A stretch of DNA of 64,000 bases from Acanthamoeba sp. SK_2022b (Eukaryota; Discosea; Longamoebia; Acanthamoebidae): positions 1 through 64,000 of the forward strand of contig JANDJZ010000189.1 of the NCBI GenBank assembly GCA_027943245.1, written 5' to 3'. The first letter of the stretch is position 1. Each line of letters opens with the position of its first letter. Of the stretch, positions 1 to 64,000 are shown piece by piece. Position numbers and translations under genes: made by a program. The notes below the pieces were generated by a model that made no database searches, was not told the origin of the DNA, and saw nothing but the letters and a program-made list of their open reading frames with translations.

Positions 1-227
1 AGAAACAACCCGCGCTCTTCGCTGTGGCCAACACAACATTCCATGAATAGCCTCTAAATTCTTGGAGACCACGCAGAGGTGCAAAACCGCGGTGAGTACC
101 AGCATTGCCCGATTGCGACGTGGTCGGGACTGCAACCCCACTGACAGCGGCACAGGTTCACGCTATCATGTACAATCTCGCTCTTCGCGATCCCGGGGGG
201 AGGACATAGTGAAGACAGCGTGGACGC

Positions 228-1102
228 TCAGGCGTGCGGTTTGCGGTTGCCGGCAGAGGCGGTGGCGGACCTTCGTTCGGTGTTGCTGGCCTCGTTGAGA
301 TGCGTGATATTGGTGATGATCTCGGCCATCTTCATTTGCACTTCGCCCACCTCTTTCTGCAGCTCCACGCACTCCTTCTCCTTGTCGGCCAGCCGCTGCT
401 TCAGAGCTCGGTTTTCCTCTGCCACCTTTCGTTTAAAACGAAAAACGAAACGCATTAAATGGAGAGAACAACCAAATGAGATCCACCCATGCGCGACCGA
501 TTCCGGTGGCTTGCTGTGGAACACGCAACTGTTGTTGCCCGGGCTAATCGCATACACACACACGAGGAAGAAGCGGGGAGTACCACAGCCATGGCCAGCT
601 CGAGCGCCTGGACTTTGGTCTTGAGCTCGGCGAAGTCACGTAGCCGCTTGCTCACGGCCTGAGCGAGTGCCTCTTCGCTTGCTTCGGCCAAAGCTTGGGT
701 GGGAGCTACTTCTACGTCGAGGCGGAAACCGGTCAGCTTGAGGCGCAGCGCATGGATCTAGAGAGGCAAGGTCCTTTTACCTGATGTGGTAGTCGGAGTG
801 GGGCTGGGGAGAGGTTCCTCATCTTCAACAGCCGCGATTGAGGGGAAAGATCTTCTCATGGGAGGCGGTGGTGGTGAGGAATCCATTGAACAACGGCCGA
901 ACGGCAATTCTTCGCGATTTGTTGAATTGATGCGGTCAAGTGTGGCGGCGGTGCGAGAGGTCAGCGATTCGACGTCTCGTTCAGACAACAAATCGTCAAA
1001 TTCGGACAGATTCAATTTGATGTAGCGCGGCCGGTTTCCTTCGGATGAGGATCGTCTGCGTGAAGATGCTGTGTCAAACCGTACAGGAGGCGTAGTTAGC
1101 AT
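228..1102 (-). CDS. coiled-coil protein, unknown function (213 aa, 3 exons)
   Basis: Coding blocks 1102-781, 705-584 and 425-228 join in phase at GT-AG sites to give 213 residues ending at TAA/TGA-type stop 228-230. The N-terminal half is Ser/Arg-rich and Pro-rich (a run of prolines near residue 80) and looks disordered. The C-terminal half, from about residue 108, is a heptad-like Glu/Lys/Leu coiled coil (for example KRLRDFAELKTKVQALELA, then EENRALKQRLADKEKECVEL). The start is the first ATG of the frame; an in-frame TTG lies just upstream and was not used. I do not recognise a family. It is tail-to-nothing at the left edge and shares strand with the CYP51 gene upstream of it. The exon model is inferred; the coiled coil is seen directly. 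Confidence 0.7.
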
Positions 1103-1319
1103 CAAACGTGGTCATCCGACCCCTTTGCTCAGCGGTTCCCTTTCTGTTCGGTCAACCAAATAATTACACAAAAAAGAAAAAGTGTTTTTATTCTCACTAA
1201 CACGAGAAGAGGCGCGCGGGCGGCTGTGGTGCATTCCCAGAAGAGAAAAGAGAACGGTGCGAGCGCAGAGGGAGGACACCAACAGAAAACACAGTGTGCG
1301 GCAAGATTTCGAGGTCCCC

Positions 1320-3734
1320 TTACTCCTTGCGGGTGTACCTGAGCAGGCACGGATGAGCGGGGCCTGTATTGACGACGCACGCACGCAAGAGAGATCATAA
1401 GCTTTGTGAGACATAGCGCATCGTACCGAAGGAAGGAAACGTACCGACCACCATGGCAGTGTAATCAGGCTTGGGGAGCTCGCCGACGAGCTCGATGTCG
1501 AAGTTGCGCAGGAGAACGGACCAAATAGTCTTGATCTGAAGGTAAGCGAAGTTCTCACCCATGCAACCGTGACGGCCGGCGCCGAAGCCGAGGAAGCGAT
1601 ACTTCTGAGTCTGCTTGTCCTCCTCCACGAATCGCTCCGGATTGTACTGATCGGCGTTGGGGAACACCTCCTCCACCCTCATGCTCAGGGCCGGCGAGAC
1701 GAACACAACATCATCTGCGAGAGGGAAGTCAGCGGCCAAGCGGGAGCAACAGAGAGAGAGAAGAGAAAATGGTCGTGTGCCCACCTTTGGGAACGTAGTA
1801 GTCCTTGTAGGAGAAGGGCTTGATGACCTTCCTCATGACGAAGAGAAGGGGCGGATACATGCGAAGAGCCTCCTTCACGCACCGATGCAGCTTGTCCATC
1901 TTGTTGAGAGCCTCCATCGTCAGCTCGTCACCGAACTCCTTCCTGATTTGCTGTTTGTTTCATGTGCACGAGCGACAAAGTTGCTGGTCAGTTGCTGCGT
2001 GCGCACGGCAACGAGTGAACGATCTTGTGCCGGGCGAGCGAACCTCCTGCTCCTCCAACACGCCGGGGAGGAACTTCTTCTTGTTGTTGGCTTCGAAAAG
2101 CAGGAGACCAGTCCACGAGCCGGTCACCGACGAGGTGTGTTGACCAGCAAAAAGCAAAGCAATCATCAAACCTGTCGTCGTTGTTGTTGTCGTCGTCGTT
2201 GTCAGAGTGCAGAGCGTACGTCGTGTGAGTGCCGCCACCTTTTACGTCAGCGCTTAATTAAAATCAAGGACACGCACCAGTGATTTCCTCGTCTGTGAGC
2301 GCCTGCTCCTCGCCGCGGTAGCGGGCATCCATGAAGACCTGAAGGCAATCATTGTGCTTGACCTCAGGGTTGGCCCTGCGCTCATCGATGATCTTCTTGA
2401 ACAGACGCACCATCGCCAGTCTCGCCTCGTCCCTCCTATTACCACAACCGAAAGAGCGTCAGAGATTGAGCACGAGCATACGCTGTGTGGTGGTGGTGGT
2501 GGTGGTGGTGGTGGTGGTGGTGGTGGTGGTGGTGGTGGTGGTGGTGAGAGAGAGAGAGAAAAGATGGGGTACCTTTTGTGGGCGGGAATGGGGAGGTAGG
2601 GGAAGAAGACGCTGATGGGGAGAAGGCCCTCATCGAGCGTCTGATACAGCTTGGCCACCTCGGAGAAGAGGTTCTCACGGATTTCCTTGCCCATGAGGCA
2701 ACGGCTAGCAGTCAGGATGATCAGTTCAGCCAGCGCATCCCTGATGTCGACCGTCTGTACGAGAATCGCTCCGGAGTTGTTAGCTACAGGTGAATTCGAA
2801 ATGGATTGACCGCTGCGACACCAAGTGCAGTGAGCAGCACGGACGCACCCCGGACTTGTCCCACTTGGCGAAGAAGTCCTCGGCCTCCTTGACAATGAGA
2901 GGCACGTAGGACTGGAGAGCCTTGGTGCTCAAGCTCGCCGCGATGAACTTGAGCTGCTGGTTCCTGTGAGCCAAATCGGCGCCGTACACAACGTTCGGAC
3001 CTAAAAAAACGGGTGAGTGGTGGCTATTCTGCAGGAGGGAAGAACTGCGATAAAAGTTTACCAAAAATAGGGACAGAAAACTGGTAGGGCTCGTCCTGCG
3101 ACAGCTCGGCATCGCCCTGCATAGAGGGGGGGGGGTATTGTCACGATAGTGGCACTGTGAGTTTGCAAGCAACTCTCGGAGTGATAATAGGGTCTTACTG
3201 TACCTGAGAGAAGAAGGGTACGTGGGCATCAGGGCCGACCAGGAAAGTGAGGCGCTGGCCGAACACCTTCATGGTGAAGATGTCGCCATACTAAAGCCGC
3301 CAAAGGCAGAGGAAGTCAGGGACCCGGGAACCCAATTGCGCGAATTGATCTCCGCCAATAAATAAATTAATAAATAAATAATTAAATTAAATGCTATAAT
3401 ACTTATTTTGTTGTCATCTCTCGAGGTTGGTGATCACCTTTTTATAAGATTCGGTGGTGTACTGAAGCGGCCCACCAGCAAAGCTGAGGCCGCTGCCCAC
3501 GAACGGGATGGCCGCGGAGACCACTGGCGGCAGGTTGTAACCTCCGTACTAGCATAGGAGAGAATCAGCTCACGTGAAATTGTCCCTTAATTGTGCAAAT
3601 TGCTCAAAATCTTGCGAGAGTACCTTTCGCCACTCGCGGACTTTGACGATAATGGCGAGGAGGGCCACGAGGACGAGGGGCCCGAATATGAACGGATGCG
3701 AAGAAAAGGCGTCAAGAGCCGCAGCAGCAACCAT
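1320..3734 (-). CDS. CYP51: sterol 14-alpha-demethylase, cytochrome P450 51 (486 aa, 11 exons)
   Basis: Blocks 3734-3624, 3548-3438, 3290-3204, 3116-3062, 3000-2849, 2754-2573, 2432-2278, 2171-2044, 1950-1785, 1714-1445 and 1363-1320 join in phase to 486 residues, the normal CYP51 length. An N-terminal membrane anchor (FIFGPLVLVALLAIIV) is followed by the substrate-recognition region (LIILTASRCLMGKEIR), the I-helix FAGQHTSSVTG, the K-helix ExxR (KEALRMYP) and the heme-binding motif FGAGRHGCMGE with its cysteine. The enzyme oxidatively removes the 14-alpha methyl of lanosterol/obtusifoliol-type sterols at the ER with a P450 reductase and is the azole target. The last exon (ends RYTRKE) is only 44 nt. 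Intron 6 carries a long GGT repeat. The ILTASRCLMG and GQHTSS signatures separate it from other P450s. Confidence 0.97.
2486..2546. repeat. (GGT)n microsatellite in CYP51 intron
   Basis: About 20 perfect GGT units lie between exons 6 and 7 of CYP51, directly followed by a GA run. Read on the coding strand it is a CCA/ACC tract inside the intron, so it does not enter the protein. Confidence 0.97.
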
Positions 3735-4139
3735 CCTCGGAGTGCGGCGAATAAGATGGACAGAGCAAGGACGAAAAAAAACAACGAGACCGAGACGAAC
3801 CGGATGGCGCCAATAAAATGGTATTGCTTGGCCAATGGGCAGAGCCTGTCCAAGGAATTTGGGGTGGGGGTTCAGCAAGCGCGCTCGAAACAGAAACGGC
3901 CAATGAAAACACCCCCGCCCGGCTGTGGACAGGAGGGGATCGCGTGTGTGCCCTCGCCTATCGCTTTTCGTCAAGTGGAGCGGCGAACGCGGACGGGCTC
4001 TGATCTCTGAATCGGCAACAGGAGGGGGAAGTAAGGGCTGGGCAGTGGGAATGGGAGACAAGTGTATTGAAAAAAGGAGCATCAAATATTGATGAAAATG
4101 AGGGAGAAGAAACGGGGCGAGTCGCGGAGTGGCAGGGTT
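3735..4139. other. intergenic: CYP51 promoter side and 3' end of the WH2 gene
   Basis: No convincing coding sequence. It holds the presumed CYP51 promoter/5' UTR and the 3' flank of the neighbouring minus-strand gene. I see no recognisable element beyond a moderately GC-rich leader. Confidence 0.5.
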
Positions 4140-5198
4140 TTAGATATGCCTGAGCTCGGTGCCGATGCGGACCTCATCGAGGAAGCCCTGGCGATCCCAC
4201 GTCTTTACGTGGGTGTCCCTGTCGATGGTGGGCTTGGACTTGTCGTCGGTCTGCACGTGCTTGAGATGGGCTCCCTCGCGGAGTTCGTTGAGCAGGCGGG
4301 CCTTCTCGAAGCGGTGGACAATGGCGTTCTTGTCGAAGAACATCTCGGGCTTGGTCTTGTCCTGGGTCTCGACGTGCTTGAGGTTGTGGTCGGCCTGGAT
4401 GTCCTTGAGAAGGCTGTCCCTCTTCTCATTGGTCTCGGCGAGGTGTCGGAAGAGCTCCAGGCGGGGCGCCGAGCGGTCGTTACGCTTGTCGCTGCTCAGC
4501 TTGTGGAGGCGCTGAACGTCGCTGCGCTTGATGTCGGCCCAGAGGTTGTCGAGGAAGTCGGTCCTCCGGAGGGAGAAGTCCTTCCCGAGGGGGATGGAGC
4601 GCACCAGACCCTTTTCCTGCGTTTCGACAACAACAAGAGGCTTCACGGTCTTCTTCTCGCGGATATCGCGCAGGAGGGCCTGCTTGTTCCACTTCTTGAG
4701 CTTGAATGCGTTGCCCTCGCCCTTGAAGAGATCGAACACGTCGCGCTCGCCCTTGAGGTCGACCCTCTTCATGTGAGACCTGAAGCGCTCGAAGCCGCCA
4801 GTGCGCTCGAGCTCGGCCATGAGGGCCTCGCGACGGATGAAGGTCTCCATGATCGCCTCGCTGCGCTTCTGGCTATCTTCGGCAGACTCCTCGCTGCGGT
4901 CACCCTTGCGAGCCTTGTGGCCGCTGCCGATGGAGTCGTGATAGGCAAGCACGGACTCACCCTTGGAGCGCTGCTCGTGACCGCGCTTCTCGAGGCGGTC
5001 GATGCCGAACAGGTGTCCGACGCGCTCCTTGACCTGGCCAACGAGCTTGTCCTTGTAGCCGCCGAGAGCAGAACCCTCTTCGTTCATCTTCTCGCGAGCG
5101 TCCTCGAACTTGTCCTTGGCCTCGTCGAGGGTCTTCTTGGCTCCTTCAACAAGCTGGCCCTTCATCTCGTTCATCTTTTCCTTCTTGTTGGCGTCCAT
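4140..5198 (-). CDS. CsbD-like / multi-repeat WH2-thymosin-beta actin-binding protein (352 aa, intronless)
   Basis: One uninterrupted frame, unusual here where almost every gene is spliced. Residues about 1-85 resemble the CsbD stress-protein fold (GGYKDKLVGQVKERVGHL, then LEKRGHEQRSKGE). From about residue 118 there are five repeats of about 40 residues plus a truncated sixth, starting near 120, 169, 210, 260, 298 and 335. Each has an amphipathic helix (such as RLLNELREGAHLKHVQT) followed by a linker of the DDKSKP or QDKTKP type. That is the thymosin-beta/actobindin form of WH2. Family knowledge: such repeats bind G-actin and control monomer supply in the cytosol. Classical actobindin has two repeats, so this is an enlarged relative. 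Repeats 4 and 5 are closest to consensus; 1-3 have diverged and may not all bind actin. The CsbD assignment is weaker than the WH2 assignment. Confidence 0.85.
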   Translation of the reverse strand: MDANKKEKMNEMKGQLVEGAKKTLDEAKDKFEDAREKMNEEGSALGGYKDKLVGQVKERVGHLFGIDRLEKRGHEQRSKGESVLAYHDSIGSGHKARKGDRSEESAEDSQKRSEAIMETFIRREALMAELERTGGFERFRSHMKRVDLKGERDVFDLFKGEGNAFKLKKWNKQALLRDIREKKTVKPLVVVETQEKGLVRSIPLGKDFSLRRTDFLDNLWADIKRSDVQRLHKLSSDKRNDRSAPRLELFRHLAETNEKRDSLLKDIQADHNLKHVETQDKTKPEMFFDKNAIVHRFEKARLLNELREGAHLKHVQTDDKSKPTIDRDTHVKTWDRQGFLDEVRIGTELRHI

Positions 5199-5526
5199 AT
5201 CTCGGTGTGTAGTCGTAGCTCAGGTTTGTTTGTTTGTTTGTCAGTGTGTTGGTGAGTTTGTTGTTGTGGTCCTTCTTCGGCGCTCATCTTTTAAAGCCCC
5301 CCATTCTCCCACCTTCTGAGAAAGAACAGCGCGCAAGCCAAGCTAGATTTCTCGCCCTTTCTACCGGCCAGGCCTGGCTTCTGCCTCGTGTTGGCCGAAG
5401 AGACAAGCGCCACCTTTGTACCCGGGCGAATTAGTTCGTGTTTCCACCCAAATTTATCTCCAGCCAGCCGCACACGCAACAAATCAGAAAAATGCCACGA
5501 AATAACCGCAACAGAATTTCAATCAT
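5199..5526. promoter_or_regulatory. promoter region of the WH2 gene / 3' flank of the kinesin
   Basis: This 328-bp stretch lies between the kinesin stop and the WH2-gene start codon, both genes being on the minus strand. GTTT repeats lie just upstream of the WH2 start. No ORF of note and no motif I can name. Confidence 0.4.
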
Positions 5527-8500
5527 TCAAATGCGCGTGTTGTTGGCGTGGTTCTCCTTGTCGTCCGATAAGGCGGTTCGCCGCTTGAGGATGCCCTTGG
5601 GCTGTGCTGTGCTGGTTGTGGCTGGGGCCGTGGATTGGCTGGTGCTGGCGGGGACTTGCGTGAGCCTTCTCGCACGCTCCCTGAGCGCGTTGAGCCGCCC
5701 AAAGCTGTCCATGGGCGCCTCGTTTGCAGCTGGCGCCGGCACCACACAAGAAGAAGAGGAAGGCGCCGTTCGGAGGGAGGGAGCAGCGAGCGGCAGTTCG
5801 TCGTCGTGGTCGGAGGGATCATCGCTGTCCTCCTGGCGCATCTCCGCGACGACGGGGGAGCGCTTGGGCGAGGAAGAGGCGGTGAGTGGCCGCTGCAGCG
5901 CCACGAAAGTCTGGGTGGGTTCGGGCGGGAAGAGCGACGCGTCGGGCGCAGTGTAGGGCGACCCGCAGTGGGCGCACCCCTTGTGCTTGAGGATGGCCAG
6001 CTCCTGCTGGTCCCTCTCGAGGGTATCGATGGCGCTCTTGGTACTGGCCACAAGCTCGCTGTAGCGCTTGAGCTCCCTGTCCTTCTTCGTCAACTGCCTT
6101 TCCAGATGGCGTGTCTCCTGTTGTAGAGTCGAGGATGTGTGAGCATATATTACGTCGTTGCAATGTGGGCTCCACTTCAGCAATGAGTGGCCATACCTTG
6201 GTGATGAAATCCTTTTCTTCTCGGATCTTGGCATGGGCGGCCGCCAACTCCTCGGTCAGCCTCTCTCTCTCCTCGGTGACACAGAGGAGTGCCTGCTTCT
6301 CCCTGGCCAGAGCTTCTCGCAGCTGAGCCTCGTCGCGCTGCAGCTTCGCATGCGCTTCGTCCAGCTCAGCCTTGTGGGCGTGGATTGTCGCCAACTCATC
6401 GATCAGCGTGGCCCTCTCCTCAGCGGCGATCTGGAGCTCTTCCTTCGCCTTCTCCATGCTCTCGCATAGCTGGGCCTCCCTGCTCGCCAATTGTGCCTGT
6501 AGTTCGCTCAGCTGGGCGCTGCTATTGGCCTGGGTAGTGGCCAGCTCGTCGATCAGCGCTTCTCTCTCTTCGGCAGCAATCTGGAGCTCTTCTTTCGTCT
6601 TTTCCATGCTCTCACGCAGCTGTGCCTCGCTCTGCTCCAACTGCGCCTGCAATTCGCCCAGCTGGACGCTGCTGTTGGCCTGGGTAGTCGCCAGCTCGTC
6701 TATCAGCGCATCCCTCTCCTCGGTGGTCAGCTGGAGCTCTTCCTTCGCCTTGGCCAAGTCTTCGGTAAGCTGCGTCTGCCTGGTCTCCAGCTGTGGCAGC
6801 ACTTCACACAGCTCAGCCAGGGCGCTCTTGTGCGTCGTGATCTCAGCGTGGGCCGTAGCCAGCTCAGACGTAATCCTGCACGGGCAATTGTCACCGTTAG
6901 CTCCGCCTCGCTTAGGGACAAGGGGATGGCCTGCGTACCGCTCGAGCTGTTGACAATAGTCAGACTCCTTCGAGCCCCACTCCGTCTTCATCTGTTCGAA
7001 GCTGAAGAAGGTCTCGGTGAGCTGCTCGTCCACAGCTGCCTTCTCGTTTCTCGAAGTAGCGAGCTGTTCCTCCAGACCGGCTTTCTCCTTAGTCATGTCC
7101 TGAGGGAACGGGGTAAGGCCACCAGGCATCTAACAGCTGCTCGCACTGCACATGCCGGAAGCTAAGAGGCCGGACGTACTTCAAGCTTCTGCTCCACGTC
7201 CTTCTTCTCCCGCTGGAGCTGCTCATATCGCTCATCGACCGCAGTCTTCTCGCGCCTTACACCCTCGAGCTGCTGTTCAGTGAGCGACAGGCGGTGGTTG
7301 AGGCCCACCAGTTGCTGTTGCAGAGAGTTCTTCTGTCGATCTGCTCGGACGTAAGAGCACTGTAGGGTAAGATGCCCAGCCGTCGCTAAAACGCGCGGAA
7401 CGGAGACTCCAGCGACAAGGAAAGCCTTCACTCGGTCACGTACCGCTGGATTGCAGCTGCGCCTGCAGGTTGTTGAGGTCCATGGTCATGGCTTGGACCT
7501 TCCGGTCGAACAGCAGGAGGTCGTTGGTCTGCGCAGCGATCTTCTCGTGCATCGCATTAACCTGCGTCTGCAGGTGCTCTTTCTCCTTGAGCGTAGCTGC
7601 AAGATGCGTTTCCTGGGAGAGACCCACATAGCACGATGGGGAGTTAAGAAAAAAAAAAAAAAAGCCCCATGGTGGTAGCGACAATACAAGGATAATGGCA
7701 GTGCTGTATGACGCACCTTAACCTGCAGCGACTCCGACTTGGTTTGGAGCGTGGTCTTGAGCTTTTCGATGGTTGACACGAGCTCGGTTATATCCTCGCT
7801 CAGCTTTTTGATCGTGGCCTGAAGCCGAGCAATCTCCTCCTCGCGATCGGAGTTCTTACGCTCAAGCTCGCCGTTGAGTTCGTTGAGGGACATGAAATCG
7901 GTGCTGAGCTTGTGCAAGGCCTCCTCCTTCAGCTTCAGCGCTGCTTGAGCTTCTACGAGTTGAGCCTGTTGTTGTATGCGTACATTTGTGCAGAGGTTAG
8001 GGCACGGCAGCATGTTGTGCGGGACAAAAGACATACCTGCAGCTTTTCGTGCGCCTTGGTGAGCGCCGCAAGTTGCTTTTCGACCTGCAGGCGCTGGTCC
8101 CTCTCCTCCTTGATCTTGTTCTCCTTGGACTTGACCTTCTCCATCTGCTTCTCGAGACCCGTGTTCTGGCTCATCAGGCGCTTCAACTCCCGTTCGAGAG
8201 TCACCTTCTCGCCCTGCAGCACCGATCTCTCCTTGACCGCCTGTTTGAATTTGGCGTCGAGCACGCCCAGATCCTTGGCCACCTTCTCCTTCTCCTTCCT
8301 GCAGCTCACAGTTAGGTGATGATTGACATTTGGGCCCGCCCATTCCCTTCTGTGCCAACGGCATCGCTTATAACCTACGTTGGTGTGAGGTGCCGTACCT
8401 CAAGCTGTCGTTTTCCTGCTGAAGCTGATTCTTCTTGACCGTGGTGCTCTTGAGGTCTTCCTTGATTTTGGCCTCCTGGAAGGCTGCGGGAGCTATCGAA

Positions 8501-11500
8501 AAGCGCCGGTTATTGGCAGAAGCACCAGAGAAGCTCGAACCCTCGTTGAACCCCTTCTGGTTGCGTAAGATCTCGCCTTCAGCCTATTACGAATGGCGTA
8601 TGTTGCCGTTCGGCAAGAACACAAGTCAGCAAGTATTGGTAGGGGACCTCCCAGGAGGGGAGTACACTCCTCAAGCAAACGTACGCGAGCGATTTGCAAG
8701 CTCCTCTGTGCGTTCTCCTTCTCGGTAAGAGCCTCCTTGAGCATTGCTTTGAGATGTTCGTTATCTTCTTTAGCGTGGGCCAAATCTCCTTGCAGCCTCT
8801 CAAGATCCTGGCGTCAAAGTGTTAGCGCGGGTGCTGCGTCTCACAGGCGACGGTAGGATTATGGGTGAAATAAGTGTGGCTGGGCCGTACCTGCTCGATG
8901 ATTGTCAGCGAGCTTCTCTGGGCAGCGAATTGCGAGGCCTCTTCCTGGCGCTCCTTCTCCTGCTCCTCCCGCTCCTTCTCTATTGCGCTCAGCTTGTTCT
9001 CGAGCTGGTCGATTTTTTTGTTGTAGGTGGTATGCAGGTTGGTTTGCGATACTGAGTGCTCTTCCCGTAGCTGCCCATGAAGCAGCGGGAAAGGGGACAT
9101 GCATGAGTGACGAACGCTTAACATAAATTAATAGAATCCATACCACGTTAAGAGTATCCTGGAGTCGCTGTTTCTCCTGCTGAAGCTGAGCCACGTTCTC
9201 CTCAAGCTCTTCAAGTCTTGCCTGGGCTGAGTTCTTCAGTTCGTTAAAAGAAGCAGCCTCCTCTCGGTAGCGCAGCTCCTGCTCTTGGTGCTCCTGCGAT
9301 GCCTTCTGGCTTGCCTCGCACAGCGTCTCGAGCTCGTGCAGGCGCTGAGCCTGCTCGTGGACCTGCTGCTGCAGGAGCGCGTTCTCCTTGCCCAGAGACT
9401 GCTCCAGGTGAAGGGCCTGCTCCTGAAATTGGCGTGATGTCGCTTCGCTGATCTCGTACTGAGACGTTAGCTCCTCGATTTGCCTCTCCATCTTCACCAC
9501 GTCTTCGGTGAGGAGCTCGTTCATGTCCGTCTGTTAGAGAAGAGGTGCCCTTAGTACTAAGGGACCCGTGAACCTGCGAGATTGGATGCGAATACCTGTT
9601 CTTCCAACTTCTGTCTCGTGTCGTCGAGATCTAGCTGGAGCTGGTGAATAAAGGCGGAGGCCTGAGCCATTGCATCCACTTCAGGTCCCGATTTGTCCAG
9701 TTGTGCGGCTAGGAGTAATATAATACGTCAGCCTCGGCCAAAGATGGTCACCATACCGCGTGTGGAGAGGCGATGTACGTACTGACGGCGTAGGACATCT
9801 GTCTGGCCTTTTCCCTCTCGTCGTGCAAGTCACTCTCGAGACGGGCATTGGTTTCCTGAAGCTGTTAAGCCAAACGGCGAGAAAGGACGAAGGGAAAATG
9901 TTGGCCAGGTACCAATACACACCAACAAGATGGGAAAGAGCAACCAACCTGCTGCAGATGCTGCTTGGCCGCCTGCAGTTCCTCCTTGAGCTTCGCGGAC
10001 TCTTGGTCGTCGGGAGAAGTACGAGCGGTCGGACCTGCCACAGGCGGCGCACGAGACCGAGCGACGGGGAACGGAATGGCGAACTCGGCGCGAGCACGAG
10101 GAGGGAATTCAGAGGAGGTAGAAGGGGTTGCGAGGTCTCCTTCATCGCCCACCGACGAGGAGGGAACCGCGATGAACGGGTTGTACGCTGCGTAGAAATA
10201 GAGTCAATCAGTATGCTTACTCACACGCATGCACATTGACGAGAGGAGCAGCGTACAATCTCCCATGACTCGATTGGGAGCCCACGTCTCTCTCCTGTTT
10301 GACTTGGCCTTGAGCTTCGCCGCTTGAATTGGTGCTGCCACCGAAGAGGAGGTGATGATCATGTTGGTCATGCGTGCCAGCTTCTCTCTCTGCTTCTCCT
10401 TCTCTATCTCCGCGTCGCGGAGCATCTGCATCATGATTTCCTTGTCCTCCTCTGCCTTGAGCTTTTGGCTCTCGAGTTCCTGCCAGTTTTTGCCCTGGGA
10501 AAATAAAAACGTTGTCACTAACTGAACGAGTGCACAAACAGGACAAAGAGCGGGCGGTGGCGGCGGCAGCAACAACAAACCTTGGATTCGATGTTCTTCA
10601 ACTCCTTCTTGAGCTTGGAGATCTGCTGGCGGTATCGCTTTAGCATGGACGCTTGGTCCATCACCTGACGGCATAACGCGTACAGGTTGTGTGTTGGTCA
10701 TTCATGTTCCTGTGTCGCCCAGGCAGACGAAGAGCAAACATGGGTCGGCATGACGTACCTCGTTCACGACGGGCTTGTTTTTGATTTGTTTGGCGCGGTT
10801 GGCGAACTTGAGCGTGCTGATAGACTCATCGCGGAATGCGGGTGCGATGGTACAAATGACCGCCGTGCGTGAGTTGCCCCCGAGGGCAGGTTCCAGGATT
10901 CTGGTGAGCTTGCTGTTGCGGTATGGAACATGGCCCCTAGCGAGTAGCAGAAGAGAAGACGTCATCAAAACCATTATCGTTAGTGACCCTCCAACAGGTG
11001 AGAGGATGGGGCCTGAGGATGGATCCCTACCTCTCTCCCTCGGCGAGTTTCGAGATTACGGTGCCCAAATTCGAAAGACTCTGATTGATCTTGCAGCCCT
11101 CCACCATGCGAACGCCAGTCGCGAGTGTGTGCGACAAACGCTCTGAGCCCGCAAGATCGACGAGATTCTATTAACGCAGCAACAACCATTGGGTTACAGC
11201 AACACCGTAAGTTGCTACTACACTACGACGACACTTGAACACAGCGCGGGTAAGAAAAAATATACCAACATGGAGACCTTGACGGCTCCATCGAGCGACT
11301 TTTTGGCTCCCTGACCATCCTTGGACTTCTCTCGACTCTCGATCACCTGTCAAGTTATGTTGTAGTTGTTTGTTGCATGTGTGGTCAGTGGCGCTACTAC
11401 TATGGCTGCCGACGCAAGAGTAGTTGCTGTATCGTACCATTTTGAAGATGGTGTGTGAGCGACTGCTCTGGCTGTTCGCGCCTGTTGCGCCAACGTGGCG

Positions 11501-12408
11501 ATGCTCCTCGCCGGAAGCCATGAGCTGAAGCGCCTGCTGGGGGGTTACCACGATCTCTTCTCTGGCGTCCTTAACGAACACTCCACGCTGCATACACACA
11601 ATTATCAAGTCGAGTAGAGGAGGTAAGCTATGAGCTGATGCGTCTTAAGTGGGAAGAACATGACAGAGAGGGAGAGGAACGAATACCTCGAGGTCCTCTC
11701 GGATCTCGAGCTTGGTGCTGCTCGGGCAGAGAAGGTCACGAATTTCTTCGTTGTAGATCTCAAGGTAGGAGACGCGCAAAAGAAACTCTCTTTCGGGAGT
11801 CTGCGTGCCGAGAGCCACAGTTAACATGGTGGGGGGGAGCCTTGCGAGGCAGCAGAAAGGGAAAAATGTTCATAGTCGTGATGGGCATTGTACTTGCTGA
11901 ATGAAGCTAAAGATCTCCGAGATGGCCAGAGGGATGATGCCTGGAGAGTCGATACCACCCTTCATGGTGTGCGTCTTTCCAGACGACGTTTGGCCATAGG
12001 CGAAGATAGTGCCGTTGACGCCCTGAAGGGCTGAGTCGATGATATACTTGGCCAACGAGTTGTAAATATCGATGGTCTGCGAGTTGTTTCCGAATACGTA
12101 GTCTGATTATAAATTTTAAGGGTCAATACTGTAAGTGTGGTGCATGCGTATATCATTTAATGGCAAACAAATTTAAAAAGAAAGAGAGTTTCGCACCAAA
12201 GGTGTAGGAATTGGTTGGCTGACCATCCTTCACGAGTGTTATGCTGCTGTCGTCGTATCGCCACACTGACGTAGGATCATCAACTTCCCGGTCCTGCACT
12301 CACGTAGAGTGAGACGAGAAAGGGAAAATCGGAGGTCACGCGATCGGAGGGCCAAGGTACGTTAATGGGCCGCACGCGAATGCCCACGCGAATGTTGTCC
12401 ATGCTCAT
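5527..12408 (-). CDS. kinesin-7 / CENP-E-like motor with long coiled-coil tail (about 1,600 aa, about 25 exons)
   Basis: Motor exons at 12408-12361, 12293-12197, 12102-11894, 11800-11687, 11587-11438, 11346-11266, 11167-11031 and 10936-10759 join in phase. They carry the P-loop [11 protein letters not shown], switch I NSQSSRSH, switch [10 protein letters not shown] and the motor end [13 protein letters not shown]...[16 protein letters not shown]. Motor at the N-terminus, neck coil [22 protein letters not shown] and a very long tail match kinesin-7. Downstream exons (10664-10581, 10494-10257, 10187-9949, then a series to 6234-5527) are almost all coiled coil. Around 6230-6860 it contains four tandem copies of a roughly 47-residue unit. 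The C-terminal segment has a CAHCGSPY motif and ends with a basic stretch and DDKEN. Expected role: plus-end-directed motor at kinetochores or the spindle. The start MSMDNIRV is chosen because it runs straight into motor strand beta1; the second Met is two codons on. Tail exon ends are approximate. Confidence 0.93.
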
Positions 12409-12660
12409 CTCTGCGCACCACGCGTGATGCGATAGGCCTACAAAGCTCAATCAACACCTCCCGAAGCACTTTGCTGATGTATCAGATGCGAATGGCGCGG
12501 ACTCACCAACCCTACCGCGTTGGCAATCGCCCGTTTGAGATTTTCGCGCTCTTTTTTCCCGCCCAGAGCTTCCTTCCTTGCGCAAAAAGGAATTTCCGGA
12601 AGAAAATAAAATCCACGAAGAAAACAACAGCCTGTTGTCGCTTTTGTTTACCAGTCTGAA
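12409..12660. promoter_or_regulatory. divergent promoter between kinesin and MED10
   Basis: The 252 bp between two start codons on opposite strands must hold both promoters and 5' UTRs. A pyrimidine-rich tract lies in the middle. No named motif. Confidence 0.5.
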
Positions 12661-13512
12661 ATGGAACCGCAGCATTCCCGCCCCACATCTTCAGCTCCCT
12701 CCGTCCTTACTGATGGAGGCGCTTCTTCTGCAAACGGCGACGGTGCTACGTCGGTGCGCCATGAAATTCAGACGATGGTGCCAAATCACCATCGCAACGG
12801 TGCACAAGCAGACGGCGGCGTGGGGCGAGTGGAGAACCTTTTGGAGGGCGCGGTAGAAACCCTGCGACAATTATCCATCATTGTGGAGGACTACCATGAG
12901 CACCAGCCACCAACCTTTCTCTTTGACAAGATGTACGGCAGTTCGTGTTCTGCGCGCGCTCTCCTCTTCTCCCTCCAACGTCAACCAAGTGTGATCATGC
13001 AAACACTTTGTTCCGTGTGCGCAGCAACGGGCTAGTGGATGAGCTTGCACAGCTTGACCGAGCTCGACACGAGCACGCCCACGTCGACCTGCCGATGCAA
13101 ATATTCCAGTACCTTAACCAACACACCACCTTTGCCTGGCCAGTTTGGCGCGAGGCCTTGGGTTGGCCATTGTGGAGGCAGCACGCGCCTGTTGACTCCT
13201 AACTGTTTTTTGCCCGCTTTACGCGCCTACCGTCGTGCTAACAGGTTTATAGACGAAGGCAAGAATCCGGATTTGTATGTACAGGAGTCACTCTTGCAGA
13301 GGTGCCTTGAACGAAACGAGCGAACAAGAGGCAAGCTGCATTTGCTGCAGGTACCTGTCGGACCGCTTTTTGTGTTCTTGGTCGCTTGAATAGTCTCCTC
13401 ACCACGTATGTTCCTTTCCGCACCTTGACAGCGACTCAAAGATGAGCTGGCGCATGGTGCGGCCGAGCTTCCGGGAGATGACATGGAGGCGGAAGCGACA
13501 GCAAAGCACTGA
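12661..13512 (+). CDS. MED10: Mediator complex subunit 10 (180 aa, 4 exons)
   Basis: Blocks 12661-12932, 13025-13108, 13245-13350 and 13432-13512 join in phase (2, 2, 0) to 180 residues. After a disordered 50-residue leader the MED10 core reads ENLLEGAVETLRQLSIIVED, then INGLVDELAQLDRARHE, LPMQIFQFIDEGKNPDLY and LLQRCLERNERTRGKLHLL. These match the conserved helices of Mediator middle-module subunit 10 (Nut2). The splice choice that gives QFIDEGKNP was made because it restores the family motif and the phase. MED10 is a scaffold of the Mediator middle module that links activators to RNA polymerase II. Length fits family members with an N-terminal extension. Confidence 0.93.
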
Positions 13513-14266
13513 ATAAACAAAAGTTGGGAGATATTGTTTGTCTGCCATTTGGCCTTGGCAGCCGCCACTGGCCAACAGGTGGCTGCCGGTTGGCCGCCAT
13601 TTAGCCAGCTGGAAGGCACTGGAAAGTTCGTAAAGGGAAGGATGAAAATTGGACTGCATGTGCACGCTTTCCTCAATCACAGGATTGGGCACAAGGAAAG
13701 CATGCAATGCAATCAAGATAATATCAGAGCACCTGCAGCCACCAGAGGTGGCTAGTTATGGCCAGGTGGTGGCAAGCAGTGACCAGTGGCACTGTGGAGA
13801 AATGTATGTGTACTCCAGCAAACCACCCACTGTGATGTTAACAAGCCATCCTTGGTAGCTTGTAGAGTGCATGGCTGTTAACTGTGAGGTTGCAGCAGCC
13901 ATTGTGCCTGCTCATTTAATGGAGTTTTTTTTTTTTTAAAAAAAAAAAGGTAAAATTTGAGGTCAGGTTTCCTACTATCATGGCATGTCCTCCAGTTTTG
14001 CTACTCCTCCATTGAGAATGGCTTGGGATACAAAGATGGGAGAAGGGAATACAAAAAAACCACCAGTCTCCTCAGTGGATTGTGATCCAATGAAGGGCTA
14101 ATGTACTCTGGTTGACCACAGCAGGGTTCATGCTCTGCAAGCTGCAGACCTCTCAGAAGCAGTCATGTAAACTACTGGCCAGGCATGATATAAAAACTCC
14201 GCTGCGCGTTGTCCCACTTTCAATCTTCTGAATTATTAATAAGAAAAAAATCGCGGTTGGAAGGCA
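13513..14266. repeat. non-coding repeat block, CpG-free core
   Basis: No gene. The stretch from about 13,668 to 14,202 contains no CpG that I can find, in a genome where CpG is otherwise common. It includes a TTTT/AAAA inverted run (13,927-13,950) and a decayed tRNA copy. Composition is markedly more AT-rich than the flanking genes. Confidence 0.7.
13849..13895 (+). pseudogene. decayed partial tRNA-Asn copy
   Basis: Matches the intact tRNA-Asn 418 bp downstream through the acceptor, D-arm, anticodon arm (GGCTGTTAAC retained) and variable loop, then ends before the T-loop. A short deletion in the D-loop removes about 5 nt. All five CpG sites of the intact tRNA that fall in the copied part are TpG here. 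Confidence 0.85.
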
Positions 14267-14339
14267 TCCTCGGTAGCTTAGTTGGTAGAGCGCACGGCTG
14301 TTAACCGTGAGGTCGCAGGTTCGAACCCTGCCCGGGGAG
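14267..14339 (+). tRNA. tRNA-Asn (GTT), 73 nt
   Basis: Acceptor stem TCCTCGG pairs with CCGGGGA, D-arm GCTT...GAGC, anticodon stem CACGG/CCGTG around loop CTGTTAA (anticodon GTT), T-arm GCAGG-TTCGAAC-CCTGC, discriminator G, as usual for eukaryotic tRNA-Asn. No intron and no encoded CCA. Confidence 0.97.
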
Positions 14340-14419
14340 CTTTCACTTTTGTCTGCCTGCTTCGCCGCGCAGTGGGATTATTCGAATAATCCCAAAAAGT
14401 TGTCCATCTTTTAACCACA

Positions 14420-15737
14420 ATGGAAGCAGGGGGAGAAGAGGTGCGTACTTGGCCTTGTTAAACCAAAGCGTTTTGCACTTAGAGCCAACACGCAGCGCGC
14501 AGGCCAAGCATGCAGGTGTTGCAGGGCAGGATGAGGAAGAACCTACCATGGCGGAGCTCGAGGCGTTACTGGCCAAAGCGCCGCCACGACTCAAGGAAGC
14601 TGTGGAGGCTGTCCTGTCGGGCTTCCGGCCAATCACCTCACCGATAACACGGCAGCGCCCCACTCTGCTCTACTACCCGTCCCTCACTGCCGTCCCGTGG
14701 CACCAGCCAAGGTGCCATCCGCCGCAGCCGTGTTTTTTCTTCTTTTGGGTTAACATTGGGCGCGTTGGCTGGCTCTTTTGCGTGCCTTATGGATTGGTGC
14801 CAAAGCGATTACGATTTCGTGCGGCTGCTGGAAGACAACTGGCACACCATCTACGCCGAGTACCTCAGAGTGAAGGATGTGCCCGACTGCTACGAGGATA
14901 TCCACTCATCCGTGAGCGGCGGCAAGTGGACGACATTCAACCTTTGTGCGCAGCCTGATCTTGCCTTTACCCCCTCTTGCTCGAGCACATGCCACGCATC
15001 CGCTCTTTGAGAGCAGGAACTCCCCAGTGTTGGCTTACCAATTTAACGTTGGGCAGGGGCGCAGGGCATCAAGCAAGAGCAAAACTGCTCACTGGCTCCT
15101 CAGACAGCCCGCCTATTGGAGAGTATCCCGAGTTTCATGAACGGAAGGTTCGCGCGTTATAGTGGCTGTGAGAGACGACGACGAAAAGGGTGTCACTGTT
15201 TATCCAAACTTATGTGCATGTGCCGTGCAGCGGTTTGTGCTACGCCTATTTTAGCGTGCTCAAGCCAGGTACGCACATCAACACCCACTGTGGACCTGCC
15301 AACGTAAAGCTTCGCTGCCATCTCGGGCTCGAGACTCCGCCCCAGTGTACCATCCGTGTGGCATCAGAAACACGAACTTGGGAGCAGGGCAAAGTTCGTT
15401 GTTCCACGTTTTCTCGTCACCTTTACCATCTCTCTCTTTCTCTCTCGGCTGTTATTGGCTCCTTAACCTCATTCTCTCGGAATGACCAGTGCATCGTGTT
15501 TGACGACTCATTCGATCACGAAGTGGCCCATAGTGGAGATACCGATAGAGTAGTTCTCCTCATCGACGTACGCTATGCCGCTCCTTCTCGCGATTCGATG
15601 TGGCCATGTGGCCACCTCACTAGTGACGATAACTTGTGGGGGCGCGTGGGGTGAATGGTGATGAATCAATCTTGCAGGTGTGGCATCCAGACCTGACCCC
15701 GGCCGAACGGACAGCCATCCGTAGGTTCCTCAAATGA
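14420..15737 (+). CDS. aspartyl/asparaginyl beta-hydroxylase domain protein (250 aa, 7 exons)
   Basis: Blocks 14420-14444, 14516-14711, 14806-14945, 15057-15147, 15231-15393, 15490-15567 and 15678-15737 join in phase to 250 residues. The protein is essentially the 2-oxoglutarate/Fe(II) hydroxylase domain alone: RPTLLYYPSLTAVPWHQP, KWTTFNL, QTARLLESIPSF, KPGTHINTHCGPANVKLRCH and DDSFDHEVAHSGDTDRVVLLIDVWHPDLTP. The two His-containing motifs (NTHCGP and DHEVAHSG) supply the metal ligands and the Arg of DRVV the co-substrate site. There is no transmembrane helix, unlike animal ASPH, so a soluble enzyme is expected. The first exon is only 25 nt. Substrate is unknown; animal homologs hydroxylate EGF-like repeats. 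Confidence 0.93.
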
Positions 15738-15992
15738 CCGTTGTGTCGGTCCTTGCACGTTTCCTGACATTTCCAGGACTCCGTGTTTCGAGAATAATTT
15801 TTTGGCTGGCCGTTTTTCGCACCCCCCCCCGTTCCTCTCGAGAAACGAAACCGGCGGAAGCAGGAGGATCTTGAAGCCCCAAAGAGAAGAGAAGGAGAGA
15901 TATCCTCCCCCTACCTTCGCGCAAGTTGACGCAAAAAAGGCGGGTGCAGCGATTTTTCTACATCTTTCAATTTCTTGGGAGCTCGAAGTCGC
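15738..15992. promoter_or_regulatory. promoter region of the F-box/LRR gene
   Basis: The 255 bp between two plus-strand genes. It contains a C-run and a purine-rich leader. No coding signal. Confidence 0.4.
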
Positions 15993-18711
15993 ATGGATAA
16001 GCTCAATGAGGACAGTGCGAAGGACAAGACACGCCACCAGCCTCAGCAACATACGTCTAACCCAGGCACTGCGTCGTCCTCCTCCGCGTCCTCGAATGGA
16101 GCCTCTACAGCCAGCGAGCGCGGCCGAAACGAAGCGTGCACATCGAGTTCCGCCTCGTCCAGCGCAGCTGCTTTGCGAACAACTATTCCTACTCGGCCCA
16201 AGAAAGAGAGCAGCAAGGACAAAAAGAAGAAGAAACCCAAGCTAGATAGTGCAATGGTTGCGCTCCTCAGCCACAAGACCTCCCATTCTGCCATCACTGC
16301 CAGCTCGTCGTCGTCCAACAACGCTGCTAGTGCCGGTGGGACAAGTAGTAGCGGAGGTTCGGCGTTGCTTTCTCTCTCCAAATCACTCTGCAGCAACTCG
16401 ACTTCCGGCGACACTACACCCCGGAAGAAACCGTTCGCTTCCTCCATCCCTCCCTTTCATCGTTCCATTTTCTTGTTTGTGGTGCAAGCCGAGCCATCCA
16501 TGCACCTCAGAGCACTTGTCCTCACCATGAGCATTGGTCTCTCTTTCTCCTGCCGTGCGCATTGCTTGTGTGTATGTCAATGTGTGTACGCGCGTGTGCG
16601 ATATAGGGTGGCAGCGCCCGTGGTGGTGGCTACAGGATCGGCTCTCCCGATCCCCAATTTCCACAAGCGGACAGCGTCGATCTCAACGCTGCCGGAGGAG
16701 CTGGTGGTCAAGATCCTGTCCTACCTGCCTCACTTCCCCGGCCTTACTCGCTGCTCCACTGTCAACAAGAAGTGGCATCGTCTCGCAACCTCGGAAGAAC
16801 TCTGGCGCCAGGTCTACCTCGGAGAGGTATACTCCCCGTTAGTGACCATTGTTATTTCGGATGTGCATTGTGACTGTGTTCAGGGCTATATCTCCCTGTT
16901 CTTTATCATTCATTCATTCATTCATTCATTCATTCATTCATTCATTCATTCATTCATTCATTCAAAACTGCACACACGATCGATGTTGGACTCATGAGTC
17001 TTACATTCGCTCCCTCTTGCGCGTGCCGCAGTATGAAAAGATAGCGAGCGACAGACTGGTGGTGTGGATTGCGGCTCTCAACCCAGGGCTTGAAGTGCTG
17101 TCGCTCAAGGGTTGCACACAAGTCACTGATGTTGGTCTGACAGCTGCACTTGGAAGGTATGCGCAGAACTGGCTGAAGCATCTTGTCAAGATGCACCCGT
17201 GACAACGATAACGCAATAACTGTGTGTGTTATTCTTCTTGCCCAGGTGCTCGAACCTTCGCGAACTGCATTTGGAGGATCTGGAAAGGCAGTTCAGCTCG
17301 CGCGCTTTGCTCATGATCGGCAAGCTATGTCCTAGCCTTCACACGCTCGTGCTGCCCGGTATCCTGGAGCACCCTCACGAGGTCATCGAACCTATCATCA
17401 CCTATCTTCCACAGCTGAGGTAGGAGACCTCTTCTCAGCGTTGTTAGGCGCCCTTGTCTGCTCCTCAGTGTTACTGACGCGCGTGCCTATGTTGTCGGTG
17501 GGGAACAGAGTATTCAAGAGCTTCTCCCAGTTCACGGATTCCACGTTCAAGTGCCTCGCTGAGAGGTGCAAGAATCTTCAGAAGCTGCGCTTTGGTACTC
17601 CCCCACCAACTACGCTCTACACTACATTCACTAATAGGACATGACCGCTCATACGCTGGATCTTCCAGGTACAACGACCAAGTCGACGATACTGACACAA
17701 CCGGCCGTGAGATATCTTACGGCCTGTGAGAGCCTGCAGTCGCTCGAATGCGGTTATTTCAGGTGCGAGTCCGCATTTTTATTTGTTGTTGTTGTTGTTG
17801 TTCTCGTGCTGACCACGTCAGTTCTTGTTGTGCACAGCCTGGGCGAAAGGGACTGGGGCAAAAAGCCGCTGGTCAACTTTCGCGCTCTGCGGGCGTTTGG
17901 GTGGTTTGATATGACATCGGATGCCCTGTGGGCCTTCCTCAAGAATACACCCGGGCTCGAGGTGCGCAAAACAACCAGCCGCTTACTTGGACCCTCTCAC
18001 ACGGATGCCTGGTGTGTGACGCGCGCGGGACAGGTGTTGCACTTGATACATAGTGGAGCCGAGCTCGGCGAGGGCATGCTCATGGATTCCTTCAAGCTGC
18101 AGAGCATCGGCTACCATTGTCCATCCATCCGCGACATCAACCTCTGCGACACGCCCTTCTGTGAAAATGACGTTCAGGTGTGCACTTTCCCCGCGCCTTT
18201 CTCTCTCTCTCTCTCTCTTCTCTCTCCCCCCCCCTGGTGGCTGAAAGGTAGCAGCTGACTTTAAACCGGTGCTGGTTCTTTCAGGTGCTGGTGAAAGAAT
18301 GCAAGAACTTGAGAGAGTTGCGGGTCGGCATGAAGAGCAATCCCGGCACGCGGTACGAGATCACAGACTCGTGGGTCTACCAGGTCATCAACTTTTCTAC
18401 CAAGATCGAAGTTCTCAAGGTGCCTGCCGGCGACGACCAGCACCCCCCGACCGTTTGTTGACTAACTACTTACCACCGCTGTAGATCTACCATGCGGACA
18501 TCCGCACTGACACAGTGTCGATGCTCACCCGAGGCTGCAAAAAACTGCGCTCCCTCACCCTTGGACGCTGCTCGCCTGTCACCGTCCTTTCGTCTCACCT
18601 GGTAAGGGAGTAAACCGCCCTCCCCCCCCCAAGAAAATCTTTGCTTGGAGGAGGTTGGCAGCGACGCTGGAGGCATCCTTGATCTAATTAACACGCTGCT
18701 GTATTTATATT

Positions 18712-18759
<48 letters not shown>

Positions 18760-19327
18760 CGTACAGGAAACACTGCCTACGCTGCAGAAGCTCTCCCTGC
18801 GGAATACGCCAACCAACGACTCCGCGCTGCAAATGCTGATGTCGGCCTTCCCAAATCTGCAGACGCTCACTCTCATCGAAACTGGCGTGAGCGACGCTCT
18901 CATAGGCTACATCATCGGTAAGCGCCACCCCAACGCCCCCCTCCCTCTCGTAAACATGTGCACAGCCATTCAACCGGCTAACCAACGACACAGGCCGCTA
19001 TCGCCTCAACTCCATCAAGCTACAGCCTCGTGCCCGGCTAACTTCTACGGGCAAGATCCTGTACAAAGGTGGCAGGTAAGCGTCTCTCTCTTCCTCGCGC
19101 TCTGTTGTAGCTTTGTCGTGAGGCGCTGATCAATTATCGTGGTTGGGTTGGGTTGTCGCAGGCGTGGGCGGTTCGCAAAGAAGAAGACGCTGACAGACCA
19201 GGAGCGCCTGTTCCTGAACCTCTTTCAGACACAGACGCGCACCGAGACCATCATCCGCAAGGAAGGACCCTCGTGGGAGGCTGGCAGCGGAATCTACAGC
19301 CCCGGTCGCGGCAAGAACGAGTGCTGA
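15993..19327 (+). CDS. F-box / leucine-rich-repeat protein (685 aa, 13 exons)
   Basis: Blocks 15993-16432, 16607-16826, 17032-17156, 17246-17419, 17509-17594, 17669-17762, 17838-17961, 18034-18177, 18285-18419, 18485-18601, 18767-18917, 18994-19075 and 19162-19327 join in phase. Residues 1-150 are Ser/Ala-rich and disordered with a lysine cluster (KKESSKDKKKKKPK, possible nuclear signal). The F-box follows at about 180-220 (TLPEELVVKILSYLPHFP...CSTVNKKWHRLATSEELW). Then come amino-terminal-type LRRs (for example LEVLSLKGCTQVTDVGLTAAL, CSNLRELHLEDLE, KNLRELRVGM, PNLQTLTLIETGVSDALIGY). This is the architecture of FBXL substrate receptors of SCF (Skp1-Cul1) ubiquitin ligases. Substrate unknown. 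Two introns carry microsatellites (ATTC at 16.9 kb, AC at 18.7 kb). Confidence 0.93.
16907..16964. repeat. (ATTC)n microsatellite in intron
   Basis: About 14 ATTC units in intron 2 of the F-box/LRR gene, upstream of its acceptor at 17031. Confidence 0.97.
18715..18757. repeat. (AC)n microsatellite in intron
   Basis: About 21 AC units end only nine bases before the acceptor at 18766 in the F-box/LRR gene, so the repeat replaces the usual pyrimidine tract. Confidence 0.97.
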
Positions 19328-19537
19328 GCTCTTGCTCTCGTCGCGTCATGGACGAGCTCCGATGTGTAAAGCCAAATAGAAAAGAAACGCATGGGGGAGG
19401 CTTGTAAACTAGAAGACATGATGATCACCTTTGGTTGTGGGAAACAACACGATGCAATTACAGGAGATCACCCCACACCATAGCCACCGCGTGGGATATA
19501 AAACAACAAAGGAAATGGGAGGCGGGCCATGGGCTCT

Positions 19538-20155
19538 CTAGAAGGAGAAGAAGCTGGTGCTTGTCTTCAGCCAGTAGAAGAACGCCACCGCCAGCGGGAT
19601 GTGCACCAACACTCCGACCGACTGCTTCCCACCAACACAAACGCAGGCACAGGGGATAAGCAAGTGTTCTGCAACCTCAGTGACTGTTGTGTCTCTATCG
19701 GAAAGGAGAGGAAGGAAAGGATACGGAAGCCTTGGGGTAGTCGCGAAGGCAAAAGAGGGAAAGGAAGATGTTGTAGATCAACATGGCACAGCCTATGGCC
19801 TGCTTGCCCACGTCATTGTCGGAAGCTACGGTTCGGAAACGCCTGCTTAGCCCGAGGAGAATCCAAAGAGAAGGCCAGTGCCAACGATGGGTAGAGGGAG
19901 TACCATTGCGCACCGCAAGACCAGCCACGCCAAGAGAAATGACAGCCGCTGCCCACCACCGCACAGCCTCGGCGCCCTGCCCTGACGTAAGCTAGATACG
20001 AAAACAAATTTATGCACGAATTAGATTCAAATTGTCGCCGACAAGGTAGAGCAATAGAAGGCACCTTGGAGAAGGCGGGAATCGCGTTAGGCACAAAGAG
20101 ACACTGTCCCCGCGGCAAGCTCAATAAGCGCGCTCACTACAAACAGCCACCACAT
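19538..20155 (-). CDS. small four-helix membrane protein, unknown (108 aa, 4 exons)
   Basis: Blocks 20155-20095, 19981-19904, 19825-19725 and 19624-19538 join in phase. Four hydrophobic segments are visible: MWWLFVVSALIELAAG, VRWWAAAVISLGVAGLAV, IGCAMLIYNIFLSLFCL and VGVLVHIPLAVAFFYWL. There is no signal peptide apart from the first helix. I do not recognise the family; the size and topology suggest a small ER or mitochondrial membrane protein. The third intron begins GTATCCTTT on the coding strand, a match to the U12-type 5' splice site. The start was chosen because the ATG opens the first hydrophobic segment. Confidence 0.65.
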
Positions 20156-20337
20156 CTAATCTCGCCGAGCGTGTTCCTCGCGAGGTTCCGGTTTTTCTCG
20201 CCCCTCAGAACTCGCTACCGCAAAAGCTCCACCGCACCCTTTCCGGCCTTTCCCTTTTATAAAAAACGGGTTTTCCTGCATGCACCAAAGATCGGCCAAA
20301 CACAGTTGCTGATGTTACTGGTTTCCTTAGCCTTACC

Positions 20338-22060
20338 TCTTCCATGAGCTGCAGACCTGAGTGGGGTCATTATGTTTTCCCAGCCACATAAAACCTCCTC
20401 TATTATCAAATGAGAGGTCAAAAATGACTGGTGTTGTGATCATTCCTTGGAATGCAGCAGCATAAGGGGAATGAATCAAATTAATCACACATGGTGATTG
20501 TAATTTTCAGTTTTTGTTAAACACAATCCATGTTTAGAAAGTTGAATATTATGGTAGCAAAAGGAAGTTAAATTTACTGATGGGCTAACAAAACCAGGTG
20601 GTGTGCTGGTTGTTGTTGTTGTTGTTTGGTTGAGATGCCGCTGCTATTATCAAATAAGAGGTCCAGTCATTTTAAAATTGATTTTGATTTCAATTCTGCT
20701 GCATCTCCATTTGGCTGACACTGGTGAATGGTGCAAATCACAACCACATAATGTTGACTGCCAGTGGCACCTTGAAGAAACATTACAGCTCAACCCATTT
20801 ACAGAGTGTTAAGAAAAAGTAACAATGTCACTTTTTGATGAACCCAAAAATGCATGTACATGACCCAAGGGGAACCCATGCATATTCTGTACATCCACAG
20901 ATGTCACTTTTGCACCACCTTACCTTTTTCATCACAAAACAACAAGAGATGTGTTGACCCAATGTGCTCTGATGCACATTGGTTCAACCACCCCAACCCA
21001 AAGATGGCACCTATTCATTTCATGCACATTTAGAGATATCACTTTTTCATCATCATAGATCTTCACTCACAAAACCACAAGAGAAGTGTTGACCCAATGT
21101 GCATCGGTTCTTCCACCCCAGCCCAGAGATGCACATATTTTAGGTTAACTACCAGGTATTTAGAAGAAATTTCGCTCCGTTTACAAATCTTACCAAATTT
21201 GAGCCGTTACATGTACAAAACAGGCACGTCGACACAAAATGACTCAGACCCGATGTGCATCGGTACCAACCCTAAAAAGATGTTTGTGAAAAAACAGTTC
21301 TTCTTGTGATGTGTTTTTTTACTCAACATCAAGACATCTTGCTATCACTTCAATTTGCAGGAATATACTGAAATGAAATTTTTGAAGGTTTAGAAGAGAC
21401 CAAGTTCCAACAATTTAAACAAGTTATGTTGACCAATACATTTGTCAAGTACAAAACATCAAATTTTCAACACTGTTTTACCTCAGTGTACAGAATTTGA
21501 AGCTTTTTTTTGAGGCCTTGTACAGATTTCAGTGTTTTTATTCCATTTGGGTATAAAAAGTGTACATTGCCAAAAGAGTCATTGTTACTTTTTTCTGAAC
21601 ACTCTGTTATATGCTGTGGCTTGTGCAACACATGGCTCTGCACATTCTTCAGATCCTTCACCTCATAACTGTAATGCTGCACTGTCAAGCATGTGCAGGT
21701 GAGAGCTGCTTCATTGGTGGCATAGCATTAAGGTTTGCCATTGTGCAATGTCAGCTCATGTGGAAAAACCACATGAACCACATCCACACAACTTGCTGTA
21801 ATGCAGTTGTTCACAGCTTTGATGTGCTTTAAGGATGATCTTGTGCAAGGGCAGTGGCAAAACCTTAGTGCATGTGATGGAAATGCAAGAATTTTTTGAG
21901 AAGAAGAGTCTACATGTGCAGTGTTCATGCAGCTCCACTTCACCACACATAGAACCGTTTTCTAAGGGATAGATGTCTCATTCCAACAATTACCAATACA
22001 TTTTGAATGTTGGTGATGGTGTAATGGCGTTTCAACACCACTTGGTCATCGCCATTCAGC
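20338..22060. repeat. AT-rich, CpG-poor dispersed-repeat island
   Basis: No gene. Parts recur elsewhere in the window. 20,640-20,801 plus 21,607-21,740 match 39,740-39,935. A segment at 20,661-20,695 recurs at 35,151-35,185 and, inverted, near 40,362-40,384. The island is interrupted by the TIR element at 20,802-21,606. Confidence 0.75.
20802..21606. mobile_element. non-autonomous TIR DNA transposon (805 bp) with TTA target duplication
   Basis: The left end CAGAGTGTTAAGAAAAAG and the reverse complement of the right end CAGAGTGTTCAGAAAAAA match over about 27 bp, continuing into GTAACAATG. TTA flanks both ends (20,799-20,801 and 21,607-21,609). There is no ORF longer than about 75 codons. Inside are three imperfect copies of a segment containing GACCCAATGTGC (near 20,957, 21,092 and 21,249). 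A 3-bp TTA/TAA target site is typical of PIF/Harbinger elements, but the TIR sequence alone does not prove the superfamily. A homologous repeat without the element lies at 39,740-39,935. Confidence 0.75.
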
Positions 22061-22227
22061 CATGCCTCATATACCTGAGCGAGAAGGTGCACGAGCTTCG
22101 TGTGGTCTCGATCTCCGTCTGCGCGTCCTTTAAGAGAACACGCAATGGCGTGCAAAATTGTACATGTTTGTGCAGTGTCCCTCCCAACCCGTTCTGTGCA
22201 TCACACCTAATGCGTGGTCTTGAGTCA

Positions 22228-22794
22228 TCACCAGTGAGGCTGGTCGGGCTTCTCGCCCTCGTAGGTGATTTCGTGTCCATGCTCCCTTAGGGTTCGGGCG
22301 GCCCGGTCGAGCAGGCTCGCCTTTACCAGCACGTAGTCGGTGTTGAATGTCGATACCGCAAAGATGCTCACACCACTTCTGGCCAATGGTACTGCCAGCG
22401 ACGCCAAGATGCCCACCAACTCAAAGTCCAACGGACCTGCCACCTTCAACGCTCGCCAGCCTCCCTCCACCTTGCCCTCCCTGCCACGACCATGTCGACA
22501 AAAAAGCTTAAAACACAAGCGCAAGATTTTTTATATAATAATAATAATAATAATAAATGCATTAAAAAAAAATAAATGCGTGGTGTACCCGAAGTCTTTT
22601 GGGATGGAAGCCTGGTTGACAACGAGGGAGAGCTCCTCCTTAGTGTAGGTGATAGAGAGAAAGGACCTGTCGCCGGAGAGAGCCCACTGCGGCACGGTCG
22701 TAGTGTTGGGGAGCTGCACCACCGCCAGGTCGCTCGCTCCCACGACCAACTTGAAGCTGCGCTGGGGCACTGCCGATGTCGAAGCGTGAAGCAT
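22228..22794 (-). CDS. ACT-domain protein (152 aa, 2 exons)
   Basis: Blocks 22794-22589 and 22480-22228 join in phase 2. The N-terminal half (FKLVVGASDLAVVQLPN, then SITYTKEELSLVVNQASIP) and the C-terminal half (ALKVAGPLDFELVGILASLA, GVSIFAVSTFNTDYVLVKASLLDRA) match the two-ACT-fold proteins common in bacteria and fungi and related to the CASTOR amino-acid sensor. ACT domains bind small ligands, usually amino acids; this protein has no attached enzyme. Ligand unknown. The intron carries an (ATA)n repeat at 22,535-22,556. The start is the only ATG compatible with the first beta-strand. Confidence 0.85.
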
Positions 22795-23301
22795 GGTGTT
22801 GCTGTGTGTTGTCTGTAAAGGCTATTGTGTTCTTGTTTGTTGGGTGATGCAGGGCCTTGTTGTCCTCGTTGCTTTCTTCTCCCTTTCCTTTCTCTCGGCT
22901 TTCGGTTGCCTTTCTGCTGGCGCTTGCGGCTGGGTGGGTTGGTGTTCGTGCAAGCGAGTCAAGTGGGCGAGTTGAATGCGCTAACGCTTGTCGCCCCACA
23001 AAAAGGCTTTTCTGCTCTATCGTGTCGACACCATTCGTTTCATTAATGCATGGGCGAAGCCGAAGGTATTTCGACTAAAGGGTACCTCAAGTAAGTGCCG
23101 TTCGTGCTCCTGTTGGCCGTCGGTTGGGTGCGGTTGTGGCGAAGTCCGGTTGGCCAAGGAGAAATGCGTTGGCCCAATGCTCTTTATCTCCGGCGCACTG
23201 CGTCCTCCTTCCCCAATTCGGCCGGGGTGAACGGTGCTCGTGTGCGACCAGGTTGGTCAAAGGCCAACTTCCTCCCCCTTCCTTCTTCTTCGGCGCTTTC
23301 C
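22795..23301. promoter_or_regulatory. promoter of the ACT gene and 3' flank of the U11/U12-65K gene
   Basis: About 500 bp with no supported gene. Rich in T and GTT runs near the ACT-gene start; nothing else recognised. Confidence 0.4.
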
Positions 23302-24962
23302 TCACTCTTGATCCCTGTGATGGTCGTTTCCGCCGCCGTCCTTCCCTCCCCTGCCGTATTGGGCGATGAGGGGCCTGCCCTTGAACACGAATCCGTTCAC
23401 CTCAGCCAGCGCGGCGCCAGCTTCCTCCACGCTGGGAAACGTGACGAACGCTTGTCCGCGCATCCGGCCCTGCTGTACCAGTGTTCATTCGTTGAGCGCC
23501 TGTCCTCCATTTCACACGAGTCGTTGTCCGTCGACGTACCTGCATGAGCCTGAACTCGAGGCAATCCTGGCTTTGACGCAACTCTGCGACGGGTCGCTGA
23601 AAGCCAAGAAAGATGGCGACCAGGTCCTCCTTGGTTGTGGCCTCCGCCAGATTCTTGATGTACAGCGTCTGAGAGCAAGGATCGCATCGCAGTTGGGGTA
23701 TCAGGGTGAGGGCGAGGGCAGAGATTGAACATTGAGTTGGAGGACGATTGGAGGGGTTTCGTGCCCTAGATGGAGAGCCGGCGGCGTACGACGAAAATCG
23801 GGGCAGCTGTCGAATCTCGCTCACGCTCAAGCGGTTGGCTTCAATGTGGGCTCGATCGAAGGGGACGACTGCTGCCGAGGCATCTGCGCCCACGCAGCCC
23901 TGACTGGTGCTGAACGATTCTGTCGGTCCTGCCCCGGCCTTTCGCCGTTTCTTCTTCCTCTTCTGCTTCTTCTGCTTGCCGCCCGATTCGTCTGTGGTAG
24001 CCGTGGCGGTTTCGCCTTCCACCACCCTTCCACCTTCGGCCGTCTCAGTAGTCTCTACGACGGGGGCGGCTTCAAGAACGCTCGTTCGATGACCTGCTGT
24101 GAGTTGGTCTCCTCCTTCTCGAGCAACGCTATCTTCCACAAAGCTCTCTGTAGACGGCGAGGTAAATGAGTACTATGAACAGGTTGCTGAATCGCATGCT
24201 GCTTGCAAGTGGAAGGCGGCGGACCACTAACGAGCCACTTGGCGAGGGAGGTGGCGCGCTTGCCGTGTAGCAGAGTGCGTTCGATGTCGCGCTCGTGGCG
24301 GCTCAGCCGCGGCAGGTCCCTCGGCGCGCTCTCTATCTCCCGCGCATTCGAAGCGGCGCGCTCTTGCAATCGCATTTCCACCTCCTCTGCTTCGGTCTTG
24401 AGATGATCGGGATGCACCAGCTTGCGCTTCTTATGCTGCATATGCGCGTGTCAGTAGCGGCAGAGTTTGAGTCGCCACCGCCGCGGGAAGAGAGCGACAC
24501 CTTTCGTTGCAGGTCCTCAGTGAGCGCGTAGCCCTCTTGCTCTAGTCGCTGGCTACAATGGAATGTTAAACAACTTGACCAGGATGAGCTTATCAGTGAC
24601 GGTTCGCACCAAATCTGTTCTGTGCGTAAGCCGAGGTCACGCAGCTCCTGGAGGCGTTGGTGCGTGGCTTCGATGTCTGCAAACTCACGCCGAGTGCGCA
24701 CACCCGACGCTGCGGCAAGGGAGTCTACCAGGGTGCTTGCCGTCCCTGTGAAGTCGACACGCCTTCTCAGGAAGGCTTCCTCCACCCTAGAAACCTCCTT
24801 GTGAGCAGCAGCCAACTTATCATTTCGCTAATTGGCTCAAGAATCTGGGATCAACCCATGTTTAGATGTGTCCAATTGTCTGTGAAGGAGAGTCTTTAGC
24901 TGCAACTCCGCTTGCGTGGGCACTATCGGCCCGAGTGGTGGTCCATCTTCGCTGTGTGACAT
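23302..24962 (-). CDS. RNPC3: U11/U12 snRNP 65-kDa protein homolog, minor spliceosome (388 aa, 7 exons)
   Basis: Blocks 24962-24856, 24786-24610, 24552-24501, 24435-24228, 24147-23825, 23668-23540 and 23472-23302 join in phase. The C-terminal RRM reads TLYIKNLAEATTKEDLVAIF...FRLMQ, then GRMRGQAFVTFPSVEEAGAA and LAEVNGFVFKGRPLIAQYGR. It is closest to the C-terminal RRM of U11/U12-65K, which binds the U12 snRNA 3' stem-loop and bridges U11 and U12. A lysine/arginine cluster (KQKKQKRKKKRRKAG) precedes it. Unlike the animal and plant protein I see no N-terminal RRM; residues 1-150 are helical and charged. The first exon was found from an in-frame ATG that leads into a phase-consistent splice. Intron 5 is less certain than the others. 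Confidence 0.85.
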
Positions 24963-25039
24963 TTAGCAACATTTTCCTTTGCTGACGATTTACTTTTCCA
25001 TTTATTAATAATGGAAACCATAAATTTGACCAACACAAG
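24963..25039. promoter_or_regulatory. 77-bp bidirectional promoter with a 23-bp palindrome
   Basis: Only 77 bp separate the start codons of the U11/U12-65K gene (minus) and the His-rich gene (plus). At 24,995-25,017 lies a near-perfect palindrome with arms TTTCCATT / AATGGAAA around an AT-only centre, resembling a CC(A/T)nGG CArG-type box. It sits centrally and could serve both genes. Confidence 0.55.
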
Positions 25040-26524
25040 ATGAGCGAGCAGCGGCAGGTGGTGTTCACGCCTCACGGCTTCACGTCGCGCACAGCGAAAC
25101 CCGAGGTGGTGCTGGCAACGTCCGACGTCGCCAATGGGGCTGTGTTCGTTTTCCACTGCGGCCAGCGTCGGTCGCTGTCGCACGTCCATCAGGGCGCCCT
25201 TGGCCTGGGCCAGTTCGGGTTGGGCAAGGTCGACGAACATTGCAAGGCCGCTCTCAAGACCCATCTCATAGATGAGGCGCGATGGACGGTGACAGGTTCT
25301 GCCGCAGCCTCGGGGGGCGATCCTCAAAAATCGGATGCCGCCGCCCTTGCCGCGATCAAATCGCACGCAGCCTATAACCAGCTGTCCATCCACGTTTACT
25401 TTGACAAGCTGCTCGACGAATCGAACGGCAAGGCCTGGACCATCATGGTGCGTGCCCTCGAGCGTGACTTTGGCCCCGCGGCGGCCGTCAAGAAGGGCAA
25501 CAAGAAAGTGCACACCTACACGGCGCCCGCCAAGGTCCCCAAGGCGCCTCAGGCCGCCCACTGGCTTGTGTTCGACGGTGCCACTCCGCCGTCGCGCGAC
25601 GGCGAGGTCGGTCGGCTGGTGGCTGCCGACCCCGCGGGCCGGTCCGACGTGGAGCCCTACTATTCGCTGGCGTGCTACGTCGATGTGGCGGCCCTGGTGG
25701 CCATGGCCCAAGAAGGTGCGACCAGCGGTAGCTCGGCAAGCAAGCCGGTGCAGCAGCTGCGTCTCTACGAGGACGGGTGGCTCAAGGACAACCTGCAGCG
25801 CCACATCAACATCGCAGGTACGCCATCTTCGTCGTCATGGCCTTTCTCCTCAAGATGAACAACAAGGGAATGCGCAGGGAAGGGAGGGAATGATGAGCGT
25901 TGATGATGAAGAGAAAAGGAAGAGAGTGGAGGAGTGGGAGGGAGGAGAGCGCTAGTGCTGCGGTACAGCGACGCGGAGCGCGAACGATGCGCCCATCTCG
26001 GTGCTTACAAGAGTTGGGCGGCGCAGAGCTATCGCAGGCCGGAGAGCAGATCGCACACTCGCCCAACGGCGATGAGCTGTTCGAGGAGATCCACGGCAGG
26101 GAGTCCCTGCTGAGCCACCTGGCCCACTGGGATGGCTTCGAGAAGGATGCCATCTTCTCGCAGGGCCACGTACGCCCCGCTCCCACTTCCTCTCCGTCTC
26201 CACAAGCTTTTTTTTTGTCCCTCACCCCCGTCCAATGGGCAGCAATGCGATCACGACCACGGCGACGGCGAGGACCACCATCACGACCACAGCCACGGCC
26301 ACGGCCACGTGCACGGCCAGAAGCCGACGCGCATGCCCAAGCAGATGGTGCTGTGGTCGTGGCTCAACGCTGACTCGGTCGCCAAGGCGCAGCAGCAGGG
26401 AGGAAGCCAGCAGGGCGCCGGCGAGGCCGCCAAGACCAAGAAGAAGCGAAAGAAGCGCAACAAGAACAAGGCGGCCGCCGCTACCCCGGCCACCGCCGCG
26501 GCAACCGAGCAAGGAGGTCAGTAA
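25040..26524 (+). CDS. His-rich protein of unknown function (405 aa, 3 exons)
   Basis: Blocks 25040-25817, 26012-26169 and 26243-26524 join in phase (1, 0). Residues 1-260 look globular (VVFTPHGFTSRTAKPEVVLA, then SIHVYFDKLLDESNGKAWTI and QQLRLYEDGWLKDNLQRH). The third exon opens with a metal-binding-like run of His/Asp (CDHDHGDGEDHHHDHSHGHG). It ends with MVLWSWLNADSVAK and a basic tail KTKKKRKKRNKNK suited to nuclear or nucleolar targeting. I do not recognise a family. The second intron acceptor (TTACAAG|AG) was chosen for phase and could be replaced by an alternative AG. Confidence 0.7.
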
Positions 26525-26775
26525 ACGAGCGAACAGAAAAGAGATGGGCAGGTGATTCGCTTCTCCCCTTCTTGGAAGCGCAGAACAAAACGGTTGGGAA
26601 ACGTTGGCTGGGCGAGAGAATAGCGGCCCACAACTGACGCCTTCACGCCTCTCTGCATCAACCCCAATAACAAGCAAACCAAGCGGGAGAGAGGGAGGGA
26701 GAAAAGGGGAAGAAGTGGTGAGTGGGGTGTCTTGGTCTTTGATACTTGCGAGGCGTTGCTGCCTGCCGCGTTTCC
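26525..26775. other. convergent 3' ends
   Basis: The 250 bp between the stop of the His-rich gene and the stop of the RalGAP gene, which face each other. No ORF or motif of note. Confidence 0.4.
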
Positions 26776-27210
26776 TCAGTTGGCTGACTCGGAAGCCTGG
26801 GCCTCAGCCAGGGAGGCCTGCATCTTCGCCGTCGCTGCATGCACGCGCGGAGAGGGATCGTCAACACCAGCTGACGACCACCACGACGAAGAGGGACGGG
26901 GGGGGGGAGTACCCGCAGCGAGGGACTGCGGATTGTCGTCGACCTTAAAGAAGGTGCTGAAGTAGTCGTCGAACGAGCGCTCGGCCTTGTAGCGCTCGTA
27001 CATTTCGCGGATGAGGCCGGCGCGGAAGGGGAAGGGCCGCTTGTTCTCCTTCTTGAGGGATCGCACCGCGCGGTTCGCGTTGACAGCGGTGAGCCGCGCC
27101 AGTGGGGCCAGCATGGCCTTGTTCACGATCATCCCGTCTTGCAGTGGACCAAAATTCAAATCCTGCCGCATGCGCGCGCACATACGCAAACCATTTAGTC
27201 GCACGTGTGT

Positions 27211-27257
<47 letters not shown>

Positions 27258-30200
27258 CGTGTGCGTTGTGGGCGAGCAGAGGCACCTGCTGCTTCTTGAA
27301 GACTTGGATCTTGTAGAGTCCGTTAGCCATGGGGTAGACGACGATGTGCACGTCGTTAAATTGCGACGTGATGGTCTTGGGGTCGTAGTCGCGCTTGTTC
27401 TCGGTCCACACAATATGGACCGCGTCGTTGCCCACGTGTCGTTTCTTGTGAACCTGCTGAGGGTCGCCCTCCTTGGTGGGCATCCGGGTGACGTCGTGGA
27501 AGATGGCCTCCACCATGGCCGACGACCAGTAGGGCGCCGTCTCGCCTGTGGAACCCGCCCATCGGTCCAGCCCGCCCAGGAAGCCCCTGTGCGTCTTCAA
27601 GTCCACCTGCGGTGGGCCGAAAGCCATTAAGGTGAGACGAGGCGCCACACAGCAAGCAAAAAGATAGAAAACGAAAACGAAAAACCAAAGAAAGCGAAGG
27701 AGACAACCAGGAAGGAAGAAAGAAAGAAAGAAAGAAAGGCAGGGAAGGGGGCGTCGTACGGTCCAGCCAAGGCTCTGCACAAAATCGGAGTAGTCCTTGG
27801 CCTTGCCTTCGTTCTTGAGGATCTCGTGCTGGTGGTTCTGGCCCTCTTTCACGTAGATCAGACCCACCTTGGCCACCTCCCGCCTGTCATCACGACTCGC
27901 CCATCAATTCGGCACGGGCGTGGTGGCGTGGTGGCGTGGTGGCGTGGTGGCGTGGTGGCGTGGTGGCGTGGTGGCGTGGTGGCGTGGTGGCGTGGTGGCG
28001 TGGTGGCGTGGTGGCGTGGTGGCGTGGAAAGGCGAATGTACGCGTTGACTTTGTCGAGTTCCTTTAGACTGCGCTGCATGCGCTTGTTGTTCTCCAAGAA
28101 GCTGAACTTGAGGCGGTTCTCATCGGTCAGGAAGCCCATGTGGCTGCACCCCCCCCCTGCGGTCAGCTGACAAGCACACGAGCACAGCAGCAGACGCAAC
28201 TTACCTGAGGAGAAGGCGGGTATGGTGGTATTTGGTGGCGGTGACGGGGCGAGTGGGAATGGAGGGGAGGGCGGGGGTGGAGTCCACGGGTGAGGCGAGG
28301 AGCTGCTCGAGCTGCTCTCGCTGCTCGGACACGGCCACCAGCATCGCCTCCACGTCGGCCGCGTATTCGGGGTTGGGCACGATCGGCGCATTGAACTTCA
28401 TCCTGAACGAGCGAGCGCCCCGACCCACCAAACAATCCCATCGAGAGTTTAGCTAAACTCCCACCGCGTGTGGTTGCGTGTGGGCGCGTGTGGTGAGGGT
28501 ACCGCTGCGAGAAGCGCTTGTTGGTTTCGACGTTTCGCGGGCTCGGGGTAACCAAGTCGGCCTCGTTGTCGGCCAGGCTGCAAGCAAAGAGTACATTTTT
28601 GTTGAAAGGTAAGAGAGAGGTGCTGGTGCATTTGTTCGGGGAGGGTGACCGACGTACAAGTGGAGGAGTTCGTTGAGGGGATCGACGTGGAACCCCTTGC
28701 AGGCCTCGAACGAAGGAATCTCGTCCTCCGATCGCTTGAAATCACTACAGCGACACGACGAGAGATAAGAACCCTTCTTAAGAAATAAAATGAAATGATA
28801 GGGAAAAATTAAAAGTAACAATTAAAAAGAAACGCGTGTGCGTACTTATGGACGGCCACCTCGGCAGTCTTGGCAGGCAGCAGGTTGGGCACGATGGTGG
28901 CCGGCGGCAGGATAGGTTCCTGCACAGATGCCCAGGTAGACGCGAGGCGAGCAACAAATAAACGCAAGCCAGAATAAGGTGTCTACAATGCCCTAAGTGG
29001 AAAGGACATGGGTACGCGTACCTTGGACTTGAAGAGGTCGTAGCTGAGATCAAAATCCCACACGTACTTGCCCGTGCAGTCGCGGACGATCATTCGCACC
29101 ACGCGCTCTGCGCGGTTGTTGCCGTAAGGCCCGGGCGGTGTCAGCTCTCGCATGCGCCACGGCACAGAGGGGTAGGCGAGCCAGCCCGTTGTACCGTTGT
29201 CATCAACGAATTCTTCGAAGGAGAAGAGGGCGAGCGAGTTATAGACGAAGTAGATCCCGCCGTCGTCTTCCTCCTCCTGCTCCGCCTTCTTGATTACCGC
29301 CGAGGAGGACGGGCCCAGGATCTCCTCCAAGCTCTCTGCGCCCGAAAGCACACACACACACAGAGAGAGAGAGAGAGGGGAGAGAGAGAAGCACCGCCGG
29401 TCACCGTGGTCAATACAAAACCGCAAGCACACGTGCGCGTGTATGGCAGTGGCGTGAGCGGCGTTACCTCTGGAGATGATTTGTTCGCAGCCGGCGATGG
29501 TGGGGAAGTTGGCGAAGAAATTGAGCATCGTCAGGAGGAACACCTCCGCCGACTCCCGCACCAGCTCCGATCCGTGCGCCGGCTGGTTCTTGAGCGCCTA
29601 TTTGTCAACAAACAGGCAAGGCGCGCATGGGGCGTGAATTTGTGGGTAAGAAAGAGCGGGGAGCAGCTCCACACACGCCCAACGAGGAAGGGAGAGGCGA
29701 ACCTCGAAGATGGAATCGAGGTTGACCGACTTGGCCTCCGGATGGACCGAATCCCTGTCGTTGATCCGGCTCTTGTCGCGCTTCAGCGTGGCTACCTTGG
29801 GGTTGACGGCCGAGATCGTCGAGCCCGCGAAACTCGACGAATGTGAGGCCAGCGCCGCCAGCGGGTTACCGAGCTGAATCTAATAGTAGTAAGGGAATGC
29901 GAAGCGCACGAGTCAGCCGACCAATGTCGAGGGTGCGCGTCGTACCAGCTGAAGCGAAGGTTTGGTGGCAGTACCTCATCACCGAGGAGACCGAATTCGA
30001 GCGCGCGGAAGACCTTGTGGACGACGTTGGCTGGAAGTTCGAGGACCGCCGAGTGGCCGATCGCCATAAGACCGTCGAGCAGCGTGTAGAAATGCATCGC
30101 CGTCGCACTCTCTGTGTAATAGCGACCGCCGATTGTCGTTGTTGAGCAAGAATGCTACTGTTATTATTATTATTATTGCAATAAATAATATGAAAATAAC

Positions 30201-31073
30201 AATAGCAACAATAATACGAATACGAGTACGAATACAGACAGCGATGCGCTAAGCCAACGGCATCGGGCAGAAAATTGAACCTTTCTCCTTGAGCGGCTCA
30301 TGGGTGGCTTTGACCGCGCTGATGGCGATGATGATGCCGTCGCTCAGAGTCTCGATGATATACGACACAAGCGCCTGGACACAGACCGACAAGGTGTTAA
30401 GAATTAAGAAACATTTTACTGCAAAGGAAAAAGCAATTCAACATGATTCAAATGATAGATGGCGTGCAAGGGAGGCGTACGGTGTCGACTGCAGCTATCC
30501 TCTCAAACATATCTGAGGTGGCAATGAGGGACGATAGAGATTCTAGCGCAGTGCGGGCGACCAGGTCCTGCGGCGAGCAACAAGCTCCCGCCAACGCCTT
30601 CAAATGCTCGGTGAGCCTCTCCTTCCTGTGGAGTCACGCGCGCGCAAGTGACAGCCACAAAAAAAAGGGTGAGTGTCGGTGAGGGTTTGGTTCGCCAGGC
30701 GAGCGAAGAGGAGATGAACGCACTGAGGGTTGTGAAGTAGGTCGGCGTATACAAACACGCCCAGTCCCCACAGTGCAAGCGACTTGTTGGCCGGCGTGAT
30801 GCTCGCGTAATTAATCGCCGCCACAAACAGCGCTCCGAGTTGAGCATGCATCTGGATTTCACAACATTAAATAAATAAATATTGCAAAAAAAGAAATAAA
30901 AAAATAGTGGGCACAGAGTGGCCGGCGAAGGTACTTCAGCGGCGGACATGGCGGGCAGGTCGAGGTTCTCGAAGTGCGTCGGGTAGCACAGGAGCGAGAG
31001 AAGGATGTGGAGCGACTTGCTTTGCACATCGTCCGGCGTCGCATTCTTTTGGTTCGGGCGCCACTGTAGTCGC

Positions 31074-31120
<47 letters not shown>

Positions 31121-34100
31121 TGAGGGGATGGATGGACGATGGCATTGAAGAGGGGCATGTACGAGCTTCTCGATCTCGCGCAAAAAGTCAGGAATGAGGA
31201 TTGCAAGGCCAGGTAGGGGAAGAGAGAAGAGCTGTGTACAGTTGCGCACGACCACCCACACCACCGAGCTGTGCGAGGCCAGACCCTGGGAGCAAAAGAA
31301 TCGCGAAAGGAAAATGAGCGCCTGTTTGTGGCACCGAGGCGAGTGAGTGTAGAGAGCGCACCATCTGGATGGCGCGATAGAAATGGGAGATGAGGTCGAT
31401 GTGCGGGGGCTTGTAGGTCTTGCGGGTGAAAAGTTTACAGAGAGTCGCATAGGCCGTGATCCGCCCGCGGTTGCGCTTCCTACGAACGGCAAGAGAGCAC
31501 ATCAACAGAGGCCACACACCTCGCGACCAATGCCGCACGCGCTGTGTCGTGGTGTGCGGTTGTGGGCATGTGCGTACTCGTCGACAGCCGAGGCTTCGAG
31601 AATCCAGGGAAGGAAGATCTGCTGCAAGGGGATGGGGGGCTCGGCGGTGATCTCCAGCCTGTCCTCGGCTTCGCACAAAAGGTCAACCACCTACAGCCAA
31701 CGTCGAGATTCACGTGAGATGATGATGGTAGTGCATGCGTGCTGGCTGATTCGACGCTGAGCGCGCGTGTACCTGACTGACGCAGCTAATGGCGGTGGAA
31801 AAGTTGGGCGGGTCCTTGATGTCGCACAGGTTGCCCAGGATGTCTGCTCTCGTTATCACTCCAATTAATTGTCTTCTTTCAAATGAAGGCAGGTGGGGAA
31901 CGCGTACGCAGGATGGTGTCCCACATGTTCTGGATGCTCTGTTGGGTCCACGTCATGGAGGTGAGGCGAACGTCCCTGGGCCTGTTGTCGACAACAATGG
32001 GAATGAGTGAATGAACGATCACAGCAGCGGAGCGTGGGAGGGTCGGGGCGAACCGCATGGGGGTGGCCGCGACGCCGGTGGACGAGGAGGAAGTGAGGAA
32101 GGGCTTCTCCTTTTTCTTGTCGTCGCCGGCCTCGGACTCCTTCTCCTTGCTGTCCTCGGCTTCCTCGGCCACGTTGCCTTTCTTCTTCTTGGGCTCGGGC
32201 GTGACGGGCTTGGGGTAGGCGTGCTCGATAAGGATATAAGTCAGCTGCAGCACCTTTTCCTCCCACTGCGTCAGCGTGGCCTTCCAGTTGACCAGCGTCG
32301 CCAGTTTGACGCTGAAGTCCTGCCACATAGCCTCTGTCGTCACTTCCGACCGGATCCACACCAGGAACAGCGACTGGCGGTTTGGAAGGGAGGGGAGGAA
32401 GCGGTCAGGCAAGCAAACGCCTCAGTGTTGTGGGCCACCACCAAGCCAGGGCTGAGAGGCCCACCTGGAGCATGATGTCGGCGACGTTGTTGGTGGGCGC
32501 CACGGAATCGAGAGCGAAAGGCGAGGTGGAGATGAGCAGCTCGTGGGTGGTGTCGAGCATAGTCTGCTGCAGGAACACCCACGTGTCGGTGAAGAGAAAG
32601 CGCGAGAGTTCGAGCGGGAAGGAAGTGTAGATGTTGAGCAGCTCCTTGATGAGGAACGCATGACGCTCGAATTGCTCCAACGTCTTGGAAGAGATGAAGA
32701 ATATGCGCGACAGGTTGTCGATGAATTTCTGGGTTTTGCATCACCATCGTCATACACCATCCGGGTATCAAGACCTGTCAGCATCACCCTCAACATCGCG
32801 ATCAAAATGGCGCGACGCCGCAGTGTACCTTCCAGTACTGCTGCCTCCACTCATCGGTGACCTTGATCTTGACGGGCGAAATGGACTGCGCGCCCGCGAT
32901 GACAAAGAGACTCGTTAACCCCGGCATGTTTAAACTATTTGGCGGAGTTATTTACGTGAAAAGAAAGCTCGGGGAGGCATACGAGGAGGATGTTCTTGAA
33001 GATGTCCATCGACTGTTTGATGATGACGTGCTGCCCAATTGGCAGACGGCAGGCCTGGCGAGAGATCTCCATCATGAGAGGACCTGTACGCACCATACGA
33101 CCGGCATGAACAACGAATCATGTTTGGGGGGAGGGTGCGAGCATACCGTTGGTGTTGTTCCAGATGATGGGGTTGAACGCCATATCGTCGGTCCAAATTG
33201 CGATCTGCTCGATGAGCGCGGCGAGGATCTCGGCGGGGCAGCCCTCCTCGAAGCGTTTCTCTGTTCGCATCCACTCGGGTAAGTCAACTCACACCTTTCG
33301 CAACGTGAGGGAGTGGGGAACAGCGACCATCAATGCTCTCGATAATGCCCAGCTCGAGAGAAATGCTGGGGAAGAACAGGCTGAAGTAGCTCTGTTTCCA
33401 CAGCTCGAACCAGAACTCGAACTTGCCCATCCTATTAGTACAATGCCCCACGAAGAAAGAATGTTTGCTTAAGCGTGAGTGCTGCGCTCGAGTTCAACCT
33501 ACAGTCTTTCGCATGGGTGATTAGATGTGCGGCGAGATGGTTGAGGAGAGGGCGCTTGACCTTTCGGGGCGGGAGATGAACTCGAAGTAGTATTTGGTGA
33601 GCTCTACGGCGTCGCTGCGGGTGGGGCTCTGGAGGCCGGGAGCGAGACACGCCATTTCGGGCGACGAGGCAAAGGAGGGGTCGGCTCGCTTTCGCTTGTC
33701 CTCGCGCTCGCGCTCCTTCTCCGACAGCCGGTTCTCGTTCTTCTCCTCCTCCGGTCGCAGGAAGAACGGCTCGTAGATGATTGCCGCAGCAAACTTATTA
33801 ACCTAGAAAATAGAGTATCAATGTTACAAAAGCACGTAGCAAACTTAAATCATCATAAACTGCACAAAAAACAGCAAACACATACCTGCTCCTCCATTTG
33901 TTCACCGAGCACTTCCATGAAGGTGAGTAGCAGGTCCAAGCCATCTTTGCGAACGCACTGCTTGTTGTGTTCGTTAAGGCAGCTGTCCATCACACGACCT
34001 GAGGAGTGGAGAGTGAGCAGGCGAGGAGGGATAGATGGTTGCAAGAAAGGAGGAATGGCAATAGTACTCAAGTTGGCGTACTGCCATTTCTTCCTGATCT

Positions 34101-34603
34101 GCGGAGAGAGGAGCAGGATGAACTGCTTGAGCACGGCGATCACCGACTGCACATTGGGTATGTGCTGCTTCTTTTCTGTCCCGTTTCCACAGACCGCAAC
34201 CCGAGTAACATGTGCACACAAACGTGTAAAAACAAAGCGCGCCTGGGGAGGGAGGGAGCAAGGGCACACGAACCCTTCTTCTGGGAGGACTCGAGATCGG
34301 CGAAACGAGCGAGCAGCACGGCAAAGATCTGTTCATACTTTTCGACAAAGAATGCTTTCACCTCCTCTTTGGTTCCGCTCTCTGTTGCAGTTACAGTGTG
34401 ATTTGATAATAAATAATTAAAACACTGGCGTAACTATTAAATGTGGGAACATTTTCAAACAAAATGACAAAGCTGAATTGAAAGTTGCGGGGGGCACCAA
34501 TGAAGGCGACAAGGGATTTGAAGCGCTTGGCGGGCTTCTCTTTTTCCTTCAGGAAGGTCTTTAGCTTGGTCTGCGCCTTTTGCGACAGTGATGCGGCGCT
34601 CAT
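26776..34603 (-). CDS. Ral GTPase-activating protein alpha-like (RalGAP/tuberin family, about 1,700 aa, about 32 exons)
   Basis: The C-terminal Rap/Ran-GAP domain is encoded from about 27,880 to 26,900: VGLIYVKEGQNHQHEIL, YSDFVQSLGW, GFLGGLDR, then KKRHVGNDAVHIVWTENKR, FNDVHIVVYPMANGLYKIQV and FGPLQDGMIVNK. The asparagine of HVGND is the catalytic Asn thumb of this GAP class. HIVWTENKRDY and IVVYPM are especially RalGAP-alpha-like. The long helical N-terminal part (MSAASLSQKAQTKLKTFLKE from 34,603, ALIEQIAIWTDDMAFNPIIW, NMWDTIL and many more exons) matches the tuberin-type scaffold that binds a beta subunit. Expected role: GTP hydrolysis on Ral/Rheb-like GTPases. About 32 coding blocks are recognisable, but I did not fix every splice site. 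Several introns carry GT repeats and one an 8-bp minisatellite. Confidence 0.92.
27212..27254. repeat. (GT)n microsatellite in RalGAP intron
   Basis: About 21 GT units between the last two coding blocks of the RalGAP gene. On the coding strand it is an AC/CA tract. Confidence 0.95.
27917..28027. repeat. 8-bp minisatellite (GGCGTGGT), about 14 copies
   Basis: Fourteen near-perfect copies of GGCGTGGT in an intron of the RalGAP gene, between the exon ending in ELDKVNA and the exon beginning REVAKVGLIYV. It is G-rich on the plus strand, with paired-G tracts. Confidence 0.97.
31075..31119. repeat. (GT)n microsatellite in RalGAP intron
   Basis: About 22 GT units in a second intron of the RalGAP gene. 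Confidence 0.95.
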
Positions 34604-34870
34604 CTTCTCGGTGATTTAATCACGGAAGAGATTGTGGTCCTCAACTGGCGCAATAAAATAATACAAACTCCTAACCTTATCGTTCGCTCCTTGACGTAGG
34701 AACCTGTCCGTGCTGAGCCAACAATAAATAGATAAAAAGAAAATCAAGCCACTGTTCGGGCCTCGTGGGTATCCAACGCGCTTCCTGCCGACACGTTAAT
34801 TACACCCCGCTCTCATTGGTACCGCGCTTCCTGCCGCAAGGTTTATTAGAATGCGCATGCACAACCAGCT
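34604..34870. promoter_or_regulatory. RalGAP promoter region
   Basis: Upstream of the RalGAP start codon. It still has normal CpG content; the CpG-poor repeat island begins just beyond. No named motif. Confidence 0.4.
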
Positions 34871-35318
34871 TTATTGGACTTTGATTTTTATGCATTCGCA
34901 CTAATAGGGCAGTGCCTTTTTTCATAATTACCAGAACTGATCATTTCTGACTACTTCAGTAAGGAATAGGGCCAGATTGATTACCTTAAACTGGTGGACT
35001 AAAGCAGAGGTTCAGAAAAAAGTAACAATGTCACTGTAATAACATGGATCCATGTAGTGCCCTAGGAGGTGGCATAGGAGTGTTTGCACCAGCAGTGATT
35101 GTTAAGTCCACCTTGCCAATCCCAGAAACCAGCCTCTATTATCTAATAAAAGGTCCAGTCATTTTAAATTGATTTTGATTTAAAGATTTAGCTAGGTTCT
35201 CATGTACCAGCACCAACTTGATGCCATAGTGCTTCAATCATTGATGATACTCACCAGGTTGTGAGGTCACAATCATCAGCGTACTCTCATTGTCACAGTA
35301 GATCAGCATTCAACTCAC
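34870..35318. repeat. CpG-poor repeat sequence with a TIR-like fragment
   Basis: Contains, near 35,007-35,032, a copy of the TIR end (CAGAGG-TTCAGAAAAAAGTAACAATG). At 35,151-35,185 it has a segment shared with the 20.6-kb island. No gene. The expected 3' LTR of the Copia element is not found here. Confidence 0.6.
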
Positions 35319-35595
35319 TCAATCAAGTCCTAAGTCATTGTAGAAGTGGCTTAGGAAGATTGTGTGCTTGATAGCTATGGCCAGCACATTGAGTTTGGCC
35401 TCAGCAGTCAATGTAGCTATGCAGGATTGGTTCTTCACTCTCCAGTAGACCAGGCCACCTGCAATCATGTAGAGGATGCCAGACATTGACTTGCACATAG
35501 TCTTGTCTCTGGCCCAGTCCACATCTGAGAAGCCTCTGGTCATAAGGCCACTCATGTCTGGCATGTATCATATCACCAGCTCTTGCATGCCACAC
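35319..35595 (-). pseudogene. Copia RNase H fragment
   Basis: The fragment GFSDVDWARDKTMCKSMSGI followed by LVYWRVKNQSCIATLTAEAK aligns with the Copia RNase H active-site region (consensus D-A-D-W, SKKQ, STAEAE). Several residues look like CpG-decay substitutions. Confidence 0.85.
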
Positions 35596-35732
35596 AAGTA
35601 CCTGAATAAGTGTTTCACCATGGCCCAGTGTTCCCCCCCATAGGCGTTCAGATGCCTACTGAGAACACATGTCACATACACAATGTCCAGTCACTAGGCC
35701 AAGGCAATGTAGTTGAGCCGCCCTATGGTAGA

Positions 35733-36560
35733 TCAATACAGGACGCCAACAAACTCCGGTGGTGTCTTCTCAAGTGTAGGGAGCTGGAGGCTGGGCTCCA
35801 TGGGCGTGCCAACTGCCTTCAAAGTTGCAAATCCAAAGTCATGTAGAAGTTCTTGTATCTTGCCTGCTTGACATAGTAGTATCAACCCATCTTCATCATC
35901 ACATATCACTTTGAGTGACAGGATTGAAGTTGTAATGCCTAGGTCAATCATCTTGAATCCATCATGTAGCACCTTCTTGATGCCTGGTACAAACCATTCT
36001 GGCATGTAGATCACACAGTCATCAACATAGACTGCTATGTAGACTGCATGCTTGCCCTCATACCAGATGTAGACACACAGGTTAGCACACATCAGCATGA
36101 ATCCTCTCATATGTAGATGCACATTGAGCATCCAGTTCCACTCAAGGGGTGCTTGTTTGAGTCCATAAAGACTCTTGCATAGTAGACAGACATGATCTGG
36201 TCACCCCTTGTCCACAAAGCCCTCAGGTTGGCACACATAGTTTTCTTCAGGAAGGGTGGCATTGAGGAACACTGTAGTTACATCCATCTGATGGCCTGCA
36301 TAGCCAGCCTGTATGGCTATCACAATGAGTACCTGTAGGTGCTCAAGACATACTACCAGTGTGAACATCTCATCAAAGTCTACCCCATAGACTTGAGTGA
36401 AGCCTCTCACTATCCAATGGGCTTTGAACCAGTCAATTGAGCCATCCACATGATGCTTGACCTTGAATAGCCACTTGGTGTCAATGATCTTCCTCCTGGC
36501 AGGTGGGGGTACCAGTTCAAACATACCATTCATCATTATCGCGTTGTACTCATCACACAT
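35733..36560 (-). pseudogene. Copia reverse transcriptase fragments
   Basis: Two open blocks. The upstream one (36,560-36,201) has IIDTKWLFKVKHHVDGSIDW, GFTQVYGVDFDEMF and HQMDVTTVFLNATLPEE. The downstream one (36,131-35,733) has YIAVYVDDCVIYMPEW with the catalytic YVDD. They are typical Copia RT fingers and palm, separated by a stop/frameshift near 36,190. Confidence 0.88.
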
Positions 36561-36884
36561 GGCAGCTTTCCAGTCTTCAGCATAGCGTGCAACAAGGCAA
36601 CAGCTTCAATGCACGTTGATGGGATCTTGATGCTATTCTCACCCTGGTACAGCTTGTCCTCTCTTGCTACACAGGCATGAAACTCTTGAGTAGAGTTTGG
36701 GTGCTGTCCTCGTGCATGCTGGCAGCTTCTTGGGTGTGGGCCACATTCTGTCACACCACAGTATTGGCGCAAGTTTCTTCTTGCTGGTCATCTCACATCC
36801 TCCGTCGTCCTGCTCTTTGTCTGATGGGGTCGCATCCTCTGCTTGGCTGGGGTTGCTGGTCTCTTCTACCTTGCTGGCCAGTTC

Positions 36885-37186
36885 TTTTCTTGATCCTTGG
36901 CTTCCTCTTTGATGGGTCCTTGATGAAGGGCAACCAGTTCAGGTTCATTGTGGCAAATTTCCACCCTGGTCATGGGTGGCAATGGCAGCAGTACAGCAAG
37001 CACTAGGTCCACATCCAGGTCTTGTATGTTGATTGGCTCCTTGCTGGGGCCTTCTGGAACATTAAATATCACATCTCTCATCTCTAACACTTTATTTTCA
37101 ATCAGGATTCAGTGGTAGATTCTGAGGCATGTTCAATCTGCCAGCTTGCTTCTACCTACTGGGTTGGTGAGCACCTTGACACGCTG
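36885..37186 (-). repeat. tandem duplication unit A inside the Copia element
   Basis: 302 bp matching the next 331 bp, with about 30 bp deleted near its right end. It encodes the spacer after the integrase core (DVIFNVPEGPSKEPINIQDL). Decayed CpG sites read CA on the plus strand. Confidence 0.9.
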
Positions 37187-37517
37187 TTTTCTTGATCGTT
37201 GGCTTCCTCTTTGATGGGTCCTTGATGAAGGGTGACTGGTTTGGTTTGTTGTGGTGAATTTCTGCCCTGGTTGTGGGTGGCAATGGTGGTGGTACAGTGA
37301 GTGCTAGGTCCATGTCTGGGTCTTGTATGTTGATTGGCTCCTTGCTGGGGCCTTCTGGAATGTTAAATATTACATCTCTTGTCTCTAATGCTTTATTTTT
37401 GATCAGGATTAGGTGGTGTGAGGTGTCTGCTTGTGCCAGGCCAAGGTAGATTCTGAGGTGTGTTTGATCTGCCAGCTTGCTTCTACCTACTGGGTTGGTG
37501 AGCACCTTGACACGCTG
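37187..37517 (-). repeat. tandem duplication unit B inside the Copia element
   Basis: 331 bp, the fuller copy (DVIFNIPEGPSKEPINIQDP). At the positions where unit A reads CA, this copy reads TG on the plus strand. Both copies end in the same GACACGCTG. Confidence 0.9.
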
Positions 37518-38239
37518 ACCAAACCTGTGTAGGTGACTGATGTCTACATGTGATTTGCTCTTGTTGGACCACTGGCTGAGTGGGGTGTTGAAGTTGTTGG
37601 CTGTTGTTGGTAGCTGATTGTTGATTGCGCAGGCTGTGAGTGTGGCTTCTCCCCAGTACTTTGGTGCATGTCTGTGTCTTGAAGCATACACCTGACCATC
37701 TCTAGTAGTGTGTGGTTGAAGTGTTCTGCCACTCCATTGTGCTTGGGCGTGCTCCCTTGTGGTTGAACATGCTGCCTCCTGAGCAGTTGATCTGTACCTT
37801 GTTCCCCATCACCATGGCCATGGAGATGAGGTTCTTTGTGAGTCCTGGCGTGTACAGTACTCTTGCAAATGTCACTGTCTCCTTGACTCTGTCCACCTGC
37901 ATGTTTGTGTGTACAACTCTGAGCCCTTCGATCCTGCACTTGAAGTGTTTGCTGAGCAGTAGACTCTGCCCTTTGGCCTTGAGACTGATGTAGTTGTGTA
38001 ACCAGTCCTTCCTGCATGTAATGTGTGCAGTTGCTCTGGAGTCCAAGTACCAGTAGTCTTTGGACTCTGTGATGGCTAGTACTTGCTTGGTCGCTGAGAG
38101 AACGGTCTCTTCTCTTGCTCTGATACTTTGCTGGCCGCTTCCCTCTTCTCTGCCTGACCTCACTGCACTTGAAGCACTTACCAGTAAACTTTCTGGGTTT
38201 GCTGTTGGACTTTGTGTTGGAGTTTTGCTCCTGTTGTCC

Positions 38240-38866
38240 TCATGGTGCTTGGACAAAGTTAATGGTCTTGTGTGTTGCTGTCTTTGCAAAGTGGGTGGCC
38301 TTGTGCTGGAATAGTAGCTGCTTGGCCTCTCCATAGTTCATTTCTCTCACGCTCTTGATGATGGTCTGTATGGACTTGTACTCCTCCAGGAGTCCATTGA
38401 GCATGATTGTGAGTGCCAGGTTCTTGTCTACCTTGTAGTCCTGACCTGCCAGGTCCTTCATGGCCTTGTCTAGCTGCCTGAAGTACGTGTCCAAGGTCTC
38501 TCTGGGCTTGTATTGCATCTTCAAGTAGTGCTTGAGGTAGAGTGTGCAGTACCCTGTAGTCTTTGGTGTGAGCTGCTCATTGAGTGCCTTCAGCATCTCC
38601 CTTGGGTCCTTGAGGTGCGAGCATATCGACCTGAACAGTGTATCCAGACACAAAATGATAAAGCCAGCCGCCTGCTGCATTCTCATTTGTCTGTCAATGT
38701 CTCCATTGTTGGCCTTCCCCTTGCCCATGCCTCCAGGCTGGTTGATGAATGCAACATCCCACAGGTTCCATGAGATCAAGATGAACTCAAGCTCCTCATG
38801 CCAGGTGCGGTACTTGGTGACCAATCAGAGTACATATCTCTTGGTGACTTCATAGTTACTCATCAT
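38240..38866 (-). pseudogene. Copia gag (UBN2-type) with in-frame stop
   Basis: The ATG at 38,866 or 38,863 opens MSNYEVTKRYVL, then a TGA (38,827-38,825). After it the same frame continues through YRTWHEELEFILISWNLWD, the helical Gag body and YKSIQTIIKSVREMNYGEAK. This is the standard Copia Gag pattern. The stop is explained by a CGA-to-TGA change. The CCHC zinc knuckle expected at the C-terminus is not recognisable. Confidence 0.82.
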
Positions 38867-38872
38867 GAGCGT

Positions 38873-38884
38873 GGGCCCATAACC
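38873..38884 (-). other. primer-binding site, half-tRNA type
   Basis: Minus-strand GGTTATGGGCCC directly after the LTR is complementary to the anticodon arm of initiator tRNA-Met (GGGCCCATAACC). This is the internal priming site used by Drosophila copia, not the usual tRNA 3' end. Confidence 0.8.
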
Positions 38885-38996
38885 TGTTGTGATGTACACT
38901 TTGTGGTGAAGAGTAAAGTGTGAAGTGAGAGAGAACAGGGTTCTCTCTGGTTTTATTACTGCTGAATATATTGTTGTAGACAGTTGTACTACAACA
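38885..38996 (-). repeat. 5' LTR, 112 bp, TGTTG...CAACA
   Basis: Bounded by the inverted pentamers TGTTG and CAACA and followed directly by the primer-binding site. It is very short for a Copia LTR. No second copy is found in the window, so the boundary is inferred from the terminal motifs. Confidence 0.65.
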
Positions 38997-41012
38997 TAAC
39001 TCCTAAAACTTAAGGCATGCCTAAATGTGCTAGGTGCTCATCAAGTCCTACCTCATTTGGTGTTCCAGAGTGACTGTTGATCTGAGTACCTTATTAGGTA
39101 ACTCACAACAAAAGCTTCATGCAGGCCTTGCCCCTATTGCTCACTTCTTGGCGCCCCTCTTGGCAAGGGTGGGTGCCTCCATCATGCTCACTGTTACCAA
39201 TGTTGCCCTTGCTCTCCTTGTCATGTTCCATTGCTTGTTGGGGGGGGGGGGCAATCCACCGCTGGCTCACTGCAGCGCTGTGCATTTGTTTTTGGTTTTC
39301 ACTGGGCGGAGGAGGATGGGAAGAAAGAAATATCAACATAAATGCATCATTTTATCTGCCAATCCGAAATGGCCCTGTTGCCACCAATAGCTAGCTTGCA
39401 CAGGTTCATGTGTTCTGCAGCTTAACTTGAAGTGACTGTGCTCATTTTGTTGAGGTTTTGTTTGCATCGCAGCTACCACAAAAACAGGAATAGGTTTTAA
39501 CTCCAAATCTCCCATTTGCCAAGATAAAATTACTTTTGGTGAAAATGCCAACTCATTTTTTGCAAAAGATAACAAGTGATTTTTAGACATGTGGAGGTCA
39601 CAGCAGTAATGGTGGTTCAGTAAAGATGTTGTTGTAAGAAGCAGTCAACAAGGTCAGTCTCCCAGCCCCCATCCCTTACTCCGTGATGAGCATTTAGATT
39701 TCATGAATTCTGCAGCAGCTCCATCATGGTGGCTGGTTACTGGTAAATGGTGCAAATCACAAACATACAACATTAACTGTCACCTTTAAGAAACATGACA
39801 GCTGTGTACCCAAATGCTGTTGCTGGCTCAATGGCTCTGCACTTTCATCATCTCCTTCACCTCTTACTGCTGCACTGTCATGCATGTGCAGGTGAGAGCT
39901 GCTGCATTGATGGCATGGCATCTAGGTTTTGCCAGTGCACCTCTGTCACCACAAAATGCCCACCATCTGGGCATGCATGCATACCAATGCTCATGCATCT
40001 GCTTCACCACAAAAATGGTTGCCATATGGTCATGTGTGGGCACATCACAACTGGCCATCTGGTCCTGTATGTGCATGTGGTGCTGATGGCCTTTTTGGGG
40101 TTTATGCTTGCCATACCATTGCATATGTGTATGCAATGCTCATGCACCTCTGTCACCACAAAAATGCCTGCCATCTGGTCATGTGTGGGCAGGTGATGAT
40201 GGTGGTCTTCTTGGCATTTCTCACTGCTCTACCATTGCGTATGTGTATGCAGTGCTCAAGCACCACCTTTACCATAAAAATGCTTGCTATCAGGTGTATT
40301 TTATCTTTATCTTTACAAGATGGGAGATTTGGAGTTAAAACCTATTTTGAGCTAAATCTTGAAATCAAAATCAATTTTAAAAAGCCTCTCCCTGTTTTGT
40401 TGTGGTTTTCACTGTGCTCTCGTTTTGTTGAAGTTTTGTTTGCGTTGCTGCTACCACAAAAACAGGAATACAGGAATGCAGGCCATTACAAAAGTATGTG
40501 TATGTTATGAAATGAATCTGTCTGTGGTGTGGCACTGCTCCTTGTAGAGCAAGTCCCCCGACAGGTTTGGGGCTCAAGTTAGCTTGTTCAGCAGTTGTGA
40601 TGTGTGGGAAAAGGGTCAAGCATGGGTCTCCCATCCTCCCCTCCACACAGAAAGATCTATTAGCCTCTATGTATGGATTTGTAATCTGCCTAAAGCTACT
40701 GGTCAGACCAACATGGATTTTTGAACAAGGTGCTTTCCCAAGAAGGAAAAGAACAACAGACAGGAAGGATGACACGTTCAAGCCTACACTGAGCTGTACC
40801 AGAAGTACATCAACTCATACATCATGCAAGAAATCATACTTCACCAGCTCCCCTAATACCAACATTGCTTGCCAACTGGCCTGGCCACTGTGTCTTCAAC
40901 CTACACGAAAATTGTATGGTGGTTATCCAGTATTTCGCTTCCTATTTTGCAGGTAGCTGAAAAGGCCAACCAACCAAATTGCACTGCCACAACAAAGCTT
41001 ATCCAAGCACAC
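38997..41012. repeat. CpG-poor dispersed and tandem repeats
   Basis: No gene. 39,740-39,935 is homologous to the flanks of the TIR element at 20.8 kb. 39,930-40,290 holds about three degenerate tandem units of roughly 120-130 bp carrying CACCACAAAAATG and ATATGTGTATGCA-type words. 39,430-39,478 recurs directly at 40,410-40,470. 39,492-39,520 recurs inverted at 40,318-40,345. These look like nested remnants of several element families. Confidence 0.7.
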
Positions 41013-42027
41013 CTACTCGTCTTGTGGTGGCTCGGTGGCGTCATCGGTGTCCTTGTGCCACATGTCGGCCTCCTGGCCGGTGACGAAGAGGACGCAGCCA
41101 TCGCTGATCATGCGCCGCACAATCCTAGCTATGTTATGTGCGTCGTCCTTGCCAGAGTGATGCGTCCCCTCGAGCGGGATATCCAGCTCGCGCAGCATGG
41201 TGGTCATTCCTGTACCCTAGTTGAGTGAACCAAGTTGCACGTGTGTATTGTGTGGCGGCCTCACCTGCAGGTGGTCGCCTGGTGTTGTAGAACTTATGGT
41301 AGACGGTCTTGATGTTAATCCACTGCTTCATGAATTGAGGCACAGGCAGGCTCAGCAGCTCGCAGTTACGCGGCAGCATGTGCTTGAAGTCCCAGTCACC
41401 GCATGTAACGAAAGCGAATGGGAAGGACGAATCGTCGCCTAACATACTCTTCTCCTCCAACCACCGCTCAAGGTCGCCCAGCGCCGTTGACAGGTCCACC
41501 GCTTTCTCTCTCCAGGCCTTCTCCATTTGTAATACCAAGACAGTGTGTGTGTGAAGGAGATGAGAACAGCACCAGGAGCGCGAAGGGAGGGGCAAAGACC
41601 TCTGCTAGGCCCATAGCGCCGTATTTGGCATCCACATAGCGCTGCACCACAGAGGGAGTGATCCGCTGCGGCCGGCAGAAGCGATGGAAGCTGTCCTCGA
41701 CCTGCCCGTATGTTAGCTCGATAAAACGTCGGCAACATGGCGGAGACAGGGTACCTGTAGGGTAGTGCAGTTGAGGAGAGTGACTGGGAGCTCAGTTATC
41801 TCGTATTCGTTCTGGCCCTCCCCTGATACCTCGCGGCAGGCCTCAAGGTCGAGCACGCAGAGGTAGCTCCAGGGTTGCTTGTTTTCCTCTTTCTCTTCCT
41901 CTTCCTCTTCTTCATCATCGCTTTCATGGGCCTTCTTTCGTTCTTCGTCGTCGAGTTCGGCAAACAACTCGTCTTCCAGCGACGCGCCAAAGCGTGGCTG
42001 CAGCATCTGCCACGACGGGGTGTTCAT
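41013..42027 (-). CDS. ERI1-type 3'-5' exoribonuclease (DEDDh, 275 aa, 4 exons)
   Basis: Blocks 42027-41755, 41701-41600, 41520-41265 and 41209-41013 join in phase. DEDDh motifs are in order: ExoI VLDLEACREV (D and E), ExoII CGDWDFKHML (D), ExoIII HHSGKDDAHNIARIV (H and D). The core EYEITELPVTLLN, FHRFCRPQRITPSV, LPVPQFMKQWINIKTVYHKF fits the ERI1/Snipper family, which trims structured RNA 3' ends such as histone mRNA, 5.8S rRNA and small RNAs. An acidic, disordered N-terminal segment (residues about 20-45, a run of Asp/Glu) precedes the catalytic fold; there is no SAP domain. The third-exon acceptor was set by phase. It is head to head with the CM1 gene, 200 bp between starts. Confidence 0.9.
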
Positions 42028-42227
42028 GTTTTCGCAACGGCGACAAGGTTGCGCTGCCGTGGCTGGGCCTGCTTTTGCGTCCCCGTTAGGGGAATCGTGG
42101 CCAGGAAAGCCAACAGAACCTGCGATGCCAGGATAAAGCTGGCCAACACCCTTTGGTTTTCGCGCCTTTTTGTTGAGTCCCCAACTGTGTTGTTGGCTGC
42201 GCAGACGGCTACCTTTTGGCCACAAGC
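42028..42227. promoter_or_regulatory. divergent promoter between ERI1-like and CM1 genes
   Basis: The 200 bp between opposite start codons hold both promoters. GC-rich; no named motif. Confidence 0.45.
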
Positions 42228-45200
42228 ATGTATGCAGCACGCCACCAGGACACGCCCCATCCGTTTAACCAGTTGAGGGCAACTGGCTTGCCGCAGGCCA
42301 CCCCCTACACCCCGGCAACGTTGGCCTCTATCAAGGAGTATGAATCGGTAAGCGCAATTGCATTTTCTTTGAATGTGGCCTCTTCCTCACACGATCATCC
42401 ACATGCGTGCAGACGATTAAAGACTTGCAGAATGAAAACTGGCAGCTCAAGCTCCGCATCTTTTACCTCACACAATCCGTTGAGAGATTCAAGCCCGAGG
42501 ATGGTTTCAACATTCAAGAGGTACGCCATTCCGCACCCGTCACTCGCACTTCTCCGAACTCACTTTTGCCGTCACAGAACATTGAGCAAAAGGTCACTAT
42601 CGAAAAGCTGCAACGCGACCTGGAGGAGAAGGACGCTCTTCTTCTTGAAGCGCGTGCAACCATCCAGCGATACGTTGAGGCACGTGAACCCTCTCGTTAG
42701 TCCTCTCCCGTTAAACAGTACTCACACCCTGTATCTACGTCCCGCTCCCCTCCAGACGGAAGCCAATATGCTCGACAACACCTTCTCCGACCTCAACAAC
42801 GAGGCCGATGCAGAGGAGAGTCTTCTAAATAAGAAAAGCAGCCATCAGGAGCAGCGCCAACTCGAAGACGAGAACGCCAGCTTGCGGTATTGGTTGCGCT
42901 TTCTCTCGTGTTGCTCGAAGCATGAGACTTACTTTCTTCTATCCTCTCTCCTTCTCTTCCCTCTTTGGTGCATAGGGAATATATCCAAGAGCAGACTAAT
43001 GATATGGAAGAGTTAGTGGCTCGCCTCGAGAGTACCGAAGGAAGGAACAAGGAGCTGCAATCAACCATGCAATCCGTGAGTGAACCACTCAGCCCTTGGC
43101 GCTCCATCACTGGTCACTGCAATCAAGTGATGCTCACTTGCTTTGCTGGACGTAACTGCAGAGCAAAGAGCTTGTGGCCGAACTCCAGCAGAAGATCCAG
43201 GCCCAGTCGAGCCAACTCTCCGACCCACAGACACCGCGCAAACAGGTAGAGAGTCCTCATCACACTCTGCGATCTTGCCAATACGTCAATTGACATGGGG
43301 GTGCGTAGGTGCTGCAGCAGAAGGTCGTCATACTGGAGCAGCAACTGTCTCAATACGACCAAGAGCTGCAGGAGCGCAACGCTGTCGCCGATGAAGTAGT
43401 ACGTACTCCCCCTTTTCTTTACACCCGCCACAGCCCTTTTCCTCACGCGTTGAGGTACAGGACAAGCAGATGCTCTCTGAGTACGAGGAGACAGTCAAGT
43501 TCTACGAGCAGAAGACGAAGGCGCTCGAGAGCGACAACGCCAATCTGTTGGCTGCGCTGCAACAGAAGGACAGCGAATCCGCCACGGCGCTTCTGGAACT
43601 CAAGGAAGAGCACCGCAAATCACAGGTAATCCTTGTTCCCCTTTGATCTGGTGGTGTCTGTCTTCTCGAGGGGAGAGGTCTTGACTTTTGAGCTCCAATC
43701 CGCAGGAACAGGCTAGGCAACTCGAAGAGCAGCTCGAAGCGATGCGTGATCAGACAAGGGCTGCCAAACAGACAAAGCACGCGCAGCGCCGGACCGAGGA
43801 GGAGAACCGGCTTCTCAAAGAGCAGCTCGAAGCCAACCTCAAGATGATGGACGATTATCTCAAGATGATGGAACAGATGGTACAGCACTACCCTGGTCTT
43901 GGGTTTTTTTGTTTTGTTTTTTTTGTTTTTTTTCCCTGTTTTTTCCAGGAGCACGCATCGGAGATGGAGATGGTTTACTCACCCGCGCGGCCGCCACCAG
44001 GGGGCAAAGTACAAAGGTCTTCAAACCGCAAACAAGGAGCTCATCGAAGAGAATCGGTCCCTGCGCGACCAGTTGGCAGTCGGAATGCCTGCACGCGATC
44101 GCAGCAACAGAGCAAACGCGCGTCCGGATTCCCCTCTCACTCCTACTCTGAGCCAGCAGTCACCGCTCTCGCACACGCTCTCGTTCTCCATAGTCCCGCC
44201 CGCTCAAGTCTCCCCTATCTTGCCGACGACCGCTCAGCACCGAAGCCTCGCGTCGAGAGAGGACAACCGGGGAGCCACGGGCGCAACCACCATGAAGCAA
44301 TCACGGCAGGAGGAAATGAAGGAACAAAGGGGCAGCCTCAACGCCAGTGGTTCGATGCACACGGGTGAGCACCGACGCAGTGACAGGCGACGACGAGGCA
44401 ACGGCGAGTACCACGGCGCATACCATGGCGACTACTCGAGCGACGAGGAGACGGAGGCTAGCAGACGAGACAAGCGCGACACGATGCGGAGGTCTTCAAA
44501 GGGAAGGAGGGAGAGGGAGAGGGAGAGGGAAGACAAATCCCGAGGCGGCGATTTCAGCCAGGAGGCCTGCCAGCAGCGCCGTAATGGAGGCAAACGACGG
44601 AGCTCCGCATCGGGCAAAACCAAAGAGGAGGCGGAGGCGATGGAAGAGGAGCTCGGCGATGCCGATGCCCTCATGCCCGCCGACGACTCGATGGAGGGGC
44701 TCCGGCAGCAGATCCGGGAGAGGGACGACTTCGTGTGTCTTGTCGCGTCGGCGCTCAAGGAGCTCCACAAGACCTGCGCGCAAGGGTCCACCCTCGACGG
44801 GGAGTGCCCATGGGGCAACGGCAGGTTCGAGTTCGATCTCAACAACCAGTTCGGTAGGTCGTCATCTACAACGGCGGGCCACGCGCGAGAGCACGCGAGG
44901 CCGTCATCGTCGTACGCCTTCTCGGTGCTCCCACCACCGCCCCGGTCGTCCTCGCTCGCGCTCCGAATCCGACTGCCTCCGTCGCCGCGCGACTTGGATC
45001 GACTGTCGGTCGCGCTGACCGAGCAGAAGCTGGTCATGGAGGAGGCATTTGTGCTCCTCATCTCGCTCATGCGAAAGAAGGACGTGGCGCACCAGACCGA
45101 GCGCGAACGCCTGCAGCAGGTGGTAAGCAAGTACAAGTACGAGATCAACTCGCTCAAGATGCAGCTCAAGCACTTCAAGGTCTTCTACCAACGAGGAAGT

Positions 45201-45867
45201 GGCGGCGGACGAGGCGGAGCGATGCCACGCACGCGCTCTGTGGAGGCGCTGCTGCAACGAGGCGACGAAAGCGACGAGGAGTACGACGACCATGGTGCCA
45301 GAGGGAGGTCGGGCATGTGGAAGACGAACGGAGACGACGAGAACGACGTGACGGCCATCTTCAACAGGCTCAAGTCGAAGCTGAGGAAGGAGAGGGCTGC
45401 CGATCATGACTTCCTGCAGCGGTCGCACGACAGCTTCGACGATGACACCAGCAACCAGGAGCTCCTATGGGCCCTGAAGGAAGTCCAGGTACACCATGCA
45501 CGCGCGTCTGCGATTTGCTGTTGTGGTGGGAGGCGGGTGGTGGGTGGTGCTGATGGCATTATTACCGCGGGCATGGTGCAGTCAACGGTCGAACGCCTGC
45601 AGGAGAGCAATCGGGTGCTCACGATGGAGCTGGAGGAGAAGCGAGGTCTCATCGAGAAGATCAACTCCCTGTACAAAAACATTCCGCAGCTGCTTCAGGT
45701 ACCACCAGAGTTGACGATTGCCCCCTCACCACCACATCCACCCAAGAAAAGCTCTGGTGCGGTGGTGCTGGCTCTTGCGTCTCACCAATTCCTTATTTCC
45801 GTTTTCCTTACAGTCGCCCACCTTGCCCTCCTTCAACCGCACGAGCGACTTCATGTTTCTCCCCTGA
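42228..45867 (+). CDS. CM1 (centrosomin motif 1) coiled-coil protein, probable gamma-tubulin-complex recruiter (about 908 aa, 12 exons)
   Basis: Blocks 42228-42347, 42413-42520, 42578-42673, 42756-42886, 42976-43075, 43162-43245, 43309-43398, 43461-43625, 43706-43879, about 44001-45488, 45582-45698 and 45814-45867 join in phase. Residues about 41-70 (TIKDLQNENWQLKLRIFYLT) match CM1 (Cnn_1N) of centrosomin, CDK5RAP2, Mto1 and Spc110, which activates and anchors gamma-tubulin complexes at the MTOC. The next 300 residues are coiled coil. The long exon 10 encodes a Ser/Arg-rich linker and further coiled coil (VMEEAFVLLISLMRKKDV, SKYKYEINSLKMQLKHF). The C-terminus ends SPTLPSFNRTSDFMFLP. Exon 10 may instead begin at 43,949 with a very short extra intron. 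No CM2 motif is seen. Confidence 0.85.
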
Positions 45868-45927
45868 ACCACCGCCGCCTGAGTCTGGTTGCCCATTTAA
45901 ATATACAGTATTGCTCTTGGCGAGCGT

Positions 45928-47664
45928 TTAATGTTTGCCGCGTTCGATGTCTTCGCCCGAGCTGCTGGAGGCGGAGCGGTCGTGCAGCCAGCACCGATCG
46001 TCATCGTCGATCTCTGGCGGGATGTCGTCGTCCTCGAACTGCAGCGTCTTCTTGGAGCGGTGGCCCTTCTTGGTTTTCTTTGTCGCGTTTTTGCTCATCT
46101 TGCGCCTCTGCTCTTGGCTCTTTTCATCTTCATAGACGGTATCGCCTACGCTGACGTTAGTGACGTCGGCTTCGTCCTCGTCCTCGTCGTCCTCTCCCTC
46201 GTTTTCGTCGCTCCAGCCTTCCTTTTCGTGGTGGTCGTGCTGACGTTGGTACTTGTGCCCGACGGCTGGCGAATCGCTGTGGTCAAAGATGTCGCCATTG
46301 TCGCTCTCGCTGAGCACTTCGATGTCGCTGGCGGCGTCGTTTTCGTCAAGCAGGATGTCCGTAGGCAGCGTGACGGCTGTATCGATCGACTCGGGCAAAT
46401 TCCTGGACGCAGGCGTCGCTCCACTCACATCAATCACGGCCACGGCAGGCTTCACACGCACGCACACGCACACGCACACACGCACCTGTGCTTGCCCAGG
46501 ATCATGACCAGCGCGATGATGAACTTGGATCCACCAGACCACGCGCCGAGGAAGGAATAGGCCGCCGAGCCATACCCGAGAGACAGTCCCACCGTGCCTG
46601 TCAGGTGTCACACCGCGTGTAAGCCAGCACTGGCAGACGGGGGAGCCGCTGGGGGAGGAGGCGCTGTTGCTCGCGGACCATAGGCAGAGACGACTTCGAA
46701 GATGACCTTGAAGAGGGTGTAGTTGGGGTCGACGACCAGCGGGATCTCCTCGATCATGCTGATGAACAGGATGGCGAGAAAGACGAACACGAAGTGCTTC
46801 ACGAATATGTTCTGGGCCTGCGAACCGACCGTGTTGGTCGTTTGCGTGGTGCGACCCGCTGCATACGGCATCGCCCATACCCGCACGCACGATGGTCTCT
46901 TGTTAAAGTGCGTCCTGACGCAGGCAGCGCGAGAGAAACACACGCACACGCACACGCGCATAGAAAGAGAGAGAGAGAGAGAGAGAGGGCCAACGTACAG
47001 GCTTCGATGCTGTCATTGTTGTTCTTGCCCGTATAGCGCACGGTGATGGCGACCGGCGATGCGGCGATATACATCATTCCTAATCACACACGCGCACCAA
47101 GCCCGTTGTTCGGTCTCGAGTTGCCTCCGCGCGCTTGTGCGAGCGTGGGCGCGTACCGGTGTACAGCCAGAGGACGGCCGCAGAGAGCTTGGTGATATCG
47201 ATCGAGTTGAAGCCTGCTGTGCGGATTGAGATCGTCTGTCAGCCACGGACCAGACCATGGAAATGGCCGGGGGGGAAGAGTTGGGATGTGAGACCGAGAC
47301 GGCGCATATGCACAATGGCAGCGGTTGCGTGACGAGTCGGTGTTACCTGAAAGTACATGTTGAGCAGCTTGTAGCCCGGGTTGAGCTGCAGATAGGCCGC
47401 GTTGTCCCAGTCCAACACCTGAGCTCGCGCGTCGCGCGTCACTCAATCAGCAGGCGGGTGGCGGGGTGGTGGGCGGCGCCGTACGAGTTCAAAGATGAAT
47501 TCGACAGAGTTAAGGAACACCAGCACCACGAGCAGCCACCTCGTCTCGGCGGCGGGGAACAGGTGGGTGAAGCAGCGACGCGGGTGGTCCAGCATGTACC
47601 GGTACACGTGACGATACCGCCTGCCGTCCGTGAGGCACACACGGGCAGAGAGTAGGTGAGAGCA

Positions 47665-47750
<86 letters not shown>

Positions 47751-48312
47751 CACGCGAGCAGCGAGGCATGCGGTGGACGCGCACTTGAGGAAGGGCATGC
47801 GCCAGAGCGTGTAGATGATCAGCCGCATCAGCAAAGGGAATCCCGTGGTGCCTGCGCGCCTGTTCGCGTGAGTATGAGGGCGAGACGAGACAAGCGGGCC
47901 ATGGGCGAAAGAGAAGATAGGAGGGGCATCGTGCCGGCCAAGATGAGGATGGACATTATGATGAGCGGCAGCGGGTAGGTCTGCCACTGGACCATGCCGT
48001 CTGCAAACGTCGAGTAGCCGCAGTTGCCAAACGCCGACAGCGTATGGAAGAGGCTCCACCTTACGTGCATAAACACAACGAGAGAGCCAATCCCCACCGT
48101 AAGTTAGCGCATGGCCAAGGGGGGGGGGGTAGCGAGAGCGCAGAGGCGCTCACCAGGCTGCATTGTTGTTGTTGTTGTCGATGACGCCGTTGGCGTCCGA
48201 GGCACCAGCCATGTAGGAGCCCATGATGATCCATCCCAGGCCCACGAAGACGCAGTAGTAGGTCGGCACGATGATCACCAGCTGCCACAGCGCGTAGTAC
48301 TCGTCTGTGTGC

Positions 48313-48352
<40 letters not shown>

Positions 48353-49928
48353 GCACGCCAAACGTGAACTCGCAGTTTGCGTGCGTGCGTGCTGTGTGTG
48401 AGTGTGTTTGAGTGTGGTTACCGCTTCGGTTTAGCGCCTTGTTCTCTTTGAAGTAGCGGTGAAAGTGCCAGAGGCGGGTGACGACCGGCGCGATGGTGAT
48501 GAGCACGCCATTGCCCAGCACCATCACCACGGCCAGGATCACCTGCCCGAGTCGACTGAACACCGAGAAGTTGGTTGGGAGCAATCTGTGTACGTGTGCG
48601 TGTGAGTGAGGGAGGCAGAGACCCGACACCCGTGTGAGGGTGAACGAGACGCGTGTTGTACCCCGTTTGTGTGCTGGTCGAGACGGCATGGACGAACGCG
48701 TCGAGGTAGCTTATCTCGCTCGACAGCCCCAGCTGCGACAGGTAGATGGCCAGCCCGCCTTGGAAACGACGTACGTAAATTAGAATAACTATATTAAATA
48801 TAAATAAACTAAGCTAAAATAAAATAAAATAAAGGAGGTGGTACCAAAGACCGAGAGGAACCAGACGTAGAGGAGGTGCAGACGAAAGTAGTTGAGGGGT
48901 GGCCACAGGAAGTTGAGCACGGCCTCGTAGAAGAAGACGTAGAGCGGCACCACCTCCTGCTCCTCCCGACTTGCCTTGGACTTGTAGAGCGGATTGTGGG
49001 CGCTGTGCCAGGTGGTGGCCTTCTTCTTCCGCTGGCGGAGCCCCTTGTTTGAGCTGACGCTGCGGTCGCTCTCGCTCGGCGTCAGCGGCGGCCGGTCCAG
49101 GCTCGGACGCTTTGTTGTCACGGGCTCCCCGTGGTCGTCGTCGTCGTCGTCGTCCCTGGCCACCGCGTCGTCGCCCTCGCTCACGTCGTCTCGTTCGTGT
49201 CGCTCCCTTCGACTTTTCCGTTCTGCCAATGCGCGACCAACGACACGACGGCACGTGTCAGGTGTAAGCAGTCCTGAAAGCGATCAACAAGGGTGCGCAG
49301 GGAGAGACCTGTACCTCGGTGGTGGTGCCGGTGCCGGTGCCGATGTCGGCGGTGACGATGGCGGCGGTTTCGCTCGGCCTCAGTCTCGGAGGTCGGGCCC
49401 ACGTCGCTGGCAAACGTCACTGCACGATCGGAAAACGTCGCCACACTCAACAACTCAGCAGTGGCAAACGAGGCATAGATGTAGCGAGAAGATTTAGGGC
49501 CACTTTCATAAGAAAATTTATATTTTATTTATTTCGAATTTTTGTTTTGTTCCGAAAAAAAAATCAATTATTAATGTACCTTTGGGACGAACGCGGGAGG
49601 GTCCACGCTCGTTCTCAGCCGAACGGAAGAGGGTGCGCATGACCCATGCCTGCGAGCCATGGAGGCTCTGTTGCTGGCCTGCGCGTGGCGAGCCAGGCAC
49701 AGCCTCGTCGCCCGAAACGACTCCCTTTCCGCTACTGCTCCTCTTTCTGCGGGGCGCGGGCCTCTTCACTCCTTCGCCCTGGGCCTCGGTGTCTGACTTG
49801 GATCTGGAATTCCGATTCTCATCTTCGTTTTGAGAACGCATGGAACTGAGCTGTGCCATCTCGAATGATGTTGTGCCATCGAAAGATACGCGCGACGAAG
49901 GCGAGGATAGCGACCCTTCCTTCTCCAT
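45928..49928 (-). CDS. TRK/HKT-type potassium transporter (about 854 aa, 15 exons)
   Basis: Blocks 49928-49580, 49419-49315, 49222-48845, 48758-48662, 48585-48422, 48304-48154, 48059-47935, 47851-47785, 47620-47485, 47418-47334, 47216-47157, 47079-46999, 46858-46679, 46597-46486 and 46402-45928 join in phase. The four pore loops each keep the filter glycine: STSTQTG, SAFGNCGYST, GFNSID and AYGTVGLSLG. MMYIAASPVAI is the fungal TRK signature. N-terminal about 200 residues are Ser/Arg/His-rich and acidic; the C-terminal 150 residues are strongly acidic then Lys-rich (KKTKKGHRSKKTL). Expected: K+ (or Na+) uptake at the plasma membrane. Intron 7 has no GT donor in the required phase (see findings). 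Intron 10 is the least certain. Confidence 0.9.
47667..47748. repeat. (AC)n microsatellite in TRK intron
   Basis: About 40 AC units with one interruption, inside an intron of the TRK gene. On the coding strand it is a GT tract. Confidence 0.97.
48307..48351. repeat. (CAA)n microsatellite in TRK intron
   Basis: About 15 CAA units, reading as TTG/GTT on the coding strand. It lies between exons 5 and 6, just upstream of the exon 6 acceptor, so it doubles as a T-rich tract. Confidence 0.97.
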
Positions 49929-50126
49929 CCTGGCACGTTCAGTCCGGCACCGTTTGTGTTGTGCGAAGCATTGGATTGGCAACGTCGTTTTTTGTGTAAA
50001 CAGAGAGGAAGCCAGGGTGCCGGCCTGCCGTTTCCCCACGAAGCTGCCCAATCGTCTTCCAACGGAAACTGTCTGATTTTCCCGATTGATAATCAAATAT
50101 TTTCTTTCTTGCTTTTCTAGACAAGC
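49929..50126. promoter_or_regulatory. divergent promoter between TRK and the GT-B-like gene
   Basis: 198 bp between start codons. A TTTCTTTCTTGCTTTTCTAG tract just before the plus-strand ATG looks like a 3' splice site, suggesting a 5'-UTR intron. Confidence 0.5.
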
Positions 50127-52020
50127 ATGAGCCAGGCGGTGGCTTACTTCGTCAGCGACCACGGCTTCGGTCACGCAGCACGCTCACGTACGCGACGCGT
50201 CCCTCTTTACCTGGTCCGCGCTCTCTCATGGGTGCGCGGACGGCATAGTGGCGCTGCTGGCGGAGCTGCTGCGGCGTGGGGTTCCGGTGGTGGTCGTCTC
50301 CAAGGTGCCCCGCTGGTTCTTTGAGGAGAGCCTCAAGGATAGCTTCGACCATATCTCCACGCAGGCACCGCGCTTCCACGCCAAACGTGTGGTCTGTCGG
50401 GGTGGTCTCCTCATCGCGTGTGCCAGGTGGACGTAGGGGTTCATCAAAAGACGAGCGTAGAGATCGACTACGAGACCACGCTTGACCGCCTTGAACAGCA
50501 CTGGGGCGGCATCGACCAAAAGGCAAGTGCATCTCGTAGTCGTGGTCTTCCTCCTTGCGCAGGTGGAGTGTAGGTCTCACGACTTGCAGGTCGACTTCCT
50601 CGTAGGTGAGCTAGGGGAATGGTTCGCCAAAGTAGGCCGTACCGCCTCACTCCACCGGGTTGTGTTCGACATCAGCGCTCTCGCTCCGCTCGTTGCTGAG
50701 AAGCTGGGTGTGGCTTCGGTTGGCATCTCCAACTTCACTTGGTGCGAGCTGCCATCTGTTGCTGCGCACGCGCGCACCAACGCAGCGTGCTTGCGTTCCT
50801 GCTTGGCAATCACTCACACCGTTGACAGGGATTGGATCTACGAACCGTTTGTGGAGAAGCTGCCACGCTTTCAGACCTACATCGACTTGCACAGGCGGGC
50901 CTATGCCAAGGTCCCTCCTCTCCGCGCTCCCTGTCTCCGTCGTGCGACCGCCCAACGCCCACTGTTGTTGTGGCGATCGCCGACAATATCCAGACCTCGC
51001 TCTTGTTGAACCTGGTCTACAGCGAGATTAGGGATCTCGGCTGCCCGTCGTACGAGATCCCGTGGCTGGTGAGGAGTGCCACCTTGAGCAAAGAATCGGT
51101 GCGCAGCTCGCTGGGCTTGAGTACGTGTCCTCCACGTCGATCTGTCCGTCTGTTGCCGTCGGTCTCACTGCCTGCATCACCCAAACTGACACCAGGCCAA
51201 ACCCAGCGCTACTGTCTGTACTCCTTTGGCGGCCACACCTTTCCGCTGGACAAGGTGCAGGAATGGCAGGTAGGGTCTCCTCTCTCCTCACTCACGAACA
51301 CACCCAACCTCAAGTCGGGCCGCGAAACGCTCATCGAGGAGAGCAGGTGCCGCAGGGGTGGTCCGTGGTCCTGGTCAACAAGGGCATACTGGCCGATCAC
51401 AACACCGGAGCGGTGGAAAAGGCCGGCAAGGAGGGCGTGGTCTTCCTGTCGCAGGCCCTGCTCGACAGCCACAAGATTCACTACGTGGACTTGCTGGCCG
51501 CCATGGTACTACCACTTTGCCAACGTTCAAAACGGCGCTGTCCGTAGTCTCCTCTTACCACTCTCTCTCTCTCTCTCTCTCGTCCCATAAACAATGCAGG
51601 ACTTGGTGGTCTGCAAGACGGGCTACGGTATCGTCAGTGAGTGCATACGACATGGCATCAGGTTGGTGCTCCTCAGCTCAGGAGACTCGGCTCATTTTGG
51701 CTTACCATGCCATTCCTTTCGCCAGTGTGCTGTATACGGACAGACCCGGATTCATCGAGCACGAGTCCATGGCCAGGGCCTTCCAGGAGAACGTCAGCTG
51801 CGATGTCGTTTCCCTTGACGAGGTCCGCCGTCAGCGTGTCCCTGTGTGGTTGTGGCCAAATCTGATGATCGCGACTAATGGGGTGGAGAGCCAGGTCTTG
51901 GAGGCGTCTCCCTCTCTTTGGACCAAGGCGGATCAGGTGGTGCCTAATGCCAAGCGGAGCCGTCATCCGTTCAACGGCGCCGAGCGTGCAGCCGACCTCA
52001 TCCTAAGCACCAGCTGGTGA
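50127..52020 (+). CDS. GT-B glycosyltransferase-like protein, related to the N-terminal half of L-arabinokinase (424 aa, 10 exons)
   Basis: Blocks 50127-50187, 50249-50388, 50427-50522, 50563-50741, 50829-50910, 50994-51120, 51196-51269, 51347-51505, 51600-51661 and 51726-52020 join in phase. Start YFVSDHGFGHAAR is the GT-B opening loop. Then LLAELLRRGVPVVVVSKVPR, VGVASVGISNFTW-type strands, YCLYSFGGHTFPLDKVQEW, WSVVLVNKGILADHN, VCKTGYGIVSECIRHGI and YTDRPGFIEHESMA are features of MurG/arabinokinase N-terminal folds. There is no GHMP kinase domain, so this is the sugar-nucleotide-binding half alone. The reaction is unknown. Intron 3 is a 40-nt GC-AG intron (AAG|GCAAGT). The last exon may hide another intron. 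Confidence 0.8.
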
Positions 52021-52186
52021 AGGAGTATCTTAGCAAGGAGGGGGTCACGAACACTTCTCAGTACTGATTCTGCGAAGGCACGCATTTATTCCTCGTGTTA
52101 AAAGCGGAATAAAAGGTGCCGAACTGCAAGCGAGTTAAAGAAGAACACAAGCCCAGCACAAACCAAGACTTTTGCCCCTATCTGAT

Positions 52187-54495
52187 ATGGAGCCAGTGCC
52201 AGACGCTTTGGTGGAAAAGGAGGAGAAGGAAGAGCAGGAGTGGAATTCAGTCACGTCAGAAGCAATGGCAGAAGAGGATGAGCGTGTGCGCGGCTCCTTC
52301 CTGGGACTCGCCTGGGGCGACGTGTTTGGGTGCCCCGTCGAAGGCTGGCGCTCAGGAGCCATCCAGCAGGTTAGCAACCAAACAACACGTTTTCCAGCAT
52401 TGCCTTTCTTTTTCTTTATCCTTTTATATATTCTCCACCAATAATCATTCTGAACTGAACTTTATTTTTTGTTTAACAAAATAAAAAATTGGAATATTTA
52501 TTTATCAGGTGTATGGAGACTACGAGAAGCTGCCTACGGAGCACAAGGTGGCCGTCATCGCCGGGCTGGGCAGGGGCTACATCCGCAAGTTGAGGCCCAT
52601 CGGTACCATGGGCTCACCCTCCCCTGACCTCGCCAGCGGGCCAGTCCCTTACACCCAGCGTCTGCCGGCAGGGCTGTATTCGGACGACACGCAGCAGTGC
52701 ATGGTGATGATCCAGTGCTGTCTCTTCGGCAAGGACCAGCCTAATGCGGACGAGTGCGAAAGCGAGAGCGACGAAGAGGGCACCGGTGGGGAGGCTTCGG
52801 CTGCAGGCGACAGCGAGATTGCGTCCACGGCCACTGCCACGTCCACGTCATTAAATGCGGCCGATGAGGAGGTGCCCCTCAAACCTCTGCCCAGGGGGAT
52901 GGGCCGAGTGCGGAACGGGCCCGGGCCCGAGGTGCGGGTGGAGTGGAACGTACGCCGATGGGGTCGCACGCTGGGTCTCATGTTCCGACGTGACGCCCTG
53001 CGCGACTACGGACGCAACTTCAAGGAGGCCGTGGCCAAGCTCAACCACAATATCCCGCCCCAACAGAGCGGGAGCAAGTCCGAGGGCATGGGCGCCGCCA
53101 TGCGCATCGGTAACTCCCTGATTCTCTGGGCCTCGCTCGATTACTGCGTCGCGGCGGTTGGTGTGACTGACTTGGGGGGGCTGCAGGAGCGCTGGGAGCA
53201 CTGTTCCGGCATGACCCGGAGACGCTTGCGGCGTGTTCGTGGGAGTCGAGCCTGACCACCCATGCCACGCTTCCAGCGGCGGCCATGGCCTACGCTGTGG
53301 CCTATGCTGTGGCATGTTTGATCAGGGTAGCCACCCACCTCCGTGCAAGTCGCGCTGCTGCTGCGTGGCCACTCGGACCACAGTTATCGTGGCGCTCACC
53401 GTTACATGTCCCGCGCTGATAGGGGCACAGTGCGGCGGAGGTGCGGGACAGACTGCCGGGTGCGGTGGCCGCACGCGAGAAGCAATGGCTGCTTGATCAG
53501 GGCAAGTGGGAGATTTGGGCGTCCACGGACAACTGCCACCTGATATCTCACTGCCTCCGCACGGTCTTCACCGAATGCGACCTGACCGACAGGCCAGGTG
53601 CCCCAGTCCTATCTCCGCTTTACTTCAGATCAAAGCCACAGCCACTCCTGACCCGCGCGCCTTGCGACACGGCAGGCCTGCGTCAGTTTCTGTCGGAGAA
53701 CGCGAAGCCGCACCTGGCTGAGGGCTTTGTGAAGGCCCACCCCAACCAAGGCCACGTGCTGCTGGGGGGCGCCCATGGCCTGAGCATGGCGCTTCTCCCC
53801 GACATCGAGCCGCAGGAAATTCTGAGGGTTCATCACCACCCACGTTTTTCTCAACGCTGGAATAAGAGTGCCAATACTATTTTTATCTGTTTTAAAAGGA
53901 GATCATCGTGCTTGGCTATGACACGGACACCGTGGCCGCCATTTGGTACGTAACGACAATTAATGATGTGTGGTCACCTTGGCCTGGTCAACTTATCTGC
54001 GCACAGTGGAAGTGTTTTGGGTGCTCGATTCGGTGTCGGCTGGATCCCACTGGATCGCCTGCTGGAACGCGACCGTCTGCAGGCCTACGCTGATGCCCTC
54101 GTCACCGGTACATACCATGCGGCATGAGGAGCTCGCGCTCGCTTACACAAAGGGAGAGAGAAGAGAGTGATTGATTTGACCTTCTGTTGCTCGCCCGCAC
54201 AGCTGGCAGGGAGCAGGACAAGCGACGGCCGCACGAGCTCGAGACGCTCGAGGAGCTGATCGAGAAGGAGGTCAAGCTCACGGCCTGGGGCAAGAGTGTG
54301 AAGCATCGGAATGGCCTGGGCAGGGCCTGCGGCGCAGCTCCGCAGCGCGGCTGCCCTGCAGGCGGCCTCAAGGACAACACGGCGGGGGAAAACGAAGAAG
54401 GCGAGGACGGCATACAAAGAGGAAAGTGGGACAAGAAGGGGAAGCGCAAGGGCAACAAAGGCAAGAACAAGGGACGACGAGGCGACCACTACTAA
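52187..54495 (+). CDS. ADP-ribosylglycohydrolase family protein
   Basis: Resolved blocks: 52187-52369, 52509-53109, 53187-53326, from 53423, then a block through about 53,938 and 54,0xx, and 54203-54495. Motifs in order: GSFLGLAWGDVFGCPVEGW, LYSDDTQQCMVM (metal-site SDDTQ), KSEGMGAAMRIG, and late LGYDTDTVAAI followed by GSVLGARFGVGWIPL. These are the di-Mg2+ sites and closing helix of ARH/DraG hydrolases, which remove ADP-ribose from proteins or small molecules. Between them is an unconserved acidic insert (residues about 140-190, SESDEEGTGGEAS...). The C-terminus is a lysine-rich tail (KWDKKGKRKGNKGKNKG). The splicing of the region 53,423-54,000 is not fully resolved. Start: first ATG in frame, about 15 codons before the first strand. 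Confidence 0.88.
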
Positions 54496-54567
54496 TAGTA
54501 GCTTTATCTCAGCGACATAAAGCACATGCTCGCGTAAGCCGTATCAAGACTCGTGGCCTTGCCAAGC

Positions 54568-56411
54568 TCAAGCTCCCTTGAGAGTGTCGATGTGGGCGAG
54601 AATGGCCGACACGTCGCTAGCTGGCAGTCCCAGGTACTGGCGGGAACACGAGACCGACGGTGAGCAGCCCAAAAGTGCGCTTGGAGGTGATAAAGAGGCT
54701 GGGTTACCCCGAGATCTTCTTCTTGCAGCGTGAGGAGACTCTCGTAGTTAACGCCCTGCTCCTGGAAGAGCTTTACGTACTGCGGGCGCTGGATCGCCTC
54801 AAAGAAGGCTTCTAGCGTTGGTGCATGTCCTTGTGGTGCCCAGACAACGACAACGTGTAAGCTACCTCGATCTATTCCAACCGCAACAAAGAGACTTCAA
54901 GTACCTGCTCTCTGAGATTTCGTGGCGATGCTTGAGGTGCCTGTGCCACTCGCGTCATAAGAGTTATGGGGGAAATGACCATTTGCGAAGCAATGCAGAA
55001 ATCATACACCTAGGAGACCTACCCATGGTGTTGGCAGCGGCGCTGGCCGACTCGACTGAGAACTTGTTCCAGAACGAGTCTGATCGTCGTTCTGGTTGAG
55101 AGTAAATTGGTCCGTAGAGTAAAGGCTACATCGAGAAAGAGCGGAGATACGAGGAGAGGACGTACGAGGGAGAGGATGGGCGCCCTCGGGCCTGGCGAGG
55201 GTCTGCCTTGCTGGACCGCGTGCGGACAGAGACCCGCTCGGTGGCGTGGCTGGGGGACTTTCCCACTGGGATAGGGCTTCCAAAGCAAGGCCGGATAAGG
55301 GCCTCTTGCTAGGCGTCTTACTCTGTCGCGTTGTCGTTGCTGGAGCGTGTGATCAGCGTCAAATGGTCAACCTAGCAAAACCAGAAAGAGGTTGACGTGG
55401 TACGGGAGGAGCTGGACAAGCTTTGGTGAACAGATGGTGATGCTGGTGATTGCGTGGGAGGTGCTGCGGCCGCCGTGGCAAGTGTGGGCACGATCGAAAA
55501 GGTCCTGCCACATAAGAGCGAGGTAAGAACCTTGGCGAGTAGCCATTGAGAACAAGGACTTCGTACTTGAAGAACGTGCCAGACTTTGAGTTATTGCCGG
55601 AAGACAGCCGGGGATCTTCATCCTCGCTGCTGCTGAAGGTGCCATCCTGGTCCCAGCCGCCCTTCTCAAAGGAGTTGGACAGGCGCTTGGACTGTGGGGT
55701 ATTCGCAGCAAGAGAAGCCAAAGCAGGCTTACGAGCTTGGTCGGATGAGTAGCGAGCGCTCAGCGGGCGCACTTTCGACCCTTGCTACATATCACGAGCT
55801 GTGGGAACAAGGACCATGCTAGTTGGAGAGAATCACCGAGCGTACCGGCGGGAGGGCTTTGGTCGATTCCAAAGAAGGCAGGGAAAGGGACAGTTCAGAT
55901 CCCCTCTGTTGGAAAGAGAGGAGAGAGAGGGCGCGAGTGCCAGCGTTAGTGCCCTACCTTTGCTCGTCACAAACACGATCTATACTCTCTCCTGGCTGAC
56001 TTGGGCAGGCTCTGGGAGGAACAAGTGAGAGAGCGACCAGACAGATAGTGGTGTGTAGAGAGTACCTGTTGAAGTGTGCTTGAGGTCATTGATAGCCTCA
56101 GCGATGACGACCACGTCGGCATAGTCGCCCACGAGTAGCTTTTCAACACGCTCTTCTGTGAGCCGCAGCAAGACCCTGCCGTTGATCTTACCGAACTTGG
56201 GTCGGTGCTCCCCCATGCCTGCGTGTACATATTATAAAAGGAGAGCCCTAATAGCTGTTACGGGCGCGAGGTACCGATACTGTCCAGCCAAGCCTTCACC
56301 TGTTCCGGTGTCCACTTTTCCGGATCCCCTGCCGGTAGCGTCCTAAAGCTTCTTCAGTGAGCAATTATTGAAACCAACGCACGACGGGATAATGGCTTAC
56401 TCTTCATTCAT
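54568..56411 (-). CDS. protein with SAM domains at both ends, unknown function
   Basis: Exons 56411-56401, 56348-56275 and 56218-56066 are phase-consistent and encode a SAM domain: DPEKWTPEQVKAWLDSIG, GEHRPKFGKINGRVLLRLTE, LVGDYADVVVIAEAINDL. Near the 3' end, about 54,830-54,715, then 54,635-54,568, a second SAM-like domain reads LEAFFEAIQRPQYVKLFQEQ, NYESLLTLQEEDLG and LGLPASDVSAILAHIDTLKG before TGA. The middle (QARKPALASLAANTPQSKRL, SFEKGGWDQDGTFSSSEDED, SPPATPPSGSLSARGPARQT) is Ser/Pro-rich and disordered. Middle exon boundaries are unresolved. SAM domains mediate homo- or hetero-oligomerisation. Family unknown. Confidence 0.7.
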
Positions 56412-56553
56412 AAATCTCAGTGCGCCTTGGTGGAAGCTAATCAAGGTCAACGGTCCGCAATGCAAGCGTTCTCGGCCAGGGAGGCAGGAACAAAAAAAGG
56501 TTATGAAGAAAGTCGAAGGAAAATAATTTCCTGTCGAATTTTACACACACAAG
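56412..56553. promoter_or_regulatory. divergent promoter between SAM and F-box/WD40 genes
   Basis: 142 bp between opposite start codons. No named motif. Confidence 0.45.
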
Positions 56554-57560
56554 ATGGAGGACCTGCCAGGTGAGGTGGTGCTGCACGTATTGTCCTTCCT
56601 GGGGCCGTTTGACCTGGTGTGTCTTTCAGCAACATGCAGCAACATGCAGCACCTTGCTCTCGATCCGTCACTTTGGCGAAATCTGATTCTGCACCGGTGG
56701 CTTGCCACGGCGAGAGAGGCAGACCCCTGTTCGGCTTACGAGCAGTTCTGGTTGCGGTTTCGATGGCTAGAAAGCGAGATGAGCCCTGTCCACCCCAAGT
56801 GCAAAGTCGTGGAGGGCCACCGAGATCAGATCAACAGCTGCTCGTTGGAGAAGACCAACCACGCCCTCCTAGTCACTACATCACGTGACCTCACCGTCCG
56901 GGTCCGAGCCTCCCCGCCAGTGGTGGCAACATTACCGCCGCCTACGGCCATCTGATACCTCTGGTGCGCGCCAGGTGTGGGACATTGTCGAGGGCAAGCA
57001 GAAGCAGGTCATGGAGGGACACACCGACTTTGTGTATCGTGCGTTCTTCTTTGAGAAGGAGGACGAATCGGGGATGAAGGTGGTGAGTACCGGCGCCGAT
57101 GGCACGTTGAGGGTAGGCCGCCGACCCTTTCTTGATGGAATGTGTCTGATCTTTGGCAACTCATTCATGAGAGCGGTAGATATGGGACGTCGCCACGGGA
57201 GTCGCCGACGCTTGCATTGTCGCGCACGAGCTCGAGATATTGACGCTCGAGGTCCAACGACACTACGCAGTGAGCGGAAGCGACGACTGCCTCGTGTGCA
57301 TTCCACTCACCTGACCATACACTGAGAGGCTCAAGCTAAACCGCGCTGCTCCAGGTCAAGTTGTGGGACCTGCAGACATCGCAGTGCGTGCAGACCTTTG
57401 AGGGATGCAAGGAAGGCATTTCGTGTCTGCAGCTTGTGACCTGTGGCGGGCAAGCCGACAACTGGCTGATCGGGAGCGGCTCGTTCGATGGGACGATACG
57501 CGTGTTTGACGCCCAGGTACTCCCAAGCAGCTCTCTATCAGTTCGAGATGTCTAGCACTC

Positions 57561-57608
<48 letters not shown>

Positions 57609-58407
57609 GTCATCGGCGTGCTTGGCAGCCTATGACACGCACTTGATTGTCAACAGCTTTCACATGGACCAAAACAGAGTGATTTCCAGCGCGTTGTCGG
57701 ATGCAGTGCGCGTACATATTGCTCACCTCGCGATCCGCGCTCTTTCGCTTCGTTGACTTCATCACCCCCTCTAGATGGAGTCGTGCTTGTCTGTGTGGGA
57801 CCTGCGAGCTCCCGACTCTACCGGCCTGCACATCAAGCAGGGCAACAGATTCGGTGAGACGCTGTCCATCGCCGTCAATGACAACATCGTCGTGTGCGGC
57901 CGCGCCTGTTCTGCACAGGTAGGCTTGAACCCCACTAGACCCCAGGCCTGTCCTATTGACTCTGCTTGTCTAGCCGCTGCAGGTGTGGGACCTGCGCAAG
58001 GCCGACGGCGTGCAGTGCATGACGCCTGTGGATCACGGCGCACGTATGTAGCCACCCCACATATGAAATAAGCTGTGGTCGAGCCACGTGTGCGCCTCAC
58101 TGGTATGCCATTGTCAGAACTGGTCTCGTGTCTGCGCTTCGATGGGACCAAGATCCTGACCGGCTCAGACTCGTGCAAGGTCAAGATCTATGATGCTGAT
58201 CAGGTAGACAACTTCAGACTTCAGACACTTCCCCGGCAACATAATCAACGATCTCTTTGCCCAATGTAGGTTCTGGGCAACCATGGCGCGGCCCCCGTAA
58301 GCCGGGACTTGTGCGGCCACTCGAACATGATCAGCGACCTTGACGTGGATGGCTACACGCTGGCGTCCGCCAGCTGGGACGGCACCGTACGCCTCTGGCA
58401 GTTCTGA
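56554..58407 (+). CDS. F-box / WD40-repeat protein (428 aa, 9 exons)
   Basis: Blocks 56554-56901, 56975-57112, 57180-57293, 57355-57516, 57610-57705, 57775-57918, 57983-58043, 58118-58203 and 58270-58407 join in phase. The F-box opens the protein (DLPGEVVLHVLSFLGPFDLV, CSNMQHLALDPSLWRNLIL). WD repeats follow: HRDQINSCSLE...TSRDLTVRVWD, GHTDFVYRAF...STGADGTLRIWD, SGSDDCLVKLWD, GSGSFDGTIRVFD, LSVWDLR, LTGSDSCKVKIYD and ASASWDGTVRLWQF, giving a seven-blade propeller. This is the SCF substrate-receptor layout (Fbxw type). Intron 4 is largely a CAA repeat that itself supplies the acceptor CAG. Confidence 0.93.
57560..57608. repeat. (CAA)n microsatellite forming a 3' splice site
   Basis: About 16 CAA/AAC units running directly into CAG|TC, the start of exon 5 of the F-box/WD40 gene. 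Confidence 0.97.
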
Positions 58408-58735
58408 AAGTGTGACCTTCTGCAGTGCAGTGGCTGCAGCCAGGGGTATGTACACCCGAACAACAAGTGCAAACGGTAAGCCAGTAAGCCAACCGAGCAC
58501 CGGTGTTCCATGCTCACAAGAGCACGTTCGTTGGCTTCTCCAGCAGCCCGGCATGCCACGTATCTCCTCCTCACGCAGCAAAACATGCTTCAAATTTTTT
58601 CGAACACCTGGGTTTCTTTGCGGTGCGGAGAGCAAGCTCAACATATCAACTTTCCTTCAATCCGGAGCGTAGAGAGGCTCAACCGACCAGCGAGGGGTCA
58701 CGCATTGGGATTGAAATCCTGCATACTCGTTGAAG

Positions 58736-61700
58736 ATGGACAAAAAATCCTCGAGCAGAAGCACGACAAAGCCTCATGAGCGACTTCTGCTGCATCAAAA
58801 TGAGAGCTGCGTAATCTTGGAATGTGTGGCGAAGGAGTCGTCTCTCATGCTTTCGAACCCAGTGGGTGGTGCCAAGATGGTCCCGAGCCTCGTAATCGAC
58901 CGACTAAAGGGCAATCCAGCAACTAGTATGATTTACTCTTCAGCTTTTGTTTCACTAACACCAGACCTAGCCGTAATATACTAATGGTTCTCATTTGGAC
59001 TGCGATCTCCAGGCATCAATTTTGACCCCTTGTTGTCTCGCGAGATTTTCGGTGTGCTGGGTGTTGTACAGCTGATAACAGGTTCGTGCACTCCTTCGCT
59101 CCATTTCATTTGTCTGGCCTCAAAAGGCTCAAGCATCAAGCGCTCGCGTGCAGGCCAGTACCTGGTTGCTGTCGCTGAGCGTCAGGAAGTGGGTTATATC
59201 AACAACGCCGTTATCTTCAAGATGACCAAGGCGCTGGTGGTGCTCATCCCCCGGCAATGCGAATACTGGAGCGAGGATGAGGTTCGCCTTACGACTTGTC
59301 TTCTCTCCTCCTTTGCTTTCACTTTGGAGGGCGCTTGCTCATCCATTCATTCACACGCGCAGCGGCGCCAAGAGCGCGAGTATCTGAAGAACCTGAACAA
59401 CTTCCTGGACCAGTCCGAGTTCTACTTCTCCTTTGACTATGACATCACGCGACGCGTGCAGCACATCGTCAGCATGACCGCGGAGGAGAAGGCGCAACCG
59501 CTCTGGCAGCGAGTCGATGATCGATTCTTCTGGAACAAGCACATCTCGCGCAGATTCATCGACGCCAAGGTGCGTAGCCTTCATGTCAGCTGTTATTCTA
59601 GTATGTAGGTGCGTCTTCTAATTGTTCGTCGATGTCCCAGCTGGACGAGTGGATATTGCCTGTGATGGATGGATTCATCCATGTGGAGGTGTGCGAAGTC
59701 GGCGGGCTCATCTTTGATTACATTCTCATCTCCCGGCGGTCGTGCTTCCGCACAGGTTCGCAACACAACCACCCACCACACAACACGCCCTCACTCACTG
59801 ACCAAATTTGACAGGCGCCCGATATCAGACGCGTGGTGCCGACCCGCAAGGCAGGGTCGCCAATTTTGTTGAGACTGAGCAGATCGTTGTCTACGGCAAG
59901 ATCCAGTCCGCTTTCGTGCAGACCCGTGGTTCCATCCCTGTGATTTGGCACCAAAAGGGCAAGGGCCTGAAGCCCAAGCCCTCTGTACAGAACTCTCTGT
60001 TCGCGGTATCTCAGACTCACTCCCTTTCACATCGCCACCTGTGTGTCGTGCGTGCCGAGGTTTCACGTTTGTCTTGTGTTTACGTTCTCCCAGCGCACGG
60101 CTTTCCAGGCACACTTCGAGGAGCAGATGCGATGCTACGGCAAACAACTTCTGATCAACCTCATCGACCAGCGAGGCAACGAACGCGATGTGGGCGAGGC
60201 CTACGAGACCCAAGTGCGGCTGCTCAATCACCCACACATCAGGTGGGACGCACCACTCTTTTATTTGTGTGTGTTTTTATTCAACTTTTCTTCCTTTTAT
60301 TGCCATTTGTTACTTTTTTTGTAACTGCTGGTGGGTCTGTTTGTTGTGCCTGGCAGCTACATCCCGTTTGATTTTCATGAGGTGTGCAAGAACATGCGAT
60401 ATGAGAACCTGCAGCTGTTGACCAACGAGGCCCAGCCCTACATGGACCGGTTCAAGTACGGCCTCACTTGCCATCTTGGGAGTGAGTGTTTAAACACTAA
60501 CGTGGCAATAACCGGCTACTACGGCGTAGGTATGCCCTTGTGGACGCTGAGGGAAGGCTTGTCACATTCCAAGAAGGCGTCGTTCGCACGAATTGCATCG
60601 ATTGTCTCGACAGAACCAACGTCGTGCAGGTAACACGTGTTCCGTGGTGCATGATGATGACTCAGCAAGCACAAAGGACACACATTTCACATAAGCCTAT
60701 GTGTGTAATTGATCTGTGATTCCTCAGAGCACGCTGGCCCGGATGATGCTGCAGGTGCAGCTGGAAAAGCTGGGCATCTTGTCCTTTGTGCGCATCGATG
60801 AGGTGCCCCTTCTAGACTCCCTGCTCAAGAACGTGTGGGCCGACAACGCCGACATCATGAGCAAGCAGTACACCGGCACGGGTGCTCTCAAGACCGACTA
60901 CACCAGGACAGGTGCCCCACCGCCGGGCTCAGTTCACGGTGCTAGAGCTGGCACTCATGCCCATTGCCTTTTGCGCCTGCAGGCCGCCGTAGCGTGCGCG
61001 GCACGATCACGGACGGGGTCAACTCGACCAAGCGGTTCATGAACAAGAACTTCAAGGACGAGGAGAAGCAGATTTCGTCCGATCTCTTCCTGGGGCGATT
61101 CCAAATCGAAAGACGTCGATACGACGAGCTCTTCCAATACGACGGCGCCAGCAACAACTACTACATTGCCAGTTACTACTACCTTCCAAATTTTTTTGAA
61201 TTTAATTTAATTTATTTATTTTTTACGATGTAAGGCCTCGCTAAAGGCGTCAGAGTGCTCACCTCTCGTTCGACCGACTCACAGCCAAGGGCGCACGTAT
61301 GTACACTGACGGCGTGTTCAAGTTCCCGGTGTACCTCGTCTACTCGCCCGTGATCGACCCGACCGAAACCAGCACACGCAAGAAGCTGCGTCTGGCGGCC
61401 GTACTCGAGGTGAGCCCGGCAGGCGAAGGTACGAGTAGCCCGGCTCATCGCACAGGCTCTACGATCCACAACGGGTGTATACCACACCCCCAGAAATGGC
61501 TGACCTTCTTCGATGGCATCTCCCCGTTCACAGGCGAAGGCACAGTGATGTCCTATGTGCTGAACATGTTCAGCAAGAAGGAGTATTCCTTGACCTCGCT
61601 GAAGCAGATCATCCGCGACTTTAGCTACAATCGAGCGCTCAAGCTGCTGTTCGACACCTCGGCCCGCACTTATGATTACATCTTCAGCTCTGTCGAGGGT

Positions 61701-62343
61701 ATCTTATGCCCCCATCTTCTTTCCACGTTTGCGTTTGGGTATCGCACATGCACTGAATGTCACGACGCTTGAGCTGACACTGTGCCCCACTCGTCACAGC
61801 GCGTGAGCAGTTCATTCAGGTAGTGACCGGCATCCAGCGGTCCATGGGGATGACGCCGACCGTGCACCTGCCTCAGCCGGTCATCGTCGACGTCTCCGAG
61901 GGCGAATCGCCTAAGCTGGCTCTACCCTCGCAACCCGACCACCACCTCCAGGAAAACATCTCCGTCTTCACTGCCTCTTGGAACATGGGTACCTCTCTTC
62001 ACTGTGCAATGCCGTTCGTCGAGGACCTCGCACACAGGCTGCTGCTCACCGTTGCCTATGTGCTTTGGGGTGCCATTGCAGAGAACGCGGTGCCTCCGTT
62101 CGATTTCTCGGGGTGGCTGGAGAAGGGCCACGACCTCTACATCATCGGAGTGCAGAACTGTCTTTACGCCGTGTTGGGCGATATGGCCTTCTCGTGCAAG
62201 GCCCACTGGGCCTACGTCCTGCAGTCCCATCTGGGCGACGACTACCTGCTCCTGGCCCACCAGAACACCGGCGCCGACGGCACTGCGCTGATCCTACTCA
62301 CCAAAAAGGCCCACGCGTCCAAGATCACCAACCTCCGAGTAAA

Positions 62344-62384
<41 letters not shown>

Positions 62385-64000
62385 CTCTCTCTCTCTCTCT
62401 CTTCCTCTCTCTCCTGTCTTCACGCAAGGACAAACTTGCCTAATGCTGGCGGCCACAACAAACATACATCGCATATCCCACTCCCGGGGCCTGTGCGAGT
62501 CTGCGATGCTTGCTGACTCATATGATGATTTACACAGACCACCTACGCCGAGGAGGTCCGGACGAGGGAGATGATGTACGAGAAGAAGAACGCCGCGCTT
62601 GCCGTGAAGGACCGCTTCACTCCCTTCATGAGCAAACTGACCGGCAGCTGGAAGAAGGATCGGGATAGGTACACAAAAGTCACACCCCACTGATGCTGGG
62701 ACATCTCCAGCTCGGCGCAACTGAACAAACAATTTCTCCCACAACGACGTGAAGGATGCAAGAAAAGGATCGGCCGGCGAGCTTGACCATGGACAAGGAG
62801 CCGTTGGGCCTGCCGTCGCCTGTTCCCGGCATCAGTGAGGAGCCCCGAGTCGATCCCAAATATTTTGGTGAAGGTGCGCGTTCGCCTTCTCTCACAGTGC
62901 CCCGGCGCAGCGCTCTTGTAAAGATGGAGGCCCGCGTGGCGCCTAACGCGTGCTGCACGAATTAATGTTGCGTTACACAGTTATCTCCTTCTACTTCAAC
63001 GGAACCGCGCTCTGCTTTGTCAATACAAAGAGGCGCGACTGTCCGTTCAAGCTGGCCGGAAAGGGCGATGAAGTACGACTTGCCAATTGTTGATCTGCAC
63101 CATGGTCGCCTCTCACACAGCACACGCATTGTTGTCGTTGCCCTGCGCGTGCTTTCTTCAGGACCTCGCCACGGACTTCCTCTCCTACCACCACGTCATT
63201 TGGATGGGCGATATCAGCCCTGTGGCCGTAGATTCAACCAAATGGATCGACCTCTTTGTTGACGACGCACACGGTGCGTTATTTAATTTAATGATAATTA
63301 TTTGTTTCATATTTCACTTAATTTTTATGCTCGCGTGGTGATTCCGTCGTGATTCTGACTCGCTCAGTCGTTGCTTGGCTGGGTGCACATCAGGTTCGGT
63401 GCTCTGGCGGTCGCTGCCCGAGTGCTTTGTGTCGCACGTGCAGGCTCAGGTGGCCACCGCTGCCGTCACCAAGGTCGAGGAGGGCAAGGGGAAAAGTTTT
63501 GCGGAGCGGGAGGACGGGTTCAGCTCGTACCGGGAGGGCGGACTGCCCGCATCGCCCAAGCAGCCCCACGCGCCCATCGGCGTCAACTTCCAGATCCCGA
63601 CGCTCATCTTCCCGCCCGTGGCGGCCAAGCGTAATGTGTCCATCATCCTCACCGAACTCAAGGGCGAGCGGCTGGTGGGCTCCACCGACTTTATGGGTGT
63701 TGGCCGGCTCGAGCCCTACATCCTGTTCGACGCGCCCTTCATCGAGATCGGTCGCCGTACGAGCGTGCAGAGCGTACGCTACGCCGTTTTCGTTATTTAT
63801 TTTAATCATTTAACGCACTTTTAATATTTTATATTTTTTACAATTTATGTTTTAATATTTTTGACCCGCGAGTCCATGTGGGACTGACGCCCTTGTGAAC
63901 AACGATCACCAGTCCGAATTCCCGGAGTGGCGAGAGATCATCAAGCTGCGTCCCATCTTCACCGACATAAGCTTCCTGCGCCAGCAGCACCTGCGCATGC
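58736..64000 (+). CDS. SAC-domain phosphoinositide phosphatase with an inositol-5-phosphatase-like domain (partial, runs off the window)
   Basis: Early blocks 58736-58925, 59013-59081, 59154-59281, 59363-59569, 59641-59755, 59815-60005, 60094-60242 and from 60357 join in phase. SAC features: [28 protein letters not shown], and the catalytic P-loop [15 protein letters not shown] (60,575-60,630). After the SAC module, [54 protein letters not shown] and [16 protein letters not shown] follow the order of an inositol-5-phosphatase fold. Last comes a C2-like strand set ([38 protein letters not shown]). The order SAC then 5-phosphatase is that of synaptojanin. Several 5-phosphatase residues are substituted (see findings). 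Stop and later exons lie beyond 64,000. Confidence 0.88.
62348..62402. repeat. (CA)n-(CT)n compound microsatellite in intron
   Basis: About 16 CA units followed by about 11 CT units within an intron of the SAC gene. Confidence 0.96.

Follow-up and report, generated by a model that had tools for sequence, protein, structure and literature searches.

The window analysed here, a stretch of 64,000 nucleotides (C357:1-64000) from a 45-Mb draft assembly in 1,129 contigs, contains a broken Copia LTR retrotransposon coded on the minus strand. The element is identified as Copia by the presence of both the Copia gag and RVT_2 domains in Pfam. Its recognisable parts, all on the minus strand, are the reverse transcriptase at 35733..36605 (RVT_2, PF07727), whose frame is broken by a stop (one TGA listed), a piece of the Copia Pol beta-barrel domain at 37702..38337 (PF22936) and gag at 38240..38824 (PF14223). 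A candidate LTR at 38884..39110, also on the minus strand, is 95-97% similar to a block that five other loci (L002, L005, L018, L026 and L029) carry towards the other end of their internal region; a search of window positions 33501-35500 found no partner for it. The element sits in a repeat-filled, CpG-depleted island of about 6 kb (34851..40850), where the observed/expected CpG ratio in 300-bp bins is 0-0.56 and mostly below 0.3. The left edge of the island is passed within some 300-600 bp, the bins at 34501, 34801 and 35101 having ratios of 1.14, 0.43 and 0.08; on the right the ratio climbs over about 600 bp, from 0.12 to 0.75 between 40501 and 41101. In the window, CpG loss stays inside this island. 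Beside the Copia element lies a non-coding repeat (39490-40390) with inverted ends of roughly 80 bp and at least 142 matches, counted from 40 scored of 202 candidates; with six usable CpG sites in 21 rows it offers too few for a polarity count. Window positions 39878-40800 are identical over 923 bp to C418:11961-12883, where C418 ends, an unmerged overlap of contigs.

Two tandem units, whose boundaries the initial annotation had placed correctly, adjoin in the pol region of the element: A (36885..37186, minus strand) and B (37187..37517, minus strand). A has a 30-bp gap relative to B. The two units had been reported, from a count by eye, to differ at about 19 positions reading CA in A and TG in B on the plus strand, with none reversed; the alignment gives 18 and none. 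These 18 sites make up 36 of the 39 transitions between the units, and the remaining differences are three transitions, two transversions, the 30-bp gap and one 1-bp gap. Across 32 scored CpG-type sites, the states in A and B are CA/TG at 18, TG/TG at 11, CA/CA at two and CG/CG at one, so that A carries 20 CA to 11 TG and B carries 2 CA to 29 TG (Fisher p 2e-6). The absence of reversed sites is unsurprising by itself, since these totals predict about 0.7 of them; what is surprising is that the totals are opposite. An interpretation of the 18:0 count as purely polar hits following the split of the units was rejected, as independent states with 65% CA in A and 94% TG in B fit equally well. The claim that each copy was mutated on one strand only therefore nearly holds for B and has to be relaxed for A, where the excess is about two to one.

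The sites in question descend from CG, as had been proposed. In an alignment of 31 rows, made up of A, B and 29 loci out of 40 scored matches (ten of the 40 were left out), between 3 and 24 rows retain CG at each of the 18. A and B are also each other's closest relatives. When every column with CG in at least one row is set aside, they differ in one of 227 columns, against 4.6% for the median pair of rows, and the rows next nearest to A differ from it in 2 of 157 (L028), 4 of 196 (L003) and 6 of 227 columns (L002). On the 3.3-kb frame used below, A and B differ in two of 226 non-CpG columns; when the two are simply compared as a pair, with positions retained that are CpG elsewhere in the alignment, the count becomes 5 of 263 and makes them less sister-like. 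They have two variants in common. Of the other rows, 28 can be compared at these positions; none carries the first variant and one carries the second. On this sequence comparison, A and B look like sisters, born of a tandem duplication or of an unequal exchange that involved sister or allelic copies, and on our reading most of their CpG loss probably came after the split.

The contrast between A and B might instead reflect a chimera or misassembly that brought two decayed copies together, with the polarity of other copies being genuine. In L002 and L018 the sign does change at deletion junctions, and the assembly branches nearby, where C418 ends in the 923 bp that it has in common with the window. 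A join of two random copies is rejected by the mutual proximity of A and B, and their two common variants, rare or absent elsewhere, speak against a chimera in general; such a join would also leave the polarity of the other copies unexplained. We consider this explanation improbable. Resection around a break at the junction was rejected as well: by our reasoning it would leave TG on the left and CA on the right, and the window displays the reverse.

The polarity extends far past the two units, about 1.8 kb to the left of their junction and about 1 kb to the right. The stretch at 35384..37186, which includes A, is CA-polar (minus-strand C lost; 44 TG:135 CA:14 CG), and the stretch at 37187..38172, which includes B, is TG-polar (plus-strand C lost; 82 TG:10 CA:9 CG). 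To follow it across the family, 31 rows (29 loci and, from the window, the two sides of the A/B junction as separate rows) were placed on the coordinates of one real copy, with 372 CpG sites. The autocorrelation of strand sign, corrected for site frequencies, is 0.174, 0.162, 0.159, 0.137, 0.115 and 0.044 over distance classes from below 30 bp to 1,200-3,000 bp; the value of 0.115 belongs to 600-1,200 bp, and 60 column shuffles give 0 with a standard deviation of 0.002-0.009. A three-state model fitted with L021 left out outperforms site frequencies alone by about 300 log units. The observation of strand-polar CpG decay is real, and it is larger than initially reported.

Copy by copy, polarity is significant in 14 of 29 copies under a site-adjusted test with Bonferroni correction (strongest p 8e-24), which upholds the proposed per-copy polarity for these 14 and not for the other 15. 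The test leaves out L006 and L021 as near duplicates of L005 and L020, and counts the two parts of the window, one element, as two rows. Polar rows are found among those that have lost about 80% or more of their CpGs (14 of 17) and never among those below 70% decay (0 of 12). Eight of the polar rows are TG-rich and six CA-rich, the extremes in TG:CA being L027 (65:198), L002 (200:60), L028 (125:31) and both parts of the window. An even mixture of TG and CA within copies, which the initial annotation had named as evidence against its claim, is seen in part, as the 12 copies under 70% decay and three of the 17 highly decayed ones are not significantly polar.

Passive decay of methylated CpG in transposons turns CG into TG or CA and is expected to be strand-random. 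If such decay had acted here, the polarity would have to come from chance or shared ancestry. The 12 low-decay copies, taken individually, are compatible with strand-random hits; the 14 polar copies, with p down to 8e-24, are not. Shared ancestry is opposed by the agreement of mutated sites between copies of the same sign, which for most close pairs lies at 0.58-0.77, with L005/L006 and L020/L021, both of them duplicates, as exceptions. This is near the value that by our reckoning polarity alone would give, which argues against one common ancestor. We regard ordinary strand-random decay as the least credible of the explanations considered. A mechanism tied to the sense of the element was rejected too, because both signs are present among the polar copies.

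Polarity is displayed by a second Copia family as well (nine rows, 157 sites). Its autocorrelations of 0.191, 0.149, 0.125, 0.137 and 0.096 exceed, in every distance class, the highest value obtained from 300 shuffles. Four rows have skewed TG:CA counts (L051 23:105, L097 13:69, L100 54:17 and L049 44:84), of which L051 and L097 seem to be relatives along part of the sequence and are therefore not fully independent; the other five have 58:54, 56:71, 65:58, 27:36 and 14:15. In all, 30 RVT_2 loci were collected, and 17 of them entered the all-against-all comparison only.

The loss is concentrated at CpG. Across the 31 rows CpG decay amounts to 25-93% against a non-CpG divergence of about 1-4%, which is the C-to-T hypermutation with few other changes by which repeat-induced point mutation (RIP) is recognised. 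Pairwise ratios of CpG to non-CpG rates range from about 16 to 340: low-decay pairs have 16-63 in families 1 and 3, family 2 has 39-192, the duplicated pair L005/L006 has 21, and the heavily decayed pairs A/B, L009/L019 and L010/L016 have 266-317. Short RVT_1 pairs, which have 26-27 CpG sites each and so too few to be of use, reach 338 with wide limits. Reverse-transcription errors add non-CpG changes to some pairs, so the contrast between these ratios is confounded and is not relied on here. The polarity of non-CpG changes correlates weakly with that of CpG changes (0.35 over the 31 rows). Sequence context has a limited influence: with respect to the 5' base, the mutated share in decayed copies varies only from 0.42 to 0.48 and reveals no clear 5' motif; the 3' base matters more, from 0.51 for G to 0.39 for C in decayed copies and from 0.28 to 0.15 in the others.

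One-strand signatures are typical of AID/APOBEC-like enzymes, and the motifs of AID and APOBEC are 5'. Editing of cDNA or RNA by such an enzyme during retrotransposition might therefore be considered for an LTR element. Both signs occur, however, and the changes are concentrated at CpG; the 5' base effect is as small as stated above, and a search of the genome for the AID/APOBEC family PF08210 gave no match above the cut-off (best E 0.12). Editing of this kind is very unlikely. Of the strand-polar CpG deamination system initially proposed, the polarity stands, in 14 of 29 copies and in a second family; a dedicated deaminase is not directly supported by the search of this one deaminase family or by the 5' context. 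UDG-family genes are present in this genome. Since 5-methylcytosine deaminated to T escapes uracil repair, the restriction to CpG is explained without a new enzyme.

A more serious contender is the steady deamination of 5-methylcytosine under a lasting strand bias set by the site of insertion, for example where one strand stays single-stranded longer at replication forks or is exposed by outside transcription. Lineages that moved often would then be mixed and long residents polar. We hold this to be quite possible, at clearly less than even chances. It agrees well with the concentration of polarity in the most decayed copies, and with polarity being mostly a property of whole copies. Runs tests are mostly flat, with three of 29 copies beyond |z| 2 (L027 at -4.0, L002 at -3.2 and L016 at -2.1) and two at 2.0, which indicates that the strand sign is usually set for the entire copy and not in short tracts.

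L002 and L027 are exceptions in which the sign switches within the copy. In L027, on a 345-kb contig, the counts pass from 39 TG:191 CA to 26:7 between sites 51 bp apart, which strains a bias owned by the locus, although the switch falls in a region where decayed copies are generally TG-rich; the model corrects for this per site. Positions 3000-3331 of the 3.3-kb frame (about 38.1-38.4 kb in the window) have more TG than CA in most decayed copies, with a share of 0.67-0.68.

Signs also differ between close neighbours. Opposite signs on the contig strand are found about 10 kb apart on C441 (L003 and L006) and 7 kb apart on C35 (L005 and L019), and the pattern of L006 is common to L005, from which it follows that the pattern predates the present place of L006. 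After their duplication, L005 and L006 acquired only eight new hits, 2 TG:6 CA, which depart from the sign of the pattern that they share (164 TG:70 CA). The closely related A and B adjoin with opposite signs, and the bias required, up to 8:1, would be a strong one. Each of these objections from neighbours and signs could be accounted for if the loci had been rearranged. Also on C441, Copia fragments (L101-L103, 26 kb) lie within degenerate (TTGTGGTGG)n and (CCACCACAA)n satellite arrays that run in either orientation; an inverted duplication is suggested there (about 12.7-14.5 against 23.8-25.7 kb), and some parts of the satellite are almost pure TG or CA on a strand.

As groups, low- and mid-decay copies display a weak correlation of sign, 0.03-0.08 up to 600 bp (z 1.2-4.7). 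In mid-decay copies the mutated status itself hardly clusters, with a value of 0.028 under 30 bp and values no more than 0.01 from zero at longer distances. Six low-decay copies have balanced counts of strictly private hits, ranging between 10:14 and 9:7 (p 0.87 for heterogeneity); the corresponding p in family 3 is 0.30, where L048 has 20 TG:10 CA (p 0.10). When private hits were counted more loosely, over 12 copies of low or middling decay, L011 had 0:9 and L017 5:0, with most copies near balance, and the strict count did not repeat these skews. CpG decay rises with the number of private non-CpG changes (rho 0.53, L006 and L021 left out), as steady decay would have it. Copies of similar non-CpG divergence, about 1.2%, can be decayed to very unequal degrees, 91% in L019 and 25% in L015, so that by this measure heavy decay does not always go with greater age. 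A scheme in which mixed decay was inherited and followed by one nearly pure polar pass was rejected, since clean and often-mutated sites are about equally polar. The near absence of clustering and the correlation with private changes favour a lasting bias, which also explains well the balanced private hits and the lack of extra polarity at clean sites.

Two recent insertions of a CpG-rich Copia, L054 on C822 and L058 on C211, differ at 26 positions in 4,210 bp, comprising 24 CpG events and two non-CpG changes. Their left flanks are homologous only in the last 1.8 of 4 kb, so they are separate insertions. The hits in C211 are 15 TG:2 CA (p 0.002) and those in C822 are 2:5. The 17 hits in C211 show mild clustering (p 0.02 for the longest gap and 0.013 for the nearest neighbour). 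Polarity is thus present in C211 at about 4% decay; as this p of 0.002 was picked among 53 pairs listed, we treat it as a lead. Weak episodes on one strand would account for it, and a strand bias that lasts at the site would do so equally well, being supported by polarity at such low density.

The explanation we prefer, while giving it slightly less than an even chance, is that methylated CpGs in the Copia copies were deaminated in strand-coordinated episodes, with an outcome like that of RIP but at CpG only. The CpGs of these very copies would first have been methylated and then deaminated, and we infer that the hits on one strand were coordinated across at least a kilobase and came in episodes, as opposed to steady decay. 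Each episode might have attacked one strand of the element. Alternatively, both strands might have been attacked, with replication sending an all-TG and an all-CA strand to different daughters; this possibility is our own, and under it a single event would have yielded both A and B. The agent would be methyltransferase-linked deamination or an exposed single strand, rather than an enzyme of the AID/APOBEC type. Action on one strand might come from an enzyme moving along it, as proposed for RIP in the available text of PMC7296669.

Because both signs occur, neither minus-strand cDNA nor transcription of the element itself can have produced the decay as a one-sided side effect. The strongest single piece of evidence for strand-coordinated episodes is the pair A and B, since a bias owned by the locus would have given both units the same sign. 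This evidence depends on a single junction of a draft assembly, close to a branch: the end of C418 in sequence identical to the window means that the assembler had other choices nearby. Little clustering of mutated status, balanced private hits and the rise of decay with private non-CpG changes all count against episodes.

The methylation that strand-coordinated episodes call for is known in Acanthamoeba castellanii, and bears on these copies if their host is of that genus; an exact Acanthamoeba 18S primer pattern had no match in the assembly. In A. castellanii, according to the available text of PMC12344493 and PMC12210455, 5-methylcytosine is CpG-only and enriched on LTR and LINE elements and on H3K9-methylated chromatin, and DNMT1 and DNMT3 are present (PMC12344493, available text). 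Methyltransferase fragments in the genome studied here are nearest to DNMT1 (C265, C832) and DNMT2 (C421); RIP requires a methyltransferase of the RID/DIM-2 type. DNA methyltransferase genes with long open frames also occur on C152, C44 and C231, among neighbours that look bacterial by eye, and these may be contaminant contigs.

RIP acts on duplicated DNA by homology, sparing single-copy DNA, with one strand hit per round, and takes place before meiosis in the sexual cycle. It is described as fungus-specific in the available text of PMC2621366 and PMC7882544. A search of the literature, with most subscription journals outside its scope, found no report of RIP-like, strand-polar CpG decay in amoebae or protists. 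The bolder proposition, that this amoeba has or once had a RIP-like defence outside fungi that mutates methylated CpGs of repeats strand by strand, with A and B as products of opposite strands joined by unequal exchange, is in our view rather unlikely. Were it true, a CpG-only, strand-polar counterpart of RIP would link silencing by 5-methylcytosine to mutation in another lineage. If a lasting bias of the site is responsible instead, dead transposons record which strand was exposed at each locus.

Several known processes resemble the decay in part. Passive decay of 5-methylcytosine likewise turns CG into TG or CA in repeats and differs in that 14 of 29 copies are polar here. Kataegis, the strand-coordinated clusters of mutation in single-stranded DNA, leaves similar one-strand runs; the changes seen here, unlike those of kataegis, are at CpG only, without a clear 5' motif, dense and kilobases wide. 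Basidiomycetes have RIP-like mutation of the CpG type in repeats and thus share the target. Silencing in A. castellanii provides the same CpG-only methylation on repeats (PMC12344493, PMC12210455, available text), and strand polarity of decay is not mentioned there, the words 'strand' and 'rip' being absent from the main text of PMC12344493. In RIP of Neurospora crassa, C-to-T changes in repeats form one-strand clusters, which make up 91.9% of clusters in the available text of PMC7296669. RIP departs from the present pattern in preferring CpA in most fungi (PMC2621366, available text), where CpG is the target here, and in its tight clusters, where the hits here are spread; the present host, moreover, is not known to be a fungus. 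We accordingly describe the decay in these Copia copies as RIP-like in outcome, and claim no membership in RIP for it.
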